Positions 1 to 64,000 of a stretch of DNA of 64,000 bases are shown here, one piece after another. The first letter of the stretch is position 1. Every line of letters begins with the position of its first letter. The notes under the pieces are model-generated. The model searched no databases and had not been told where the DNA came from. It saw only the letters and a list, made by a program, of their open reading frames with translations. The stretch covers positions 2,542,001 through 2,606,000 of the forward strand of contig NZ_CP068439.1 of the NCBI RefSeq assembly GCF_016757735.1. Direction: 5' to 3'. The DNA is from Aequorivita iocasae (GTDB taxonomy: Bacteria; Bacteroidota; Bacteroidia; Flavobacteriales; Flavobacteriaceae). The position numbers were made by a program, and so were the translations under genes.

Positions 1-1
1 T

Positions 2-142
2 GCAGTAAAACTGTTGATTAAAACAATGGAATCTTACACCAACGGAGGACTCATTCTGATAAAGGAAAAACTGGAAGAAAATCCTAACTACTTCCTTCAG
101 CCGACTTCATTTGTGAATATGATATTAGAGACCGCTGATTAA
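2..142 (+). CDS. C-terminal fragment of an unidentified protein (cut by window edge)
   Basis: An open frame enters the window and runs 46 codons to a TAA stop. It ends in ...FVNMILETAD. The encoded piece is amphipathic, with several Leu/Ile and Lys/Glu residues, and no motif allows a family call. About 105 bases separate its stop from the next gene. The real start lies outside the window. Confidence 0.45.
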   Translation, partial: AVKLLIKTMESYTNGGLILIKEKLEENPNYFLQPTSFVNMILETAD

Positions 143-207
143 TAAAAGGAATAATTTATAAGATATGAAACCTAAAAAAAATAGTGGGTCCTTAAAAAAC
201 AATAGTT

Positions 208-227
208 TATATTTGAATATTCTCCCC
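208..227 (+). promoter_or_regulatory. Promoter -7 box and leader of the first small exported-protein gene
   Basis: TATATTTG at 208-215 matches the Bacteroidota -7 consensus TAnnTTTG. It is followed by ATTCTCCCC (219-227) and a run like TTTTAAAAA. The same arrangement precedes the paralogue at 6374 and, on the minus strand, gajA. No clear -33 TTG element is visible. Confidence 0.55.
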
Positions 228-246
228 AGTTTTAAAAATTAAAACA

Positions 247-450
247 ATGAAAAAAAATAAATTTTTATTTTTAGGGGGAGTATTTTTTCTATTTCTTACC
301 TCATTTTCACATGAGGTTGCGGAAGTCTACATCTGCAAAGGTCCACAAAGCAAGAAATACCATTATAAAAAAGACTGTAGAGGTCTTTCAAGTTGTTCTA
401 CGGATACCTATTCGGTAAAATTAAGCGAAGCTAAGAAACTGGGGATGTAA
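247..450 (+). pseudogene. Small exported cysteine-motif protein, 3' end removed at IS boundary
   Basis: The frame encodes 67 residues. A hydrophobic signal-type N-terminus (about residues 1-21) is followed by a segment with EVYICKGPQSKKYHYKK, then DCRGLSSCS and LSEAKKLG. The last Met-stop codons lie inside the IS3 element, whose terminal TG starts at 446. The intact paralogue at 6374-6598 continues from the same point with GRSLCGWED, so about nine residues including the last Cys are missing here. The Cys/His spacing resembles small zinc-ribbon-like or disulfide-stabilised secreted proteins; this is inference. The promoter region is also shared with the paralogue. The function is unknown. Confidence 0.75.
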
Positions 451-473
451 GCTTCCCTTAAAACCGAACTGTT
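446..473 (+). repeat. Left terminal inverted repeat of the IS3-family element
   Basis: Its first 12 bases (TGTAAGCTTCCC) are perfectly complementary to the right end. The match resumes as GAACTGTT after a few mismatches. Confidence 0.85.
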
Positions 474-510
474 TAAAAGTAGAATAATTATCTTAAATTT
501 AAACAGTATT

Positions 511-777
511 ATGAGACGAAGTAAATTTTCACCGCAACAGATTGCAAAGATTTTAAAGGAATTCGACAACGGAAAGAGTGTTGACCAGATCAGCCGTGAG
601 CACGGTGTTGCCCCTGCGACCTTCTATAAGTGGCGCTCCAGGTATGCCGGGATGAACACCAAGGAGCTCAAGCGCCTCAAGGAGCTGGAAGAAGAGAACG
701 CCAGGCTCAAGCAGATGTATGCCTCCCTTGCCCTTGACCACCAGATGGCCAAGGAGATCATCGAAAAAAAGCTCTAA
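511..777 (+). CDS. IS3-family transposase OrfA
   Basis: The product has 88 residues. An N-terminal helix-turn-helix of the HTH_21/IS3 OrfA type ([17 protein letters not shown], then [19 protein letters not shown]) is followed by a Leu/Lys/Glu-rich coiled coil (about 50-85). It binds the IS ends. The A7G run at 764-771 directly before its stop is a classical -1 frameshift site. After slippage the frame stays open without a stop from 771 into orfB, so the active OrfAB transposase is expected as a fusion. Both frames look intact. Confidence 0.92.
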
Positions 778-851
778 AGCCCTGCAGGAAGCGAACCATT
801 GCCAAAGAACTTATTCATTACGGCATCTGCAGGGCGTGCCGTGTACTCAAC

Positions 852-1640
852 ATGAGTAAGAGTGTTTATTATTATAGGCCGTTGCCCAAGGATGACAGCG
901 AGATAGAACAGGCCTTACAACAAAAGGCAAAGGAACATTCAGAGGAAGGTTTTTGGAAGGCCTATGACCGGTTGCGCGAAGAGGGAAAACCCTGGAACCA
1001 TAAGCGTATGCACCGGGTCTATGTGGCACTGGGGCTCCCCTTGCGCAGAAAGGTGAAGAAACGTTTGCCTGCCAGAACAAAAGAACCCCTGGAGGTTCCA
1101 AGCGAGCTCAACCATACCTGGAGCATGGATTTTGTAACAGACGTCCTAGAGAACAAAAGGCGCTTTAGGGCATTTAATATAATCGACGATTTTAACAGGG
1201 AGGCACTCCATATTGAGGTCGACTTCTCCCTGACGAGCAACCGCGTGGTCTGGGTGCTCAACCACCTTATCAATAAAAAAGGCAAACCAAAAAAAATACG
1301 GATGGACAACGGCCCTGAGTTTATCGCCAAGATCGCCTCGGAATGGAGCGAGATGCACGATATCGAGTTCAAGTATATACAGCCGGGGAAACCCACACAA
1401 AATGCGTTTGTCGAAAGGTTCAATGGGAGTTACAGAAGAGGGGTGCTCAACAAATATATCTTTGAGGATATAGATCAGGTAAGGGAGCAGACACAGATAT
1501 GGATGCACGATTACAACCATTACCGCCCGCACGACGGGCTGGGTAAAATACCGCCGGTAAAATATGCGGAACTTAATTCTCTTGGGGCTAGCCCCAAGAG
1601 AATTAAAAACAATAAGTTTGTAGAAGTATTAGAAAAATGA
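852..1640 (+). CDS. IS3-family transposase OrfB (rve integrase core)
   Basis: From the ATG the product has 262 residues, and the frame is open back to the A7G slippage site at 764-771, so it is probably made as OrfAB. An N-terminal HTH_21 region is followed by the DDE integrase core: first Asp in [10 protein letters not shown], second in RMDNGPEF, and Glu in [14 protein letters not shown]. The C-terminal [15 protein letters not shown] is typical of the IS3 family. No frameshift or stop is seen, so the element may be active. The last codon overlaps the right inverted repeat. Confidence 0.92.
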
Positions 1641-1666
1641 ACAGTTCTAATTAGGGGAAGCTTACA
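1640..1666 (-). repeat. Right terminal inverted repeat of the IS3-family element
   Basis: It starts AACAGTTC, overlapping the last base of orfB, and ends GGGGAAGCTTACA. It is an imperfect complement of the left end. Confidence 0.85.
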
Positions 1667-2121
1667 GGTTGTTGCCTTAACGCAATGTCAATGACATTAA
1701 AAGGTGGTGCAACAACCCAAGTGTGTCCGGCTTGGAATTCTCCGTCATCAACAGACCAAAAATATTTAGTTTCAATCTTTGATTCAATGGGGAAGTCAAT
1801 TGTTAAACTTCCTTTAGTTAAATAATTCCAATAGCCTTCCTTTTCAAGAATTCTGCTCAAAACAATTGAAATATCTATACAGGCACCAAGTCTACCATCT
1901 TTTTTTAATTCCTGATTCAAAATTTTCGCAATGAATGGGATTTCTTTTTTTGCTCTTTCTATATATTCAATTGAGTATTTTTTCTCATTTACATAATTAG
2001 CATACAACTCAAGGAATCTGTTGTTTTTTTGTTCTTGCTTTAGAAATTCATTAGAATCATAGAAAGCTATTGAATTGTAGTCAATGTTTAATTTTTTAAA
2101 ATGTTTTTCTAATGCGGTCAT
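1651..2121 (-). pseudogene. Transglutaminase-like (Cys-His-Asp) protein, C-terminus lost at IS boundary
   Basis: The frame encodes 156 residues, the last four (VSFP) from the IS right end. The remaining native sequence has a possible Cys-His-Asp triad of the transglutaminase-like fold: Cys in GACIDISIV, His in QAGHTWVVAPP, and Asp in NVIDIAL shortly after. The helical N-terminal half carries no known domain. The triad seems complete and the break comes about six residues after it, so activity cannot be excluded. It points at the IS from the right just as the small exported gene points at it from the left. The fold call rests on motif spacing only; function and substrate are unknown. Confidence 0.55.
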
Positions 2122-2181
2122 CTTTTTTTAAATGGTGTGGAATATGTATATACGCTATACGTATTGCGTATATATAGCACA

Positions 2182-2278
2182 TATGCGCCATTAGTTTTTT
2201 ATTAATTTCAAAAATAAAACAAACTCAAAACCCACCCAATACGAATACCGTAAGAGTGGGTTTTATATTGGGGAGAAT
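2182..2278 (-). promoter_or_regulatory. Leader/palindrome module, copy A (upstream of transglutaminase-like gene)
   Basis: Read on the minus strand it has ATTCTCCCC (2270-2278 complement), then a hairpin in which GTGGGTTTT (2256-2264) pairs perfectly with AAAACCCAC (2227-2235). An inner TACG/CGTA stem (2240-2243 with 2249-2252) follows, then a GTTTGTTTT stretch and an ATGGCGC box. The same order of elements recurs in copies B and C. It may be a structured 5' leader or a recombination site; the sequence alone does not decide. Confidence 0.5.
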
Positions 2279-2292
2279 GCACAATAAATAAA

Positions 2293-2424
2293 TTAATCTC
2301 CTTTCTTATGCTTGTGTGGCTTCAGAGATGGTGTGTTCTTCGGAGTATCCTTATTATCTCGTTGACGTCTATCGGGCTCACCGGTAGATTTCGCTATTCT
2401 TTTTCTTCCTGGTTTAATTCCCAT
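2293..2424 (-). CDS. Small basic hydrophilic protein, 43 aa
   Basis: An ATG-to-TAA frame encodes 43 residues. It starts MGIKPGRKRIAKSTGEP and ends KPHKHKKGD. It is rich in Lys, Arg, Asp and Pro and has no membrane segment. It is framed by copy A of the palindrome module downstream and copy B upstream, the same layout as its larger neighbours, which supports it being a real unit. No clear ribosome-binding site is seen, as is common in this phylum. The family is not recognised and the function is unknown. Confidence 0.45.
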   Translation of the reverse strand: MGIKPGRKRIAKSTGEPDRRQRDNKDTPKNTPSLKPHKHKKGD

Positions 2425-2514
2425 AATTTCTAATTATTAAATTATTCTACAAATAAATTTAATAATTTAAAGAGAAAATAAATCCTAAAAAATTAAGAAG
2501 TTATAAACCAAAAA

Positions 2515-2574
2515 TTAACAAACCCACCCATTACGGAAAACCGTAAAAAAAGGGAGGGGGGTATACCAAATGTC
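2515..2574 (-). promoter_or_regulatory. Leader/palindrome module, copy B (upstream of the 43-aa ORF)
   Basis: The core TTACGGAAAACCGTAA (2531-2546) forms a 6-bp stem with a 4-base loop. It is flanked by CCCACCC (2523-2529) and GGGAGGG (2552-2558), which can extend the stem with one mismatch. On the minus strand a GACATTTG box (complement of 2567-2574) resembles the -7 consensus except for its first base. TAACAAAC precedes it on the plus strand, as in copy C. Confidence 0.5.
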
Positions 2575-2598
2575 GAAGTTTTTTGTTAAATAAATCTT

Positions 2599-4326
2599 TT
2601 AATTTCTTAGACCATTCAATGTAAATCTATCTAACAATGGTGAAGGTAAACCCGCCTGTCTTAATATAAAGACGTGATGACACGCTCGCGTAACTGCAAC
2701 TAAAAATAATTTTCGAGATCTTTGAAAAGTCACTGGATTATCTCCTCTTAATTCTAGTGGAGCATTATATTGATTTTGAAAGATGATGACACCATCAAAT
2801 TCCTTCCCTTTTGCTTTATAGGTAGTCATAACATTAATTCCAACTTCCGATGCTACATCACCGGATAATTGCGCTTCAACAATTGCTCTTTGTAAAATGC
2901 CCCTTGCATTCGCGTAACATTTATTTTCAATCCAGGTTTGGGTAAGATCACGCATTATAATTTTTCCTTGATTATAAGCGATAAGATATTCTGAATGGCT
3001 TGCAAATGATTTTATTGCACCAACTGAACACGTTAACAGCTTTTGTTGAATAAATCTCCAATCTTTTGATGGATTACCAGATAATTGCATGTTTCTTAAT
3101 TCATTTATTAAATTAATGAAATATGAAACCGTTGTTCCCCCAGGTTTCTTATCCGAGTATACTTTTTCAATCCACGAATTATATTTTTTTATCTCGTTTT
3201 CTTTTCCGGTGGCGCTGTAAAAATCTTTAAGAATATTTAAAACCCACAGAAGGTGTTGTTTTTCATTAAGAATAGGTTCAAGCAAACAAGCTATCATGCG
3301 GCTAGAAAGATTCGTCTCGGTTACGTCAAATTGTACTCTATGATTTATTTCTTTTGCTCTTAAAGCCGCCGATATCATCTTTACACCTTTAGCCCAGGGA
3401 CATAATATGGCTATACTTTGAGGATATTCACCCGTTTCTCTTTTAATAGTTTCTTTAAGAATTCCAATACTTGATCTAATCCATTTATCTCTATGTTGGA
3501 CTTGAGGACTGTAAATTAACGAAGTTACCCCCTTATAAGTTCCATTTCGAGGTGTATTATTTAAAACATCGCGTGCAAAATATAAAATTTCAGAATTTGG
3601 GCTTCTATAATTTTCAGATTCCAAGGTAATTTCTATAGGAGAAAGAAATTCTTTTATACTATTAATTCGTTCGGGATTTATATCGGGTCGGTAATCAAAA
3701 ATTTGTTGGTCCAAATCACCTAAAAGAATAAGTTGAGAAATATGATTAAACAATTTAATAAATTCCCACTGCTCCGCATCGGTATCTTGAGCCTCATCAA
3801 CTATAATTAACGGGAAAGTATTTGCTAGAGTTTTTCTAATCCTATTACTTTTGACAATAATTTCTAAAGCAACTTTTGAAAATCGATCAAAAGTAATTTT
3901 GCCTTCCATGTATAGTAAATTATCTTTTTCTTTTACCCATATTTCATCATTTTCATTACGATTTAATCTCAGTGCATCCTCATCGTGAGGTGGGATTATT
4001 GTGATTTTTTTGGGACTTCCTAATAGATAGCAATGTGTTTTTATTATTTCTAAAAAGAAGGCATGAAAAGTTTGAACATATAATTGTTTTCCGAATTTTT
4101 TATGTTCTGAAAAGTTTGAAGACGACTGTAAAATTCGAGATTTGGCATTTCTCGAAAAGCTCAAAAAAAGTACTTTTTGACCTCTATTAAGATTATTATC
4201 TTCTATATATTTAAATGCCTTTGCTAATGCTATTGTTGTTTTGCCCGACCCTGGCCCACCAATCACTAGTAAATTTGTGTTACAATTTAATATTGATTTT
4301 CTTTTGAGGTCTATGTTAAGTGACAT
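2599..4326 (-). CDS. gajB: Gabija defence helicase GajB (UvrD/Rep superfamily 1)
   Basis: The product has 575 residues. A Walker A motif GGPGSGKT (23-30) opens the protein. It is followed by LFLSFSRNAKSRI (motif Ia region), IIVDEAQDTDAEQ (Walker B, motif II), LLGDLDQQIFDYR (motif III), a TTYKAKGKEFDGVII segment (motif V) and LVAVTRACHHVFIL (motif VI). These are signatures of UvrD-like superfamily 1 helicases. It begins three bases after the gajA stop, so the two are translated together. In known Gabija systems GajA is the nuclease and GajB its helicase-like partner in anti-phage defence. It is somewhat longer than the roughly 500-residue reference protein. The pairing makes the call firm. Confidence 0.88.
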   Translation of the reverse strand: MSLNIDLKRKSILNCNTNLLVIGGPGSGKTTIALAKAFKYIEDNNLNRGQKVLFLSFSRNAKSRILQSSSNFSEHKKFGKQLYVQTFHAFFLEIIKTHCYLLGSPKKITIIPPHDEDALRLNRNENDEIWVKEKDNLLYMEGKITFDRFSKVALEIIVKSNRIRKTLANTFPLIIVDEAQDTDAEQWEFIKLFNHISQLILLGDLDQQIFDYRPDINPERINSIKEFLSPIEITLESENYRSPNSEILYFARDVLNNTPRNGTYKGVTSLIYSPQVQHRDKWIRSSIGILKETIKRETGEYPQSIAILCPWAKGVKMISAALRAKEINHRVQFDVTETNLSSRMIACLLEPILNEKQHLLWVLNILKDFYSATGKENEIKKYNSWIEKVYSDKKPGGTTVSYFINLINELRNMQLSGNPSKDWRFIQQKLLTCSVGAIKSFASHSEYLIAYNQGKIIMRDLTQTWIENKCYANARGILQRAIVEAQLSGDVASEVGINVMTTYKAKGKEFDGVIIFQNQYNAPLELRGDNPVTFQRSRKLFLVAVTRACHHVFILRQAGLPSPLLDRFTLNGLRN

Positions 4327-4329
4327 ATC

Positions 4330-6132
4330 TTATTCTTCTTCAGAATTTTCAACATCCTGTTTACTAGAAAAATCAATAGGATTTATATGTTCAGGCTGCG
4401 GGAAACTATTATAAATTTCATGGAAAAAAGTAACTAGAGTTGGAGGTAAATTATTTTTGTTACACATTTCGACTAAATCAGCCGAACGTCTTTCACCTTT
4501 TTTTTGCTTTAATGCTTCAAGTGTAAAAGATTTGACTAAATCGTCAATAGGTTGTTCGTCTGGAATAAAAGGACCCGAACCAAACTCACCAACTTTTTTT
4601 AAATCCTTCAAAAAATCCCATTGAATAGTAATCGGAACTTCATTAATCAATAATTTTTCTATTCCGTTCACTGGAATTTCAGTATAGAAATCGAAAGTTT
4701 CCTGTAAAGCTTGGATTTCTTCTGGAGTTCTTTTCAAATAATCAAAAAAGGCATAGGTTTTTAATCCAATTGATTTAAAAAATTTGCCAAACTCAAGTAC
4801 GGTCCCGTCTCCCCCCGCTTCAAATATCGTAACCCCAGACAAATCAATCGGATAGTTATCAAAATCCTTTTCTAATATCTTTGAAGCAGATGTAAGCACT
4901 TCTAACTCAGTAAGACCTTCACCAACAATAACCGCATTACCTAATATAACCTCAGCTATAGAATGGCGTATCTTACGGCGATAGTTTTTTGATTTCAATC
5001 CTGACGCTAAGCTTAAATTTTTCCCTTTCATTATTCCGATTTCATCTTTACTCAAAATCATTATGTTCTGTGGATCAAATTTTTCAATCACATAGGGGGA
5101 GTGGGATGTTACAAATGATTGAGTAGTAGTATTAATCAGGTAATTAATTATTCGCCGTTGCGTATGAGGAGGTATGGAAATTTCTGGCTCTTCCATGGCA
5201 AAAATAATATTTTCCTTTTTTAATTCTGCAATAGCTGAAAGCAAAGCAAATACTAAGGTACTTAGTGTTCCATTTCCTAACTTTTGGAATGGCACTGGTG
5301 ATTGATTTATTGATGATGACATGAAAAACGCCAAAGTTTTTCTTAAATGATCTCGAGTTAATTGGGAGACATGAAGAGTTGTAGCTTTATGATTATTAGG
5401 TAGTGCAATATATTGTCCAATACGCTTTTCAATATTATCTAAAACTTTTCTAAGTGAACCAATACTATCTTCCAAAGGAGGATTTAAGTCTTTAAGTCTA
5501 CCCCTCGTCTCTTCCCAAAATTTCGGTCGCATTTCGCCTACTCTTAAGAGAATATCTAATAAACTCCCCTGTTCTAAACTTAATGCCCTGCTACCAGTCC
5601 GGATTGCTCTTAAATAAAGGAAGCCAATTTGTCTTTTCCTAAACTTTGTGAGCTCAGAAAAAACACCTTCTTCTTCATTAGGGGAATGGGAGTAAAAAGT
5701 TTTGGCAACAAATTCATCTTCTTCTTTATCATAATTTCCCACAAATTTAATTCTTAAACATTCTTGCGTATGTTCTTCATCAGCATCTTCAATTTCCCCT
5801 TCTTGTAAAATTTCCTTTTTCCCCATGTGCCAAAACTCTAAGTGACTTCTAAAAATACTTTTTAATTCTTCTGAAATATCAATTAATACAACTTCTATAT
5901 TAATTTCCACCAATTCCCCATTTTGAAGAATATACTCTCCATTATAGAAATCATATTCATCTATTGCAGAAGGACGGTTAATACGATCAGGTCCTAGAAC
6001 TAAATCTAAAGCTTCGCAAATTGTAGATTTTCCAATATTATTTCTTCCGACTAGAAGTACATGCCCATTAAAGTACAAAGTGGATTCTTTAATCCCTCTA
6101 AAATTGGATATAGATAATTTACTGACTTTCAT
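4330..6132 (-). CDS. gajA: Gabija defence nuclease GajA (OLD-family ATPase with TOPRIM domain)
   Basis: The product has 600 residues. The N-terminal SMC/OLD-type ATPase starts KLSISNFRGIKESTLYF, with Walker A GRNNIGKST (29-37). A Walker B-like AMEEPEISIPPHTQRRI lies mid-protein, followed by VTSHSPYVIEKF, the His-switch region of OLD ATPases. The C-terminal third is a TOPRIM nuclease domain: NAVIVGEGLTELEVL carries the conserved Glu, and FFDYLKR may supply a later acidic residue. This layout and the adjacent helicase identify Gabija. Known GajA proteins are sequence-specific DNA nickases held off by nucleotides and released when phage depletes them. Its minus-strand promoter appears to be the TATATTTG box at 6266-6273. 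Confidence 0.9.
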   Translation of the reverse strand: MKVSKLSISNFRGIKESTLYFNGHVLLVGRNNIGKSTICEALDLVLGPDRINRPSAIDEYDFYNGEYILQNGELVEINIEVVLIDISEELKSIFRSHLEFWHMGKKEILQEGEIEDADEEHTQECLRIKFVGNYDKEEDEFVAKTFYSHSPNEEEGVFSELTKFRKRQIGFLYLRAIRTGSRALSLEQGSLLDILLRVGEMRPKFWEETRGRLKDLNPPLEDSIGSLRKVLDNIEKRIGQYIALPNNHKATTLHVSQLTRDHLRKTLAFFMSSSINQSPVPFQKLGNGTLSTLVFALLSAIAELKKENIIFAMEEPEISIPPHTQRRIINYLINTTTQSFVTSHSPYVIEKFDPQNIMILSKDEIGIMKGKNLSLASGLKSKNYRRKIRHSIAEVILGNAVIVGEGLTELEVLTSASKILEKDFDNYPIDLSGVTIFEAGGDGTVLEFGKFFKSIGLKTYAFFDYLKRTPEEIQALQETFDFYTEIPVNGIEKLLINEVPITIQWDFLKDLKKVGEFGSGPFIPDEQPIDDLVKSFTLEALKQKKGERRSADLVEMCNKNNLPPTLVTFFHEIYNSFPQPEHINPIDFSSKQDVENSEEE

Positions 6133-6166
6133 AAAGATATTCTAAGATTAATTTCTAGATATTTAA

Positions 6167-6273
6167 GCGCCATATAGTTACTAAAATGGAGTTTATATAT
6201 AACAAACGCAAGCCCCCACATTACGGAAAACCGTAAGAGCTCAAATTTTTTAAAAGGGGAGAACCCAAATATA
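6167..6273 (-). promoter_or_regulatory. gajA promoter and leader with palindrome, copy C
   Basis: On the minus strand a TATATTTG box (complement of 6266-6273) is followed by GGTTCTCCCC and TTTTAAAAAA. Next comes the palindrome TTACGGTTTTCCGTAA (complement of 6221-6236), then GTGGGGG, GCGTTTGTTA and ATGGCGC (complement of 6167-6173). The predicted leader is about 125 nt before the gajA ATG. The first 30 bases are nearly an inverted copy of the promoter region of the plus-strand gene at 6374. Confidence 0.6.
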
Positions 6274-6334
6274 CATTTTTATTTTAAACAATTCATCCTC
6301 AGTAAATTTTGTAGAACACTAAAAAACAATTCAT

Positions 6335-6355
6335 TATATTTGAATATTCTCCCCA
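6335..6355 (+). promoter_or_regulatory. Promoter of the intact small exported-protein gene
   Basis: TATATTTG (6335-6342) matches TAnnTTTG. It is followed by ATTCTCCCC and TTTTAAAAA, the same sequence as at 208-237. It is divergent from the gajA promoter about 60 bases away. Confidence 0.55.
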
Positions 6356-6373
6356 GTTTTAAAAACTAAATCA

Positions 6374-6598
6374 ATGAAAAAAAGTAAAATTTTATTTTTA
6401 GGGGGATTGGCATTTTTATTTCTTACCTCATTTTCTTATGATGTTTCTGAGGTCTACATCTGCAAAGGACCCCAAAGCAAGAAATACCATTATAAAAAGG
6501 ATTGTAGAGGTTTATCAAGCTGTTCTACCGATACCTATACTGTTACCTTAAGCGAAGCCAAAAGGCTAGGTCGTTCTCTTTGTGGATGGGAAGATTAA
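6374..6598 (+). CDS. Small exported cysteine-motif protein (intact copy)
   Basis: The product has 74 residues. A hydrophobic N-terminus (about 5-21, LFLGGLAFLFLTSFS) suggests export. The mature part has VYICKGPQSKKYHYKK, DCRGLSSCST, LSEAKRLG and SLCGWED, giving a C...HxxxxxC...C...C arrangement. Similar short Cys/His patterns occur at the ends of bacterial exported nucleases and in small zinc-ribbon-like proteins, which gives a possible fold but no function. It is the full-length paralogue of the clipped gene at 247, and the pair forms direct repeats either side of the IS and Gabija genes. A 35-residue membrane ORF follows 24 bases downstream. Confidence 0.65.
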   Translation: MKKSKILFLGGLAFLFLTSFSYDVSEVYICKGPQSKKYHYKKDCRGLSSCSTDTYTVTLSEAKRLGRSLCGWED

Positions 6599-6622
6599 TC
6601 TGAAAAGATTTAATTTTGAAGT

Positions 6623-6730
6623 ATGGATAACTACGGAAAATTTTATAGAGAACAATTTAAATTCTCCCTATTGATGGCAGCAATTGCAGGAATTGTTGTT
6701 TTCTTTTTGTGGCTTTTTGGAGTAATATAA
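6623..6730 (+). CDS. 35-residue single-pass membrane peptide
   Basis: The frame runs from ATG to TAA. A charged start MDNYGKFYREQFKFS is followed by one hydrophobic segment (about 16-35, LLMAAIAGIVVFFLWLFGVI) that ends the protein. It begins 24 bases after the small exported-protein gene on the same strand, so co-transcription is likely. Because the truncated copy at 247 lost its downstream DNA, whether the pair was duplicated together cannot be told. The function is unknown. Confidence 0.45.
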   Translation: MDNYGKFYREQFKFSLLMAAIAGIVVFFLWLFGVI

Positions 6731-6794
6731 TTTTAAACAGGAATCTTATTGGATAAATACTAGAGTATAACATATTTAGCAGAGAAAGCTCGAT

Positions 6795-7208
6795 TTATCC
6801 CTCAGAGCTATTACTTTTTTTAAGTAAAGTCATTAATTCTTCCCGAGCCATTTTTAGCTGTTTCTCAAAAAGTTCAATAGTTTCCTTTAATGGGTTATTC
6901 ACGGTCTCAATATTCGCTGATATATTAGTAGCGTTGACATTGCTGTTTTCATAAAAGTTTAGGGTATTATATAAAACTTTTTCTTCACTAAATTCTTTGA
7001 GTCCTTCAAAGGTAACTCCCAAAGCATTCGCAACTTCTTTTAATTTGTCATCACTTATATTCTCGGATTGTTCCATTTTAGAAACAGCTTGCTTTGAAAT
7101 GCCCCCTAGTTTTGAGGCGAGTTCCGACTGGGTCATTCCACGAAGCTTTCTAATTCTTTCTATTTTTCTACCTCTATGCAAACTGAGTGTATTTGTAATG
7201 TCTTCCAT
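6795..7208 (-). CDS. XRE-family helix-turn-helix regulator
   Basis: The product has 137 residues. An N-terminal HTH_3 domain (about 13-70) carries GRKIERIRKLRGMTQSELASKL, GISKQAVSKMEQ and the rest of a five-helix repressor fold. After a linker rich in Asn comes a C-terminal helical segment (about 108-132, ETIELFEKQLKMAREELMTLL) that could dimerise. It has no peptidase or metal site. The next gene upstream is a paralogue with the same layout. Such small XRE proteins are common beside mobile and defence genes, but the target is not visible here. Confidence 0.85.
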   Translation of the reverse strand: MEDITNTLSLHRGRKIERIRKLRGMTQSELASKLGGISKQAVSKMEQSENISDDKLKEVANALGVTFEGLKEFSEEKVLYNTLNFYENSNVNATNISANIETVNNPLKETIELFEKQLKMAREELMTLLKKSNSSEG

Positions 7209-7244
7209 AATCTAAAGAATAATAATTTTAGTTTTTGATAAGGG

Positions 7245-7637
7245 TTATTTTTTTTTGTTCAGTAATATTCTAATTTTTTCTTTTTCACTTTCTAGTAGTC
7301 TCTCATATAATTCTACTACTTTATCAATAGGGCTGAAAACTTGATGGATTCCGTGCCCATTTTCTTGAATAGTTGAATTTTCTATTTTATTATTTATATA
7401 ATAAACAGCTAAGCTTTCGTCAAAATTTTTGATAGCTTCAGATGGAACATTTAATATTTCGGCTATTTGGTTTAATATGTTATCATCAACAATTGCTGCA
7501 TTTTCAATATTGGAAAATTCAGCTTGGGAAATACCCAATTCATTTGCCAATGTTTCTTGCTTAACACCTCGAAGTTTTCTTACATGGGCAATTTTCTGGC
7601 CAGTATGCATTGTTTGATTCTTTATAGATGCTTCCAT
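7245..7637 (-). CDS. XRE-family helix-turn-helix regulator, tandem paralogue
   Basis: The start is placed at the ATG at 7637 (MEASIKNQTMHTGQKIAHVRK), because the longer open frame adds only a hydrophobic stretch unlike the family. The product has 130 residues. It contains an HTH_3 domain (RKLRGVKQETLANELGISQAEFSNIEN), an Asn-rich linker and a C-terminal helix (VVELYERLLESEKEKIRILL). It matches the preceding paralogue domain by domain, with 36 bases between the genes. This points to an old tandem duplication and possible heterodimers. Confidence 0.82.
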   Translation of the reverse strand: MEASIKNQTMHTGQKIAHVRKLRGVKQETLANELGISQAEFSNIENAAIVDDNILNQIAEILNVPSEAIKNFDESLAVYYINNKIENSTIQENGHGIHQVFSPIDKVVELYERLLESEKEKIRILLNKKK

Positions 7638-7889
7638 GAGTTTTAATATTTGAGTAAATTTAATAAAAGTCAACCTAATAATTATAAAAATCAACCAAAA
7701 TTATTTTTTATCTATTTACATTTTTAATTAATTGCGGTCGAAAGGGTTAGCCAACTAAAGAAAATCTATCACTTTTTTGCTTTTCTATGTTAATCCTTTA
7801 AACAAAAAAAGACCCACCCCGAAGGTTATGAAGCTGTGGGGGCAGGCCAGTAGTTAAATGAATGTATAACAATTAACCAATGCAAAATT

Positions 7890-10800
7890 ATGAATAAAAA
7901 TTACACTGGCAGTTATTGCCTTGCATTTAGATTTTTCTTATTTTTAAGTTTCTCCACGACATTGCCTGCCTTTGCGCAGGATTACTCCCCTCCCTTGATA
8001 ACGGGCCAAGTAACAGATGCCAACGGCCCGTTAGCTGGGGCCAACGTCCTCATAAAAGGGGCGGCCCAAGGCGCCATTACTGACATTGAGGGCCACTACA
8101 GCCTGAGGGCAACTGCTACCGATACCTTACTCTTTACTTATCTGGGCTATGTGCCCAAAACGGAAGCCGTAAATGGCCGTAGCATTATTAATGTGGTATT
8201 ACAGGAGGATGCCCTGGCTCTGGACGCGGTGGTTATTAATGCTGGGTATTATAAGGTTTCCGATAGGGAGAAAACAGGAAGTATCGCTCGCATTACCGCT
8301 GCCGAAATTGAGAACCAGCCCGTCTCCAATCCCCTGGCCGCTATGCAGGGTAGGATGGCAGGGGTGAACATTGTGCAGAACACTGGCGTGCCGGGCGGTG
8401 GGTTTTCGGTGCGCATCCGTGGGCGTAACAGCATTCGTGCAGATGGGAGTGAACCCCTTTATATTGTGGATGGGGTGCCGTATCCTTCGCAGTCGTTGGG
8501 TATGGGTTCAATATCTTTAGTAATGGGTGGGCCACAAAGTCCGTTGAATGGGATTAGCCCTACCGATATCGAAAGTATTGAAGTATTAAAAGATGCCGAT
8601 GCCACGGCCATCTATGGTTCAAGGGGGGCAAATGGGGTTGTTCTCATTACAACCAAAAGGGGAAAAACAGGAAAGACAGAATTTACCTTTAGCGCAGAAA
8701 GTGGTCTGGGTAGAGTGGCTCGAACTCAGCGTTATTTGAGCACTGACGAATATCTGGCCTTAAGGAAAGAAGCTTTTGCAAATGATGGGATCAGTGAATA
8801 TCCTGCCTTTGAATATGACATAAACGGTACATGGGAACAAGATCGCTATACTGACTGGCAAAAAGAACTTTATGGCGGTACAGCCTATTACTCACGGACA
8901 CAAGCGGCCTTTACGGGTGGTAATGTAGAGACACGCTTTTTATTGCGTGGAAGCCACCAAAAAGAAACTACGGTTTTTCCTGGAGATTTTGACTATATAA
9001 AAAATGCAGTTTTGGGCACTGTATCGCATACCAGTAAGGACGATAAATTTTCAATTCGATTTACGGGTAATTATGTCACAGATAACAATGACCAACCCAC
9101 TACCTCATTTGTTTTCCAAGGTAAGACCTTAGCTCCAAACGCTCCTGCACTTTACGATGAAGATGGGGAATTGAATTGGGAGAACGGAACCTTTAGTAAT
9201 CCATTGGCGTTATTGAATGCCGAATATCTTTCAAAAACTTCCAATCTAACGGGCAGTGGATATTTGGAATATAAAATATTCAGCCATTTTTCCCTAAAAG
9301 CAAATCTGGGTTATAACGAAATGCATCTAGAGGAAAGCAGGACTTCTCCGAATACGGTTTACGATCCCGCCTTTGGTTTGGACAGTAGTTTTTCCTCTAT
9401 TACCATTAATAACGGAAGACGTAGTTCGTGGATTGTGGAGCCACAATTGGAATATGGGAATTCTTTTGGAAAGCTAAAACTAAATCTCCTATTGGGTACT
9501 ACTTTTCAAGAGGAGTCTTCAAAAAACACACTTACCACAGCAAGTGGTTTTACTACCAATAACCTCATATACGACCCTTCCTCCGCCTCCTTTATTTCTA
9601 TAGATTCCAATTCCGATGAGGAATATCGGTACAATGCAGCTTTCGGCCGTCTCAATTTAAATTGGGACAAAAAATACATTTTAAATTTTACAGGAAGAAG
9701 GGATGGCTCCAGCCGATTTGGGGCTGGAAGACAGTTTGCAAATTTTGGTGCAATAGGTGCTGCCTGGCTTTTTGGAGAGGAAGATTTTATCAAGGAAGGT
9801 ATTGAATTTCTTAGTTACGGTAAGCTACGCGGCAGTTATGGAAGTAGCGGGAATGACCAAATTGGCAACTATCAATATCTTGATACCTATGTGGGCAGTG
9901 GGCTCAGCTACCAAGGAATCCCTGGGCTACAACCCTCACAACTATATAACCCCAACTTTGGGTGGGAAAGCAACAGAAAAATGGAAATGGCTTTGGAGCT
10001 AGGATTTCTCAAGGACAAAATCCTTTTTACTGCCGCATACTACCGCAACCGTTCCTCGAACCAATTGGTAGGAATACCACTGCCAGGCACTACGGGTTTC
10101 CCTTCCCTAAATGGAAATCTTGATGCTACGGTTGAAAATACTGGCTATGAGTTTGAAATGAACACCATAAATATTGAAAGTACCCAACTACAGTGGACCA
10201 CGGGAATTAACTTAACTATACCCCGCAATAAGCTTATCTCGTTTACAGGACTTTCCGAATCTACCTATGCCAATCAATATGTGGTGGGGGAGCCATTGGA
10301 TATTGAGCTATTGTACAATTATTTGGGTGTAGATGCCGAGACGGGTCTTCACACCTTTCAGGATTATGATGGGGATGGACAGATAACAGCACCCAACGAT
10401 CTTAAGAAGTCGGTTTACCGAGGAGTTGATTATTTTGGTGGGCTTTCAAATACCCTCAGTTATAAAGGTATTTCACTGGACGTGCTGCTACAGTTTGTAA
10501 AACAGGCCGGATGGACCTATGCATATACCAATGGCCTACCGGGTACACGCACAAATCAGCCAATAGCTATTTTAGACCATTGGCAAAATCCAGGCGATTC
10601 TTCCACCAACCAACTTCTTACGGCTGGCTATAATGACGAGGCTGCCATAGCCTATGGCCGTTACCAAAACAGCAGTACCGTGATTGGGGATGCCTCTTAT
10701 ATTCGACTTAAAAACCTTTCCCTTTCATATCAAATACCCAAAAATAGTCTTGGGTTGGACTGCAGGGTGTACGCATTGGGGCAGAACCTATTTACCGTTA

Positions 10801-10892
10801 CAGATTTTGAAGGGGCAGATCCGGAAAGTAGAAATGTAGAGCAGTTGCCGCCCTTGCGGATGATAAGCATTGGAACAGAACTAAAATTTTAA
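7890..10892 (+). CDS. SusC/RagA-family TonB-linked outer-membrane protein
   Basis: The product has 1000 residues. A signal peptide (about 1-30) ends near PAFAQ. It is followed by a carboxypeptidase D-like domain (about 37-112, ITGQVTDANGPLAGANVLIKG), the SusC signature SDREKTGSIA, and a TonB plug (about 125-240) with SVRIRGRNSI and EPLYIVDGVPYP. A long beta-barrel ends in Phe. These proteins form outer-membrane import channels lidded by SusD lipoproteins. The SusD partner and an S9 peptidase follow directly, and no glycoside hydrolase is present, so peptide uptake is a better guess than glycan uptake. Confidence 0.93.
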   Translation: MNKNYTGSYCLAFRFFLFLSFSTTLPAFAQDYSPPLITGQVTDANGPLAGANVLIKGAAQGAITDIEGHYSLRATATDTLLFTYLGYVPKTEAVNGRSIINVVLQEDALALDAVVINAGYYKVSDREKTGSIARITAAEIENQPVSNPLAAMQGRMAGVNIVQNTGVPGGGFSVRIRGRNSIRADGSEPLYIVDGVPYPSQSLGMGSISLVMGGPQSPLNGISPTDIESIEVLKDADATAIYGSRGANGVVLITTKRGKTGKTEFTFSAESGLGRVARTQRYLSTDEYLALRKEAFANDGISEYPAFEYDINGTWEQDRYTDWQKELYGGTAYYSRTQAAFTGGNVETRFLLRGSHQKETTVFPGDFDYIKNAVLGTVSHTSKDDKFSIRFTGNYVTDNNDQPTTSFVFQGKTLAPNAPALYDEDGELNWENGTFSNPLALLNAEYLSKTSNLTGSGYLEYKIFSHFSLKANLGYNEMHLEESRTSPNTVYDPAFGLDSSFSSITINNGRRSSWIVEPQLEYGNSFGKLKLNLLLGTTFQEESSKNTLTTASGFTTNNLIYDPSSASFISIDSNSDEEYRYNAAFGRLNLNWDKKYILNFTGRRDGSSRFGAGRQFANFGAIGAAWLFGEEDFIKEGIEFLSYGKLRGSYGSSGNDQIGNYQYLDTYVGSGLSYQGIPGLQPSQLYNPNFGWESNRKMEMALELGFLKDKILFTAAYYRNRSSNQLVGIPLPGTTGFPSLNGNLDATVENTGYEFEMNTINIESTQLQWTTGINLTIPRNKLISFTGLSESTYANQYVVGEPLDIELLYNYLGVDAETGLHTFQDYDGDGQITAPNDLKKSVYRGVDYFGGLSNTLSYKGISLDVLLQFVKQAGWTYAYTNGLPGTRTNQPIAILDHWQNPGDSSTNQLLTAGYNDEAAIAYGRYQNSSTVIGDASYIRLKNLSLSYQIPKNSLGLDCRVYALGQNLFTVTDFEGADPESRNVEQLPPLRMISIGTELKF

Positions 10893-10902
10893 ATCATTGA
10901 TT

Positions 10903-12294
10903 ATGAAAACAACACACATATTAATTAAACAGCACTTTTTCCATATTATTTCTCTTGTAGTAGTCTCTTGTCTACTATCCTGCCAGGAATTTGTAGAGGT
11001 GGACACCCCAAATTACCTCTTGTCTGGAGAAAATGTATTTACAGATAAGCAAACAGTAGAAGCGGCCATGATTGGGATATATGGACAATTGAGGTCAAAT
11101 CTTTTGCTTACGGGCGGTTCGAAGGGGATGAGCAATTTGTTGGGGAATTATGCAGACGAAATTGATTTTTACGGTGACATAGGACTCGCCGAGGATGTAT
11201 TTTATAAAAATAATCTTTTGGCTTCAAATGCAACGGTAGCAGAAATATGGAATGGCTGCTACAGCCAAATTTACGCAACCAATGCCATTATTGAAGGGGT
11301 AGCAGGTTCTGCCTATTTTTCGGATGAGGAAATCAGGCAATATTCTGGGGAAGCAAAATTCTTACGGGCCTTAATTCATTTTTATCTATATAACCTCTAT
11401 GGAGATGTTCCCTATATAACCACAACTAATTATATCGAAAACCAGTCGGTAAAGAGGGATGATAGGGAGACGGTATACACCAATTTAATCTCTGATTTAA
11501 TATATGCAAAAGAAAATTTGCCCGATGCAGATACTAGTGGTGAGCACGTTAGGGCGAATGCCCGCACGGCAAGGGCATTGTTGGCACGTGTATATTTATA
11601 CAACAAAGAATGGTCACAGGCTGAAGCTATGGCATCTTCCGTAATTGTGGATTCCCAATGGCAGACCAATCTGGAAAATGTATTTTTAAAGGAAAGCCCT
11701 TCCATTTTATTACAGTTAATGCCAGAGTTTGAGGGCATGAATACCTTGGAGGCAGAGACTTTTATCTTTGAAACTGCTCCACCCCCCACTAGGGCATTGT
11801 CAAACGGACTGATAAATTCATTTGAAGCTGGTGACCTGCGAAAGACAATGTGGATAGGGGAAGTCTCCGATGGGAATCAATCTTATTATTACCCCTATAA
11901 ATACAAGCATCGCTCAGGGGAGGGAGGCAATGCGGAATATTCCGTTATTCTTAGGTTGGCAGAGCAATACTTAATTAGAGCCGAAGCCCGCGCAAAAATG
12001 GGAGATATTGCTGGAGCTCAGGCAGATATTAACAAAATCAGAACTCGAGCTGGACTAGAGAATTCCACTGCCACCTCCGAAAATGAATTACTGGCAGCGA
12101 TACTACAGGAGCGAAGGGTGGAATTGTTTACCGAACATGGACATCGATTTTTTGATCTAAAGCGTACCGAAAACCTTGATGTTTTTTTGGTCCCCATTAA
12201 ACCGGGATGGAATAGTACTGACGGCTTATTTCCCCTTCCCGAAAAGGAACTGCTTACGAATCCGAACCTTCAACCCCAAAATCCTGGATATTAA
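10903..12294 (+). CDS. SusD/RagB-family surface lipoprotein
   Basis: The start is placed at the ATG at 10903, ten bases after the SusC stop; a TTG six bases earlier is in frame but less likely. The product has 463 residues. A lipoprotein signal peptide with lipobox LLSC sits near residues 23-26. The SusD-like alpha-helical body follows, with AKFLRALIHFYLYNLYGDVPY, LQERRVELFTEHGHRFFDLKR and the end FPLPEKELLTNPNLQPQNPGY, all hallmarks of the RagB/SusD family. It binds substrate over the SusC channel. The next gene starts two bases after its stop. Confidence 0.93.
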   Translation: MKTTHILIKQHFFHIISLVVVSCLLSCQEFVEVDTPNYLLSGENVFTDKQTVEAAMIGIYGQLRSNLLLTGGSKGMSNLLGNYADEIDFYGDIGLAEDVFYKNNLLASNATVAEIWNGCYSQIYATNAIIEGVAGSAYFSDEEIRQYSGEAKFLRALIHFYLYNLYGDVPYITTTNYIENQSVKRDDRETVYTNLISDLIYAKENLPDADTSGEHVRANARTARALLARVYLYNKEWSQAEAMASSVIVDSQWQTNLENVFLKESPSILLQLMPEFEGMNTLEAETFIFETAPPPTRALSNGLINSFEAGDLRKTMWIGEVSDGNQSYYYPYKYKHRSGEGGNAEYSVILRLAEQYLIRAEARAKMGDIAGAQADINKIRTRAGLENSTATSENELLAAILQERRVELFTEHGHRFFDLKRTENLDVFLVPIKPGWNSTDGLFPLPEKELLTNPNLQPQNPGY

Positions 12295-12295
12295 C

Positions 12296-14938
12296 ATGAA
12301 TTTCTTGAAGATTCACAAATTACTTTGGATTAGCATACAAGGAGTAATTTTTTTCCTTCTTTTCTGTCCGGCTTGTGCTCTTTGGGGGCAAGCCACAGAG
12401 AAGATGGATCTTACTCCAAAGGACTACCACCTATGGCACTATTTATTGGATCCAAAAATTTCCGATAATGGTAATTGGGCCTCATATTTACTACATTATC
12501 AGAATGCCGAAGATACTTTGGTACTGCAGCATATCTCCAATAAAAAACGTTATGCATTTCCAAATGGGAGCGAACCTCGTTTTCTTGGGGATAGATGGTT
12601 TGTCTATAAAACCGCAAACACCCTCGAAATTTTTGATTTGGAAATCCATTCCAAACAACAAGTTCCTAATATCATAACCTATAAAGTATCACCCAATAAT
12701 GAATATCTGTTTGCCTTATCGGAAAAAATAGCAAATGAAAAGAGAGAAAAAAGACTTGAAATCTTGAAACTTGGGTCGGGAAATAAACGTAGTATAAAGA
12801 ATGTCCAGGATTTTATCCCTAATGAAAATGGGAATTTATTGGCCCTAATGGTTAAAGAGGACAATTCGTGGAGTTTAAAAGTAGTAGAGGTACACAATAA
12901 TAAAATTTTTCCTATTACCATATATAACACTCATAATCCGATAAGTAATATAGTTTGGAGTCCGAAAAATCAAATTGCTTTTTTTGAAAAAAGTGGTAGG
13001 GAAGGGAGTAAAAGAATTCTTTGGCTTAACAGTGTGAAACGGAAATTGGATCCAAAAGTATTTGATATAAAGAACAGGTTAGATATTGACAGTACCTTGC
13101 AGGTTTACGATAATCCACTGGCGTCCTTGAGCTTTTCTGAGGACGGAAACAAGCTTTTTTTCCAGCTTAAACAACGTAAGGACACAAGAAGTGTGGATAA
13201 TCACGGCTCCAGCGTACAAGTATGGAATGCAAAGGATAAATTAATTTATCCGGTTCATGAAGGAAATAAAGGGTTTTTTGAAAATCCTGCATTTACCATG
13301 TGTTGGAATCTTGGAACCGACACTACCTTCCCCTTGGGCGATGACCAAAGCTCTAAGGCAATATTGATTAAAGGCTCAAACTATGTATATACCCATAGTA
13401 TATTGGATGATATGATTGCCCACGATGAGAGTCGGGCCCCTACGCCCATATATGTGTATAACTTGATAGATGGCAGCAAACGTTTCGTGATGTGGCGAAA
13501 GCCTTATATGCCTATTAAGGTTTCCCCGTCAGGAAGAAACCTCATTTATTTTGACGAAAGTAATTGGTGGATCTATAATGCCAAAAATGACCAGCACACA
13601 AATATTACAAAAAACATTTCAAGTATATTTAAGAATATGGAATACGATTGGTCGGGTGTTAAACCTCCATATGGCCTTTTGGGATTTACTAATGATGAGA
13701 ATAAAATTATAATTTATGATAAATATGATCTTTGGGAGATTTCTCTCAATGGAGCTACAGCCCAGAGACTTACTCGGGGAAAGGAGAATAATAGAATATT
13801 TAGATTTGTAAAGAGCGGGGAATATATAGCTAACGGTAATGGCTATTTAGTACCGAGAGTTGATTTAAAAAAGGGAATTATCTTAAAAGGGGAAACATGG
13901 AATGGAGATACCGGATATTATAGTCTATCGGACGGCGGTATAACGAAAGTAATAGTCGAAGCAGACGCTAAAGTGGATTGGTTACAGAAAGCAAAAAACA
14001 AGGATACCTATCTTTATACCATCGAAAAGTTTGATATGCCTCCAAAGTTAATGTTGGTGAGTACATCCCACCAAGCGGTCGAACTCTTTCGTAGCAATCC
14101 CCAGCACGAAAAATATAAATGGGGGAAAGCTGAACTTGTGAAATATTCAACTGAAAAAAAAGATAACTTAAAGGGTGCATTGTTCTATCCTGCGGATTTT
14201 AATCCCCAAAAAATGTATCCAATGGTTGTATTTATCTATGATAAAATGAGCGGAACATTAAATAAATATGAAAACCCTACTCTTTATACAGCGGCCGACA
14301 TCAATATTACCAATTTCACCTCAAGAGGCTATTTTGTCTTTTGTCCAGACATCCAGTATATAAATAATGAGGTTGGTAAATCGGCCCTCGAATGTGTAGA
14401 GGCTGGGGTATCTGCTGTTTTAAATATAGCTCCCATCTCTCCATTAAAGATCGGATTGTTTGGCCATTCATTTGGTGGCTATGAAACTTCTTATATTATA
14501 GGGAATTCAAAAATGTTCGCCGCAGCAATTAGTGAATCGGGAATACACGATGTAAAATGTTTTTACTTTTCGATGGCTTGGTTATGGAATCTGCCACAAT
14601 ATGCCCGATTTCTAAATTCCCAGCAAAGATATTCGATTCCTTATTTTGAAAATCCATTTATATATGAGGAAAATTCGCCAATCAATTATGTCGCATCAAT
14701 ACGTACTCCCCTTCTGACCATCACCGGAGGCACGGATACTAATGTAAATTGGGAACAATCCGTACAAATGTATAACGCAATGAGGTTATTGGGTAAGGAA
14801 CATATAATGCTAATTTATCCTGATGAAGGTCATGATTTTTTTGGGTTGGAAAATCAAATTGATATGACCTACAAGCGCTGGCAATGGTTTGATCATTATT
14901 TAAAGGATGAGCCTCCACTGCAATGGATGCTTCCTTAA
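12296..14938 (+). CDS. S9-family (prolyl oligopeptidase-type) exported serine peptidase
   Basis: The start is the ATG at 12296, right after the SusD stop. The product has 880 residues. A signal peptide (about 1-35) is followed by a long WD40-like beta-propeller region without catalytic motifs. The C-terminal alpha/beta hydrolase has nucleophile GHSFGG (Ser725), Asp814 in GGTDTNVNW and His846 in PDEGHDFFG, the full S9 triad. The propeller normally limits access to short peptides. Lying in one operon with SusC/SusD, it probably trims peptides taken up or presented by that channel. The substrate is unknown. Confidence 0.88.
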   Translation: MNFLKIHKLLWISIQGVIFFLLFCPACALWGQATEKMDLTPKDYHLWHYLLDPKISDNGNWASYLLHYQNAEDTLVLQHISNKKRYAFPNGSEPRFLGDRWFVYKTANTLEIFDLEIHSKQQVPNIITYKVSPNNEYLFALSEKIANEKREKRLEILKLGSGNKRSIKNVQDFIPNENGNLLALMVKEDNSWSLKVVEVHNNKIFPITIYNTHNPISNIVWSPKNQIAFFEKSGREGSKRILWLNSVKRKLDPKVFDIKNRLDIDSTLQVYDNPLASLSFSEDGNKLFFQLKQRKDTRSVDNHGSSVQVWNAKDKLIYPVHEGNKGFFENPAFTMCWNLGTDTTFPLGDDQSSKAILIKGSNYVYTHSILDDMIAHDESRAPTPIYVYNLIDGSKRFVMWRKPYMPIKVSPSGRNLIYFDESNWWIYNAKNDQHTNITKNISSIFKNMEYDWSGVKPPYGLLGFTNDENKIIIYDKYDLWEISLNGATAQRLTRGKENNRIFRFVKSGEYIANGNGYLVPRVDLKKGIILKGETWNGDTGYYSLSDGGITKVIVEADAKVDWLQKAKNKDTYLYTIEKFDMPPKLMLVSTSHQAVELFRSNPQHEKYKWGKAELVKYSTEKKDNLKGALFYPADFNPQKMYPMVVFIYDKMSGTLNKYENPTLYTAADINITNFTSRGYFVFCPDIQYINNEVGKSALECVEAGVSAVLNIAPISPLKIGLFGHSFGGYETSYIIGNSKMFAAAISESGIHDVKCFYFSMAWLWNLPQYARFLNSQQRYSIPYFENPFIYEENSPINYVASIRTPLLTITGGTDTNVNWEQSVQMYNAMRLLGKEHIMLIYPDEGHDFFGLENQIDMTYKRWQWFDHYLKDEPPLQWMLP

Positions 14939-14946
14939 CCATAAAA

Positions 14947-14972
14947 AAAGGCTGAATAATCAGCCTTTCTTT
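14947..14972. terminator. Bidirectional terminator hairpin
   Basis: AAAGGCTGA (14947-14955) and TCAGCCTTT (14960-14968) form a perfect 9-bp stem with an ATAA loop. There is an A run on the left and T-rich sequence on the right. It sits between the convergent S9 peptidase and DUF6520 genes. Confidence 0.8.
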
Positions 14973-14989
14973 AACAATACGAAAATATA

Positions 14990-15244
14990 TCAAGGTTTAA
15001 ATCGTATCTCGTTGCATGCAGTATGCATGCTATTCCAACCAAATGCTTGTTGTAGCGATGCATTTCTACATACTGGCCCTCCTGTTAAAGAACAGTCTAC
15101 AGAAACTTTACAAGGCAACGGGGCATCAATATACCCCGTTGGGTCTGCATTGACATTTTCCATTGAATTACTGGCGAATGCACCGGCAATAGCAATGGCA
15201 AAAACTGCGAGTGGCAATAGCCACTTTTTTCGAAAATTTTTCAT
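14990..15244 (-). CDS. DUF6520-type small exported protein with four cysteines
   Basis: The product has 84 residues. A classic signal peptide (KKWLLPLAVFAIAIAGAFAS, about 6-25) is followed by a short mature domain with Cys45, Cys51, Cys59 and Cys77 (PLPCKVSVDC, GGPVCRN, HTACNEIRF). The N-terminus and size match the flavobacterial DUF6520 family, known only as small exported proteins. It lies 78 bases downstream of a MauE-like redox membrane protein on the same strand, so two disulfides made or exchanged by that protein are a natural hypothesis. It is not a recognised toxin or bacteriocin, but the layout is compatible with a secreted peptide. Confidence 0.75.
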   Translation of the reverse strand: MKNFRKKWLLPLAVFAIAIAGAFASNSMENVNADPTGYIDAPLPCKVSVDCSLTGGPVCRNASLQQAFGWNSMHTACNEIRFKP

Positions 15245-15322
15245 TGTATAAAAATTTTAATTAATAATATGCCTACTCTTTTTTACAGGTTTTCAGCTTC
15301 TCCTGACTTCGCGCTAAGTATT

Positions 15323-16804
15323 TTATTTTAAAAAGTTATCTTTGAAAGTAAACCTATATAACTTAGTATCTATAAGGGCGTATAGATTGTGGCCATACAT
15401 CGAAATGGAGAGTAGCTTCTCCTTTGGATTGTGATACAGGTAAAAACTGAATTCATAGGTATTTGAGCTAATATTATATACATCAATTATTCCCGCAGCA
15501 ATACCTTCAGGCTCGTACTTTCCTAAACGATCCGATTGAATAAGCAGATAATTGCCAAAACTACTTGATAGACCATTTACTCTTATTGATTTACCACTTA
15601 AGCGCCTTTCATGTGAAGATTCCAGCTCATCTATAAATATTTGTGGCTTTTCTATAGTGTCAATTGTTTTTTGTGTTTTAATTCCCTTAAGATCAAGTGA
15701 GGAAACGAGATATTTATTCTTATAATAGTAGGTGTAAATAACTTTATTGCTTTGCCTATTGAAGTGTAATTGTCCATCACGATCAAAATAACCATCTATA
15801 TTACCTTCCAATATATTTGGGAACAATTCTATTTTTGGAACGGAATCTAATCTAATGGTGCCTAACAGATTATTCCCGGTTTCACTACTAATAGTTCGGA
15901 TAACAAGATTTTTGGTATCCATTGGTTCAGCAAAATTGAAATAGGCCCTCGGGTAGAAAGTCTTGGTTACATTCCAATCGCTAATTTTACCTACATGAAT
16001 AATTGGGACTGTTCCATCAAAAAGAAAAAAGATGCTATCAATAATTCGAACCCGTGGCATTTTGTATTGAACTTTGCTTTTTGGCAACTGTATTCTAAAA
16101 TTTGTTGTATCCTTTAAATCAAAGGATATGCGAGTTACTTGTTTGGGAGCAGTATAATTGCCCAAATAAAGATTGTTTGCGTCACTCCCCCCAAAATAAT
16201 AGGAATTGTAATTAAGTTCAACAGTATCCTTAGGTACTATTGGGTGATGCGGATATCGCCTTATAAAGGCGTTGTTTCTATGAATTTTTTTCTCGGAAAA
16301 AGCAAACAATATGGCCACGATACTTATCCCAATAATAGCAAGGGCAGCCAGCAAAAGCAGGGTCTTTTTTGCGGGATATCTGTTTGCAAAAAAGACCGCC
16401 ACTGCTGCCAGAATCATGAAAAATATATTGAAAAAAATATGCTGTGTCCAGCTGAGTTTTTCTAATACTCCACCGCAGGAGCAGGGCACAAAGTCAGAGA
16501 AATTAAGGATGATAAAAATATAGGCCGTAAACATCACCATCAGTGTAAAACTGGCGTAGAGGGCAATGGTTCTAAAGCGTTCTATAATTAATAAACAAGC
16601 AATAAGAATCTCTATTCCCGGCACGGCCCAGGCAATAAAACCTGCGTATGCACTTAGTAATGGCGATTGTGCCAATTGCACAGTGAAGGTTTCAAAGTCA
16701 AGGAGCTTGCTAACTGCGGCGTAGAGGAATAGGAATACAAATAGATAGCTGCCCACATCTATGAAAGTGTTTTTAAAATATGATTTTTTAATTAGATGCC
16801 ACAT
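15323..16804 (-). CDS. MauE/DoxX-like redox membrane protein with C-terminal periplasmic domain
   Basis: The product has 493 residues. The first 165 or so hold four to five membrane segments of the MauE/DoxX type, with the paired cysteines FVPCSCGG (Cys108, Cys110) followed by LEKLSWTQH, the usual redox motif. Residues from about 195 to 490 form a soluble region of repeated beta-strand-like segments, possibly a propeller, expected outside the membrane. MauE-like proteins pass electrons for disulfide exchange of exported partners. The four-cysteine DUF6520 protein lies directly downstream. Upstream is a remnant of a LuxR-like regulator; a second, broken mauE copy sits at 29076-29228. Confidence 0.8.
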   Translation of the reverse strand: MWHLIKKSYFKNTFIDVGSYLFVFLFLYAAVSKLLDFETFTVQLAQSPLLSAYAGFIAWAVPGIEILIACLLIIERFRTIALYASFTLMVMFTAYIFIILNFSDFVPCSCGGVLEKLSWTQHIFFNIFFMILAAVAVFFANRYPAKKTLLLLAALAIIGISIVAILFAFSEKKIHRNNAFIRRYPHHPIVPKDTVELNYNSYYFGGSDANNLYLGNYTAPKQVTRISFDLKDTTNFRIQLPKSKVQYKMPRVRIIDSIFFLFDGTVPIIHVGKISDWNVTKTFYPRAYFNFAEPMDTKNLVIRTISSETGNNLLGTIRLDSVPKIELFPNILEGNIDGYFDRDGQLHFNRQSNKVIYTYYYKNKYLVSSLDLKGIKTQKTIDTIEKPQIFIDELESSHERRLSGKSIRVNGLSSSFGNYLLIQSDRLGKYEPEGIAAGIIDVYNISSNTYEFSFYLYHNPKEKLLSISMYGHNLYALIDTKLYRFTFKDNFLK

Positions 16805-16895
16805 AAGATTGTGTTAAGTGCATTATTGAAGGTTTGTTAAAATTAGGGGGTGGGAACTAATGTAGAATTATAAAAAGGGCCCATAATTGAGCAAA

Positions 16896-16916
16896 AAGAG
16901 CCCAAAATTGGCTCTT
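16896..16916 (-). terminator. Terminator hairpin between regulator remnant and mauE
   Basis: AAGAGCC (16896-16902) and GGCTCTT (16910-16916) form a 7-bp stem. On the minus strand a T run follows. The same structure lies at 29322-29338 in the duplicated copy. Confidence 0.55.
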
Positions 16917-16978
16917 AAGTTTTTGAATATTTCATTAATGCCAAAGTTTATGGTAGCGGTATTTAGGAGCTGCCGTTC

Positions 16979-17131
16979 TTAAACAAAACGTTCTTGTTGT
17001 GCTCTTATAACCAATTCGTTATCGGGAAGGCCTTCAACTTTAAAGAATTCCTTCATTTTGGTCCGCCTTCTTTGAATGGTAGTGCGGGAAATAAATAGTT
17101 TTTTCGGTATTTTATTTAAGGGGGTGCCCTT
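16979..17131 (-). pseudogene. 3' remnant of a LuxR-like regulator (paralogue of 29403-30080)
   Basis: About 50 codons in one clean frame encode GTPLNKIPKKLFISRTTI, RRRTKMKEFFKVEGLPD and ending RAQQERFV. This is nearly identical to the last 50 residues of the intact regulator at 29403-30080. Homology stops abruptly at about 17131, where the intact gene continues. Only the DNA-binding recognition helix and tail are left. The surrounding intergenic DNA and the start of mauE also match the other locus, so this is a segmental duplicate rather than a small gene. Confidence 0.85.
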
Positions 17132-17176
17132 TAGTGTTTTTATATAAATGGGAATAGGGTATTTCTCAAATAGGGA

Positions 17177-17296
17177 TTTGAAAAGCTTGGTTCAAGATTA
17201 TTTAAGGAAGGTAGGCCTAAGCAATTAATGGAATTGGTAAATGTAAAAACTTTTGATGCGGGATTGGTGCAGTTGTATTATAAGCGTAAAAAATAA
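17177..17296 (+). pseudogene. C-terminal fragment of an unidentified protein
   Basis: An open frame without a start encodes 39 residues, beginning FEKLGSRLFKEGRPK and ending LVQLYYKRKK. It reads like natural protein sequence. It is preceded by an in-frame stop and starts close to the breakpoint of the regulator remnant, so it may be the other side of the same rearrangement. The family is not recognised. It could also be a chance frame. Confidence 0.3.
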
Positions 17297-17616
17297 AATG
17301 TTATATGCAATAGAAGGTAGCCTAATTGCTTTTTTCCAACTTCTAAACAAGATTGGAGCCAGTTCACACTCGTGTCTCACAAATTTTGCTTCGCCAGTGC
17401 ACACTGCGTACTCGGTTTAGCCTTTTGGAGCGTTTTTTAAAATCGTGTCTTTATATCCACCCCTGTAGGTGTTAATGGTATGGCCATTATCTTTCTAAAC
17501 GTATTTCAAACGCAGAGAGTGGAGTGAATAAGGCGATAAGTTCCTACTATATTCCTACTCGCCTGCGTTTGCATACGCATTAGATCATGTTTCAATATGG
17601 TTTATTAGTAAGTTGG
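17297..17616. other. Intergenic stretch without recognisable gene
   Basis: No convincing coding frame, RNA gene or repeat is seen here. It follows the remnants at 16979-17296 and may be decaying DNA. Confidence 0.4.
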
Positions 17617-18009
17617 CTAATCGTTCAATTCAGAAACAATAATCTCATTGCCATCCATATCATAGCAATGGAAAAAAGAATATTCCGGGGTCTTAACAAT
17701 TTCCGTTTTCAATTTTACCTTATTACTTAGTAGTCGTTCATAAAGCGTTTCAATATCAGTGGTATAAATTACCATTGTTGGCTGTTCCCCAGTTTGATTG
17801 CCTATCCGTTCTCTTTGTTTTTTAGTATCTGCCTTTAAAAACCAAATCCCTAAGGAATCGAGAGGTTCACTGCCCAAATGCAAGAACCGTTGCCCTACAT
17901 CCGTAGTTACATCAAACATTCGTTTAAAGCCAAAGTTCACTTCATAGAAAGTCGCAGATCTTTCATAGTTTTCTACAAGTAGTACTATTCTACCTAAATA
18001 GTTTTTCAT
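17617..18009 (-). CDS. VOC-family (glyoxalase/bleomycin resistance-like) protein
   Basis: The product has 130 residues with the paired beta-alpha-beta-beta-beta layout of the vicinal oxygen chelate fold: GRIVLLVENYERSATFYEVNFGF at the start, and TTDIETLYERLL with FHCYDMDGNEIIVSEL at the end. The last Glu is at the usual metal-ligand position. Such proteins are small lyases, dioxygenases or drug-binding proteins, and the substrate cannot be told. The gene upstream on the same strand (18047-18595) ends 37 bases before its start, so they may be co-transcribed. Confidence 0.8.
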   Translation of the reverse strand: MKNYLGRIVLLVENYERSATFYEVNFGFKRMFDVTTDVGQRFLHLGSEPLDSLGIWFLKADTKKQRERIGNQTGEQPTMVIYTTDIETLYERLLSNKVKLKTEIVKTPEYSFFHCYDMDGNEIIVSELND

Positions 18010-18046
18010 AAAAAATAAAATTTAAAGATTAATAAAAAAATAGCTA

Positions 18047-18595
18047 TTACAGTAAGTTATACTGCAAAATTGCCTGTTGATAAAGCTTTTGAAATGCCTG
18101 TTCGTCGGTGGGTTCAATCCAGTTATAGCCAATGGCCTTCCATGCTTCCGTATAATGCTGTAACGCTAACAATTGAATATATTCATTACCACATACCACA
18201 TAATCTGCCCAAAATTGCAGCAAATAACCTCCGTATTTTGTATGGTATTTTTTTGCTTCTGAATAACTATTAAACCACTTATGTATTAATCCAATCCCAT
18301 TACTTCTAAAAAGGAGATCATTTCTTTCAATATGTTGCTTTAAATCTTCCCATCGTTTAAACCCGTATTCGGAAGCAACAATGTGGTACACGTCCTTTAA
18401 AAGAAGATGCTTTCTTTTTTTCTCAAACTCTGAAGAGGATAGGTTTTTAAAAAATGGAAGACGTAAGTAGTTTTTGACCGTAGTGTCAAAATCGGATTTA
18501 AATTTTTTGTGAATTAATTTGGCCTCAATTTTAATCTGATGAAGCCGTATAGGACGTAACACTTTCATAATATCCTTTTCGTTGCCATTACTCAC
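18047..18595 (-). CDS. Unknown protein with an N-terminal helical repeat-like motif
   Basis: The product has 182 residues. A Lys-rich helical start (IRLHQIKIEAKLIHKKFKS) leads to LLLKDVYHIVASEYGFKRWEDLKQHIE. This resembles the short motif found before ankyrin repeats and in related soluble proteins (RLRDAQHVIAREYGFPSWP-type). The C-terminal half is Tyr/Trp-rich and matches no family I recognise. No signal or membrane segment is seen. A second in-frame ATG at codon 10 (MKVLRPIRLHQ) is an equally good start. It is probably co-transcribed with the VOC gene downstream. Confidence 0.6.
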   Translation of the reverse strand: MSNGNEKDIMKVLRPIRLHQIKIEAKLIHKKFKSDFDTTVKNYLRLPFFKNLSSSEFEKKRKHLLLKDVYHIVASEYGFKRWEDLKQHIERNDLLFRSNGIGLIHKWFNSYSEAKKYHTKYGGYLLQFWADYVVCGNEYIQLLALQHYTEAWKAIGYNWIEPTDEQAFQKLYQQAILQYNLL

Positions 18596-18894
18596 TATTG
18601 GCGGATTTATGAAATGAATAAAAAAAGAAAAGAAAAGGTGACATCGTCTTTTGTGAGTACAGGCATCCTTTTAATACCTATGGACAAATTTAAAAATAAA
18701 AATGTTATTTCCCAAAATGATTTTCGTCCGTTGGTATCCACTGGCTCGCTTTTGAAAAGCGTGCCTATTTATTTCGGCATTTGTAATGCCCTTCACGGGG
18801 TTTGAAACCGAGAAAATTATTGTTTTTGGTATGCACCCCCGCTGCTACATTTTAAAGCCTACACCACATATTCAAACTACCCTAATCTGATAAT
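18596..18894. other. Intergenic stretch without recognisable gene
   Basis: A 63-codon frame on the plus strand starts at 18614, but its composition is not protein-like and no family is evident. Nothing else is seen. Confidence 0.4.
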
Positions 18895-21369
18895 TCAATT
18901 TTGCTTTATAAACTTCTTGGTACTACTTTTTTGAGCAGTATCCGTCACTTTTAAAAAATAAATGCCGGTATATAGATTATCGATATTGAGAAAATTGATT
19001 CCATTTGGGTCTGATTCACTCAGGAGAAGTTGACCAAGGTTGTTGTATATTTTTGCACCTACTATTTTGGTCGCACTTTCAATATTCACTATTTGGGTTG
19101 TTGGATTTGGATATATTGAAAAAGAAAATGTGCTGTTTTGTAGAAGGGATAGTATAAACGTGTTTTTATACCATATAATTTGACAATCTATATATGATGA
19201 AGCAACAATATCCATATCCAGATCCCCGTCCAAATCAGTTATTAAAACGTCATTTGCTTCGTAAACATTATCAGTTAAAATTATTTCAGCTCCGAAATTT
19301 CCCTGCCCGTCAATATTTTCAATCCAACCAATTTTATTTTGGTAATAGTGGGTAAAGGCAACATCCATATCATTATCATTATCTAAATCTCCAAAGGCAA
19401 CTTCATTTGGTAATCCTTCTTGCGTAATTACAGTTACATTTCCAAAACTTCCATTACCATCAGTATTTTCAACCCAAATTAGATTTTCATCTGAATCTGT
19501 TGCGCCAATTACTACATCCATGTCTCCATCCATATCCATATCTACAGCATTTAATAAACGAACGCGACCGCCTGCTAATTGATAAATTAAGATTTCATCA
19601 CTAAAGTTGCCCATGCCATCTAAATTCTTAAGCCAAGTTGCCTGTCCGGTACCTGAAAAACGTAGGCTTAATATATCAATATCGCCATCATTATCTAAGT
19701 CTGCTGGAAAAGTATCGGAATAAGTTCCGGCGAATGACGGAAGGTCGTGTTGGACGTTAAAATTTCCGAGTCCATCCGTGTTTTCCATCCATCCAAATGA
19801 AGAACTACTTCTAAACAAAATGTCAATATCATTATCCCCATCTATATCTGCTACTTCCAAAGCAGTTAAAATATTTACAACGCTATTTGAGATATCATTT
19901 ACAGGTCCAAAATTCCCCAAACCATCAAGATTTTCGTACCAGACAATTTTTTTTATATTTGGAGAATGTGTGCCAGCAATGAGGTCTATATCATTATCAC
20001 CATCAACGTCTGCAGCCCGTATATAGACCGCATGATTAGGATAATCTATCCCTTTTGGTTTTCCAAAATTTCCGTGTCCATCTATATTTTCGAACCACGC
20101 AATTAAACTATTCCCAGATGCATAGTCGTTATTTGATGCAGATATTAAATCCAGATCCCCATCACCATCCAAATCAGCCGAAGTTATTTTTTCTATATAG
20201 TCAACGTCTTCAACTATTATATTTTGGTTTCCAAAATTACCCATCCCATCTTCATTTTTATACCAACTAATTTTAGCACTTTTGGCGGCTATGCACATCA
20301 CATCCAAATTTCCGTCATTATCAACGTCTGCGATTTTGATACCCGTTGGTAAGCTAACCTTATCAGATACTATTCTGGCTGAGGAAAAGGACCCTTGACC
20401 ATTCAGGTTTTCAAAGAAGCCAAAATAATTGTCGTTTTTGGCTGCAAAGAATACATCATTATCACCATCGCTATCAATATCTTCCACATTTATGCCAATT
20501 GCTCCATCTATATTAGAACCAATGTATTGTAAAGGACCGAAATTACCAGCGCCATCAATATTTTCCTGCCATGCAACAAAATCATTAATATTACTCGTTG
20601 AAATTATATCATGATCACCATCATTGTCAATATCCGCTGCAAATACCGAGGTGGGTTCACTTACTCCAGAACTAATTATCCTTTTTAGACCAAATGTTCC
20701 ATTGCCATCTAAATTTTCATACCAGATTAGTGAGTTATCATAATAAGTAGCTAATAATATGTCTTTGTCCCCATCGCCATCCAAATCAGCTGTTTTTAAT
20801 GATATTGCTTCTGCAACATCGCCATCTACAATAGTCTGACTTCCAAATTGGCCCAACCCATTTAAATTTTCAAGCCATACTACTCTATTTCCATTAAAGT
20901 AGTGTGACGACAATAAATCTAAATCGCCATCAGAATCAATATCATCAAAATAAACTGATCCTTTAAAATCTGAAATATTACGCTCTACTCCAAAATTTCC
21001 AAGTCCATCCAGATTTTTGAACCAAACAATTCTATTAGCGTAATTATTACTCACTATGGCGTCCAAATCCCCATCTCCATCTATATCGGCTAAAAATGGA
21101 GCAGCTACATAATGAGTAAAAGGATAGTTTTTTATTAACTTTCTTATTCCATATGTTCCTTGACCATCGGTATTTTCATACCAAACTACATTGCTATTTC
21201 CAGCGGTCATAATGTCCAAATCACCATCCCCGTCAATATCACCAAAAAAAGCATCACTGGGTCTAATAACATAACTATTATCTGTTATGATCTTTTCTTC
21301 AAAAGTGGTCTGAGCCAATAAAAGATTAAATGAGGAGAGGACTAATGTGAATAAAAGATTTGATTTCAT
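18895..21369 (-). CDS. FG-GAP/VCBS repeat protein with T9SS C-terminal signal
   Basis: The product has 824 residues. A signal peptide (about 1-20) is followed by some fifteen repeats of 45-50 residues, each with a DxDGDGDxD or DxDNDGD calcium-loop motif and a WYENxDGxGxFG segment, as in FG-GAP/VCBS beta-propellers. The last 80 residues (FSIYPNPTTQIVNIES, GIYFLKVTD, KKFIKQN) are a type A T9SS sorting domain. The protein is therefore expected to cross the outer membrane by the gliding-linked type IX system and be anchored or released. Two seven-bladed propellers would fit the repeat count. The ligand is unknown. Confidence 0.88.
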   Translation of the reverse strand: MKSNLLFTLVLSSFNLLLAQTTFEEKIITDNSYVIRPSDAFFGDIDGDGDLDIMTAGNSNVVWYENTDGQGTYGIRKLIKNYPFTHYVAAPFLADIDGDGDLDAIVSNNYANRIVWFKNLDGLGNFGVERNISDFKGSVYFDDIDSDGDLDLLSSHYFNGNRVVWLENLNGLGQFGSQTIVDGDVAEAISLKTADLDGDGDKDILLATYYDNSLIWYENLDGNGTFGLKRIISSGVSEPTSVFAADIDNDGDHDIISTSNINDFVAWQENIDGAGNFGPLQYIGSNIDGAIGINVEDIDSDGDNDVFFAAKNDNYFGFFENLNGQGSFSSARIVSDKVSLPTGIKIADVDNDGNLDVMCIAAKSAKISWYKNEDGMGNFGNQNIIVEDVDYIEKITSADLDGDGDLDLISASNNDYASGNSLIAWFENIDGHGNFGKPKGIDYPNHAVYIRAADVDGDNDIDLIAGTHSPNIKKIVWYENLDGLGNFGPVNDISNSVVNILTALEVADIDGDNDIDILFRSSSSFGWMENTDGLGNFNVQHDLPSFAGTYSDTFPADLDNDGDIDILSLRFSGTGQATWLKNLDGMGNFSDEILIYQLAGGRVRLLNAVDMDMDGDMDVVIGATDSDENLIWVENTDGNGSFGNVTVITQEGLPNEVAFGDLDNDNDMDVAFTHYYQNKIGWIENIDGQGNFGAEIILTDNVYEANDVLITDLDGDLDMDIVASSYIDCQIIWYKNTFILSLLQNSTFSFSIYPNPTTQIVNIESATKIVGAKIYNNLGQLLLSESDPNGINFLNIDNLYTGIYFLKVTDTAQKSSTKKFIKQN

Positions 21370-21685
21370 ATTTTTTTTTAGAAGTGCAATATATTAAAAT
21401 TTTGTTAATAGAATGGGTTTGTTTGTTTGGGTAGCGTCTTGTAAATTAGTGAATAGGTGAGTGTGTGGATCTGGTAGTTTGATTTTTTTGATAGTGATTT
21501 TGCTTCTTTCTATATACATTCATTTTTACCCCTTCCTTCCTTTCGTTTCCGTTGAGGGTAAACTAGTTAATCTGGTTGTTCAGGACAGGCTATTTTTCGA
21601 AAGCCTGGAGGAGCGTTTTTTATAGATAGCCATTCACAATCACTACTTCCGTTTTTTTTGTATTTTTAAATTACAATTATAAATT
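21370..21685. other. Intergenic stretch between divergent genes
   Basis: This 316-bp AT-rich region separates the VCBS gene (minus) and the SRAP gene (plus), so it should contain both promoters. No exact TAnnTTTG box stands out and no hairpin or repeat is obvious. Confidence 0.4.
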
Positions 21686-22303
21686 ATGTGCTACCACACC
21701 AAACTAACTGCTGATAAAAGGCTGATTGAAGCAGAATTTGATGCCGAATTTTACGAACCGGAACTGTATGTTCCCAAAGAGGCTATCAATGGTTTTGCTT
21801 TTGCGAAAAATCCTATTGTTCTCGACGAGGATAAGGGGCATATCAGCATGGCAAACTGGGGCTTGATACCTTTTTGGGCAAAGGATGATTCCATAAGAAA
21901 GATGACATTGAATTCCCGAATTGAAACCGCCGCATCAAAACCCGCTTTTCGGAATTCCGTAAAAAACCGTTGTCTTGTGATTGCCGATGCCTTTTATGAA
22001 TGGCAGTGGCTCGATGCGAAAGGAAAGGAAAAACAAAAATATATTATCAAGCCCACCGCTCAGGAAATCTTTGGCTTTGCAGGGTTTTACAGCGAATGGA
22101 TCAATCCTTCAACCGGTGAAAACATGACTACCTATACAATAGCAACTACCGAAGCAAACGAGCTAATGGAGGAGATACACAACAATAAAAAAAGAATGCC
22201 CATAATATTAAAAAAGGAAAATAGAAGGGATTGGCTAGAAGGAGGCGCTTTGGAAAATTTTCAGTTTCCTTACGAAGTTACATTAACAGCTAAAGCTATA
22301 TAA
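21686..22303 (+). CDS. yedK: SOS response-associated peptidase (SRAP, YedK/HMCES family)
   Basis: The product has 205 residues. It starts MCYHTKL, with the essential Cys2 exposed after Met removal. Other SRAP marks are the WGLIPFWAKD loop, LNSRIETA (NARxET motif), IADAFYEWQW with the catalytic Glu, and EIHNNKKRMPIIL with the catalytic His. The family crosslinks to abasic sites in single-stranded DNA through Cys2 and protects them. Length and motifs are complete. It converges with a diverged paralogue whose stop lies four bases away. Confidence 0.93.
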   Translation: MCYHTKLTADKRLIEAEFDAEFYEPELYVPKEAINGFAFAKNPIVLDEDKGHISMANWGLIPFWAKDDSIRKMTLNSRIETAASKPAFRNSVKNRCLVIADAFYEWQWLDAKGKEKQKYIIKPTAQEIFGFAGFYSEWINPSTGENMTTYTIATTEANELMEEIHNNKKRMPIILKKENRRDWLEGGALENFQFPYEVTLTAKAI

Positions 22304-22307
22304 ATAA

Positions 22308-23015
22308 TCACATTTTGCGATTTAATTGGGTTGCAACTACCTTTTTATAGGAATGAATTTCCTCCCGGTACATTGCTGTTCCTTTATAGGACGTTACTTT
22401 TAATCGGTCTTTTGTAAATCCAAATTGGAGTAGGGATTTAAGGGCAGCTTCTGCAAGGTCTTCCCGTAACCATTCTTTCCTAAAAGTATCATCAAGTATA
22501 AATGGAATTTCTCTTTCAAGGGAAATCACATTTTTATTTGCAGGATTGGTAATTATGCAGCAGGAAAAAAGTTCTTCGTCAATTAAGGAATAAATACCCG
22601 CAAATGCAAACAGTTTGCCCTTTGCCCCATCACCATTTGTAACCTTCCAAATTTTTCTATTTTTATTTCCCTCAATTAATTCGTTTAAATAAAATCCATC
22701 TGCCAAAATTAAACACTTACCAAAATTTAGGGAAGGCTTATTGTATTTTAAATTTAAAAACTTCTCGATAGAAATTGCATGCAGATTATATTGTTGCCGA
22801 AAGGAAAGAATATTATCACTTTCATTTGCGGGAATAAATCCCCAATGGGCGGGCCATATTCCATCGGGATCGTGCTGTGGTATGATATAGAGATTTGGAA
22901 AACCAAGCGCAGTTCTATAAGAATAGGGTTCATACTCACACATCACCCTAAAATAGGCATCAAAAAAATCCTCAATCTCTAAATCCGTTTTATTTAAAGA
23001 GACTTCAATACACAT
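22308..23015 (-). CDS. Diverged SRAP-domain paralogue, probably lacking catalytic Glu and His
   Basis: The product has 235 residues. It keeps the start MCIEVSL (Cys2), the HWGFIPA loop, a HAISIEKF segment at the NARxET position, and LILADGFYL. But the expected GFYEW reads GFYLNEL, and the expected IHxRMP reads SLEREIPFIL. Both catalytic side chains therefore seem replaced while Cys2 remains. It may still bind abasic DNA without the usual reversal chemistry, or have a new role. The gene lies tail to tail with the canonical SRAP. A TTTAAATATAG-like AT tract precedes the start. Confidence 0.78.
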   Translation of the reverse strand: MCIEVSLNKTDLEIEDFFDAYFRVMCEYEPYSYRTALGFPNLYIIPQHDPDGIWPAHWGFIPANESDNILSFRQQYNLHAISIEKFLNLKYNKPSLNFGKCLILADGFYLNELIEGNKNRKIWKVTNGDGAKGKLFAFAGIYSLIDEELFSCCIITNPANKNVISLEREIPFILDDTFRKEWLREDLAEAALKSLLQFGFTKDRLKVTSYKGTAMYREEIHSYKKVVATQLNRKM

Positions 23016-23171
23016 AAGTTAAATATAGAAACTTCTTCAATAATGGGATAAAATTTCATAAGGATTATTTCCAAATGGAATTTTAATCCTTAAAATTGAC
23101 CATCCAATCTATTCCATAATTATCGGTGGATCTTCCTTAAGGTGCTGCCCTCATTTTTTTTAGAAATGGAG

Positions 23172-24032
23172 TTATCCCCCTATAAGTTCGCCCCCGTTGA
23201 TATGAATAAATTGTCCCGTTATATAACTGCTGTCCTCGCTGGCTAAAAAAACATAGGCAGGACCCACCTCACTGGGTTGTCCCGCTCTTCCCATCGGGGT
23301 ATCTTGACCAAAATCAGTTACATCATCAAATGTTGCGGGAATAAGGGGCGTCCATATGGGGCCTGGTGCTACTCCGTTTACACGTATGCCCTTTGATGCA
23401 AGATTGCTGGACAGTGAGCGCGTAAAACTAACAATAGCGCCCTTTGTGCTGGCGTAATCCATCAAATGATCACTTCCCCTATAGGCGGTTACGGAACTGG
23501 TGATTATTATAACGTCTCCCTTCTTTAAATGAGGAAGCGCTGCCTTGGCTATATAAAAATATGCGAATATGTTGGTTTGAAAAGTTTCCGTTAATTGTTG
23601 CTCCGAAATCTGTTCCAGCTTGTCTTTTGGAAATTGTACGGCGGCATTATTGACTAAAATATTTAATTTCCCGTAGTGCTTTATACACTCAGCAATACTC
23701 TTTTTACAAAACTTTGCATCCTTTAAGTCTCCTTCCAATATTAAACATTTGCTCCCTTCCTTTTCAACCATCCTTTTGGTTTCTTTTGCATCTTTGTTTT
23801 CCTCTAAATAAACAATGGCCACAGAAGCACCCTCCCTGGCAAAGTGTACGGCTACACTCCTTCCAATACCACTGTCTCCCCCGGTAATAAATGCTACTTT
23901 GCCTTTTAATTTACCACTGCCTTTATAATTTTCTCGAATAATCTCCGGTTGTGGTTTCATTTTATTTTCCTCCCCGGGCTGAGATTGCGTTTGGGAAGGA
24001 AATTTCTTTGGTTTGGATTTCTCTTTTTCCAT
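23172..24032 (-). CDS. SDR-family oxidoreductase with stress-type N-terminal extension
   Basis: The start is placed at the ATG at 24032 (MEKEKSKPKKFPSQTQ); the longer frame adds only ten Asn/Lys-rich residues. The product has 286 residues. A hydrophilic extension of about 40 residues is followed by a classical SDR domain: TGGDSGIG (NAD(P) binding), NNAAVQ, the active-site Ser in ITSSVTAY, YASTKGA (Tyr and Lys), and a C-terminal GQFIHINGGELIGG. The extension is typical of the YhdF/YdaD/YghA general-stress dehydrogenases. The substrate is unknown. It is monocistronic here. Confidence 0.88.
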   Translation of the reverse strand: MEKEKSKPKKFPSQTQSQPGEENKMKPQPEIIRENYKGSGKLKGKVAFITGGDSGIGRSVAVHFAREGASVAIVYLEENKDAKETKRMVEKEGSKCLILEGDLKDAKFCKKSIAECIKHYGKLNILVNNAAVQFPKDKLEQISEQQLTETFQTNIFAYFYIAKAALPHLKKGDVIIITSSVTAYRGSDHLMDYASTKGAIVSFTRSLSSNLASKGIRVNGVAPGPIWTPLIPATFDDVTDFGQDTPMGRAGQPSEVGPAYVFLASEDSSYITGQFIHINGGELIGG

Positions 24033-24257
24033 AGTGTGTTTTTTATTTTTAAAATTATTAAACATTTAGCTATAATGTAGATAGTTTAGAATTGTTTTAA
24101 CGAAGGTGGCATAATCTTAAAAAGATAAAAAAGATCTCCGTACATATGCTTTTAGTTAATTATTTTAAAAATAGGTGCCAATGGAATGTTATAAGGTATT
24201 TACTATTAGAAATTTGACGCTACTTTTAATAAAAAAAAATTTTAAAATTGAATTGCT

Positions 24258-24389
24258 ATGAAAAATGAAAGAAATCAAACGGGCAAGGAGAACAATCTAC
24301 AATTTGCTGGAAACAACCCTTCCCAGAATGACAGAAACCAAGATCCCACAAGAAAACAAGGGGATGATTGGAATCAAGAAGAAGAGTAG
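24258..24389 (+). CDS. Small hydrophilic Asn/Gln-rich protein, 43 aa
   Basis: The frame runs from ATG to TAG, beginning MKNERNQTGKENNLQ and ending DDWNQEEE. It has no hydrophobic stretch and is rich in Asn, Gln, Asp and Glu, like an intrinsically disordered stress peptide. A strong terminator follows 27 bases after the stop, which supports a real transcription unit. It is divergent from the SDR gene, and short hydrophilic proteins beside such stress dehydrogenases may share their induction; that is inference. The family is not recognised. Confidence 0.5.
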   Translation: MKNERNQTGKENNLQFAGNNPSQNDRNQDPTRKQGDDWNQEEE

Positions 24390-24415
24390 GTAATATGATT
24401 GCCTAGTCAATTTGG

Positions 24416-24443
24416 CCTCCATCATTTATGATGGAGGTTTTTT
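24416..24443 (+). terminator. Rho-independent terminator
   Basis: CCTCCATCA (24416-24424) pairs perfectly with TGATGGAGG (24429-24437). A loop of four bases separates the arms and a run of T follows. Confidence 0.9.
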
Positions 24444-24531
24444 TATAAAATTTTCTTCACTACATTTCATTTACCTCCTGTCTCTCTCCGTCCTTCTTCA
24501 TCCAGATTGATATTGTTTATAAAATTCCTAC

Positions 24532-24563
24532 TGGAATAATTCCAAACAAATGGAAATATTCCA
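24532..24563 (+). promoter_or_regulatory. Tandem palindromic operator upstream of dinB-dnaE
   Basis: TGGAATAATTCCA (24532-24544) and TGGAAATATTCCA (24551-24563) are two palindromes sharing TGGAA/TTCCA half-sites, with centres 19 bp apart. The second abuts the -7 box at 24564, ideal for a repressor that blocks polymerase. A LexA-like or XRE/S24 repressor is a reasonable candidate given the damage-polymerase genes downstream. Confidence 0.65.
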
Positions 24564-24571
24564 TATTTTTG
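24564..24571 (+). promoter_or_regulatory. dinB promoter -7 box
   Basis: TATTTTTG fits TAnnTTTG. Transcription should start close to the ATG at 24577, so the mRNA would have almost no leader. Confidence 0.5.
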
Positions 24572-24576
24572 TATTG

Positions 24577-25791
24577 ATGAAAAAATCAATTCTCCATCTT
24601 GATTTGGATACTTTCTTTGTGTCGGTAGAGCGCTTGCTAAATAGCGAATTGCTAAAAAAGCCGGTATTGGTAGGGGGTACGGGCAGTAGAGGAGTGGTAG
24701 CCGCCTGTAGTTATGAAACCAGAAAATATGGTGTCCGCTCGGGGATGGCAATGAAAATCGCAAAACAACTTTGTCCCCAAGCAATTGTTATTCGTGGCAA
24801 TGCGGGTACCTATATGAAGTACTCAAATCTTATCACGGATGTTATTCGTGATTCCGTCCCATTATTTGAAAAAACAAGTGTGGATGAGTTTTATGTTGAC
24901 CTGACTGGCATGGACCGATTTTTTGGAAACTATAAGTTTGCTTGCGAACTGCGCAAACGTATTATCAAGGAATCGGGATTGCCAATTTCTTTCGGACTCT
25001 CCCAAAATAAAATAGTGAGCAAGGTGGCAACGGGTGAGGCCAAACCCAACAACCAGCTTAAAATTGATTACGGTTTTGAAAAGGCGTTTTTGGCGCCATT
25101 GTCCATCCGAAAAATACCGATGATCGGCAAAGCCACTGCCCAAACTTTAATCCACCTGGGGATTGATCGCGTAAAGCTCATCCAGGAAATGCCGGTGGAA
25201 ATGCTTACTTCCGTTATGGGCAAGAACGGGCAGACCATCTGGAACCGTGCCAATGGAATTGACAGCACCCCCGTAATTCCCTATTGCGAACGCAAATCAA
25301 TCTCCAATGAGCGCACATTCAATCTTGATACAATAGATGTCCAGAGACTCCGGGACACCCTTACCGCTATGGTAGATACCCTGTGTTACCAACTCAGGCT
25401 TGGAAATAAAATGACGGGTTGTGTCTCCGTAAAAATCAGATACTCCGATTTCCAGACCTATAACAAACAAATTCGCATTCCCTACACCAGTGCCGACCAT
25501 ATTCTAATACCCGCCGCAATGGAACTTTTTAATAAACTCTATGAACGCAGGATATTGGTTCGGCTAATAGGTGTAAAGTTTTCCCATTTGGTTGGCGGCC
25601 ATTACCAAATTAACCTTTTTGACGATAACGAAAAGACATTGAACCTCTATAAATCCTTGGATCATATCCGTAACCGTTTCGGGGCAGGCAGTGTTATGAA
25701 GGCTTCCACACTGGATGTGCGGACCGTTATCTCCGGCCGTAATCCATTTGATGGCGAACCGCCCATTTTATTGGCCCATAGAAATCAATAA
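24577..25791 (+). CDS. dinB: DNA polymerase IV-type Y-family polymerase
   Basis: The start is placed at the ATG at 24577 (MKKSILHLDLDTFFVSVER). The nine codons before it would lie inside the promoter and operator. The product has 404 residues. Catalytic motifs are HLDLDTFF with its metal-binding Asp and TSVDEFYVDL with the Asp-Glu pair. The steric-gate region, the thumb helix-hairpin-helix (PMIGKATAQTLIHLGI) and the little-finger domain follow. It copies damaged DNA with low fidelity. The stop overlaps the start of a DnaE-like gene (TAATG), so the two form a translesion cassette similar to ImuB-DnaE2 systems, though no imuA is present. Confidence 0.9.
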   Translation: MKKSILHLDLDTFFVSVERLLNSELLKKPVLVGGTGSRGVVAACSYETRKYGVRSGMAMKIAKQLCPQAIVIRGNAGTYMKYSNLITDVIRDSVPLFEKTSVDEFYVDLTGMDRFFGNYKFACELRKRIIKESGLPISFGLSQNKIVSKVATGEAKPNNQLKIDYGFEKAFLAPLSIRKIPMIGKATAQTLIHLGIDRVKLIQEMPVEMLTSVMGKNGQTIWNRANGIDSTPVIPYCERKSISNERTFNLDTIDVQRLRDTLTAMVDTLCYQLRLGNKMTGCVSVKIRYSDFQTYNKQIRIPYTSADHILIPAAMELFNKLYERRILVRLIGVKFSHLVGGHYQINLFDDNEKTLNLYKSLDHIRNRFGAGSVMKASTLDVRTVISGRNPFDGEPPILLAHRNQ

Positions 25792-28781
25792 TGTATATCA
25801 ATTGCCATACATATTACTCTTTGCGGTACGGGGTGCTTTCAGTACCCCAACTCTTGCAATTGGCAAAAGAACATACTATCGAATCTTTGGCACTTACTGA
25901 TATTAACAGTACCTCCGCCTGTCTGGAATTTATAAGGGAAGCAACAAAAGAAAACCTTAAACCCGTGGTTGGGGCCGATATTCGTAACGGAAACACCCGA
26001 TGCTATGTCTGCTTGGCAAAAAACAATAATGGCTACCTGGAAATCAACCAATTTTTAACCCAATACCTTCATGCTAAAAAGGACTTCCCCGAAATCCCAC
26101 CCTCATTTTTGAATGTAATAACTATTATTCCCTTTGAAAAAGTACTTGAATATGAACTGGAATCCTTCGCTCCAAATTGGTACATCGGCATTTCTGTAGC
26201 AGACCTTAACAAATTAAAATTCTCCCATCTAAAACAGCATACTGAAAAACTGGTGTTATTACAGTCTGTAACCTTCTGCAATCAAACACATTTCAATATC
26301 CACAGATTACTGCGGTGCATAGACCTAAATATTGTGTTAAGCAAATTGCCGGAACTAGAACAGGGAAGTGCCAACGATAAAATGTACACTCTACATGAAC
26401 TCGAAAGGCGGTTTGAGGATTTTGAATATATCTTATCAAACACCCGGTCTATTTTAAACTCCTGTACTATTGATTTTAAATTTGATGAAAAGCGCGTGAA
26501 TCAAAACCAAGCTACCTATCTTTCCAATACCCAAGAGGATTATGAATATCTGGTTTCCTTGGTAAACCAAAGGATAGCGTCCCGATATAAAACGATAACC
26601 CTCAAAATAAAGGAACGGATTGAAAAGGAACTTCATGCAATCCAGCAAATGGACTTTGTTTCTTACTTTTTAATCAATTACGATATTGTTCAATATGCGA
26701 TAAAGAATGACTATCCCTACATTGGGCGGGGCAGTGGGGCAAATAGTGTTGTCGCTTATATTTTGGGGATTACCAATGTGGACCCGATTGAATTGGACCT
26801 CTATTTTGAACGTTTCATCAACCTGTATCGTTCCTCACCGCCTGACTTTGATATAGATTTTTCTTGGAAGGACAGGGATGATGTTACCCGCTATATTTTT
26901 GAACGTTTCCCAAATACCGCCCTTATGGGTACTTATGTAACGTTTCAATTCAAAGCAGTTGTTCGGGAGCTTTCCAAAGTATTTGGACTGCCAAAAGCCG
27001 AAATTGATGCGTTTTTAAAAGGCGACAGAGAGCATAAAAAAAATGACCATTACTTTAAACTGGTAACAAAATATGCCACTCTTATCCATGGGGTCCCAAA
27101 TTACCTGAGTGTGCATTCTGGCGGTATCGTAATTACCAAAAACCCCGTACAGGCTTATTGCGCCACCTTTATGCCGCCCAAGGGTTTCCAAACCCTGCAG
27201 ATAGATATGCACATTGCGGAAGCAGTAGGTATTTTTAAATTCGATATCCTTGCCCAACGCGGACTTTCAAAGATTAAAGATACCATTCAATTGATCAGGG
27301 AAAACCAACCCGAGGCCCAGATCAGAGACATTGATGATACCACTCCATTTAAGAATGATCCAGAAATTAACGCCCTTCTAAAAGTAGGGGACTGTATGGG
27401 CGTTTTTTATGTGGAGTCGCCCGCCATGCGTACCCTTATGACCCGTCTGCAGACCCAGGATTATTTAGGTCTGGTTGCCGCCAGTTCTATCATTCGTCCC
27501 GGCGTTACCAATGGCGGGATGAAGAATGCCTATATAGAGCGACATCGATTTCCAGAAAAAAGGGCAGAGGCACATCCCGTTCTTTTGGAAATTATGCCCG
27601 AGACCTATGGGGTAATGGTGTATCAGGAAGATGTTCTCAAAGTTGCACATTATTTTGCAGGCTTGAGTTTGGCCGAAGCAGATGTATTGCGAAGGGGAAT
27701 GAGCGGCAAGGGCAGGAGCAAGGAACAATTTGATGCCCTGGAAAGGAAATTCTATGAAAACTGTAAAGAGAAGGGCTACACCCAAAAAGTGATAGAAGAA
27801 GTTTGGGATCAAATCAAAGCATTTGCCGGCTATGCGTTTGCCAAGGGACATTCGGCATCCTATGCGGTAGAGAGCTACCAGAGCCTGTACCTTAAAAAAT
27901 ATTTTCCATTGGAGTTTATGACTGCGGTTCTTAACAATGGCGGAGGCTTTTATAATCTGGACACCTATATAAACGAAATCTTCAGATGTGGCGGTACGGT
28001 TGAAAATCCTTGCATAAACAATAGCGACCACGGCAATTGCATAAAGGGGAAAACAGTGTACCTAGGTTTTGGGATGATAAAGGATCTGGACCATCGCAGT
28101 ATTCAAAAAATACTCAATGAACGCCAACTTTTTGGTCTTTTCAAAAACTTTAATGATTTTTTGGATAGATGTAAATTGGGATTGGAACAGCTACTATTGC
28201 TAATCCGATTAAATTCCTTTAGAGCTTTAGAACCCAATAAACACAGATTAATGTGGTTTGCGCACCTAAACAACAATTCGTATAAAAGCCAGCACAACCA
28301 ACCCCAATTATTTAAACCTAAACGGGTAAATTATAATTTACCCTTATTAAAAAGCGAACACATTATTGACGCCTATGACAATCTTGAATTGTTGGGCTTT
28401 ACGTTACACAACGATTTCAATTTCATAAAACCAGGTAATTATCCCACCACCAAGGCAAGAGATTTAAAAAATTTTGTAGGTAGGGAAATTACAATTCTCG
28501 GCAAACTGGTCACCTCCAAAACTACAAAAACTTCAAAAGGAGACTATATGGCTTTTTCCACCTTCTTGGATAGAAAAGGGGTATGCTTTGATAGTGTCCA
28601 ATTCCCAAAAGTAATGACCAAATATCCAGTGATAGGTATGGGAATTTACTTTATAAAAGGAACTGTAACTGAAGATCTGGGTTACTATGCTATAACTACA
28701 GAACAGCTGGTAAAAGTACCGCGTCTTCCTGACCCTCGATTTACCGAAGAACAAAAAACACAAAAATCAATTTCGCAATAA
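25791..28781 (+). CDS. dnaE: DNA polymerase III alpha-type (DnaE-like, probably error-prone)
   Basis: The product has 996 residues, shorter than the roughly 1150-1500 of a replicative alpha subunit. A PHP domain comes first (INCHTYYSLRYGVLSVPQLLQLA), then the C-family polymerase core with GRGSGANSVVAYILGI and the catalytic Asp pair in PPDFDIDFSW. Then come HSGGIVI, FAGYAFAKGHSASYAVESYQ, a helix-hairpin-helix region and a C-terminal OB fold (REITILGKLVTSKTTKTSKG). Short length, absent tail and coupling to dinB indicate a DnaE2-like mutagenic polymerase, while the main dnaE should be elsewhere. It starts within the dinB stop codon. Confidence 0.88.
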   Translation: MYINCHTYYSLRYGVLSVPQLLQLAKEHTIESLALTDINSTSACLEFIREATKENLKPVVGADIRNGNTRCYVCLAKNNNGYLEINQFLTQYLHAKKDFPEIPPSFLNVITIIPFEKVLEYELESFAPNWYIGISVADLNKLKFSHLKQHTEKLVLLQSVTFCNQTHFNIHRLLRCIDLNIVLSKLPELEQGSANDKMYTLHELERRFEDFEYILSNTRSILNSCTIDFKFDEKRVNQNQATYLSNTQEDYEYLVSLVNQRIASRYKTITLKIKERIEKELHAIQQMDFVSYFLINYDIVQYAIKNDYPYIGRGSGANSVVAYILGITNVDPIELDLYFERFINLYRSSPPDFDIDFSWKDRDDVTRYIFERFPNTALMGTYVTFQFKAVVRELSKVFGLPKAEIDAFLKGDREHKKNDHYFKLVTKYATLIHGVPNYLSVHSGGIVITKNPVQAYCATFMPPKGFQTLQIDMHIAEAVGIFKFDILAQRGLSKIKDTIQLIRENQPEAQIRDIDDTTPFKNDPEINALLKVGDCMGVFYVESPAMRTLMTRLQTQDYLGLVAASSIIRPGVTNGGMKNAYIERHRFPEKRAEAHPVLLEIMPETYGVMVYQEDVLKVAHYFAGLSLAEADVLRRGMSGKGRSKEQFDALERKFYENCKEKGYTQKVIEEVWDQIKAFAGYAFAKGHSASYAVESYQSLYLKKYFPLEFMTAVLNNGGGFYNLDTYINEIFRCGGTVENPCINNSDHGNCIKGKTVYLGFGMIKDLDHRSIQKILNERQLFGLFKNFNDFLDRCKLGLEQLLLLIRLNSFRALEPNKHRLMWFAHLNNNSYKSQHNQPQLFKPKRVNYNLPLLKSEHIIDAYDNLELLGFTLHNDFNFIKPGNYPTTKARDLKNFVGREITILGKLVTSKTTKTSKGDYMAFSTFLDRKGVCFDSVQFPKVMTKYPVIGMGIYFIKGTVTEDLGYYAITTEQLVKVPRLPDPRFTEEQKTQKSISQ

Positions 28782-29075
28782 CCAAAAATCCATAATTGAT
28801 TATCTACAGCATACCCCTAGCAAATTCATTAAATTAATAGTAAAACACCTTTTTGCAACAAAGCTTACTGTTTTTAACTTGGGAGCATCTTGTGAAAATT
28901 TGAAGCAGTTTTATCTGTCTAATACCCTGGGATCTTCTTAATTAATAATACTTATCAAGCTATTTTACTCCGAAACCTAATGCTCATTTTTTCTCCAGCT
29001 TTTCAGAAAATGTACATTTTAATAGATTTTTTTGAATCATTCTTCATTCCCAGTTTTAAAATAAAAAAACATAGC
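28782..29075. other. Intergenic stretch without recognisable gene
   Basis: This 294-bp AT-rich region between the dnaE stop and the broken mauE copy shows no coding frame or hairpin. It may contain DNA left after deletion of most of the second mauE gene. Confidence 0.35.
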
Positions 29076-29228
29076 TTACAAATCTCCCACCGCTATTGCC
29101 CTGGCCGTAAAGGATTCAAAGTCCAGGAGCTTGCTTATTGAGGCGAAGAGGAATAGGAATACAAACAGATAAGTACTAACAACTATCGTAGTGTTTTTCA
29201 AATATGATTTTTTAATTAGAGAACACAT
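29076..29228 (-). pseudogene. 5' remnant of a second mauE-like gene
   Basis: The frame encodes 50 residues, beginning MCSLIKKSYLKNTTI and continuing through TYLFVFLFLFAS and SKLLDFESFT. This matches the first 41 residues of the MauE-like protein at 15323-16804. Homology then ends and nine unrelated residues lead to a stop, so the Cys pair and all later domains are gone. Upstream of it on the minus strand the terminator and an intact LuxR-like regulator follow in the same order as at the other locus. Confidence 0.85.
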
Positions 29229-29321
29229 AAGGTTGTGTTTAGTGCGTTATTGAACGTTTGTTTAAATTAGGGGGTGGGAACTAATGTAGAATTATAAAAA
29301 GAGCCCATAATTGAGCAAAAT

Positions 29322-29338
29322 GAGCCCAAAATTGGCTC
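29322..29338 (-). terminator. Terminator hairpin downstream of the LuxR-like regulator
   Basis: GAGCC (29322-29326) pairs with GGCTC (29334-29338), the counterpart of the hairpin at 16896-16916 with one base change that shortens the stem. Confidence 0.4.
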
Positions 29339-29402
29339 TTAAGTTTTTCAATAATTCATTAATGCCAAAGTTTATGGTAGCGGTATTTAGGAGCTGCCGT
29401 TC

Positions 29403-30080
29403 TTAAACAAAACGTTCTTGCTGTGCTCTTTTAACCAATTCGCTATCGGGAAGGCCTTCAACTTTAAAGAATTCCTTCATTTTTGTCCGCCTTCTTTGAA
29501 TGGTAGTGCGGGAAATAAATAGTTTTTTCGGTATTTTATTTAAGGGGGTGCCCTTGGAAAGTTCGTTTAAAATTAAATAATCCTGTTGGCCAAGTATATC
29601 CTCATTATAGATATATTTTGTTATCAACTGAATAACAGTACGGCTGTAAAAAATAGAATAATCCGTTAATTGTTGTACGGCTAAACGCAAAGTTTCGGCA
29701 TTACAATCCAACGCGTCCATAAATCCATCTATAGAAACAAGGTTACTTAGCTGTAAAATTTGGAAAACGGTGGTATGGGGAATGATAACCAGCTTTTTCG
29801 GAATAGGATATTTTAAATCCAGATATATTAAAAAATCTTTTGGACACTTAAAATCCGTATATGTGGCAAAAGGAAAATCCAAGTTAAATATTACAAACTC
29901 AAAATTATTTTCCCCTAGCACCTTGTGTAAATTTCCAGCTGAAGCAATACTGGGACTTATTATGAAAGGTTCAAATTTGACACCCATTTTCTCTCCCATC
30001 TCCTCAAATACATCCAAAATCAATTGCCTTAGGGAGGGTAGCTGTTCTAGCAAAAGATATTTTTTGATGCGCTTCTTCAA
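29403..30080 (-). CDS. LuxR-like response regulator with atypical receiver domain
   Basis: The product has 225 residues. The N-terminal 130 or so have the alternating strand-helix pattern of a receiver domain, with a possible phospho-acceptor Asp68 in VIFNLDFP. The usual acidic pair near residue 10 is missing (LLLEQLPS), so metal-dependent phosphorylation is doubtful. The C-terminal helix-turn-helix (LNELSKGTPLNKIPKKLFISRTTIQRRRTKMKEFF) is LuxR/NarL-like. It sits in line with the NarL-type regulator and kinase upstream. A 3' remnant of a paralogue lies at 16979-17131 beside the intact mauE, so this protein's original targets may include that locus. Confidence 0.7.
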   Translation of the reverse strand: MKKRIKKYLLLEQLPSLRQLILDVFEEMGEKMGVKFEPFIISPSIASAGNLHKVLGENNFEFVIFNLDFPFATYTDFKCPKDFLIYLDLKYPIPKKLVIIPHTTVFQILQLSNLVSIDGFMDALDCNAETLRLAVQQLTDYSIFYSRTVIQLITKYIYNEDILGQQDYLILNELSKGTPLNKIPKKLFISRTTIQRRRTKMKEFFKVEGLPDSELVKRAQQERFV

Positions 30081-30143
30081 AATGCTTAATTTTTAAACTC
30101 CATTTACTTTTATACATAAACAGTTGACTCAATTTTATTACCC

Positions 30144-30806
30144 TTACAATAATCCTGCTTCCTTAGCGCCTTTGATCAGCTGTACATCACTGCACCCTTG
30201 TTCCAGCTTCAGCACATCCCTAAGCTTATTTTTTCTTCTTTCTATGGACCGAAGGGACAAAGGGAGAATTGCTACCAGTTCCTTATTTAGTTTACCCAAC
30301 GATAGGTGGTACAGCAATAACTTGTCATAATGGTCCAAAACATAGGGCTTTTCATAACCTTCGGTTAAAAATTTCCGCACCGTTTTTGTATAATAACACC
30401 CTCCCTCCAAAACTTCCTTACAGGCAGTCTGTAAAATATCGGGATTCAACTCGCTCTTTATAAGCAACCCTTCAGGATTTATTAATTTCATTAAATCCTG
30501 GAGCAGGGGATAAGTATCATACGCGGTAATTACCACTATTTTACTGCCTGCCTGCGCTTTCCGGATGGCAATCCCTAATTCCAAACCTGATAAATAGTCT
30601 AGGTCTTGGGGCAGCCCTATATCCAACAATACCAAATGGATCTCCCTCTTTTTAAAGTTGCTTTCCAAACTCGATACTGCCTCTGCAATGGAATGTGCCC
30701 TTTCAATTGAAAAGCTATATGCTTCCAACTTTTTTATCGAATCAATATACCCCTCCAGGATCATGGGGTGGTCATCTATCATCAAAATATTGATACAGGT
30801 TTTCAT
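30144..30806 (-). CDS. NarL-type response regulator
   Basis: The product has 220 residues. The receiver domain is complete: acidic pair Asp11-Asp12 (MIDDHP), phospho-acceptor Asp62 (LLDIGLP), Thr94 (VITAYD) and Lys117 (LLIKSE). The C-terminal HTH (LSLGKLNKELVAILPLSLRSIERRKNKLRDVL) is LuxR-like but diverged. Its start overlaps the 3' end of the histidine kinase gene by four bases, so the two are translationally coupled and form a cognate pair. The regulon is unknown; the neighbouring LuxR-like and LytTR genes suggest a local cascade. Confidence 0.9.
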   Translation of the reverse strand: MKTCINILMIDDHPMILEGYIDSIKKLEAYSFSIERAHSIAEAVSSLESNFKKREIHLVLLDIGLPQDLDYLSGLELGIAIRKAQAGSKIVVITAYDTYPLLQDLMKLINPEGLLIKSELNPDILQTACKEVLEGGCYYTKTVRKFLTEGYEKPYVLDHYDKLLLYHLSLGKLNKELVAILPLSLRSIERRKNKLRDVLKLEQGCSDVQLIKGAKEAGLL

Positions 30807-32842
30807 TGTATATTTAATTTAAATGGAATGCGTATCATCACAGTGGTCCCAATACCTATAGTGCTTTGTATGCTAAAGGTACCGTTCAGCTTCTGGCTTC
30901 TGGCTTCCATATTTTTCATTCCTAAGCCCCGTTTAACGCGAGCGTATTTAAACCCTTTCCCGTCATCAGTTACGTTGAGATAAAGTGTATCCAATTCCCT
31001 ATACATCAGGATACTTATTTTGTGGGCTCTTGCGTGTTTTACCACATTTTGGAGTATTTCTTCCACAATCCGCTGTAAGTTAATTTTTGATACATACGAT
31101 AGCTGTTGCCAATCAGCCGGGTTCTTACACTCAAAAACAGAGGTTAACCTGCCGATCTCGCTTTTCTCCGCCAAAAGTGTCTTCAGGGTATCTAAAAATC
31201 GTTCTTCCTCAGTATAAACAATACTTCTAAGTTTATGGGAAAGGTTGCGTATTTCGCTTTCCAACTGCTCCAATAAATTTAAATTCTTCCTATTCAGGCT
31301 TAGCATCTCCTTTTCTCCACCCACAGGGGCCGTCTGCCATTGAAAACGCAAGGTAAAAAGACGCGAGACTATATGGTCGTGCAACTCCTTCGAAATACGC
31401 TGCCGCTCCTCAGTTCTTCCCTTTTCCAGATTGGTCTTCTGCGTTAGGGCCATCAAGTACATATCCTCATCGTATTGCTGTTGTTCGCGCTCGAAAAGCA
31501 ATTCCCTATTTTTTGATCGTTGCAGTTTGTTTAAATAAAGTAGGATTGAAATAGCAGAAATCGATACACCCACAATTATTATCCACAACCGCTGCCGGAA
31601 AAGACGCTCGTTTTCGGCTATGTATTTGGCAGTCTCATATCGTATCGCCGTAAATTTGTTTCTCAACTTACGGTCGCGGGCGTTAATGCTTTTGTCTATC
31701 TCAATATGCTGCCGTAAATAAGGTATGGTATTGGGCCGGTCCAATGCCGCCAACAACTCCAGTGCCTCCAATTTATGGTGCGTCAATTCTTTTCCGCTGG
31801 CCATTTCCAATGCTTCTTTTGCGTATGCTATCCCTTCCAAAGTATCGCCTATCTTCCCGTAGTAATTTGCAAGGTGCAATCTGCTCATAATGGAACCGGC
31901 GGTTTCTCCCAAACTATCCCGTAAGCGCATGGCAAAGCGCATATCTTGCTCCACATCATCCAATTTTCCTAAAAAGACCAAACAGTGCGCTTTATTATCC
32001 AGCAACATAGCGTGAAGGGCTGGACTTCTACTGAGTTCATTCACATAGGTAAGGGCAGTGGTGAAAACGGATTCCGCCTTTTCATAGTTCCTCATTTTAT
32101 GAAATCGAACGCCTTGGTTGTTCAAGTTTTCCAATTTGTAATACAGGGAGTCCTTAAATGAAGGTATCAACTGGGAAGCTTTGTTGTAATAGTGCAGCGA
32201 TTTATCAAATTCTTCCATATCGTCCGCATTATTGCCCAGTACATTATAACAGCGGTATTGTTGCCGGGGCTTTTTGGCCTGCTCAAAAATCTTGATGCAT
32301 CGAAACAATAAAATTTCGGCCCCTGTCAGATCATGGGTTTCGCTGGCAATATATGCCATATTGTAAAGCATTTTTCCAGAATAATAGTCATTCTTTGCAG
32401 CGGTAAAATATTTATAGGCCCTATTGTAATGTTCATAACTTCTACCGTATTCCTTTCCTCTCAAATAGTAGGAGGCGTAGTTCCAATGGGCATCACCCAA
32501 ATGCGCTGGGTTTTCCAAATCCTTCGCTAATTGCATCCCTTCCGCCGCGATCCTGATAAAGTAGCTGGTGTCAGGTAAATGTTCCGCTACCTCAACTAGT
32601 TTGCTTATCCGGGAGTACTTTACACTGTCCGCCCTTGTAGATCGTATAGCACTGTAGGCAATTTTTAAATAGCGCTCTCGCGTAATGGGAGATAGGCTGT
32701 CCTGTTGTGCTTTTAATAAATATTTTTCGAAATTCTGATGTAGGTGCGGGGTTTGTGCCGTGATGCCAATGGGCATAAAATATAGCCATAGCATAAGTGC
32801 AAATGTAATCTCCCGCCTACCATAGGGATAGTAGGTGATCAT
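30803..32842 (-). CDS. TPR-containing sensor histidine kinase (HisKA_3 type)
   Basis: The start is placed at the ATG at 32842, which gives a proper signal sequence (FALMLWLYFMPIGITAQTP). The longer frame upstream overlaps a separate lipoprotein gene. The product has 679 residues. A periplasmic region of tetratricopeptide repeats (roughly 100-400, for example AHWNYASYYLRGKEYGRSYEHYNRA-type units) is followed by one membrane helix (LWIIIVGVSISAISILLYL), a coiled coil, the HisKA_3 helix with KELHDHIVSRLF carrying the phospho-His, and a HATPase domain with NVVKHA, DDGKGF and GLGMKNM. It pairs with the NarL-type regulator directly downstream. The ligand is unknown. Confidence 0.88.
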   Translation of the reverse strand: MITYYPYGRREITFALMLWLYFMPIGITAQTPHLHQNFEKYLLKAQQDSLSPITRERYLKIAYSAIRSTRADSVKYSRISKLVEVAEHLPDTSYFIRIAAEGMQLAKDLENPAHLGDAHWNYASYYLRGKEYGRSYEHYNRAYKYFTAAKNDYYSGKMLYNMAYIASETHDLTGAEILLFRCIKIFEQAKKPRQQYRCYNVLGNNADDMEEFDKSLHYYNKASQLIPSFKDSLYYKLENLNNQGVRFHKMRNYEKAESVFTTALTYVNELSRSPALHAMLLDNKAHCLVFLGKLDDVEQDMRFAMRLRDSLGETAGSIMSRLHLANYYGKIGDTLEGIAYAKEALEMASGKELTHHKLEALELLAALDRPNTIPYLRQHIEIDKSINARDRKLRNKFTAIRYETAKYIAENERLFRQRLWIIIVGVSISAISILLYLNKLQRSKNRELLFEREQQQYDEDMYLMALTQKTNLEKGRTEERQRISKELHDHIVSRLFTLRFQWQTAPVGGEKEMLSLNRKNLNLLEQLESEIRNLSHKLRSIVYTEEERFLDTLKTLLAEKSEIGRLTSVFECKNPADWQQLSYVSKINLQRIVEEILQNVVKHARAHKISILMYRELDTLYLNVTDDGKGFKYARVKRGLGMKNMEARSQKLNGTFSIQSTIGIGTTVMIRIPFKLNIQ

Positions 32843-32874
32843 AGATTTAAGTTTCGGGGAGTAAACAAATCTAA

Positions 32875-32904
32875 GAAAAGCCTTCAAAATATAAAAGGCT
32901 TTTC
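32875..32904 (-). terminator. Hairpin between small lipoprotein gene and kinase gene
   Basis: GAAAAGCCTT (32875-32884) and AAGGCTTTTC (32895-32904) form a perfect 10-bp stem with a 10-base AT loop. On the minus strand it ends in TTTTC-TTAG, a weak T tract, so it may attenuate rather than fully stop transcription into the kinase gene. Confidence 0.6.
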
Positions 32905-32927
32905 TTTTTATCACATAATTGGTGGCA

Positions 32928-33089
32928 TCAGTCCTTTTCATTATCAGGTTCCCTACTGTGTTCACCACCGCTTCCATAGATGGGAGGTGCTTTGTAAACA
33001 TTTTTTTCATTGTTCAAGGGGGTAGGGGTACAGGAAATTAATAAACCAATAAAACCCGCAATACTGAGGTATAGAATTTTTGTTTTCAT
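32928..33089 (-). CDS. Small lipoprotein, 53 aa
   Basis: The frame runs from ATG to TGA. A signal peptide MKTKILYLSIAGFIGLL leads to lipobox LISC (Cys20), followed by a short Pro/Asn/Gly-rich tail (TPTPLNNEKNV, GSGGEHSREPDN). It lies just upstream of the sensor kinase gene in another frame, separated by a hairpin. Its presence shows that the long N-terminal extension of the kinase frame is not coding. Tiny lipoproteins next to kinases can be sensors or ligands; no direct evidence is available here. Confidence 0.6.
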   Translation of the reverse strand: MKTKILYLSIAGFIGLLISCTPTPLNNEKNVYKAPPIYGSGGEHSREPDNEKD

Positions 33090-33143
33090 TGTGTACATGA
33101 TTAATTAAACAATAGTTTTTGTCCCATCCTCTGAAATGGGAAT

Positions 33144-33157
33144 CATTGTGCACAATG
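33144..33157. promoter_or_regulatory. Perfect 14-bp palindrome upstream of the small lipoprotein gene
   Basis: CATTGTGCACAATG is perfectly self-complementary. It lies about 55 bases before the lipoprotein ATG on the minus strand and just beside a second inverted repeat (TCCCAT ... ATGGGA, 33122-33141). It is probably a regulator binding site. Confidence 0.4.
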
Positions 33158-33303
33158 AACCGATCTTAAACCGGCCGGAGAGCAACCTCCTTATGGCTAA
33201 GGTAGTAGGCGCATTTTTAAATACCGAATTTTAAATATGCTAATCTGTGAATAGCAGGGTTGTACATGTGAAGAGGGGGGGTAGAGCATGTGAATGACAT
33301 AAA

Positions 33304-34020
33304 TTAGTAAATTGTTATAGGGGTTTTTTGGACCCACTTTTTAATGGTACTTATATTGGTTTTATATTTTCTCGTATACTTCAAAGGTTTTCCATGATGC
33401 CGCAAAAAGAGTTCTTTCCTTCCCATATTGATTTTAAACACATAAAAGGAATTGATAACCTGCCCCCTGTTAATCTTTTGAAAATGTTTGGGCAATAAGG
33501 GGAAAGTATGCTTTAGGTTCTTAAAGTTATGTACAAGCGAACCGTCCTTCATTATAAAATCAGTGGTATAATTATCGGCCTGTATAAAAACTACATTGTG
33601 AAGATTGATATAGTGAAAATCGTAGTATTCTTCAATGCAAAAAATTGAACTTGCTTCATAAGTGTATTTATAGTTTGAAAAAGTGCTCAATAGGCCTTCT
33701 CTTGTATAGGGAGCCAAGATAACATCCAAAAAACCGGACTTAAATGCTTCAAATCCTTTTGCAGGGGATGATGTAAGTCCAATATAATGCGGTATTTTAC
33801 CAAAGTCATGGCCTATCGTCCTTAGTATATCGTCTATAGACATGGTAGCCTGGTCTAGATGTACCAGTATTAGTTCAGGGTAATGTCCAAGAAGCCTTTT
33901 CCGATAACTTGCCATTTCTTTTATAATCCCTAAACACTTTAATCCTAACGTCGCTTCAATCGTCGGCATAGCATCCAATAATGCTGGTGGCGGATCTCCT
34001 ATTATTAAATAATAACGCAA
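33304..34020 (-). CDS. LytTR-family DNA-binding regulator with receiver-like domain
   Basis: The product has 238 residues. The N-terminal half looks like a receiver domain (YYLIIGDPPPALLDA, LILVHLDQATMSIDD), though the acidic pocket is not complete. The C-terminal half is a LytTR domain with YINLHNVVFIQADNYTTDFIMKDG, FQKINRGQVINSFYVFKI and a final KYTRKYK segment. LytTR proteins bind paired direct repeats upstream of their targets. It is preceded by two inverted repeats at 34068-34105 and followed by the small lipoprotein and kinase genes on the same strand. Confidence 0.85.
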   Translation of the reverse strand: MRYYLIIGDPPPALLDAMPTIEATLGLKCLGIIKEMASYRKRLLGHYPELILVHLDQATMSIDDILRTIGHDFGKIPHYIGLTSSPAKGFEAFKSGFLDVILAPYTREGLLSTFSNYKYTYEASSIFCIEEYYDFHYINLHNVVFIQADNYTTDFIMKDGSLVHNFKNLKHTFPLLPKHFQKINRGQVINSFYVFKINMGRKELFLRHHGKPLKYTRKYKTNISTIKKWVQKTPITIY

Positions 34021-34067
34021 ACTATCGGGTTTTGATAGTGCATATTACTGCAATATGATTAAAGAAA

Positions 34068-34105
34068 TTGGCGGGTACCCGCCAAAGTTGGCGGATACCC
34101 GCCAA
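34068..34105. promoter_or_regulatory. Two adjacent 18-bp palindromes upstream of the LytTR gene
   Basis: TTGGCGGGTACCCGCCAA (34068-34085) is a perfect palindrome. After two bases TTGGCGGATACCCGCCAA (34088-34105) repeats it with one change. The block starts 48 bases before the LytTR start, between divergent genes. It is GC-rich in an AT-rich neighbourhood and may be an operator or a strong hairpin. Confidence 0.5.
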
Positions 34106-34300
34106 TGTTTTGGGCAACATTGTAATACTTTGCAATAGAAACATTTACAAACCCCGGCATGAAGTTTTTTATCAAAATATTTTCTTCCATCTGTCAAAGA
34201 GTGTCCTACACTTTTTTAAGAAATCAAAAAGCCGGAAAACCATAAATCAGGAATCGTTCTACAAATCCATATTTCATTAGCTAACTAAAAATTCAATATC

Positions 34301-34924
34301 ATGAAAACAGAAATCAACAAATTTTGGAAGTATTTTCTATCCATCCAGATAGATTTAATCAATGCAGATCATAATGGAAATGCTGCTCTCGGCAATAAGC
34401 TCTTTGATAACCTACACAAAAAGGGAAAAAAAATCGATCGCCAATTGGCCTTTTTAATTGTATATAGAATTGATGGGGGAAGCATGGCGAAATTGATATT
34501 TATCCCAAAAGGAAAATATCACCTAAGGGCAATAGCGGCAAAAATGCTTGCTTTGGCCCCTAACTTGCCCCTCTGGGTTTTTGACATAGGTATTAAGCCA
34601 TACCCGGAATCGATAATTTCCCTATGTGCGAAACATAATTTTTTGAAACATGACACCACAATCTATCAAATTTATTTTGCCGTACACAAAATTTATAAAT
34701 CCTCCAACAAGCTTCATCTCCTAATTTACCTACAAGTCGATAAGTCAATTTCAAAATCGGAACTCCATGAGGCTATGGAAAATATATTGCTGTGGTTTTT
34801 GGGCGATACGCTATACTATAAACATATTAGCCGCTTTAGGATAATCCGTAGAAAATATTCGGCAATAAATTTTATCCCAATGGACGAATTCATAAATCTG
34901 GTGCAGTATAAGTCTATAAATTAA
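34301..34924 (+). CDS. Unknown soluble protein, 207 aa
   Basis: The product has 207 residues with no signal peptide or membrane segment. It has long amphipathic stretches (KLIFIPKGKYHLRAIAAKM, YQIYFAVHKIYKSSNKLHLL, ENILLWFLGDTLYYKHISRF) and ends MDEFINLVQYKS. The alternating strands and helices suggest a folded alpha/beta protein of a lineage-specific family. I do not recognise it. It stands alone: divergent from the LytTR gene and followed by a repeat-rich region. Confidence 0.6.
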   Translation: MKTEINKFWKYFLSIQIDLINADHNGNAALGNKLFDNLHKKGKKIDRQLAFLIVYRIDGGSMAKLIFIPKGKYHLRAIAAKMLALAPNLPLWVFDIGIKPYPESIISLCAKHNFLKHDTTIYQIYFAVHKIYKSSNKLHLLIYLQVDKSISKSELHEAMENILLWFLGDTLYYKHISRFRIIRRKYSAINFIPMDEFINLVQYKSIN

Positions 34925-34980
34925 CCGGGTATGTTAAATAAACTTTATGGAACCATTCACTAATTAAATCCCAAATCCCA

Positions 34981-35260
34981 AATCAACAAATCTGTCACAC
35001 TGAGCGCAGTCGAAGTGCCGAATCAACAAATCTGTCACACTGAGCGCAGTCGAAGTGCCAAATCAACAAATCTGTCACACTGAGCGAAGTCGAAGTGCCG
35101 AATCAACAAATCTGTCACACAGAGCGAAGTCGAAGTGCCGAATCAACAAATCTGTCACACTGAGCGCAGTCGAAGTGCCGAATCAACAAATCTGTCACAC
35201 TGAGCGCAGTCGAAGTGCCAAATCAACAAATCTGTCACACTGAGCGCAGTCGAAGTGCCA
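34981..35260. repeat. Seven tandem 40-bp repeats
   Basis: The unit contains TCTGTCACACTGAGCGCAGT, then CGAAGTGCC and AATCAACAAA. Copies start at 34991, 35031, 35071, 35111, 35151, 35191 and 35231, each 40 bp apart with one to three changes. The core CACTGAGCGCAGTCGAAGTG can fold on itself and resembles a short repetitive element widespread in Bacteroidota intergenic regions. There are no unique spacers, so it is not CRISPR. AAATCCC tracts flank the block on both sides (34967-34982 and 35259-35290). Confidence 0.9.
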
Positions 35261-35439
35261 AATCCCAAATCCCAAATCCCAAATCCCAAATCAACAAACT
35301 CAAAAACTCAAAAACCAAAATACCCCTCTTAGTTCAGTCGTACATAAGTACTGTTCACAGAGCAATAATGTAAGGTACAGGCACTAACAGTATATAGTTC
35401 TGCCTTTATCCCTATAGGGTTCATGCTGGGCCTATGGTA

Positions 35440-35472
35440 CCCAAAGCCTACCCAAAGCCTACCCAAAGCCTA
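35440..35472. repeat. Three tandem copies of an 11-bp unit
   Basis: CCCAAAGCCTA occurs three times head to tail (35440, 35451, 35462), followed by a partial fourth copy. Confidence 0.85.
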
Positions 35473-35576
35473 CCTAACGATTAGCCAACGGTTATCTTCT
35501 TAATGGTGAAAGCATGAAATTCATTATTAGAAAAAATTCTCCCCTAACATGAATGTTGTTTTGAAACCTAGATATT

Positions 35577-35819
35577 ATGGAATCAAAAGACCCCATAAAA
35601 AAGTTAAGTCTCGCTAAAGAGACTCCAAGGCTCTCCAGGGTAGTAATATATCCAAAGGACATTCAGCTCCTTACTGGCAAATCCTATCGCCATGCCTTAT
35701 ATCTTAACCAAGAAATTAGGGCCTATTTCAAGAAAAAATCCCACCAGCTTCTTACCATATATGAATTCTCAGAATATACAGGTATTGGCATAGAAATAAT
35801 TTTTTCGCATTTAAAATAA
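35577..35819 (+). CDS. Small protein, possibly HTH/excisionase-like, 80 aa
   Basis: The product has 80 residues. The middle (VVIYPKDIQLLTGKSYRHALYLNQEIRAYFKKK) looks like a helix-turn-helix segment of the MerR/excisionase type, with a GKSYRHAL recognition-like turn. It is followed by LTIYEFSEYTGIGIEIIFSHL. Similar short proteins occur in flavobacteria near polysaccharide and mobile loci, but I cannot assign a family with certainty. It lies upstream of the exopolysaccharide genes and could be a local regulator. Confidence 0.55.
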   Translation: MESKDPIKKLSLAKETPRLSRVVIYPKDIQLLTGKSYRHALYLNQEIRAYFKKKSHQLLTIYEFSEYTGIGIEIIFSHLK

Positions 35820-36145
35820 ACCGTGAATTCCAACAGTCTTACCCTTACCGAAAATTTAGATCGCCATTACCATTCATAATCTAAGCGTTTATAATATGTA
35901 TTGTCCCGACCTCAAAAAAAATCAATTGAACAAACAAATTATACCTTTATCAAATCAACTAAAATGCCTAAATTTCAAACCAATAAACAATAAACAATAA
36001 CCAATAACCAATTAACAATTAACGAATCAACGAATTAACGAATTAACGAATTAACGAAAAACAAATTAACCTCGGCCCTCTGAACTCTGAACAAAAACCC
36101 CCGTCCATCAAAAGAATATTCGACATATCCCTATCCCTAATACTT
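35820..36145. other. Intergenic region with simple-sequence tract before the polysaccharide locus
   Basis: It contains degenerate CAATAAAC/CAATTAAC words (35985-36030) and four GAATTAAC-like units (about 36021-36059). These run directly into the 5' end of the sugar transferase frame. No ATG-initiated gene is seen. Confidence 0.6.
35985..36060. repeat. Low-complexity tandem words (CAATAAC / GAATTAAC)
   Basis: There are successive near-copies of CAATAAAC, CCAATAAC, CAATTAAC, and then GAATTAAC repeated every 8-9 bases. The tract could change length by slippage. Confidence 0.7.
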
Positions 36146-36661
36146 TTGCTGGTAACCGGCTGGTTTATACTTTTATTAATTTTTCTGTCTTATATCGATA
36201 CAGGCAAGGGCCTTTTCCTGCAATCCCGAGTAGGACAGTATGGCAAACTTTTTACCATTTATAAAATCCGAACGATGCATATTCACAAAGCCTCTATTTC
36301 TGTATATGGCAGATTTCTGCGACGTTCCAAGCTGGATGAGTTGCCACAACTTTTAAATATCATTCTGGGGCAAATGAGTTTTGTAGGGCCACGGCCAGAT
36401 GTCCCCGGCTATTATGACCAATTGCAGGGAGAGGCCCGGAAACTTCTGCAACTAAAACCTGGGTTTTGCAGTAGGGCTGCGCTTAAATATTTTAACGAGG
36501 AGACACTCTTGGCTGCACAGCAGGATCCGCTGTACTATAACGATACGGTTATATTTCCCGATAAAGTGCAAATGAACCTTGAATACTATTACCACCAATC
36601 TTTTTTAGAAGATTTAAAAATTTTATGGAAGTGCTTGTTACGTAAAACTGGAGGGATTTGA
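36146..36661 (+). CDS. Initiating sugar transferase (bacterial sugar transferase / PglC-WcaJ-like)
   Basis: A TTG start at 36146 gives 171 residues, but family-like sequence KRIFDISLSLILLLV continues upstream to about 36107, and the frame is open to 36047 without an ATG or GTG. A membrane helix is followed by LFLQSRVGQYGKLFTIYKIRTM, RRSKLDELPQLLNIILGQMSFVGPRPDVPGY and LLQLKPGFCSR, the diagnostic motifs of polyprenyl-phosphate glycosyl-1-phosphate transferases. It loads the first sugar on undecaprenyl phosphate. It lacks the long N-terminal domain of WcaJ, so it resembles PglC. The start may be damaged or non-canonical. Confidence 0.85.
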   Translation: MLVTGWFILLLIFLSYIDTGKGLFLQSRVGQYGKLFTIYKIRTMHIHKASISVYGRFLRRSKLDELPQLLNIILGQMSFVGPRPDVPGYYDQLQGEARKLLQLKPGFCSRAALKYFNEETLLAAQQDPLYYNDTVIFPDKVQMNLEYYYHQSFLEDLKILWKCLLRKTGGI

Positions 36662-36809
36662 AATAAATAAACGAATTACAAGCCAAGGTGGTCGAAATTG
36701 AAAAAACAATAGATATTGAAATTTTGATTGTAACAAGTAACTGTAATCTATTGGGCAACCTGTGTGTAACTTTATAGCAATTAAGTGCTGGCATACTTCC
36801 AAAACTGTT

Positions 36810-36817
36810 TACTTTTG
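36810..36817 (+). promoter_or_regulatory. Promoter -7 box of the aminotransferase gene
   Basis: TACTTTTG fits TAnnTTTG and lies 20 bases before the ATG at 36838. Confidence 0.45.
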
Positions 36818-36837
36818 CAAAAAAATTACGGACAGTT

Positions 36838-37977
36838 ATGTCAGAAACAAAAATATATCTTTCTTCCCCCCACATGGGCGGAAATGAACAATCTTTTGTG
36901 AATGAAGCATTCGATACCAATTGGATTGCTCCCTTGGGCCCAAACGTAGCAGGTTTTGAAAAAGATTTGGAAAGCTATCTTGGGAATGGAAACCACGTTG
37001 CAGCCTTGAGTTCGGGTACCGCTGCATTGCATTTAGCTTTAATTTTATTGGGTGTTGGAAAAGGGGATGAGGTAATCTGCCAAAGTATGACCTTCTCAGC
37101 TTCAGCGAATCCCATTGTGTATCAGGGAGCAACACCTGTATTTGTCGATAGCGAACCTGAAACTTGGAATATCTGTCCAAACCATTTGGAGGAAGCCATA
37201 AAAGACCGCATTGCAAAGGGTAAAAAACCCAAAGCAATCATAGCCGTTCATCTTTATGGAATGCCTTATAAGGTTGAAGAAATAAGAAAGATTTCTGAAA
37301 AATATGAAATCCCAATTGTTGAGGATAGTGCGGAAGCATTGGGGAGCAGTTATAAGGGTCAAAAATGCGGCACTTTTGGAGATATATCCATCCTTTCCTT
37401 TAATGGAAATAAGATAATCACCACCTCAGGGGGTGGCGCTTTGGTATCCCGAAATTTAAAGCACAAGGAAAAAGCAATCTTCTTGGCAACCCAGGCGCGC
37501 GATGCAGCACCACACTACCAGCATTCCGAAATAGGCTATAATTACCGACTTAGCAATATTTCCGCCGGAATTGGCCGTGGACAAATGCAAGTGCTTGACA
37601 AACACGTGGCCTTACGGAGAAAGATGCACGAATTTTATCGCGATATTTTTAAGAAAAAGAACGGTGTAACCGTATTTGCTGAGCCTAACAGTGATTATTT
37701 TTCAAACCATTGGTTGTCTTGTATTTTGGTTGATACTGCCATTTGTGGTTTTACTTCAGAGGAAATAAGATTGGCAATGGCAGAAAATAATATCGAATGT
37801 AGGCCGTTATGGAAGCCGATGCATTTACAGCCTGTTTTTACAAATGCACCTTATTACGGAGGAAAAGTGGCTGAGAAATTATTTAATATTGGACTTTGTT
37901 TGCCCTCGGGTTCAAATTTAATAAGTGAAGAAAAAGTTAAGATTAACGATGTTTTGATACCTTTTATCGATAAATAG
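36838..37977 (+). CDS. DegT/DnrJ/EryC1/StrS-family PLP sugar aminotransferase
   Basis: The product has 379 residues. PLP-fold marks are LSSGTAALHLAL (phosphate cup), VEDSAEALGSSYKG, and the Schiff-base Lys in SFNGNKIITTSGGGALV, followed by GYNYRLSNISAGIGRGQM. This family moves an amino group to a 4-keto nucleotide sugar. Placed between a PglC-like transferase and a CapD/PglF-like dehydratase, it is most likely a PglE-type enzyme making UDP-4-amino-4,6-dideoxy-GlcNAc (bacillosamine path). A PglD-type acetyltransferase is not in the window. Confidence 0.92.
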   Translation: MSETKIYLSSPHMGGNEQSFVNEAFDTNWIAPLGPNVAGFEKDLESYLGNGNHVAALSSGTAALHLALILLGVGKGDEVICQSMTFSASANPIVYQGATPVFVDSEPETWNICPNHLEEAIKDRIAKGKKPKAIIAVHLYGMPYKVEEIRKISEKYEIPIVEDSAEALGSSYKGQKCGTFGDISILSFNGNKIITTSGGGALVSRNLKHKEKAIFLATQARDAAPHYQHSEIGYNYRLSNISAGIGRGQMQVLDKHVALRRKMHEFYRDIFKKKNGVTVFAEPNSDYFSNHWLSCILVDTAICGFTSEEIRLAMAENNIECRPLWKPMHLQPVFTNAPYYGGKVAEKLFNIGLCLPSGSNLISEEKVKINDVLIPFIDK

Positions 37978-37979
37978 GT

Positions 37980-37987
37980 TATATTTG
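37980..37987 (+). promoter_or_regulatory. Promoter -7 box of the capD-like gene
   Basis: TATATTTG matches TAnnTTTG and begins directly after the aminotransferase stop. The following gene begins with GTG at 38010. Confidence 0.5.
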
Positions 37988-38009
37988 TAGCCCCAAATTT
38001 AACCAAAAC

Positions 38010-39971
38010 GTGCCTTATAACAAATCACTTTTTGAGCAATTAAAAATGCGCACTAGAACAATAGGTTTATTAAACCGTCGGTATTTGCCCCGTTGGGCGG
38101 TATTGATGCTTGACATTATAATTTGTTTGATCTCGGTCGGTTTCACTTATTTGATTTTGGAGGGAACACCCTTAAAGTTCCAGACCGTTTGGCCTTTTTC
38201 TCTCCGTACCCTTTTTGTTCTGGGAACCAATGCAATATTCTTTTATATTTTCAGAACTTATTCGGGCATTGTGAGACACTCCACCTTTACCGATATTTTC
38301 AGGGTAGCGGCAGCTTCTTTTTTAACAGGAATTACGGTGGTGCTTTTTAATACAGTTTATTATCTCTTTGAGGGAGAAAAAATATTCCTTACCACTGGGG
38401 TTCTATTGTACATGTTCTTTTCCTTTACATTAATGTTATTCCTTAGAATTGCTGTAAAGGAGGCTTATCAGTATATACGTAGAATGAATATTGGAAAGGT
38501 CAAAAAACGGGTATTGATAGTGGGAATGGACAATCAAACCATTAACCTGGGAAGGGCACTTACCTCCGAGTCTGATCAAGCTTTTCAGTTAGTAGGGTTT
38601 ATTACTGAAGATTTTACCAATAAGAGCTTAAACGTACTGGGAAAACCGGTTTTTTTAACATCTATCACAAAGGATTCTATAGAATTTGCCTTCTTGCTGG
38701 AAAAACATCGCATTGATGGGGTTTTAATGGTTCGCGATTCTTTATCGGTAGCAGAAACCAATGAAATAGTGGAAGCTTGTTTGGCAAATAAAATACAGGT
38801 GTTCAATATGCCATCTGTTGAAAATTGGAACCAACAGCAAAATCTGCAAACGCAGATAAAGCATATTGAAATTGAGGATTTATTGGATAGGTATCCCATT
38901 GAAATCGATTCTGCGATTATTAAAAACGATCTTGAGGATAAAACTATTTTGGTTACCGGAGGTGCGGGTTCCATTGGGAGTGAAATAGTAAGGCAATTGG
39001 CCTTATTCAATCCACGGAAAATTGTGGTTTTGGACAATGCGGAATCGCCCTTATATGAAATGGAACTTTATCTGGGAAATACGTTTCCAGATCTGGAATT
39101 TAGCACTATCCTTGCAGATGTAAGGAATATTGACCGGCTTGAGATGATATTTGCCAAATTTAAGTTTGATTTGGTTTTTCATGCAGCGGCCTATAAGCAC
39201 GTTCCCTTAATTGAAAAAAATCCTTACGAGGCTGTAGGGGTTAATATCTTGGGAACCGTAAACCTAGCCAACTTAGCGGTACAGCACGGCATTGATAAAT
39301 TTGTGATGATTTCTACCGATAAGGCCGTAAACCCAACAAACGTCATGGGAGCCTCCAAACGGGCCGCTGAGATGTATGTACAGTCCCTGCAAGAAAAGAT
39401 AGGCACGCACACCCGTTTTATTACAACACGCTTTGGAAATGTATTGGGATCCAATGGTTCGGTAATCCCACATTTTAGAAAACAGATTGAAGCAGGAGGC
39501 CCCGTAACCGTTACCCATAAGGATATTATTAGGTATTTTATGACCATCCCGGAAGCCTGTCAATTGGTATTGCAAGCAGGTACCATGGGCAAAGGGGGGG
39601 AGATATATGTATTTGATATGGGGAAACCCGTAAGAATACTCGATATGGCAGAACGGATGATAAAACTCTCCGGATTTCAACCTTATAAGGATATTGATAT
39701 ACAGTTTACTGGCCTGCGTCCGGGAGAAAAACTGTATGAAGAACTTTTAAGCGATACGGCCCAGAGCTTACCTACCTTTCATAGCAAGATTATGGTGTCG
39801 AAAATACCTGCTGAAGATTTTTACGCGGTAAATGAAAAGATACAGGCCATTATCAAGGCTACCCAACAAAACAGCAGGATGGAAGTGGTTTTAAAAATTA
39901 AGGAATTGGTACCGGAGTTTATTAGCCAAAATTCCGAATTCCAGCATTTGGATTTACAGCATCAGAATTAA
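38010..39971 (+). CDS. Nucleotide-sugar 4,6-dehydratase/epimerase, membrane-bound (CapD/PglF/FlaA1-like)
   Basis: The product has 653 residues from a GTG start; the next ATG is 12 codons later. Four N-terminal membrane segments (about 25-150) are followed by a first Rossmann-like domain (VKKRVLIVGMDNQ). The catalytic SDR domain has TGGAGSIGSEIVRQL, FHAAAYKHVPLIEKNPYEAVGVN, MISTDKAVNPTNVMGASKR and a C-terminal RPGEKLYEELL. The Ser-Thr-Asp-Lys active-site segment (with MGASKR) is typical of UDP-GlcNAc 4,6-dehydratases of the PglF/CapD group. With the preceding aminotransferase it would supply the first sugar of the exported polysaccharide. Confidence 0.92.
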   Translation: MPYNKSLFEQLKMRTRTIGLLNRRYLPRWAVLMLDIIICLISVGFTYLILEGTPLKFQTVWPFSLRTLFVLGTNAIFFYIFRTYSGIVRHSTFTDIFRVAAASFLTGITVVLFNTVYYLFEGEKIFLTTGVLLYMFFSFTLMLFLRIAVKEAYQYIRRMNIGKVKKRVLIVGMDNQTINLGRALTSESDQAFQLVGFITEDFTNKSLNVLGKPVFLTSITKDSIEFAFLLEKHRIDGVLMVRDSLSVAETNEIVEACLANKIQVFNMPSVENWNQQQNLQTQIKHIEIEDLLDRYPIEIDSAIIKNDLEDKTILVTGGAGSIGSEIVRQLALFNPRKIVVLDNAESPLYEMELYLGNTFPDLEFSTILADVRNIDRLEMIFAKFKFDLVFHAAAYKHVPLIEKNPYEAVGVNILGTVNLANLAVQHGIDKFVMISTDKAVNPTNVMGASKRAAEMYVQSLQEKIGTHTRFITTRFGNVLGSNGSVIPHFRKQIEAGGPVTVTHKDIIRYFMTIPEACQLVLQAGTMGKGGEIYVFDMGKPVRILDMAERMIKLSGFQPYKDIDIQFTGLRPGEKLYEELLSDTAQSLPTFHSKIMVSKIPAEDFYAVNEKIQAIIKATQQNSRMEVVLKIKELVPEFISQNSEFQHLDLQHQN

Positions 39972-39996
39972 TATTATTATGTTATCTAGCATCTTA

Positions 39997-40028
39997 ACCT
40001 TCATATTTGTGAAGGTTTTCTTTTTAAT
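39997..40028 (+). terminator. Rho-independent terminator after the capD-like gene
   Basis: AACCTTCA (39997-40004) and TGAAGGTT (40011-40018) form an 8-bp stem followed by a T-rich run. It separates the precursor genes from the export genes. Confidence 0.75.
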
Positions 40029-40140
40029 AATTTTTAAGGTGTTTTTTAAATTTTTTAAGGTGTATTTTAAATTAATGTAATTAAGAACTTAAGGACTTTC
40101 TTAAATCGTTATTTCCTTTAGGGTACGGTTGATAAAAGAT

Positions 40141-40148
40141 TATATTTG
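40141..40148 (+). promoter_or_regulatory. Promoter -7 box of wza
   Basis: TATATTTG ends six bases before the ATG at 40155, predicting a leaderless or nearly leaderless mRNA. Confidence 0.5.
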
Positions 40149-40154
40149 CAAAAT

Positions 40155-40940
40155 ATGAAGCGATATTTTATAAGATTAGTAGTGGTTATTTGCCTCGGTA
40201 CCATGGGGGTATCTTGTGTTTCTCCAAAAAAGATTGTTTATTTCCAAGATTTAACCGAAGGGCAGCGAGTGCTGGACACCCTACATAAAAGTTCCAAAAT
40301 TCAACCCGGAGATCTTCTTAGCATTGTTGTTTCAGCTTACGATTTAAATGCGGTTCGCCCTTTTAACCTTATGAGTGAAACACGCCCTGCAGCTGAGGTC
40401 TCGGGAATAAGTATAAACAATACCAACCAACAACAAGCCTATCTCACCGCCCAGGACGGAACCATAGATTTTCCCGTGTTGGGAAATTTAGAGGTAGCAG
40501 GTTTAAGCCGAACGGAATTAAGTGAAAGGCTCACAAAGCGTATTTCCGAATATGTGAAAGATCCTATTGTTACCATCCGTATCCTTAACTTTAAGGTGAG
40601 TCTTTTAGGGGAAGTAAACCGGCCTGGAACTTATAATGTGGAGGGAGAGCGTCTAACTTTACCTGCTGCCTTGGGACTGGCAGGCGATATGACCATATAT
40701 GGAAGAAGGGATAATGTATTGGTGATAAGGGACGACGGCAAAACGAAACAGTATGAATATTTGGACCTAAGAAGTGCAGATGTTTTAAACAGTGAATATT
40801 ATTATTTGCAACAAAATGATGTAGTATATGTTGAACCCAACCGGGCACAAGTGCAGAGTAGTAGTTTTAATAGAAATGCAGTTGTTTATATAAGTGTTGC
40901 ATCTTTGCTTCTGTCTGCAATGGCTATTATATTTAGATAG
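40155..40940 (+). CDS. wza: Polysaccharide export outer-membrane lipoprotein (Wza family)
   Basis: The start is placed at the ATG at 40155; a TTG nine bases earlier lies inside the promoter box. The product has 261 residues. A lipoprotein signal (IRLVVVICLGTMGVSC, lipobox near Cys21) is followed by a poly_export domain (KIQPGDLLSIVVSAYDLNA, GTIDFPVLGNLEVAGLSRTELSERL), a SLBB domain (VSLLGEVNRPGTYNVEGERLTLPAALGLAGDM) and a C-terminal hydrophobic helix. It forms the outer-membrane channel that works with the Wzc-type kinase encoded 63 bases downstream. Confidence 0.93.
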   Translation: MKRYFIRLVVVICLGTMGVSCVSPKKIVYFQDLTEGQRVLDTLHKSSKIQPGDLLSIVVSAYDLNAVRPFNLMSETRPAAEVSGISINNTNQQQAYLTAQDGTIDFPVLGNLEVAGLSRTELSERLTKRISEYVKDPIVTIRILNFKVSLLGEVNRPGTYNVEGERLTLPAALGLAGDMTIYGRRDNVLVIRDDGKTKQYEYLDLRSADVLNSEYYYLQQNDVVYVEPNRAQVQSSSFNRNAVVYISVASLLLSAMAIIFR

Positions 40941-41003
40941 CTTTAAATACTACAAAAAAATACACTCTTTAATTATTCTATAATTAAGAGGGAAAGAAAT
41001 TTT

Positions 41004-43385
41004 ATGGAAGAGAATCAAAAAATGCAAGATTCAGACGAGCTTTCATTACGAGAGCTAATTGAACAATATACCCAATTTTGGTATTTATTTGTTATAGGGG
41101 TGCTTATCGCATTGGTGATCGCATTTCTTTACTTACGATATACCCCCCAGCTTTATCAGAGCAAGGCAACCATTATCATCAAGGATGAAAAAACCCAGAG
41201 CCCATTGGAAATGGCGGCTTTTTCTCAATTCGGAAGTTTTCTTTCCCGCTTTAAGAATAACCAAATAGACAATGAACTTGCCATCTTTAATTCCAAAAGA
41301 TTAATTTCTGAGACCGTAAAGGAGTTACAGCTCAATATTAAATATGAGGTAGTTGGCAATATAAAGACCTCTGAACTGTATGGCTACAAACCGTTTGAGG
41401 TTAAGTTTCAAAGTTTTAATGAGGATTTGGATACAAATGTACCCGTCCTCTATTTCAAAATTTTGTCCAGCAACGAGTTTCATCTTGAAATTGAGGGAAT
41501 TGAAACTGCCGATACTTATAATTTCGGAGAACAAATAAGACTGCCTTTTGGCGAGATAACCGCATTGCCAAACCTAGAGGATGCTGAAAAATTTGAAGGA
41601 TATGTAAATAAGACCATACTCGTAAGTTACCACTCGGTAGAGAAAGTAGCCTTGGGTTTTCAGGATCGTGTCAATATTCTTAATACGGATGGCAAGAGTA
41701 ATGTAGTGGAATTGTCCATACAGACCCAAAATAAAGAAAAGGGAGAGGATTTTTTAGATGAACTGGTACGACAGTACAATAAAGATGCGGTGCAGGATAG
41801 AAATGAGATCGCGAAAAAAACATCGGCCTTTATTGAGTCACGATTGCAGATTATTACCAAGGAGCTGGATTCGGTTGAAAGCAATAAGGAAGATTTTAAA
41901 AGCTCCAACCGCTTGACTGACATTCAGGCGGAAGCCCAAATAACCCTGGAAAATGCCAGTGAGTTTAATAAGCGTCAGTTGGATGTTTCTACCCAAATGG
42001 AGTTGAGCAATACAATGATAGACTATATCAAGAATAGTAATCCTGATGAATTGCTGCCCGCAAATATTGGAATCTCCAATGAAAGTGTAGGCACGGCAGT
42101 GAATAATTACAACGAACTTATTTTATACCGAAATAAATTATTGCAAAGCTCCACCTCCAAAAATCCTGTAGTAAAGAGTGTAAACGAACAAATTGCCCAA
42201 ATGCGCGCCAATATTTTGGGGAGTTTGGAAAATTCTAGGAATGGCTTACGCATTGCGATGAAGGATTTGAACATGCAGGAAAATATTATTAGCTCCAAAA
42301 TATCGCAGGTTCCGGCCAAAGAAAAAATATTTAGGGGCATAGAACGGCAACAGACCATTAAGGAGCAGCTCTATCTCTTCTTATTGCAACAACGGGAGGA
42401 GGCTTCCATTGCGCTTGCTGCCACTGCAGATAGAGCTAAAATTGTGGATAGTGCCTATGGGCCCCAAGAGCCGGTTTCACCAAAAAAATCAATTATATAC
42501 TTAGGTGCTTTTTTAGCGGGATTACTAGTACCCTTTGGGGGAATTTATAGCTTTTTCTTGCTCAGTACCAAGGTAAAAAACAGAAAAGACGTTGAAAAAC
42601 ATTTAAAGTCGATTCCAATAATTGGGGAAATCCCGAAGATACAAAAAGGGGAGTCAGAATTAATAAAGTTTAACGACCGCAGTATTATGGCAGAGGCTTA
42701 TAGAATATTGAGGACCAATCTTCAGTATCTATTTATCAATAAACTGGAAGAAAACGAGAAAGGGAAAACACTCATTGTAACATCAACTATAAAGGGCGAA
42801 GGAAAAACTTTTGTGGCTTTCAATTTAGCATTGACCTTATCCCTTACAGGGAAAAAGGTAGTGCTTGTGGGAGCCGATATTCGTAATCCACAATTACAAC
42901 GGTATTTGCCAGAGCATTTAAAGTCAAAGAAAGGACTTACGGAATATATAGTATATGACGATTTGGAGCTAGCGGATGTTGTAGCACAAAGTGATTATAA
43001 TGAAAATCTGAGTATTGTTCTCTCTGGCGCCATACCTCCAAACCCAGCTGAATTGTTGTTGCAAAAGCGCACCAAGACGTTTGTGGAGGCGCTAAAGAAA
43101 GAGTATGACTACATTATTATGGACACGGCTCCATCCATGCTTGTGACTGATACTGTTTTAATCAATAAATTGGCAGATATTACCTTATACGTGGTTCGTG
43201 CCGGTTATACAGATAAACGGTTACTAGACTTCCCGCAGGATGCTATTGAAGATGGGCGCTTGGCTAATGTGGCTATCGTCCTAAACAATGTAAGTTTGAA
43301 CAATTTTGGCTACGGAAATAAATATGGCTATGCCTATGCGAGGGAAGAACAGTCTTTGCTGAAAAGGATCTTGAATAAACACTAG
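41004..43385 (+). CDS. wzc: Polysaccharide co-polymerase / tyrosine kinase (Wzc family)
   Basis: The product has 793 residues. The N-terminal Wzz domain has a first membrane helix (WYLFVIGVLIALVIAFLYL), a long periplasmic coiled coil and a second helix (IIYLGAFLAGLLVPFGGIYSFFLL). The C-terminal BY-kinase has Walker A TSTIKGEGKT, Walker A' VVLVGADIRNPQL and Walker B DYIIMDTAPSML. A Tyr-rich tail follows (GYGNKYGYAYAREEQ), the usual autophosphorylation cluster. It controls chain length and export together with Wza. The locus shows no separate phosphatase. Confidence 0.93.
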   Translation: MEENQKMQDSDELSLRELIEQYTQFWYLFVIGVLIALVIAFLYLRYTPQLYQSKATIIIKDEKTQSPLEMAAFSQFGSFLSRFKNNQIDNELAIFNSKRLISETVKELQLNIKYEVVGNIKTSELYGYKPFEVKFQSFNEDLDTNVPVLYFKILSSNEFHLEIEGIETADTYNFGEQIRLPFGEITALPNLEDAEKFEGYVNKTILVSYHSVEKVALGFQDRVNILNTDGKSNVVELSIQTQNKEKGEDFLDELVRQYNKDAVQDRNEIAKKTSAFIESRLQIITKELDSVESNKEDFKSSNRLTDIQAEAQITLENASEFNKRQLDVSTQMELSNTMIDYIKNSNPDELLPANIGISNESVGTAVNNYNELILYRNKLLQSSTSKNPVVKSVNEQIAQMRANILGSLENSRNGLRIAMKDLNMQENIISSKISQVPAKEKIFRGIERQQTIKEQLYLFLLQQREEASIALAATADRAKIVDSAYGPQEPVSPKKSIIYLGAFLAGLLVPFGGIYSFFLLSTKVKNRKDVEKHLKSIPIIGEIPKIQKGESELIKFNDRSIMAEAYRILRTNLQYLFINKLEENEKGKTLIVTSTIKGEGKTFVAFNLALTLSLTGKKVVLVGADIRNPQLQRYLPEHLKSKKGLTEYIVYDDLELADVVAQSDYNENLSIVLSGAIPPNPAELLLQKRTKTFVEALKKEYDYIIMDTAPSMLVTDTVLINKLADITLYVVRAGYTDKRLLDFPQDAIEDGRLANVAIVLNNVSLNNFGYGNKYGYAYAREEQSLLKRILNKH

Positions 43386-43395
43386 GTTAATCTCG

Positions 43396-44733
43396 ATGAA
43401 AAACCTCTTATTAATATTTTTCCTTTTCCCTTTAATGCTGTTTTCACAAGAATTTGAAATAGGTGGCGGTATTGAAACGAAGGCCATCTTATCAAATGAA
43501 AACGAAACCCCGTTTTGGTTCCACACCAATACAAATTATGCCGTAGGGGAACTCACCAATCTATCGGCAACAGCTGGGTTGAAAGCAAGCTTAACATATT
43601 CAAAATTTAAGTTGAATGCAGGTGCTGCAGTGTATGGAAGGGATGGGGTTGCGCATAATGTACAGCGAAGGGATTTATATCTTCAATTTGAAAATTCCTG
43701 GCTTCTAGCCACGGTGGGTTCAAAAAAACAAAAAGAAGTGCTGGACGGACTTTCTGCAACAAACCAAAACTTTTTGTGGTCTGGCAATGCTAGGCCTTTG
43801 CCTGGCATACTCATAGAGGCAAATAACCCTTTTAAAATTTCAAATACATTCCGCATTGATTGGGGAATAGGACATTACGTAATGAACGATGAGCGGTATG
43901 TGGATAATACCCAGTTGCACTACAAACGATTGGGTGTGATAACTACATTTAACGAAAACAACCAGCTTACGCTCGGTGTGCAACACTATGCCCAATGGGG
44001 CGGTACTTCTCCTGAATGGGGAAAGTTAAAAAGTGGGTTTAAGGATTTTGTCAATGTTTTTTTTGCCCATACTACTGAAGAGTATGGTATAGAAGGGGAG
44101 ACGCTGAACAAGCTCGGCAACCATTTGGGAACCCTTTTGCTGAAATATGAACTTAAAAATACTCTGGGGGCATTTTCAATTTACCACAATCATTATATAG
44201 AGGATGGAAGCGGCACGCGATGGGCAAACTTTCCCGATGGACTGTGGGGTATCTATTTTAAACCACAAAACCAAAAAATTATAAGTTCCGTACTTTACGA
44301 ATATATAGATACGGTGGACCAAAGTGGGATATCTGTTGGAAGCGGAAAGGATAGTTATTTTAATAACTCTATATACAGGAGCGGGTGGACCTATGAAGAA
44401 AATATTATAGGAATACCGTTTATTCTTTTCGATAAAGAGGTAGAAATTAATGAAGAAAATACTGCTTTTATCAGTAACCGTTCAAAAACACACCATTTTG
44501 CTGTAATGGGAGCATTCAGTAAATTTCAGTGGAAACTTAAAAGTACCTATGCTAAGTATCTGGGAACCTATGGAAAACCTTTATATCCCGAATGGAAATA
44601 TTGGTACAACTTCGGCTCGCTTTCCTATAAGAGTGAAAAACTCGGTACATTTTCAGTATTGGGCGGGATGGACTTTTCAAACGTTGCCGATACACGTGTT
44701 GGGGGAGGAATTGAATATTCCTATTCCTTCTAA
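43396..44733 (+). CDS. Wzi-family capsule assembly outer-membrane protein
   Basis: The product has 445 residues. A signal peptide (MKNLLLIFFLFPLMLFSQ) is followed by a predicted beta-barrel with many Tyr/Trp/Gly strands, including ETPFWFHTNTNY near the start, LPGILIEANNPF and ending GGGIEYSYSF with a C-terminal Phe, as in outer-membrane barrels. The order and the start region match Wzi proteins, which bind and display exported polysaccharide at the surface. It starts eleven bases after wzc and ends the operon; its stop is two bases from a convergent small gene. Confidence 0.85.
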   Translation: MKNLLLIFFLFPLMLFSQEFEIGGGIETKAILSNENETPFWFHTNTNYAVGELTNLSATAGLKASLTYSKFKLNAGAAVYGRDGVAHNVQRRDLYLQFENSWLLATVGSKKQKEVLDGLSATNQNFLWSGNARPLPGILIEANNPFKISNTFRIDWGIGHYVMNDERYVDNTQLHYKRLGVITTFNENNQLTLGVQHYAQWGGTSPEWGKLKSGFKDFVNVFFAHTTEEYGIEGETLNKLGNHLGTLLLKYELKNTLGAFSIYHNHYIEDGSGTRWANFPDGLWGIYFKPQNQKIISSVLYEYIDTVDQSGISVGSGKDSYFNNSIYRSGWTYEENIIGIPFILFDKEVEINEENTAFISNRSKTHHFAVMGAFSKFQWKLKSTYAKYLGTYGKPLYPEWKYWYNFGSLSYKSEKLGTFSVLGGMDFSNVADTRVGGGIEYSYSF

Positions 44734-44735
44734 AA

Positions 44736-44876
44736 TCAATTTTCTTTTTCTTTCTTCTGAAAAAGAAAACCTAATGGCAGCCAGATAAAAAGAAACAGAA
44801 ACTTTCCCGTTACAAATCCTATTATAGTTATCAACGCGGCTATAACCATTAAAAGTATTTTGATGTTTTTACTCAT
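44736..44876 (-). CDS. Small two-segment membrane protein, 46 aa
   Basis: The frame runs from ATG to TGA and encodes 46 residues. It begins MSKNIKILLMVIAALITIIGF, then VTGKFLFLFIWLPLGFLFQ and a charged tail KKEKEN. Two hydrophobic segments separated by TGK suggest a small hairpin membrane protein. It converges with the Wzi gene and precedes lplA on the other side, with the lplA stop 37 bases upstream. Homologues of such size are common in flavobacteria, but no function is known to me. Confidence 0.55.
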   Translation of the reverse strand: MSKNIKILLMVIAALITIIGFVTGKFLFLFIWLPLGFLFQKKEKEN

Positions 44877-44913
44877 CTTGAATTCTTTTAATATTTAACA
44901 TTTCCGAAATGCT

Positions 44914-45918
44914 CTATACTTCATCTGCCCCATACACCAATTCAATGAAATCAATTTTGGGTATATCACCAAAATACTCCTGTATTTCAATATCCTTCAA
45001 CAGTTCTGAAATATCCTCTTTTTCATAGCGGGCACCTTCCAAAAGTTTTTCTAGGTTTTCCACGGGCTCTTTTCCGAAGAAATCCCCATAAATTTTAAAA
45101 TCTTTTATATGCCCTTTTTCAACAAAAATCCTGAGGTCTATTTCCCCAACTGTAAAACGCTTGCTACGCTGAACATTGAACTTAGGGGAACGGCCATAAT
45201 TCCAGTCCCAAGTATCATATTTTTCTTCCTTTAGTTGCTGCACTGCTTTCCATTCCTCGGACGTTAAGTGATAGCTTTCAAATGGCTCACTTTCCTCGTA
45301 AAGCCCTTCCAGCAGCAATTTTCTAAATTCTTCAATCTTTAATGGTTCTTTTAAAAATTCAGAGATATTCGCAACCCGGCTGCGTACCGATTTATGTCCT
45401 TTAGACTCAATCTTGCTCATTTTCACATTTAGTGCATTTACCACTTCACCCAAATCAGTATCAAACAATAGTGTACCGTGACTAACCATCCGCTTTCCCG
45501 TTGAAAATTGCGCTGTGCCAGAGATTTTCTTTTCATCAACCTGTATATCGTTTCGGCCCTTTAGTTCTGCATCAAGGCCCAAACTGTTCAAAACCTTTAT
45601 CACGGGTGCTGTAAACTTTTTAAAATTGTTCAGACTTTTTACATCGTGGTTGGTGATAAAACTGAAATTGAGGTTCCCAAAATCGTGATATACTGCGCCA
45701 CCTCCCGAAACCCTTCGCACTACGTGAATATTGTTTTTTTCAATATACTCGTGGTTTATTTCCTCCAATGTATTTTGGTTGCGGCCAATGATGATGGAAG
45801 GTTCATTAATGTAAAACAACAGATAGTCGTTTTCAGCACTAAAATTCCGTAGTGCATATTCTTCCAATGCAAGGTTTAATCGCGGGTTTGTGTTGCCTTC
45901 GTTTTCTAAAAAAATCAT
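44914..45918 (-). CDS. lplA: Lipoate--protein ligase A
   Basis: The product has 334 residues. The BPL/LplA fold has ALRNFSAENDYLLFYINEPSIIIGRNQNTLEEIN, the lipoyl-AMP loop RRVSGGGAVYHDFGNLNFSF, and RNDIQVDEKKISGTAQ with the catalytic Lys. The C-terminal accessory domain (about 245-334, FNVQRSKRFTVGEIDLRIFVEKG) is present. It attaches lipoate to E2 and GcvH proteins from exogenous or scavenged lipoate. All motifs are intact. A short GCGAAGA repeat lies upstream of it. Confidence 0.92.
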   Translation of the reverse strand: MIFLENEGNTNPRLNLALEEYALRNFSAENDYLLFYINEPSIIIGRNQNTLEEINHEYIEKNNIHVVRRVSGGGAVYHDFGNLNFSFITNHDVKSLNNFKKFTAPVIKVLNSLGLDAELKGRNDIQVDEKKISGTAQFSTGKRMVSHGTLLFDTDLGEVVNALNVKMSKIESKGHKSVRSRVANISEFLKEPLKIEEFRKLLLEGLYEESEPFESYHLTSEEWKAVQQLKEEKYDTWDWNYGRSPKFNVQRSKRFTVGEIDLRIFVEKGHIKDFKIYGDFFGKEPVENLEKLLEGARYEKEDISELLKDIEIQEYFGDIPKIDFIELVYGADEV

Positions 45919-46016
45919 TTCTGTTTGTTTGGTCTGTAAAGATAAGGGATATTGTAGTGAAAAGCGAAGAGCGAAGAGCGAAGAGCGAAAAGGGAAAAAA
46001 GCTTACAGCCTGCGGT

Positions 46017-48308
46017 CTACAGCTTATAGCTCACCTTAACTCCGCCATACCAATTCCTCGGCATTCCGGGGTAATAGTATCGAGGTTCGGCACCCCCAAA
46101 GCCTGTAGCATTTATCAAAACTGAAGATGCATATTTTTCATCGGTAAAATTGTTTACCCCTGCGTTTATTTCAAAAGTAAGCTTTTTTGAAAGTTGTTTT
46201 TTAAAAGAGGCTTTAGTATTGAAAACCGTATATTTTTCTGAATAAAGTTCGTTGGCATCGTTGAGTGGAATTGCGCCAATATGAAGAAAGTTTGTGTCCA
46301 ACTTAAAGTTTTTAAATCCAAAATTTATTCCTCCGTTTATTTTTTTATCGGGTACGCCAGTAAGTTGGTTTCCCGAAAAATCATTTTCGTTATCCACAAA
46401 ATCAATAAATTTATGGTCAGTGATTTCGGCATTTATATAGGGGGAAATGTATAGAAACTGATTTATGGGTTGATTGTATGAAATACTCAGCTCAAAACCT
46501 TTATGTTCCGTCTTTCCTGCGTTTCTGCCAATATACTGATCGTCGCCAACGCGCTCTGCTACCAATAAATCATCAATATCCAAAAGATATGCATTGAGTT
46601 GAAAAGATAACTTTCTTTTAAAAAGGAAAAGCTCGGTTCCCACTTCATAATTAAAACCCTTTTCGGGTCCAAGATCGGGATTTATGACTCCTGCCGGCGT
46701 AAGTGTTTCCTCAATGGAAGGATAATTAAAACCGCGACTGAAGTTGAAATAGGCGCTACTGTTTTCAGTGAATTGGTATAACAAATTTACATTCGGTGCC
46801 AAAATGGGTTCAAAATTACGTTCAGCACTTTTGTTTGCCTCTCCATCATTAAAGTAGTCCATAAAATCATAATTGGTTTGGTTAAAATTGACGCCAAATT
46901 GACCTTTTAGCTTTTTTGTAAAAGGAAACGTTACGGTTATAAAAACATTCAAATTGTCTCTCCTTTCAATATTATCGCTCAACAAATCGCCATCCAAACT
47001 TCCGTTGCCATTGTTATCTTCATATAAATTTTCAAGGGTTTGCCAATTGTATTCGTCTTTGTAAAATTCGCCACCAAAACTGAGATTGGCTTTGTTTTTT
47101 AAAAATGAAAAGTCTTTTGCAAAAACCGTCCGCGCTCCGTAACCATTGGTGAATTCATCCAAAATATTGAACGGTCTCGGTTCGTAATGATCTAAATAAG
47201 TATAAAAAACACTACTGGTATTGCTGAAATTTTCAGAAAAACGGTGTGTAAAGCTAAACCCAGCCAATGTTTGTTTGTTATCTTCATATCCTTTTGCAGC
47301 TTTCCAAGTAAATGCAGCCTGTGCGGGGTTTTCTTCAAAGGCGGTTTTACTGATGGAACTTGGAATTTGTGCAAAGTAATCAACGTAATTCATTAAAAAA
47401 CTGAGTTCATTTCGTGGATTGAATGTATAAGTAGCTGTTAACAATACCGATTGCCTGTCATAGTTGCTATTCTCACGAAAACCTTCTGTTTGTAAATGAT
47501 CGTAATTTAAATTGACTGAAAACTTTTCATTGGAAGTTGCTGTTGAAACGGAGTTTTTTATCAGCCCAAAGGAGCCCACTGTCAGGTTGGTTTTAAAAAA
47601 AGATTCCCCAAAATTCACTTGTTTTGAATTGAGCAGCAAAGTTCCGCCCAAATTGGTTCCGTATTGAGTAGCTTTCGGACCTTTTACTATTTCCAGGGAT
47701 TGCAGGTCTTCTGGATTAAAAGCATCGATTGAAGTTTCTCCAATACCGTTCGTAATCGGAATTCCATTAAAATACGCACGAATTTTATTGGTACCATAAA
47801 GCGTGCGCGAGCCTACGCCCCGAATTACGATTCGGTTGGTATTGATGGCGCCGCTTTGGATATAAACACCGGGCGTTTCATTAATTGCTGCCACCAAATC
47901 CATAGGGCTGTATGCTTCAAATTTTGCTGAAGTTATCTTTTCTGTAGGGATTATAACCTTGCTTTCCTTTTGGTAGGTTGATGAAATAATAACCTCTTCT
48001 AAATTTTCCAATTTTACTTTTGGATAAAGGATAAATGTTGAATTGTTCTTTGAAAGTTGAAATGTTTCGCTATAATAATTGGGATGCTCAAACCTTAAAG
48101 TAACAGGAAGTTCCAATGAATTCATAATTATAAAAACCCCTTCCGAATCTGTTATTGCCACTTGTTTTTCCTTTAAGAAAACCGTTACTGTCTCAATTGG
48201 AATACCCTTATAAGAAATGACTTTGCCTTTTATTTCCTGTGAGTACGAAAAATTAAAAAAGGCAGTCAACAGTAAAGTCGCCACGGCTTGAAAGTAAAGT
48301 AATTTCAT
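46017..48308 (-). CDS. TonB-dependent outer-membrane receptor
   Basis: The product has 763 residues. A signal peptide (about 1-23) is followed by a carboxypeptidase D-like repeat (EIKGKVISYKGIPIETVTVFLKEKQVAI), a plug domain (about 115-225: LVAAINETPGVYIQSGAINTN, NRIVIRGVGSRTLYGTN, LEIVKGPKATQYGTN) and a 22-strand-type barrel ending YGGVKVSYKL. No SusD partner is adjacent, so it is a siderophore/metal/cofactor-type receptor rather than a SusC. Its substrate is unknown; the closeness to lplA is suggestive but weak evidence. Confidence 0.9.
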   Translation of the reverse strand: MKLLYFQAVATLLLTAFFNFSYSQEIKGKVISYKGIPIETVTVFLKEKQVAITDSEGVFIIMNSLELPVTLRFEHPNYYSETFQLSKNNSTFILYPKVKLENLEEVIISSTYQKESKVIIPTEKITSAKFEAYSPMDLVAAINETPGVYIQSGAINTNRIVIRGVGSRTLYGTNKIRAYFNGIPITNGIGETSIDAFNPEDLQSLEIVKGPKATQYGTNLGGTLLLNSKQVNFGESFFKTNLTVGSFGLIKNSVSTATSNEKFSVNLNYDHLQTEGFRENSNYDRQSVLLTATYTFNPRNELSFLMNYVDYFAQIPSSISKTAFEENPAQAAFTWKAAKGYEDNKQTLAGFSFTHRFSENFSNTSSVFYTYLDHYEPRPFNILDEFTNGYGARTVFAKDFSFLKNKANLSFGGEFYKDEYNWQTLENLYEDNNGNGSLDGDLLSDNIERRDNLNVFITVTFPFTKKLKGQFGVNFNQTNYDFMDYFNDGEANKSAERNFEPILAPNVNLLYQFTENSSAYFNFSRGFNYPSIEETLTPAGVINPDLGPEKGFNYEVGTELFLFKRKLSFQLNAYLLDIDDLLVAERVGDDQYIGRNAGKTEHKGFELSISYNQPINQFLYISPYINAEITDHKFIDFVDNENDFSGNQLTGVPDKKINGGINFGFKNFKLDTNFLHIGAIPLNDANELYSEKYTVFNTKASFKKQLSKKLTFEINAGVNNFTDEKYASSVLINATGFGGAEPRYYYPGMPRNWYGGVKVSYKL

Positions 48309-48487
48309 TCTTTATGTAATTTCAGTATAGGTTGTATTACCATGTTTAATTGTTTTACAACAGTTTTCTTTAAAAATAGCAATTAGTATTAGAAAATAAG
48401 AGCCCGCTAAAAAGTTTACATATTTCTTAACGGAAGAATGAGGGGTGGAATAGGTATATCCCTGATTACATTATCCAATTAACTCCC

Positions 48488-48495
48488 TATCTTTG
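48488..48495 (+). promoter_or_regulatory. Promoter -7 box of the FAD oxidoreductase gene
   Basis: TATCTTTG fits TAnnTTTG and ends six bases before the ATG at 48502, again suggesting a leaderless mRNA. Confidence 0.5.
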
Positions 48496-48501
48496 CCGCC
48501 T

Positions 48502-50070
48502 ATGAGCAGATTGGTTCAAATAGCGATTTTACCACGGCAACAAGAAGACTTGGAATTCATTTTGGAACTTGCCTTGGAAAAGGAAAAACTTCGAAAAGAA
48601 AACATTAGCGACTGGCGCATCCGCAAACGCTCCATTGATGCGCGCCGTAAACCTATCAAAATAAACCTTCAAGTTGAAATGTGGTTGAAAGGCGAAAAGC
48701 GTGAAATTATTCCGCCATTTATACCGCAGAATGTTTCTTCTTCCAAAGAAATTGCAATAATTGGAGCGGGCCCGGCCGGGCTTTACGCTGCACTAAGAGC
48801 TATTGAGGCTGGCTTAAAACCAATCGTTTTTGAACGTGGAAAAGACGTCCGGGAGCGCAGAAGGGATTTGGCCGCGATCAATAAAGACCAAATAGTAAAC
48901 CCAGAAAGTAATTATTGTTTTGGCGAAGGCGGTGCTGGAACCTATTCTGACGGAAAACTTTACACCCGAAGCAAAAAACGTGGCAATGTATTAAAAGCTT
49001 TGGAATGGTTTGTTCATTTTGGTGCCGATGAAGATATTCTTGTAGATGCCCATCCGCATATTGGCACCAATAAACTTCCGAAGATAATCACTGCAATGCG
49101 GGAAGCCATTATTGAAAATGGGGGTGAAGTGCATTTCAATTCAAAATTGACAGATTTAAAACTGAAAGATAATACCATTGAGGCGATTCAAATAAATGCC
49201 GAAAAATGGTTTGAGTTTGAAAACGTAATTCTTGCAACCGGCCATTCCGCAAGGGATATTTTTTATTTGCTTCATGCTAAAAATATAAAAATTGAAGCCA
49301 AGCCCTTCGCCATTGGCGTTCGGGTGGAACATCAACAGGAACTCATCGATTATATTCAATATCACGGCGAAGTTGACAATCCATATTTGCCACCGGCCAG
49401 TTATGCTCTTGTAGAACAGGTAGATGGATTGGGCGTTTATTCATTTTGTATGTGTCCGGGCGGAATTATTGCGCCCTGCGCCACCGAGCAGGAAGAGGTG
49501 GTTACCAACGGCTGGAGCCCAAGCAAACGGAACAATCCGTATGCAAATAGCGGCATTGTAGTAAGCGTGGAACCCAAAGATTTACCGAATTATAAAGAAG
49601 GTGATCCTTTTGTGTGTTTGGACTTTCAAAAGTTTGTGGAACAGCGCTGCTGGGAAGCAGGAGGGAAGACCCAAAAAGTGCCTGCCCAACGGATGATTGA
49701 TTTTGTGGAAGGAAAGGTTTCTGAAGATTTTCCGAAGACTTCATACCAACCCGGAATTGTATCAGCAGATTTAAATGAAGTGCTTCCGCCAATGATTTCA
49801 AAACGTTTGAAAAAGGCTTTTGTAGCCTTCGGAAAAAAGATGAAAGGTTATTATACAAACCAAGCGGTTTTGCATGCGCCCGAGAGCAGGACTTCTTCGC
49901 CTGTTTCCATTCCACGCGATTCAGAAACATTGGAACATATTGAAATAAAAGGATTATACCCTTGTGGTGAAGGTGCAGGCTATGCGGGCGGGATTATTTC
50001 CGCAGCGATTGATGGGATTAATTGTGTTGATGCGATTGTTTTGAAAAATGCTTTAGGCTATAAGCTTTAA
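48502..50070 (+). CDS. FAD-dependent oxidoreductase (COG2509-like)
   Basis: The start is placed at the ATG at 48502, since the in-frame TTG nine bases earlier overlaps the promoter box. The product has 522 residues. An N-terminal domain of about 85 residues (LVQIAILPRQQEDLEFILELALEKEK) precedes a Rossmann FAD site IAIIGAGPAGLYAALRA with the Glu/Arg segment VFERGKDVRERRRD. Later come NYCFGEGGAGTYSDGKL and GLYPCGEGAGYAGGIISAAIDGI, conserved in this uncharacterised dehydrogenase family. Likely cytosolic. The substrate is unknown. Confidence 0.85.
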   Translation: MSRLVQIAILPRQQEDLEFILELALEKEKLRKENISDWRIRKRSIDARRKPIKINLQVEMWLKGEKREIIPPFIPQNVSSSKEIAIIGAGPAGLYAALRAIEAGLKPIVFERGKDVRERRRDLAAINKDQIVNPESNYCFGEGGAGTYSDGKLYTRSKKRGNVLKALEWFVHFGADEDILVDAHPHIGTNKLPKIITAMREAIIENGGEVHFNSKLTDLKLKDNTIEAIQINAEKWFEFENVILATGHSARDIFYLLHAKNIKIEAKPFAIGVRVEHQQELIDYIQYHGEVDNPYLPPASYALVEQVDGLGVYSFCMCPGGIIAPCATEQEEVVTNGWSPSKRNNPYANSGIVVSVEPKDLPNYKEGDPFVCLDFQKFVEQRCWEAGGKTQKVPAQRMIDFVEGKVSEDFPKTSYQPGIVSADLNEVLPPMISKRLKKAFVAFGKKMKGYYTNQAVLHAPESRTSSPVSIPRDSETLEHIEIKGLYPCGEGAGYAGGIISAAIDGINCVDAIVLKNALGYKL

Positions 50071-50169
50071 GCAATAAGCTTCTACATTTTATATTTGCCT
50101 AAAGCCTACAGCCTAAAGCAAAAAAAAACCACCTCTCGGCAGTCTTTTTTTTTAAAATATATTTTAGAA

Positions 50170-50598
50170 TTACTTAATCTCTAGTAATTCAAGTTCAAAG
50201 GTCAGGTCTTGACCGGCCAATGGGTGGTTGGCATCAACGATGATAAAACCGTCCTTTACATCGGCAACGCGCAATTGACGCTCACTACCATCTGGATTTT
50301 TGGAAACTAGTCCCATACCTACTTCTGGTTTTATATCCTGTGGCAAGTTCTCACTTGGTATTTTTTGAAAAAGTTCTTTTTGAACTTCGCCGTAAGCTTC
50401 TTCTTTAGGAATGGTAATGGTTTTCTTTTCGTTTTCCTTCATATTTACCAATCCTTTTTCAAAACCTGGAATTAAACGACCTTCACCGAGTTTTACCTCC
50501 AGTGGTTCGCGTTGTACGGAACTGTCGAACACTTGTCCGTTGTTCAATTTTCCTGTGTAATGAAGTTTTACGGTTTCATTTCCTTGTACTTGACTCAT
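50170..50598 (-). CDS. FKBP-type peptidyl-prolyl isomerase (SlyD-like)
   Basis: The product has 142 residues. An FKBP domain with inserted flap has VKLHYTGKLNNGQVFDSSVQREPLEVKLGEGRLIPGFEKGLVNM at the start and VDANHPLAGQDLTFELELLEI at the end, matching SlyD-type proteins. It lacks the His-rich metal tail of E. coli SlyD. It catalyses proline isomerisation and has chaperone activity in the cytosol. It is monocistronic. Confidence 0.92.
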   Translation of the reverse strand: MSQVQGNETVKLHYTGKLNNGQVFDSSVQREPLEVKLGEGRLIPGFEKGLVNMKENEKKTITIPKEEAYGEVQKELFQKIPSENLPQDIKPEVGMGLVSKNPDGSERQLRVADVKDGFIIVDANHPLAGQDLTFELELLEIK

Positions 50599-50802
50599 AA
50601 TTTTGTTTTTTCAATTATTGTTCAATAAGGGGGCAAAACTATGGGTTTGCATTGCCAATTCCACAGAAAAGAACCATTAATCCTGAGATTTATGGAAATA
50701 TTAACGGATTTACCCTTGAATATAAGAGGTGGTGGGGGATAATGAAGAGAACTGATTTAAAATTTGTAAATTTAGTTTTTATACTACATCAGTAATTAAG
50801 CA

Positions 50803-51630
50803 ATGGACCAACCAGTAAAAATATTTAGGTTTGACATTGAAGAAGCAAAAAAAGTTGCTTCTTCACCTAATGAACCTCATATCCACGATTTTGAAGAAAT
50901 CCTTATAGGAATGGAGGGTTCTATTGAGCATTTCATAGATTTTGAAACCACAACCGTAGATGCTCCCTATGTTTGTTTTGTAAGCAAAGGTAAGGTTCAC
51001 AGAGTAAAGCCTATAGTAAAAGATGGTAAGTGCGATGTTTGGGTCATTAGGTTTAGTAGTGAATTTGCAGCTGAAATTATTTTTCAACTTTACGCTGCAT
51101 TCCACAATAAGGCTAATATATTTTGGCCGGTTGAAAGGCTTACGGGACGCCTTCCGGTTTTGACTGAAATGATGTATAATGAATTAAGGCAATCAAATCC
51201 TGATTTTTCCGTCATTCGCCATTTGCTCAATGCCGTTATTTCGATTGTGTTATCAGAAAAACAGAAACAGCAGCCCACAGATATTTCCTCAAACCAAAAT
51301 GAGACGTTTACCAATTTTCTCGCCATTTTGGAAGAAAATTTTCGGCGCCCCTTGAGTGTGGGATATTATGCAGAAAAATTGTTTATGAGCACACGGAACT
51401 TAAATTTGATTTGCCAAAATATTCTACAGCAAAGTGTGTCGGAAATCATTGAAACCAGAAAATTGATTGAAGCCAAAAACCTTCTCACTTCCACCGATAA
51501 AACCATTGCCGAAATAGCCTACGAATTGGGTTATAATGAAAATTCTTATTTTTCCAATGTTTTCAAAAAAAAATCGGGGCAAACACCAGGTGAGTTTCGG
51601 GATGAAATGCGAAGCCTGTTAACTTCCTAA
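50803..51630 (+). CDS. AraC-family transcriptional regulator
   Basis: The product has 275 residues. An N-terminal cupin-like sensor (HIHDFEEILIGMEGSIEHFIDFE) leads to the C-terminal double HTH (about 165-270): RPLSVGYYAEKLFMSTRNLNLICQNI and KTIAEIAYELGYNENSYFSNVFKKKSGQTPGEFR, the classical AraC signature. The gene opens a cluster of stress-type enzymes on the same strand. Two promoters in that cluster share a 26-bp motif at the same distance from the -7 box, which would suit this protein as activator. Confidence 0.9.
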   Translation: MDQPVKIFRFDIEEAKKVASSPNEPHIHDFEEILIGMEGSIEHFIDFETTTVDAPYVCFVSKGKVHRVKPIVKDGKCDVWVIRFSSEFAAEIIFQLYAAFHNKANIFWPVERLTGRLPVLTEMMYNELRQSNPDFSVIRHLLNAVISIVLSEKQKQQPTDISSNQNETFTNFLAILEENFRRPLSVGYYAEKLFMSTRNLNLICQNILQQSVSEIIETRKLIEAKNLLTSTDKTIAEIAYELGYNENSYFSNVFKKKSGQTPGEFRDEMRSLLTS

Positions 51631-51641
51631 AATTATACCTC

Positions 51642-51689
51642 TACTACCGAAAAGTGTAATTCTTAACATCCGTAGTGCTACTATTTTTG
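51642..51689 (+). promoter_or_regulatory. yceI promoter with putative AraC-type operator
   Basis: TACTACCGAAAAGTGTAA and the following eight bases (51642-51667) match 22 of 26 bases at 53731-53756. A TATTTTTG -7 box lies at 51682-51689, 15 bases from the motif end to the box start. The location over the -33 region suits an activator. Confidence 0.6.
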
Positions 51690-51722
51690 TAATCAAATAA
51701 TTAATTAACATTTTAATTCTAA

Positions 51723-52298
51723 ATGATTATGAAAAAAGTACTGATTTTAGTTGTAATGTCCCTATTTACAATAGGAACTTTTGCACAGACCCAATGGCAG
51801 GTAGACCCAAACCATTCTTCGTTAAACTTTAGCATCAAGCATTCAGGCATTAGTTTGGTGAATGGCAAGTTTTTAGACTACACAGGTAGTTTAACCACCA
51901 ATGGCGAGGCCTTGCGTGATGCACAATTTAATTTTAACGTGCAAGTGGCAAGTATCAACACCAATGTAGATGCGAGGGACAAGCACTTGAGAAGTGCCGA
52001 TTTTTTTGAGGTGGAAACCTATCCGACTATGACCTTTAAAAGCACCAAAATTTTAGCGACCGGTAAACCAGAACATTTTTTATTGTATGGCGAGCTTACT
52101 ATTAAAGGAGTTACAAAACCAGTAATTTTTGATGTGTACTACGGTGGAACTGCCAAAAGCGACCAAGGTGAAAAATTAGGTTTGAAAGCGAAAACCACTA
52201 TCAACAGGTTTGACTACAACATTAATTTTGACCCTACCGCAGCTGGTATTGGTAAGGATGTGGATATTGTAGTTCATCTACAGTTCGCCAAACAGTAA
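51723..52298 (+). CDS. YceI-family periplasmic lipid-binding protein
   Basis: The product has 191 residues; a second ATG two codons in (51729) is an equally good start. A signal peptide (KKVLILVVMSLFTIGTFAQ) is followed by the YceI lipocalin-like barrel: WQVDPNHSSLNFSIKHSGISLVNGKF, VDARDKHLRSADFFEVETYPTMTFKS, and GELTIKGVTKPVIFDVYYGG. YceI proteins bind isoprenoids or amphipathic molecules in the periplasm and are induced by stress. It is preceded by a motif shared with the SDR operon downstream. Confidence 0.93.
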   Translation: MIMKKVLILVVMSLFTIGTFAQTQWQVDPNHSSLNFSIKHSGISLVNGKFLDYTGSLTTNGEALRDAQFNFNVQVASINTNVDARDKHLRSADFFEVETYPTMTFKSTKILATGKPEHFLLYGELTIKGVTKPVIFDVYYGGTAKSDQGEKLGLKAKTTINRFDYNINFDPTAAGIGKDVDIVVHLQFAKQ

Positions 52299-52341
52299 AA
52301 CTATTTAAAGTGAAGTTATTCATATTTTAAATTTAGAAATC

Positions 52342-52545
52342 ATGAAAAAGTTTAAAATCCAAAAGATAAGCAGAGAAGACGTGTATGTAAGATATTGGAT
52401 TGCAGCTAGTCTTATCTTGATAGTATTAATGGGACAATTAACAGGATTTCTATTTTATTTTCTACTCCTGTTAGCGGGCTTATTATTGTTTACCGGTATT
52501 GTAGAAAAGAGTATTATTAAATCAAAGTTTTACCCAGATAAATAG
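52342..52545 (+). CDS. DUF2892-type small inner-membrane protein
   Basis: The product has 67 residues. After a basic N-terminus (MKKFKIQKISREDVYVRYWI) two hydrophobic segments follow (AASLILIVLMGQLTGFLFYFLLLLAGLLLFTGIV in total). This layout is that of DUF2892 (YgaP-like membrane part). It follows yceI by 43 bases and is probably in the same operon. The molecular function is not established. Confidence 0.75.
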   Translation: MKKFKIQKISREDVYVRYWIAASLILIVLMGQLTGFLFYFLLLLAGLLLFTGIVEKSIIKSKFYPDK

Positions 52546-52602
52546 ATAGCGCCTTTTTAGCTGATATTATAAAATTGTAATTAAAGTTCACAAAAAAATT
52601 CT

Positions 52603-53526
52603 ATGCATACTAATGTAAAAAACCCACTGATTTGTGATCCAGAAACAGGTGTTTGTGAAATACCTACAAGGGAGCATATACTCGAAAAGATTGAAGGAGA
52701 AAAGGCTATTACGAAACCTATTCGGGTAATTTACTATACGGATCCTATTTGCTCAAGTTGTTGGGGCATTGAACCACAATTGCGTAAGCTAAAGCTAGAA
52801 TATGGGCATCTAATCGATTTTGAATATAGAATGGGTGGGCTATTACGCGACTGGAATTATAACGACGGTGTTATTACTAAACCCGAAGATGTTGCACAAC
52901 ATTGGGATGATGTAAGCTATTATTTTCAAATGCCCATAAATGGAGACATCTGGCTGGAAGACCCTTTGCATTCTTCCTATCCGCCCTCAATAGCTTTTAA
53001 GGCTGCACAATTGCAGGACGAGCAAAAGGCACTGCTATTTTTGCGGCGAATGCGAGAACTATTGTTTATTGAAAAAAAGAATATTGCTAAATGGGAACAT
53101 ATAGCCATGGCGGCTGTCGATGCCCAATTGGATGTAAATAAATTGAATGAAGATTATCTAAACGGCAAGGCGGAACAAAATTTTTTTGAAGATTTGGAAC
53201 TTGCTCGGCAATTAGGAATAAGAGGTTTCCCAACAATTATTTTTATAGATGAAGACGGAATCGAACAAAATGTATACGGGGCAAGACCTTATACGGATTA
53301 TGAGATAGCGATAAAGAAGTTATTGCCCATAAGTAAGAAAATGTATTACGACCCTTCGTTAAACAACTTGTTCTCCCTCTATCCATCACTCACGGTAAAG
53401 GAATATGCGGAATTAGCCGATACAAACATCATAATAGCCAAACAGATTTTGGATGAGTTGCACAGAACTGAAAATCTTAAGAGAATAGAAACTAAAAATG
53501 GCAACTTATATAGCATAATATTATGA
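52603..53526 (+). CDS. DsbA-family protein, SpxH/FrnE-like
   Basis: The product has 307 residues. The thioredoxin-fold start IRVIYYTDPICSSCWGIEPQ has the CxxC pair Cys50-Cys53, followed by a DsbA-like helical insertion and the cis-Pro loop RGFPTIIFID. No signal peptide is present, so it is cytosolic. The PICSSCW motif and size resemble SpxH/YjbH (a ClpXP adaptor) and FrnE-type oxidoreductases. An N-terminal CDPETGVCEIP segment adds a C-x6-C pair (Cys11, Cys18) that is echoed in a short ORF just downstream. It probably handles thiol stress. Confidence 0.82.
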   Translation: MHTNVKNPLICDPETGVCEIPTREHILEKIEGEKAITKPIRVIYYTDPICSSCWGIEPQLRKLKLEYGHLIDFEYRMGGLLRDWNYNDGVITKPEDVAQHWDDVSYYFQMPINGDIWLEDPLHSSYPPSIAFKAAQLQDEQKALLFLRRMRELLFIEKKNIAKWEHIAMAAVDAQLDVNKLNEDYLNGKAEQNFFEDLELARQLGIRGFPTIIFIDEDGIEQNVYGARPYTDYEIAIKKLLPISKKMYYDPSLNNLFSLYPSLTVKEYAELADTNIIIAKQILDELHRTENLKRIETKNGNLYSIIL

Positions 53527-53560
53527 TAGCTTTTACTGAATAATTTCAAAAAACGAAAAA

Positions 53561-53686
53561 ATGAAACCTATATTCACCAAATACCCAAAGTACTGTAATA
53601 TAAACACTGGGGTATGTGTTATTCCGGTTCAAATTTTTGAACCTATAGAAATAATGGAATTTTCTAGTTATTATGAATTTCTGTAG
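53561..53686 (+). CDS. 41-residue peptide resembling the N-terminus of the DsbA-family neighbour
   Basis: The frame runs from ATG to TAG and encodes 41 residues. Its YCNINTGVCVIP (Cys12, Cys19) has the same C-x6-C and TGVC pattern as CDPETGVCEIP in the gene that ends 34 bases upstream. The rest is a short hydrophobic/acidic tail ending SYYEFL. It may be the remnant of a tandem duplicate or a functional small C-x6-C peptide. No other similarity is recognised. Confidence 0.4.
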   Translation: MKPIFTKYPKYCNINTGVCVIPVQIFEPIEIMEFSSYYEFL

Positions 53687-53730
53687 GAATCTTCCCCATC
53701 AAAATAGTTGTTTTCCCAATATTACAACCT

Positions 53731-53778
53731 TACTACCTAAAAGTGTAAGTTATAACCCTACCCTAATAGCGAACTTTG
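53731..53778 (+). promoter_or_regulatory. SDR-operon promoter with putative AraC-type operator
   Basis: TACTACCTAAAAGTGTAA and the following bases (53731-53756) match the yceI motif in 22 of 26 positions. GAACTTTG (53771-53778) is a weak -7 box, 15 bases from motif end to box start, the same spacing as at yceI. Confidence 0.55.
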
Positions 53779-53814
53779 TTTCATTAAATGATATTAACAT
53801 AAAAATATAAAATC

Positions 53815-54585
53815 ATGGAACATGTAGTAAGAAGATTAGAAAACAAAATAGCCATCATTACGGGTGGTGCTGGCAGTATAGGTAAAACAACGGCCAAACT
53901 GTTTTTAGGCCAAGGCGCAAAAGTATTTTTGGTCGATCTCAATGAGGCTTCCCTTAAAGAGGTAGTAGAAGAATTAAGCAGTAAAAACGTAAAGTATTCA
54001 GCAGCCGATGTCACCAAACCGGACGATGTGAAACGCTATGTAAAAGAAGCGGTAAATGCATTTGGGAAAATTGATATATTTTTCAATAATGCTGGAATTG
54101 AAGGTGTAGTAAAAACAACCGTAGCATATCCAGAAGAGGTGTTTGACAAGGTCATTGCCGTAAATGTTAAAGGTGTTTTTTTAGGAAACAAATATGTTTT
54201 ACCCCATATGAACGATGGCGGAAGTATTATCCTTACCTCTTCAGTAGCTGGAATTACGGGCAGTTTAAATGTAACGGCCTATATTGCCAGTAAACATGCC
54301 GTTGTAGGTATGATGAGAAATCTTGCCTTGGAGGTAGCCCCTCGAAACATTCGCGTCAATACCATCAACCCTTCTCCGGTAGATAATAGAATGATGCGTT
54401 CTTTGGAAGCTGGTTACAATCCTGAGGATGCAGCTGGAATGAAAAAAGCCTTTGAAAATTCAATTCCCTTAGGGCGATACGCTGATCCGGTTGAAATTGC
54501 ACAGCTTGTTCAATTTTTGGCAAGTGATGAGAGCAAATTCATTACTGGCACAACGCAAGTGATTGATGGTGGAATGAATGCTTAA
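53815..54585 (+). CDS. SDR-family NAD(P)-dependent oxidoreductase
   Basis: The product has 256 residues. Classical SDR motifs are TGGAGSIGK for cofactor binding, FNNAGIEG, the active-site Ser in ILTSSVAGI, and YIASKHAVVGMMRNLALE with Tyr and Lys. The end FITGTTQVIDGGMNA is typical of the family. An Asp in VFLVDLNEASL at the end of strand two suggests NAD rather than NADP. The substrate is unknown. It is the first gene behind the second copy of the shared operator motif. Confidence 0.9.
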   Translation: MEHVVRRLENKIAIITGGAGSIGKTTAKLFLGQGAKVFLVDLNEASLKEVVEELSSKNVKYSAADVTKPDDVKRYVKEAVNAFGKIDIFFNNAGIEGVVKTTVAYPEEVFDKVIAVNVKGVFLGNKYVLPHMNDGGSIILTSSVAGITGSLNVTAYIASKHAVVGMMRNLALEVAPRNIRVNTINPSPVDNRMMRSLEAGYNPEDAAGMKKAFENSIPLGRYADPVEIAQLVQFLASDESKFITGTTQVIDGGMNA

Positions 54586-54789
54586 CAGATGGTAGAGGGT
54601 CGCAACTAAATTTTAAGTTGTAAGGTTTTGTGTTTTTCATAATTTGGTTGGTTTTTAACCTTGCATTCTTAAAAAACCATTCAGCACACTTTTTCTAAAA
54701 TGATTAATAGCAAAAGATGTTGGGTGGTTTGTGGCCCTTTATGTTCGAAGTTCATTTCGCAAAGCAAGTTTCGTAGTTAGATTACATCA

Positions 54790-55671
54790 ATGAATAGAAA
54801 ACAATTTTTAAAATCAATGGCACTATTGCCGCTAATAGGTTCAAGTATGAATTTGAAAGATTTAAATAAAATGACTGCAACAATGAGTAATACAGAAAAA
54901 ATGCCTGTACTATTCTTGGGTCATGGAAGCCCTATGAATGCCATTGACGAAAATGAATTTGTGGCAAGTTTTAGACGGCTGGGAAATGAATTGGTACGCC
55001 CCAATGCAATACTCTGTATTTCTGCTCATTGGGAAACGAATGGCACATATGTAACAGCAATGCAAAATCCTCCTACCATTCATGACTTTGGAGGTTTCCC
55101 ACAGGAGCTTTTTGAAGTACAGTACCCAGCACCGGGAAGCCCTCAACTGGCAAAACAGACCAAAGCGATAATAACAAAAACAAATGTAGGATTAGATGAT
55201 AAATGGGGGCTCGACCACGGAGCGTGGAGCGTTATAAAACATCTCTATCCCAATGCCGATATCCCGGTAATTCAAATGAGCATTGATTATACACAGCCTG
55301 CAAAATATCACTATGAATTAGCAAAGGAATTGAATAGCCTTCGCACACAGGGTGTTCTAATTGTGGGAAGTGGAAATATGGTACACAATCTTCGCATGGT
55401 TTCGTGGAAAAGGTTAAACGAAGTATATGCCTACGATTGGACTATAGAGGCCAACGAAAAGATGAAAAACTTTATCGTTAACGAAGATCACAAAAGTTTA
55501 ATTGACTTTAAATCCCAAGGAAAAGCTTTTGAGTTAGCCATCCCAACGCCCGAACATTATATGCCGTTGATTTACACCTTGGCATTAAAGACCAAAAATG
55601 AAGAAATAACAATATTTAACGACAAACCTGTTGGAGGTTCACTGACTATGACTTCAGTTAAGATAGGTTAG
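54790..55671 (+). CDS. DODA-type extradiol dioxygenase (YgiD-like)
   Basis: The product has 293 residues. A leader-like start (MNRKQFLKSMALLPLIGSS) recalls a Tat signal but lacks the double Arg. The LigB-type domain begins with PVLFLGHGSPMNAI (metal His), then ICISAHWETNG (second His), GLDHGAWSVIKHLYP (His) and VGSGNMVHNLR. This matches 4,5-DOPA extradiol dioxygenase-type proteins, which open catechol rings with a non-haem divalent metal. Neighbouring DoxX and SDR genes suggest a response to phenolic or quinone compounds, which is inference. Confidence 0.88.
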   Translation: MNRKQFLKSMALLPLIGSSMNLKDLNKMTATMSNTEKMPVLFLGHGSPMNAIDENEFVASFRRLGNELVRPNAILCISAHWETNGTYVTAMQNPPTIHDFGGFPQELFEVQYPAPGSPQLAKQTKAIITKTNVGLDDKWGLDHGAWSVIKHLYPNADIPVIQMSIDYTQPAKYHYELAKELNSLRTQGVLIVGSGNMVHNLRMVSWKRLNEVYAYDWTIEANEKMKNFIVNEDHKSLIDFKSQGKAFELAIPTPEHYMPLIYTLALKTKNEEITIFNDKPVGGSLTMTSVKIG

Positions 55672-55688
55672 AAACAAAGCAATGAATT

Positions 55689-56111
55689 ATGAAAAAATTA
55701 CTGAATATTGAATTAAACGAGAACACCGTTAGTATAGCTGTTTTATTATTAAGGTTTGGTGTTGGTATAATGATGCTTGTTCATGGAATTCCAAAACTAT
55801 ACATGCTGTTTAGCGGAGATATTCAGTTTCCCAGTGTTATGGGGATGAGCGCAACGTTTTCATTAGTACTAACTGTGGTTGCAGAAGTATTATGTTCTAT
55901 ATTACTGCTAATTGGACTTTTTACCAGAATAGCGGCCATTCCATTGATTATAACCATGTTGGTAGCCGTATTAATGATTCACGGTAGCGATCCTTATGCT
56001 ATGAAAGAATTAGGACTGTTTTACTTGTTGGCCTATGTATTAGTGTTAATACTTGGCAGCGGTAAATATTCTTTTGATGCTATTTTGAAAAACTATCAAT
56101 TAGAAGAATAG
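55689..56111 (+). CDS. DoxX-family membrane protein
   Basis: The product has 140 residues with four membrane segments (VLLLRFGVGIMMLVHGIPKLYML, FSLVLTVVAEVLCSILLLIGLF, TRIAAIPLIITMLVAVLMI, LGLFYLLAYVLVLILGSGKYSFD). The GIPKL near the first helix and the GxxSFD-type end are marks of DoxX. It starts 17 bases after the dioxygenase gene, so they are probably co-transcribed. DoxX proteins are linked to thiol and quinone redox balance, though the exact reaction is not settled. Confidence 0.88.
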   Translation: MKKLLNIELNENTVSIAVLLLRFGVGIMMLVHGIPKLYMLFSGDIQFPSVMGMSATFSLVLTVVAEVLCSILLLIGLFTRIAAIPLIITMLVAVLMIHGSDPYAMKELGLFYLLAYVLVLILGSGKYSFDAILKNYQLEE

Positions 56112-56132
56112 ATATTGTTAATATATACAGCT

Positions 56133-56699
56133 ATGTCCGTGTCAAAAACCATATTGGTTAGGTCACTTGTGCTTTTTCAAACACATGGAATCAAGACTGT
56201 TAGAATGGATGATATAGCCAAAGAAATGGGTTTATCAAAGAAGACCATTTATCTTCATTATGGCAGTAAAAAGGAATTGGTTCAAAAATGTATTCACTAT
56301 CTTTTTGATTTACATTTTTCAAATATCAAAAGGATTCAAGATGAAAGGGGAACACCGATAGAGAAAATAAAAAAGATTTATGAATACGCCGTAAAACATT
56401 TAATAAAAGTTACACCTAATTTTTATTTTGATTTAAAAAGAGGTTATCCGGAAACCTATCAGTATTATGCCCTTCAACGCGGTAAAATAGTTTTTGGTAT
56501 AATTAAAACCTTATTGAAAAAGGGGCAAAGGAGTGGTGAAATAGACCCCACAATCAATACCCAGTTGTTTTGTGAATTTCATCTGATAAATCTGGATCAA
56601 GTAATAAGCCATAAAACCGCGCTTATGGAATATAGCTTGCAAGACCTATTGGACAACACTATTAGAGTGAGCCTGAATGGTATTATTAAAAGACAATAA
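56133..56699 (+). CDS. TetR/AcrR-family transcriptional regulator
   Basis: The start is placed at the ATG at 56133 (MSVSKTILVRSLVLFQTHG), because the TTG 18 bases earlier would add only a short hydrophobic lead. The product has 188 residues. The N-terminal HTH is canonical: IKTVRMDDIAKEMGLSKKTIYLHYGSKKELV. The all-helical C-terminal half is the ligand-binding and dimer domain. It closes the DODA-DoxX gene string and probably represses it or senses the same compound. Confidence 0.9.
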   Translation: MSVSKTILVRSLVLFQTHGIKTVRMDDIAKEMGLSKKTIYLHYGSKKELVQKCIHYLFDLHFSNIKRIQDERGTPIEKIKKIYEYAVKHLIKVTPNFYFDLKRGYPETYQYYALQRGKIVFGIIKTLLKKGQRSGEIDPTINTQLFCEFHLINLDQVISHKTALMEYSLQDLLDNTIRVSLNGIIKRQ

Positions 56700-56745
56700 T
56701 TTATTCAGCTCATTTTAAATTTAAATCCTATATTTTAATGGGTAA

Positions 56746-58134
56746 TTACTTCCCGATGCAGAAATTGGCAAAAATATTACCAAGCAGTTCGTCATTAGAA
56801 ATTTCACCGGTTATTTCACCAAAATAATGCAGTGCCTGCCGAATGTCTATGGCCAGTAAATCACCACTTAAATTACTGTCCAAGCCCTGTTGTACTTTGA
56901 TGATTTCTTCCAAAGCTTTTAGCATAGCGTCATAATGACGGCTGTTGGTAACGATGGTTTCGTTGTTACGAAGCGCGCCAGTGTTTACAAACTCGAGCAA
57001 TTTATTTTGAATTTTCTCAACGCCTTGCCCAGTTTTTGCGGATAATAATTGAAGATTGCCCATTGCAAGCTGTAGATTTTCTATTTCTTCTTTCGAAAGT
57101 TTATCAACCTTATTGGCAACAATCAAAAGGTTTTTTAAAGGGTATTTATTTTTAATGGTTTCAATTTCCACTTTGAACTTTGAACTTTCAACTTTGAACT
57201 TTTCAGCATCAAAAAGATAAATTACTACCTGTGCCTGTTCTATTTTCTGAAATGTTTTTTGAATTCCCAAACCTTCAATAACGTCCACCGTTTCACGTAT
57301 TCCAGCTGTGTCAATAAAACGAAACCCGATACCGCCAATGATTATTTCATCTTCAATAGTATCTCGTGTCGTTCCAGCAATATCACTCACAATGGCACGT
57401 TCCTCGTTCAACAATGCATTTAATAGCGTAGATTTCCCCACATTTGGTTCGCCCACAATGGCTACAGGTATTCCATTTTTTAAAACATTTCCTGTGGCGA
57501 ATGAATCTATCAAGCGCTTTAAAACGTGGGTTATTTTTGATATAAGTTTTTGAAATTCTTCACGGTTAGCAAATTCCACGTCTTCTTCAGCAAAATCCAG
57601 TTCTAATTCTATAAGTGAAGCAAAATTCAAAAGTTCTTCCCGAAGCTTTTTTATTTCCGAGGAAAAGCCCCCGCGCATTTGTTGCATAGCCAATTGATGG
57701 CTGGCGGCACTATCGCTTGCAATAAGATCTGCAACTGCTTCTGCTTGGCTCAAATCCATCTTTCCATTCAGGAATGCACGAAGTGTAAACTCACCCGCTT
57801 GTGCCATTCTGCAACCTTTACGCAGGCATAGCTGAATTATTTCCTGCTGAATGTAATTACTACCGTGACAGGAAATTTCAACCACATCTTCACCTGTGTA
57901 ACTGTTTGGGTTTTTAAAAATGGTGACGAGCACTTCGTCAATAATTCGTTCACCATCTTTTATATGACCCAAATGAACGGTATGGGTTTTTTGTTTTACG
58001 AGTTCTTTTCTTGATACGGAACTAAATATTGAAGAAGCAATTGCAATGGCATCGGGGCCCGAAAGCCTTAAAACAGCAATTGCTCCTGCGCCTGCCGGTG
58101 TTGCCATTGCCACTATGGTGTCTGTGTGTGTCAT
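56746..58134 (-). CDS. mnmE: tRNA modification GTPase MnmE (TrmE)
   Basis: The start is placed at the ATG at 58134 (MTHTDTIVAMATPAGAGAIAVLR), the usual family start. The product has 462 residues. The N-terminal formyl-THF-binding domain has AMATPAGAGAIAVLRLSGPDA and HGSNYIQQEI. The helical domain is followed by the G domain: GEPNVGKSTLLNAL (G1), DIAGTTRDT (G2), DTAG (G3), ANKVD (G4), SAKTG (G5). The C-terminus CIGK is canonical. With MnmG it modifies wobble uridines of tRNA. Between G3 and G4 lies the repeat-like peptide KFKVESSKFKV, encoded by tandem DNA words. Confidence 0.95.
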   Translation of the reverse strand: MTHTDTIVAMATPAGAGAIAVLRLSGPDAIAIASSIFSSVSRKELVKQKTHTVHLGHIKDGERIIDEVLVTIFKNPNSYTGEDVVEISCHGSNYIQQEIIQLCLRKGCRMAQAGEFTLRAFLNGKMDLSQAEAVADLIASDSAASHQLAMQQMRGGFSSEIKKLREELLNFASLIELELDFAEEDVEFANREEFQKLISKITHVLKRLIDSFATGNVLKNGIPVAIVGEPNVGKSTLLNALLNEERAIVSDIAGTTRDTIEDEIIIGGIGFRFIDTAGIRETVDVIEGLGIQKTFQKIEQAQVVIYLFDAEKFKVESSKFKVEIETIKNKYPLKNLLIVANKVDKLSKEEIENLQLAMGNLQLLSAKTGQGVEKIQNKLLEFVNTGALRNNETIVTNSRHYDAMLKALEEIIKVQQGLDSNLSGDLLAIDIRQALHYFGEITGEISNDELLGNIFANFCIGK

Positions 58135-58202
58135 TGGCTGTAAAGGTACGGTTAACTTTGGAAAAGTTTTAAATTTAATGGAAGTTGAAATTAACACATA
58201 AA

Positions 58203-58232
58203 AAAAGGGTGCACAAATGCAACCCTTTTTGG
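58203..58232. terminator. Terminator-like hairpin between the DUF6252-like lipoprotein gene and mnmE
   Basis: AAAAAGGGTGCA and TGCAACCCTTTTT pair with one bulge around a short CAAA loop, and the A and T runs allow bidirectional use. It follows the lipoprotein gene on the minus strand. Confidence 0.7.
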
Positions 58233-58252
58233 TACAACGTTCCTTTGCTTAA

Positions 58253-58759
58253 TTAATATGCAAAATTTTTAAAATTTCCACTCATAGTGATAGCTGGGCC
58301 CGACCCTGATGTTGCGGTGATGGTAAAATTTCCGGAGATTAAACGTCCGTCCTCATTTTCAGGATTTTCTTGATTTTCTAAAATATTGATCTCTCCTTCA
58401 GACGCATTATAGGTTACTTGATTGGTTTGATCCCGAATTACAACGCTGGTTACAAAACCATTGGTAGCAACGTCATTAATAATTTTAGTGATTCCGCTTC
58501 CAAAGCCTCCAGTATTATTTAAAAAAATACGGATAATATTGGTGTTTTCGTCAGTTACTGCAAGGGTTAATCCATTGTCACTGTAATCGCTTGAGTAAAA
58601 CCCCAAACGAGATGAATAATTACTGCCAAAGCCTCCACCGTTTATGGTTGCGTTAAATTTCGCTTCTGGAGCACTTCCGCCACCTCCATCATCCTTTTTA
58701 GAACAGGAAATAATTACTACTGAGAGTAAAAGAATGCTAAATGTTTTTAGGGTTTTCAT
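58253..58759 (-). CDS. Exported lipoprotein (DUF6252-like)
   Basis: The product has 168 residues. A lipoprotein signal TFSILLLSVVIISC (lipobox Cys near residue 20) is followed by a Lys/Asp/Gly-rich linker (SKKDDGGGGS) and a beta-rich domain (KFNATINGGGF, LTLAVTDENTNIIRIFLNNTG, GRLISGNFTITA). The layout fits the Bacteroidota lipoproteins with a DUF6252-type jelly-roll domain. No function is known. It has its own terminator. Confidence 0.7.
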   Translation of the reverse strand: MKTLKTFSILLLSVVIISCSKKDDGGGGSAPEAKFNATINGGGFGSNYSSRLGFYSSDYSDNGLTLAVTDENTNIIRIFLNNTGGFGSGITKIINDVATNGFVTSVVIRDQTNQVTYNASEGEINILENQENPENEDGRLISGNFTITATSGSGPAITMSGNFKNFAY

Positions 58760-58840
58760 GTGTTTCGTTTTCGTTATTGTTAATTATAGAGTTAAATTAA
58801 CAACACATCGGCCCCATTAAATTATGTCATCAATATGTAA

Positions 58841-58866
58841 AAAAAACCGCCACTTGGGCGGGTTTT
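58841..58866. terminator. Terminator hairpin between dnaN and the lipoprotein gene
   Basis: AAAAACCGCC and GGGCGGGTTTTT pair around an ACTT loop with one bulge, flanked by A and T runs. It serves the dnaN transcript on the minus strand. Confidence 0.75.
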
Positions 58867-58903
58867 TAATTCTGCTATTCTGATTAAATAAGACTCTAAC
58901 AAT

Positions 58904-60022
58904 TTAATTGTTCAACATCACCGGCATTACAAGCATGGTAACGGTTTCACCTTCATCCAGACCATCCACTGGCGTTAATATTCCTGCGCGGTTAGGTAGG
59001 CTCATTTCCAAAGAAACTTCATCGCTTGTTAGGTTGTTCAACATTTCAGTAAGGAAACGGCTGTTGAAGCCTATTTGCATATCATCCCCTTGGTAATCGC
59101 AAGTAAGGCGCTCTTCGGCTTTGTTGCTGTAATCTATGTCTTCAGCTGAAATATTCAGTTCGGCACCTGCAATCTTTAAACGGATTTGGTGGGTAGTTTT
59201 GCTGGAAAAGATAGAAACACGTCGAACGGAATTCAAAAATTGATTTCTATCGATAACCAATTTGTTAGGGTTTTCCTTCGGAATAACCGCTTCGTAATTA
59301 GGGTATTTTCCATCGATTAAGCGGCAAACCATTTCAGTGTTCTCAAAAATGAATTTGGCGTTGCTGTCGTTATACTCAATGGTAACATCTTCCTCGCTTC
59401 CGGCAAGAATACTTTTCAAAAGCGTCAAAGGTTTTTTCGGCATAATAAATTCCGCGGTTTGCGAAGCACTGATGTCGTCACGGGTATATTTAACCAATTT
59501 GTGCGCATCGGTTGCTACAAAAACCAAATTATCTGTTGAAAATTGAAAAAACACACCGCTCATCACAGGGCGTAAATCGTCGTTTCCAGACGCAAAAATG
59601 GTTTTGCTGATGGCAGTAGCAAGCACATCACCCTGCACCACGGTGGATGACGGATCTTTCAATTCCACGGCATTGGGAAATTCTTCGCCACTGGCATATG
59701 CAAGCGCATATTTACCGTGATTACTGCTTATTTCAATAGTATTGTTGTCTTCAACAGTAAACGTTAATGGCTGTTCTGGAAAGGTTTTTAAAGTTTCAAG
59801 CAAAAGCCTTGCAGGAATACAGACCATTCCTTTTTCGGTGCTTTCTACTTCCAGCTTGGAAGAAATGGTTGTTTCCAAATCAGAAGCCGAAACAGTAAGG
59901 GATTTTCCATCCAAATTAAAAAGAAAATTATCTAAAATAGGAAGCGTATTATTGTTGTTGATAATACCGCCCAAAACTTGCAGTTGTTTTAATAAATACG
60001 AACTCGATACGATGAATTTCAT
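58904..60022 (-). CDS. dnaN: DNA polymerase III beta subunit (sliding clamp)
   Basis: The product has 372 residues with three clamp domains: start MKFIVSSSYLLKQLQVLGGII, a middle with RPVMSGVFFQFSTDNLVFVATDAHKLV, and the C-terminal GFNSRFLTEMLNNL and EGETVTMLVMPVMLNN. The family features VxTDxHRL-type and PVMLN-type ends are clear. It forms the ring that tethers DNA polymerases, including the Y-family and DnaE-type enzymes encoded at 24.6-28.8 kb. No dnaA or recF neighbour is visible, so this is not an origin region by context. Confidence 0.96.
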   Translation of the reverse strand: MKFIVSSSYLLKQLQVLGGIINNNNTLPILDNFLFNLDGKSLTVSASDLETTISSKLEVESTEKGMVCIPARLLLETLKTFPEQPLTFTVEDNNTIEISSNHGKYALAYASGEEFPNAVELKDPSSTVVQGDVLATAISKTIFASGNDDLRPVMSGVFFQFSTDNLVFVATDAHKLVKYTRDDISASQTAEFIMPKKPLTLLKSILAGSEEDVTIEYNDSNAKFIFENTEMVCRLIDGKYPNYEAVIPKENPNKLVIDRNQFLNSVRRVSIFSSKTTHQIRLKIAGAELNISAEDIDYSNKAEERLTCDYQGDDMQIGFNSRFLTEMLNNLTSDEVSLEMSLPNRAGILTPVDGLDEGETVTMLVMPVMLNN

Positions 60023-60126
60023 TGAATATTTATTTTTTTGATCAGAATAATGATAAATGCCTTGGTTTTAGCATACCTACAAATATATTTCAATTGAAGT
60101 GTTTGTTAAAACAAACTTATTAACAT

Positions 60127-61818
60127 TTAGCGGGTGTACCTGCGTTTGCGGTAAAGCACAAAACCGATTCCGAAAAGGGCTAATAAACCCAACGGTAACA
60201 GGAGGTTAAGTACTTGCCACTTTGTTCGCTGTTCCACGGTTTTTTGTGGATCGAGAAACGGCACCGCAATTTGCCGCGTGCGAATGTTTATAAGTCCGCT
60301 GTCGTCCAGGAGATAATTAACGGTATTCAGCAGAAATTCCTTGTTTCCGTAGAATTGATTGGTCATTTTGTCGAAGCCAAGTTCGAGCGGACGATTGCCC
60401 TGCAATTGGTTTTTTATGAGGTCTCCATCGCTAATAACAACCATTTTTGAGGGTTTGCCGTCATCTATATTTTTCACTCCATTTAGGGAGATAGGCTTTA
60501 CCCGATTTTTATAAACTGAAGTAAATTTACCTTCCAGTAAAACCGCGAGCGGAATTTCACCAGCATTGTATTCATTGGGATTAGGACCTTCATTGACTAC
60601 CTGTAAATTCTTTGGAATTTCAACATCAAAATCAATAGGGAAGGGCAGTCCCACAATTTTCGATATTGGGGATGTGGAAAGTAAAACCGTTTTTTTAAGT
60701 TGGTTCGGAAGTGTATCAATCGCGCTGGCATAATCAAACTTTACAGCTTCAATATTTGAAACGATGGGGTGGTTGTTTGCACTGCTGCTCAACGGACTGA
60801 AAAACCAGGGGTAGCGATTGTATTGAGCCTCACGCTCGTCACCACTGGCCAGAACGATAGGGGCGGAGTACACGTCTTTCACCAAATTGGGGTTGACGCG
60901 GATGCCATATTTAAAGAAGAAATCATTTAAGTTTAAATCCTTTCCAAAGGCAAACATATTTCCGCTTACGGTGTCCAGCTGCATTTGGGTGGCATCCATC
61001 ACCCACAGTGATTTACCGCCGTTCATAATATATTGGTCCAATACATATTTTTCGGCATCACTAAAAGCTTCGGTGGGCTGAGCGGCAACTATTAAATCGA
61101 AACCCTCCAACGCTTTAAAGGTCATTTCGGGGTTTGACGCAACCGAATCCAACGTAAAGGGTGCAATAAAATAATAGTCGCGAAGCGTTGCAAAAAAGTC
61201 GGCAATGTAACGGTCGTCATATTCCCCATTGCCTTTTAAAACGGCTATTTTTTTTGACTTTTCCGTTGCCAATTTCTTAAAACCGTCTGCAAACGCATAT
61301 TGTAAATTTTGCAGCGAACTGTTTACGCGTTCTTCGGAAGTGGCACCTAGTTGGTTTTTCAGCAACGGAATTTTGACCGATTTGCCATTGTGATGCGCCA
61401 ATGCCCACGGATAAACAAGTTCGGTGCTCTGCTTACCACTTTCGGTTACGGAAACTTGGGCTGGGGTCAATCCAAATTTTTCAAATTGTGATCGGAATGC
61501 TTCGTTGCCTTTTTCCGTGGGGTCTATAAATTCAAATTTTATATTGTCGTTATAGGCCGAAAATTCGTCTAAAAGTTGTTCAGTTTCACTTTGAAGTCTT
61601 CGGAATTCCGGCGGAAAATTTCCTTTCAGAAATACATCTACTATCAATGGGGAGTCTACTTGATCAACAATTTGTTTTGCTTCTTCTGAAAGGGTAAAAC
61701 GGTTATCCTGTGTGAGGTCAAAGCGTTTGTAGAAATAGTTTCCAAGGATATTCAAAAGAATTAATCCTCCCACCAAAACGGCAATTGAAACGATATTTTT
61801 TTTAATTGAAGTCTTCAT
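60127..61818 (-). CDS. gldG: Gliding motility ABC transporter auxiliary protein GldG
   Basis: The product has 563 residues. An N-terminal membrane helix (IVSIAVLVGGLILLNILGNYFYKRFDLTQDNRFTLSE) is followed by a long extracytoplasmic domain of the ABC_transp_aux type and a C-terminal helix (LNLLLPLGLLALFGIGFVLYRKRRYTR). The RFDLTEDKRYTLS-type start is diagnostic for GldG. With GldF and GldA it forms an ABC transporter needed for gliding and linked to T9SS function in flavobacteria. It overlaps gldF by one base (TAATG). gldA is not in the window. Confidence 0.93.
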   Translation of the reverse strand: MKTSIKKNIVSIAVLVGGLILLNILGNYFYKRFDLTQDNRFTLSEEAKQIVDQVDSPLIVDVFLKGNFPPEFRRLQSETEQLLDEFSAYNDNIKFEFIDPTEKGNEAFRSQFEKFGLTPAQVSVTESGKQSTELVYPWALAHHNGKSVKIPLLKNQLGATSEERVNSSLQNLQYAFADGFKKLATEKSKKIAVLKGNGEYDDRYIADFFATLRDYYFIAPFTLDSVASNPEMTFKALEGFDLIVAAQPTEAFSDAEKYVLDQYIMNGGKSLWVMDATQMQLDTVSGNMFAFGKDLNLNDFFFKYGIRVNPNLVKDVYSAPIVLASGDEREAQYNRYPWFFSPLSSSANNHPIVSNIEAVKFDYASAIDTLPNQLKKTVLLSTSPISKIVGLPFPIDFDVEIPKNLQVVNEGPNPNEYNAGEIPLAVLLEGKFTSVYKNRVKPISLNGVKNIDDGKPSKMVVISDGDLIKNQLQGNRPLELGFDKMTNQFYGNKEFLLNTVNYLLDDSGLINIRTRQIAVPFLDPQKTVEQRTKWQVLNLLLPLGLLALFGIGFVLYRKRRYTR

Positions 61819-62525
61819 TATTGTTTCTTCAATTTAAAAATGGTCAAAGCGATGAAAAATGCAGTTACACTTAAAAAATAAATCAAATCCCGGGTGTCCA
61901 ATACCCCACGCGCCACGCTGTCAAAATGCGCCTTCATTCCCAAATTGGAAATATCGAAAGAGGAAGAGGTAAAGCCCTCAAACCCATAATAGAGCGCAAA
62001 ACAAAGGAAAACGGCAATTATAAAAGCCACGATTTGGTTTTGCGAAAGTGTGGAAGCAAAGATCCCGATGGAAGTATATGCAAACACCAAAAATAGCAGT
62101 CCGATGTAGGAACCAAGGGTACTGCCCACATCCCAATTACCGGGCGGATTGCCCAAGGCTGCTATGGTAAAAACGTATAATATGGTTGGGATTAGTGCGA
62201 TTATAATTAGGATGACTGCTCCGAAATATTTTCCTAAAACTATCTGCTTTAGTGAAATGGGTTTTGTAAGCAGAAGCTCCAAGGTGCCCATTTTCATTTC
62301 GTCGCTAAAGGCGCGCATGCAGACGGCGGGAATCAAAAAAAGCAAAACCCACGGCGCGAGTTCAAAATAGGGGGAAAGGTCTGCAAAACCAGAATCGAGA
62401 ATGTTGAAATTTCCTTTAAAAACCCACAAAAACAACCCATTGATCAATAAAAAAACAGCAATCACCAAATACCCAATGGTACTTGAAAAGAAGGAATTTA
62501 TTTCGCGTTTAATTATTGTAAACAT
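61818..62525 (-). CDS. gldF: Gliding motility ABC transporter permease GldF
   Basis: The product has 235 residues with six membrane segments. Marks are IIKREINSFFSSTIGYLVIAVFLLINGLFLWVF at the start, AVCMRAFSDEMKMGTLELLLTKPISLKQIVLGKY in the middle and a last helix LIYFLSVTAFFIALTIFKLKKQ. This ABC-2-type permease layout and the adjacent gldG give a firm call. The coupled start of gldG lies in its stop codon. Confidence 0.93.
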   Translation of the reverse strand: MFTIIKREINSFFSSTIGYLVIAVFLLINGLFLWVFKGNFNILDSGFADLSPYFELAPWVLLFLIPAVCMRAFSDEMKMGTLELLLTKPISLKQIVLGKYFGAVILIIIALIPTILYVFTIAALGNPPGNWDVGSTLGSYIGLLFLVFAYTSIGIFASTLSQNQIVAFIIAVFLCFALYYGFEGFTSSSFDISNLGMKAHFDSVARGVLDTRDLIYFLSVTAFFIALTIFKLKKQ

Positions 62526-62536
62526 TCAGTTTTAAA

Positions 62537-62833
62537 TTATTTTAAACTGTGAAGTGTATCAACACTCCAAGCTTCAGCTTTTTCTTTAAACATCGGTTTT
62601 GTTACACTCCATACTTCTTTGAAAAGCTCACTATTTCGGTAGTTTTCCAAATCGTTTTCATCATTCCAACGGCTGTAAGTGAAAAAGATTGTTTCGTTAT
62701 TTTTATCGTTGTAAAGTTCCAAAAATTCGCAACCGGGATAAGCGCGTATTTTTTCTTTCACGGTTTCAAAATTAGCCAGAAAAGCAGGAATGTGTTCTTT
62801 TTCAAACTGCATTTTTACAATTCTTGTAAACAT
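62537..62833 (-). CDS. Antibiotic biosynthesis monooxygenase (ABM)-domain protein
   Basis: The product has 98 residues in the ferredoxin-like ABM fold: MFTRIVKMQFEKEHIPAFLANFETVKEKIRAYPGCEFLELYND, then FFTYSRWNDENDLENYRNSELFKEVW. Proteins of this type are small quinol or haem monooxygenases or orphan stress proteins. There is no signal peptide. It follows a SAM hydrolase gene 12 bases away on the same strand and precedes gldF by 11 bases, so it may share their transcript. Confidence 0.82.
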   Translation of the reverse strand: MFTRIVKMQFEKEHIPAFLANFETVKEKIRAYPGCEFLELYNDKNNETIFFTYSRWNDENDLENYRNSELFKEVWSVTKPMFKEKAEAWSVDTLHSLK

Positions 62834-62845
62834 TTTTCTTTTAAT

Positions 62846-63679
62846 TTATGAATTAAAGTTAACCGTAATTGTGTCTCTAAACTCCAGTCCAAAAAGGCTT
62901 GAGGCGCCGCCCACGGAAGTAGGATTGCTTTTGTATATGGCCAGTTCCAAAAATTGAGATGAATTCCATAGCGCCAACCGCTTTCCGTCCTCCTCGCGTT
63001 TTTCGGGAGGTTGCTCAAAGTTGATGGCATCGCTGTAATGGGTGTGTATCCTGCTAAATTTCTCAGAGCGGGCATTGATTATAAATTCCCTTCCTTTTCC
63101 GACGGTCTCAAATAACTTTTTTGAAATATTGCTGATTACGTTTCCGTAGTTGTCAATATAAATTACGTTGCCAATTATTTGGCTCTCTTTGTTGTTTACT
63201 ACGGGACGGATGCCCGTCAATTCCTTGATTTCAGTAATGGTTTTACCAATTACTTCTAGCGTTCCGCCCCGTGCAATGTGGCCGGCCACTTTCACAAATA
63301 CATCCAAAACGGGAAAATTGCTGATTACCCGATCGTGAATATTAATTTCAACAATTTTCTCAGGGCGAATTTCCGAAGTGAGCATGGAGATAATCCCATT
63401 GTCAGCACACACAAAATAATGGCCGTCCATCAATACCGCAATGTGCTTATTTTCAGGATTTAATTCAGAATCGACGCCAATTACGTGTATACTTCCCGGA
63501 GGGAAACTTTTATAGGCATTCTGAATAATGTATGCGGCTTCGTGTAGGTGAAATGGTGAAATGGAATGGGAGATATCAACAATTTTAGCGTCTTCCATTT
63601 CAGTATAAATAGCTCCCTTTACCGCGCCAACAAAGTGATCTTTCTCTCCAAAGTCAGTAGTAAGTGTGATTATGGCCAT
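62846..63679 (-). CDS. S-adenosyl-L-methionine hydrolase (adenosine-forming), DUF62 family
   Basis: The product has 277 residues. DUF62 motifs include TLTTDFGEKDHFVGAVKGAI at the start, VDISHSISPFHLHEAAYIIQNAY, GSIHVIGVDSELNPENKHIA, and NVIYIDNYGNVISNISKKLF, which contains the Asp/Asn pair for SAM. The protein hydrolyses SAM to adenosine and methionine; related enzymes are fluorinases and chlorinases, but the fluorinase-specific loop is not present. Divergent from the phoH gene. Confidence 0.92.
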   Translation of the reverse strand: MAIITLTTDFGEKDHFVGAVKGAIYTEMEDAKIVDISHSISPFHLHEAAYIIQNAYKSFPPGSIHVIGVDSELNPENKHIAVLMDGHYFVCADNGIISMLTSEIRPEKIVEINIHDRVISNFPVLDVFVKVAGHIARGGTLEVIGKTITEIKELTGIRPVVNNKESQIIGNVIYIDNYGNVISNISKKLFETVGKGREFIINARSEKFSRIHTHYSDAINFEQPPEKREEDGKRLALWNSSQFLELAIYKSNPTSVGGASSLFGLEFRDTITVNFNS

Positions 63680-63726
63680 AAATGGATTGTTGATATTTTC
63701 TTAAAAGAATTACCACAAAAATAGGT

Positions 63727-63734
63727 TACTTTTG
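63727..63734 (+). promoter_or_regulatory. Promoter -7 box upstream of phoH
   Basis: TACTTTTG fits TAnnTTTG. It is 52 bases before the predicted phoH start. Confidence 0.4.
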
Positions 63735-63786
63735 TTAGTAGCAAAACTATTTTTTGCATATTCCAAATAATAAAAAAGCACGCCTT

Positions 63787-64000
63787 TTGAACGAACTTAT
63801 CATCGAACTTACAGAGATTAGCCCAAAGGAATTCTTTGGACTTGAAAACGCTAATATTGACCTTCTTAAAAAATATTTTCCAAAACTGAAAATCGTTGCA
63901 CGCGGCAATAAAATTAAAGCCTATGGTGATGAAGATGTGCTAGAGGAATTTGACCGACGCATTACAATGCTGTTGGAGCAGTACGTAAAATACAATAGAA
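63787..64000 (+). CDS. PhoH-family ATPase, N-terminal part (cut by window edge)
   Basis: A frame with TTG start runs to the end of the window (71 codons seen). It encodes NELIIELTEISPKEFFGLENANIDLLKKYFPKLKIVARGNKIKA, then EFDRRITMLLEQYVKYN. This is the KH-like N-terminal domain that precedes the ATPase of flavobacterial PhoH proteins; the Walker motifs lie outside the window. No ATG or GTG fits the frame nearby, so TTG is the likely start. The promoter box TACTTTTG is upstream. Confidence 0.8.
   Translation, partial: MNELIIELTEISPKEFFGLENANIDLLKKYFPKLKIVARGNKIKAYGDEDVLEEFDRRITMLLEQYVKYNR

Follow-up and report, generated by a model that had tools for sequence, protein, structure and literature searches.

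The closest described systems are the integrons, among them the sedentary chromosomal ones, with their integrase IntI, the sites attI and attC, the promoter Pc and the core consensus GTTRRRY. The system considered here resembles them in that a tyrosine recombinase gene lies beside the insertion site, the cassettes are unrelated to one another, the break point falls at G|TT, the inverted repeats are cassette-specific and some R/L arms are attC-like, but it differs from them in that the integrase lacks the IntI-specific domain, the core is GTTR and not GTTRRRY, the integrase gene reads in the direction of the cassettes, and promoter-bearing linkers recur between cassettes. An additional domain around patch III that is specific to IntI belongs to the definition of integrons (PMC9668308). 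Another comparison is offered by CALIN, the clusters of attC sites without an integrase, since the array in our window likewise has no adjoining integrase of either kind in this genome, in which no canonical IntI was found above the cut-off; the linkers described here, however, have at their end an attI-like and not an attC-like right half, together with boxes resembling promoters. In large integron arrays later cassettes can carry a promoter of their own, as one account states (PMC8618304), whereas here one conserved promoter-hairpin unit precedes unrelated cassettes throughout the genus. For the Bacteroidetes, IntegronFinder, with its models of IntI and attC, identified a complete integron in Salinibacter ruber M1 (PMC9024848), whereas the present case concerns a non-canonical integrase and the Flavobacteriaceae, a family for which the literature listings and excerpts searched hold no description of such an integron-like system.

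The window, that is, the whole stretch of 64,000 nucleotides that was analysed (Aequorivita iocasae, assembly GCF_016757735.1, NZ_CP068439.1, positions 2,542,001-2,606,000), contains a repeated module, here termed R1, which with a probability of about two in three would serve Aequorivita as the promoter-leader portion of the linkers between cassettes in an integron-like system. Such a linker would begin with a P1 box (TATATTTG), continue with TTCTCCCC, a hairpin with the apex TTACGG-TTTT-CCGTAA and a second, Pc-like box (TAnnTTTG), and end in an attI-like site finishing in G|TTR, where the gene cassette begins. A XerA/IntI-like tyrosine recombinase, whose gene lies elsewhere in the genome with an attI of its own directly after the stop codon, would carry out the insertion or exchange of cassettes at G|TT, and the next cassette would receive a promoter from the linker. 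That the linker is conserved and spread genus-wide, with unrelated genes downstream, attI-like sites beside some of the copies and breaks of homology at G|TT, can be read from the sequence comparisons themselves; the integrase would act on the linker sites, both boxes may be active promoters, and the hairpin could serve as a leader structure (attenuator or insulator) or as an operator.

The first-pass annotation had described palindromes upstream of three minus-strand genes, and these are indeed present, degenerate in copy A and exact in copies B and C, as are the TTTGTT that follows each of them on the minus strand and the ATGGCGC box of A and C. The full module reads TATATTTG, TTCTCCCC, palindrome and a second TAnnTTTG box, the latter about 22 nt after the palindrome in A and C-like copies and absent or unclear in B. 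Our model of R1 was built from 28 related copies, with C included and A and B left out, and the E-values for the three refer to a search over 488 kb. Copy C (6189-6273, minus strand; 71.9 bits, E 6.7e-10, part of training alignment A2) has TATATTTG at 6266-6273, TTCTCCCC at 6256-6263 and the exact palindrome at 6221-6236. Copy A (2206-2288, minus strand; 46.5 bits, E 2.7e-5; L050:10207-10289) combines a degenerate first box, TTCTCCCC at 2270-2277 on the minus strand and a degenerate palindrome at 2238-2253 with C-rich and G-rich outer arms and the second box GTTTGTTTTATTTTTG, and copy B (2499-2574, minus strand; 44.8 bits, E 5.5e-5; L050:10500-10575) has its exact palindrome at 2531-2546; both lie outside the training alignment.

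Copy C stands before gajA (4330-6132, minus strand), encoding an OLD-family ATPase with TOPRIM (PADLOC GajA PDLC00086, 719.7 bits; Pfam AAA_15 and OLD-like_TOPRIM), which together with gajB (2599-4326, minus strand; PADLOC GajB PDLC00104, 506.4 bits; Pfam UvrD-helicase) forms a Gabija system, the GajA ATPase-TOPRIM protein and the UvrD-like helicase GajB being encoded adjacently on one strand. Two open reading frames from the ORF list, one of 43 aa downstream of copy B (2293-2424, minus strand) and one of 156 aa downstream of copy A (1651-2121, minus strand), the latter previously called transglutaminase-like, gave no match in Pfam and PADLOC searches; the 3' end of the longer one extends into the end of an IS repeat (C1:2542446-2543666, window 446-1666). 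On the plus strand, two small exported-protein genes share TATATTTG..TTCTCCCC..TTTTAAAAA (208-227 and 6335-6354), as had been claimed, within a 251-nt repeat of 85% identity. The first of them (247-450; with its promoter 208-450) has its 3' end truncated by the IS, whose boundary lies at 446; the other (6374-6598; with its palindrome-less promoter TATATTTG..TTCTCCCC, 6335-6598) has a flank which, up to copy C, is 78.6% identical to one genome (G001, L101) and 79.8% to another (G011, L105), and this flank is the conserved anchor of the window array.

Taken loosely, with up to three mismatches, the palindrome shows no enrichment in the window (24 matches against 21.4 expected). The pattern TTACGGN{2,8}CCGTAA occurs at 11 places in the 3.35-Mb genome, and, with the boxes read by eye, all seven places with the spacer TTTT have a TAnnTTTG-like box and a pyrimidine stretch upstream, in one orientation, with exact TTCTCCCC in four of the seven and the boxes most degenerate in copy B and L004; the four other places lack this upstream combination. 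Across the genus there are at least 202 copies of R1 at E<=0.01, in 25 of 28 Aequorivita genomes, a lower bound since 150 candidates were scored per genome, and none was found in the 235 other genera represented among 299 genomes of the family, where 15 candidates per genome were scored under stricter filters. A plasmid search with a linker from one genome (G002) gave no match, and no viral contig had the exact pattern. The module is not placed at random relative to genes, none of 78 non-redundant copies lying inside an ORF of at least 150 aa, and its flanking boxes recur in other copies; the repeated module is real. The first gene after these 78 copies is on the same strand in 50 cases and on the opposite strand in 10, with none or a contig edge in 18; the 48 first genes downstream fall into 46 clusters, some defence-type, which bears out the expectation of unrelated genes after the module. 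The expected same-strand series are likewise seen, at loci that hold different genes from one genome to the next, and one genome (G001) has 11 copies on one strand within 18 kb.

The candidate integrase was surveyed at 36 loci, of which 28 gave a first ORF, each in a cluster of its own (28 clusters). At the 16 loci of the close clade the stop codon is followed by an imperfect repeat ending in ATG|TTR. In other genera a comparable site ending in GTTR follows at all 12 loci that could be read, a 13th being cut by the contig end; read by eye, the core is GTTR in all 28 sites and GTTRRRY in one. The attI adjoining the integrase gene is thus, as in an integron, the insertion point of unrelated cassettes. 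TAnnTTTG stands at -25 from the stop codon in 14 of the 16 close-clade loci (at -19 in L190, shifted in L191), a position resembling that of the second box before the linker sites, while R1 itself occurs once among the 36 loci (L202), before the integrase gene and not at attI. In the one protein inspected for it, that of G000, the IntI-specific domain is missing: TIGR02249 scores 192 bits against a cut-off of 265 with profile positions 182-238 uncovered, and when it is aligned to IntI4 (2a3v), chain residues 179-247 are passed over, the query having 26 residues at this place. Nine of the 28 Aequorivita genomes, seven of them with R1 (G008, G011, G012, G013, G017, G020 and G022), have no such integrase at E<=1e-60, and some of the 19 genomes that have it contain a distant clade or a remnant only. 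An Arm-DNA-binding, CTnDOT-like recombinase (L118-type), which in both G000 and G001 lies close to the last module and converges on it, was considered as the driver and provisionally set aside, as the module (E<1e-3) lies inside three of the 30 loci fetched for this family, with about 1.5 kb on each side, and inside one of the 11 closest.

In all five pairs of related loci compared, homology stops no more than 4 nt from G|TT, with unrelated genes beyond; it extends over 1647 nt up to this point in the pair G000/G014, and over 611 nt at 96.3% identity between two linkers of G002. Exact inverted repeats of at least 9 nt beginning with GTTR mark the cassette ends of 14 ORFs among the 627 of the arrays (12 are distinct, and two do not look like cassettes by eye). 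Partner shuffles, 200 in all, gave 0.52 on average and at most 3, and none of 46 core ORFs had such repeats. Of the arms R''/L''...L'/R' that characterise attC, a pair resembling L''/L' is clear in G002 (9 nt), with L176 (7 nt, p 0.02) and L061 (6 nt, p 0.12) as plausible further cases; among 12 usable cassette ends, three have arms at shuffle p<0.05, one of these pairing with the palindrome, and in seven no L' partner was found. When, for 43 cassettes, the sequence preceding the start was tested for pairing with that following the stop, the duplex energy was not significant (p 0.16), the longest exact word was slightly longer than in shuffled pairs (p 0.003), and a word of at least 9 nt was present in four of the 43 cassettes against 5.6% of cross pairs; the GTTR inverted repeats are the firmer result.

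The link between these sites and R1 comes from a second model, R2, for which 11 sites beside the integrase gene were the sole input. At E<=1e-3 it has 19 non-redundant matches, 13 of which sit 10-27 nt after R1 on the same strand. After 77 R1 copies the attI pattern has both arms in 11, one arm in 12 and none in 54, against, in controls on the same 77, one full and one partial case upstream and no full and one partial case antisense, so that most R1 copies are without a recognised attI-like site. In the window, R2 matches at 2143-2186 (minus strand; 27.3 bits, E 2.1e-6), 19 nt after copy A on the same strand; the site starts with GCATATGTGC, overlapping the end of the ATGGCGC box of copy A, and is matched by R2 positions 1-44 of 52, without reaching the G|TT core, which in this site is degenerate and reads CATATT. 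At copies B and C there is no R2 match at E<=1. The array in the window looks old and degraded, as the core is broken at copy A and B and C consist of promoter-leader only. Since a model made from integrase-adjacent sites alone recognises the attI-like element, and since homology breaks there in five of five pairs, this element would be the insertion site, and it is beside the palindrome, at G|TT, that the change of gene identity is best seen.

The first-pass annotation had left a choice between a structured leader and an attC-like cassette site, and elements of both hold. For a leader speak the promoter-like boxes, the short hairpin and the unrelated genes that follow, but RNA structure beyond the palindrome does not gain the same support. 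The palindrome is nearly invariant by selection; with the outer stem, the latter taken in a register without the one-base bulge, 72.6% of cells are paired against 73.6% in shuffled alignments, and although outer stems pair better with their own than with crossed partners (z -2.6, p 0.003, 44 copies), covariation is weak, and the outer arms are a doubtful candidate for a conserved RNA stem. Rfam gave no match at the gathering threshold, and a phenylalanine-leader match at E 4.9 was treated as chance. Of the cassette-site reading, the change of gene identity nearby stands, whereas the clearest insertion site is the neighbouring attI-like element, the evidence for the palindrome being mixed.

The palindrome could nonetheless be the recombination core, with exchange within TTACGGTTTTCCGTAA and cassettes extending from one palindrome to the next, an unlikely reading that still accounts for several observations. 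In several copies left and right halves are reassorted across the palindrome, which a crossover at G|TT does not explain: left types A and B occur with several right types (32 of 78 left and 21 of 78 right halves being untyped), the L105 and L079 copies are alike rightward from the palindrome with different left sides, two stretches of G000 (1667328-1667489 and 1692156-1692317) that are 95.7% identical over 162 nt diverge at palindrome base 14, and one gene in four genomes has the same second box behind different upstream DNA. Yet shared homology ends at the palindrome anyway, the sequence to its left being kept in every copy, so that the breaks may mark just this end; in the L065/G011 pair of the four-genome case similarity starts at the second box, and the best-resolved linker pair retains the palindrome and breaks at G|TT. 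Still less probable is a regulon, in which one transcription factor, bound at the palindrome, whose centre lies some 30 nt before the second box, would co-regulate acquired genes, with the attI-like neighbourhood incidental. Most of the 28 aligned copies do have the 16-bp palindrome at a near-fixed distance from a TAnnTTTG box, the box without palindrome also precedes the small exported-protein genes, and Cro/CI-type regulators are encoded close to the anchor (Pfam), but a symmetric operator needs no TTTT spacer in one orientation, as seen in seven of seven exact genome copies, and 13 of 19 attI-like matches lie 10-27 nt after R1. A dispersed promoter-bearing repeat, MITE-like or spread by homologous recombination, with RecA shuffling cassettes and no site-specific recombination at the linkers, would fit the 53-bp conserved core, the copies that follow one another in tandem at 120-150 nt, some with the promoter alone, and the low-complexity repeats around R1, but seems just as improbable, since neither the G|TT breaks in integrase-locus pairs and G002 linkers nor the cassette-specific end inverted repeats are expected from RecA alone.

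Beyond the linker reading preferred here, we tentatively suggest, at somewhat less than even odds, that the Flavobacteriaceae possess a distinct class of integron with a XerA-like recombinase devoid of the IntI-specific domain, and that Aequorivita evolved a dedicated promoter-hairpin linker which is copied between cassettes, such that captured genes, defence genes included, are expressed on arrival. If true, this would extend integron-like gene capture to the Flavobacteriaceae, raise the question whether cassettes can be captured at all without the IntI-specific domain, and explain how defence and exported-protein genes gather and get switched on in one genus. R1 and R2 provide a sequence handle for cassette arrays that integrase- or attC-based tools may miss, and newly captured genes, some of them directed against viruses, may be switched on at the place where they land.

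All three minus-strand copies of the module (A, B and C, the last lying before gajA) and the two palindrome-less promoters of the small exported genes, as claimed in the first-pass annotation, are present in the sequence of the window, C1:2542001-2606000 of a complete 3.35-Mb genome. A loose palindrome (up to three mismatches) occurs 24 times in the window against 21.4 expected and is thus not enriched, and the sole Rfam match there at gathering threshold is the DUF805b RNA motif (RF02914; 15270-15306, minus strand, 41.7 bits). Genome-wide, the exact palindrome with a TTTT spacer is found at seven places, each time preceded by an identifiable box of matching orientation and in four cases with TTCTCCCC in exact form, and none of the four palindromes with other spacers has an upstream box. 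In the leaders of the small exported genes (window 220-280 and 6347-6406) TTCTCCCC can, by eye, pair with AGGGGGAG/AGGGGGA in the early coding sequence. Elsewhere in the genome (C1:1691985-1692268, 2725783-2725905 and 2730402-2730540) the first box stands in tandem at a spacing of 120-150 nt, sometimes without a palindrome and with low-complexity CAATTAGCAATTAG/GGATTGTTGGA repeats in between.

Among relatives, the exact pattern TTCTCCCCN{8,24}TTACGGTTTTCCGTAA occurs in 19 stretches, 16 from Aequorivita, two from contigs of one Leeuwenhoekiella MAG and one from a Flavobacteriaceae MAG. R1, a model of the promoter-leader module with 84 positions, was trained on 28 of the 29 copies found by a palindrome-containing pattern (L059 was omitted), and because all were picked in this way the conservation of the palindrome within R1 is there by selection. 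At E<=0.01, R1 has at least 202 matches in 25 of the 28 genus genomes, where copies form same-strand series (for example, 11 from 79071 to 96980 of G001:C64), and a weaker search, which recovered 15 of 24 matches in the window's genome, gave no match in the 235 other genera represented among 299 sampled genomes of the family. Context was counted for 78 non-redundant copies from the fetched loci (98 before near-identical ones were dropped). Random placement of the palindrome relative to genes, one outcome that would have spoken against the initial proposal, is absent, no copy lying within an ORF of at least 150 aa. Fifty copies have a first gene of matching strand and 10 one on the opposite strand, and in 18 it is absent or lost at a contig edge; the start codon lies a median of 130 nt from the palindrome. 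Clustering of 48 distinct first genes gave 46 groups. The initial observation of a common module upstream of unrelated genes was right. In a scan of 48 proteins (45 first genes, three being omitted, and three other array or window genes) the families include GajA, GmrSD, AbiTii, TIR-TPR, Schlafen/AlbA_2, a DNA methylase and a metallophosphatase; by eye, others seem secreted or of no known family.

The window's genome (G000) encodes a XerA/IntI-like integrase (L176:11929-13065), whose stop codon is followed directly by the repeat GCACATGTGCG..CATG|TTGTGC and then by cassettes with matching inverted repeats at their ends. Of the 28 genus genomes, 19 have a relative at E<=1e-60, in some cases only from a distant clade or as a remnant. 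By eye, a site of the same kind follows the stop in 16 close-clade loci (in L191 the frame reads through it), and in other genera a comparable GTTR-ending site follows the integrase in 12 readable loci, a thirteenth being interrupted by a contig end. More distant integrases (44-49% identity) have other site types, which follow the gene in L195-L197 and L201 and lie at a greater distance behind it in L200 and L202; no site is readable after the gene in L198. A first ORF was obtained at 28 of 36 integrase loci, and these ORFs form 28 clusters. Upstream of most integrase starts in L203-L215 there is, by eye (L206 and L208 being ambiguous), an inverted repeat like CGTTTCTAACGG(T)TAAAA, possibly an operator.

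Exact GTTR inverted repeats of at least 9 nt bound a single ORF in 14 of 627 array-locus ORFs (12 distinct; two, in L045 and an L176 transposase, are not cassette-like); 200 partner shuffles averaged 0.52 and never exceeded 3, and none of 46 ORFs elsewhere in the window has such repeats. At 8 nt the count is 15 versus 1.67 (maximum 7), with one of the 46. For attC-type L''/L' arms 14 places were inspected, of which one elsewhere in L176 and one reversed attI-like site were dropped; three of the remaining 12 reach shuffle p<0.05, one by palindrome pairing, the best arms being those in G002 (9 nt, 6 nt from G|TT). The motif GGTAACCGTTGCACAACCCC recurs by eye after cassette ends (L176:14205, L119:9849 and L101, for example), and its GGT-AACCGT is complementary to the palindrome's ACGGTT-TT-CC.

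How, then, is R1 linked to the attI-like site? R2, a model trained on 11 integrase-adjacent sites only, was searched against 52 sources (730 kb) chosen for carrying R1 or related sites, giving 31 matches at E<=1 and, with three duplicates removed, 19 at E<=1e-3. Thirteen of the 19 begin 10-27 nt behind a same-strand R1 copy, among them window 2143-2186 (E 2.1e-6), which lies 19 nt after copy A and has a degenerate core. The others lie behind an integrase remnant (L119:4072), behind a TTCTCCCC-hairpin variant or palindrome-less hairpin (L179, L051), behind what by eye is an apparent decayed R1 (L115:5880), or in L042 and L178. Simple patterns for two site types find both arms behind 11 of 77 R1 copies, one arm behind 12 and none behind 54; the controls gave one full and one partial match upstream, none and one antisense, and none and 32 in 2000 random core pieces. 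Similar sites are seen by eye behind R1 in L059 and several L101 copies. Confidence in the linker reading is slightly lowered because in the one integrase locus of 36 that has R1 (L202) it lies ahead of the integrase gene, away from its attI. At this locus R1 (G001:C43:1554-1637) precedes a distant integrase gene (243-1136), both on the minus strand, an arrangement that makes the integrase look like a captured gene in its own right.

In all five pairs compared, homology ends no more than 4 nt from G|TT, the break point. Four are pairs of loci: the integrase loci of G000 and G014 (1647 nt, 95.8%), L184/L194, where similarity resumes beyond the insert, L184/L199 and L185/L186. The fifth consists of two linkers in G002:C13 (96.3% over 611 nt) with R1, second box and site inside. 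The G002 linker starts right behind the ..AAC end of one cassette and ends at ACATG|TT of the next. TAnnTTTG is the -7 consensus of this phylum, and it stands at -25 from the stop, just ahead of the site, in 14 of 16 close-clade integrase loci. Since the second R1 box occupies the same place before linker sites, we read it as a Pc-like candidate promoter; the first box together with TTCTCCCC would be a further promoter.

What the palindrome does is the least secure point here. The short stem hardly varies between copies, and outer-arm pairing is good in some copies and poor in others. Over 44 copies outer arms pair better with their own partner than with others (z -2.6); column-wise pair counts, in a register ignoring a one-base bulge, are not above shuffles. 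The halves flanking the palindrome are reassorted between copies.

An Arm-DNA-binding tyrosine recombinase (G001:C43:189824 and ten relatives, 60-86% identity; C1:3081311-3082519 in the window's genome) has a conserved sensor-like gene in divergent orientation beside it in 7 of 11 cases. It adjoins the final module of G000 and of G001; in G004, G006, G014 and G026 it shares a contig with modules at a distance of 11-35 kb.

The integron core consensus is GTTRRRY, which the Aequorivita system does not follow, and its integrase (G000 protein) is missing the IntI-specific domain of a strict integron (as defined in the available text of PMC9668308); on both grounds the system does not belong among strict integrons, although it would operate in the manner of one. 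Integrases without that catalytic-domain insertion are not unheard of, since according to PMC8138268 it is incompletely conserved within an integron-like subgroup. In their available text, PMC8618304 counts the phylum among those bearing integrons, PMC10013915 found none in a Tenacibaculum genome and PMC9366087 describes a known resistance integron in Chryseobacterium. Among titles and abstract openings, with subscription papers largely outside that scope, we recognised no description of such a system.

In the window, an IS element (446-1666) with HTH_Tnp_1 and rve ORFs interrupts a small exported gene and has its other end inside the ORF after copy A. Two further copies of it, at C1:1662189 and C1:2726662, stand in array clusters of this genome, with identities of 93.4% and 96.7%. 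Most likely, with odds that we put at roughly two in three, the module forms the promoter-leader half of an inter-cassette linker in an integron-like system, and the window probably contains a decayed example, with a Gabija cassette.
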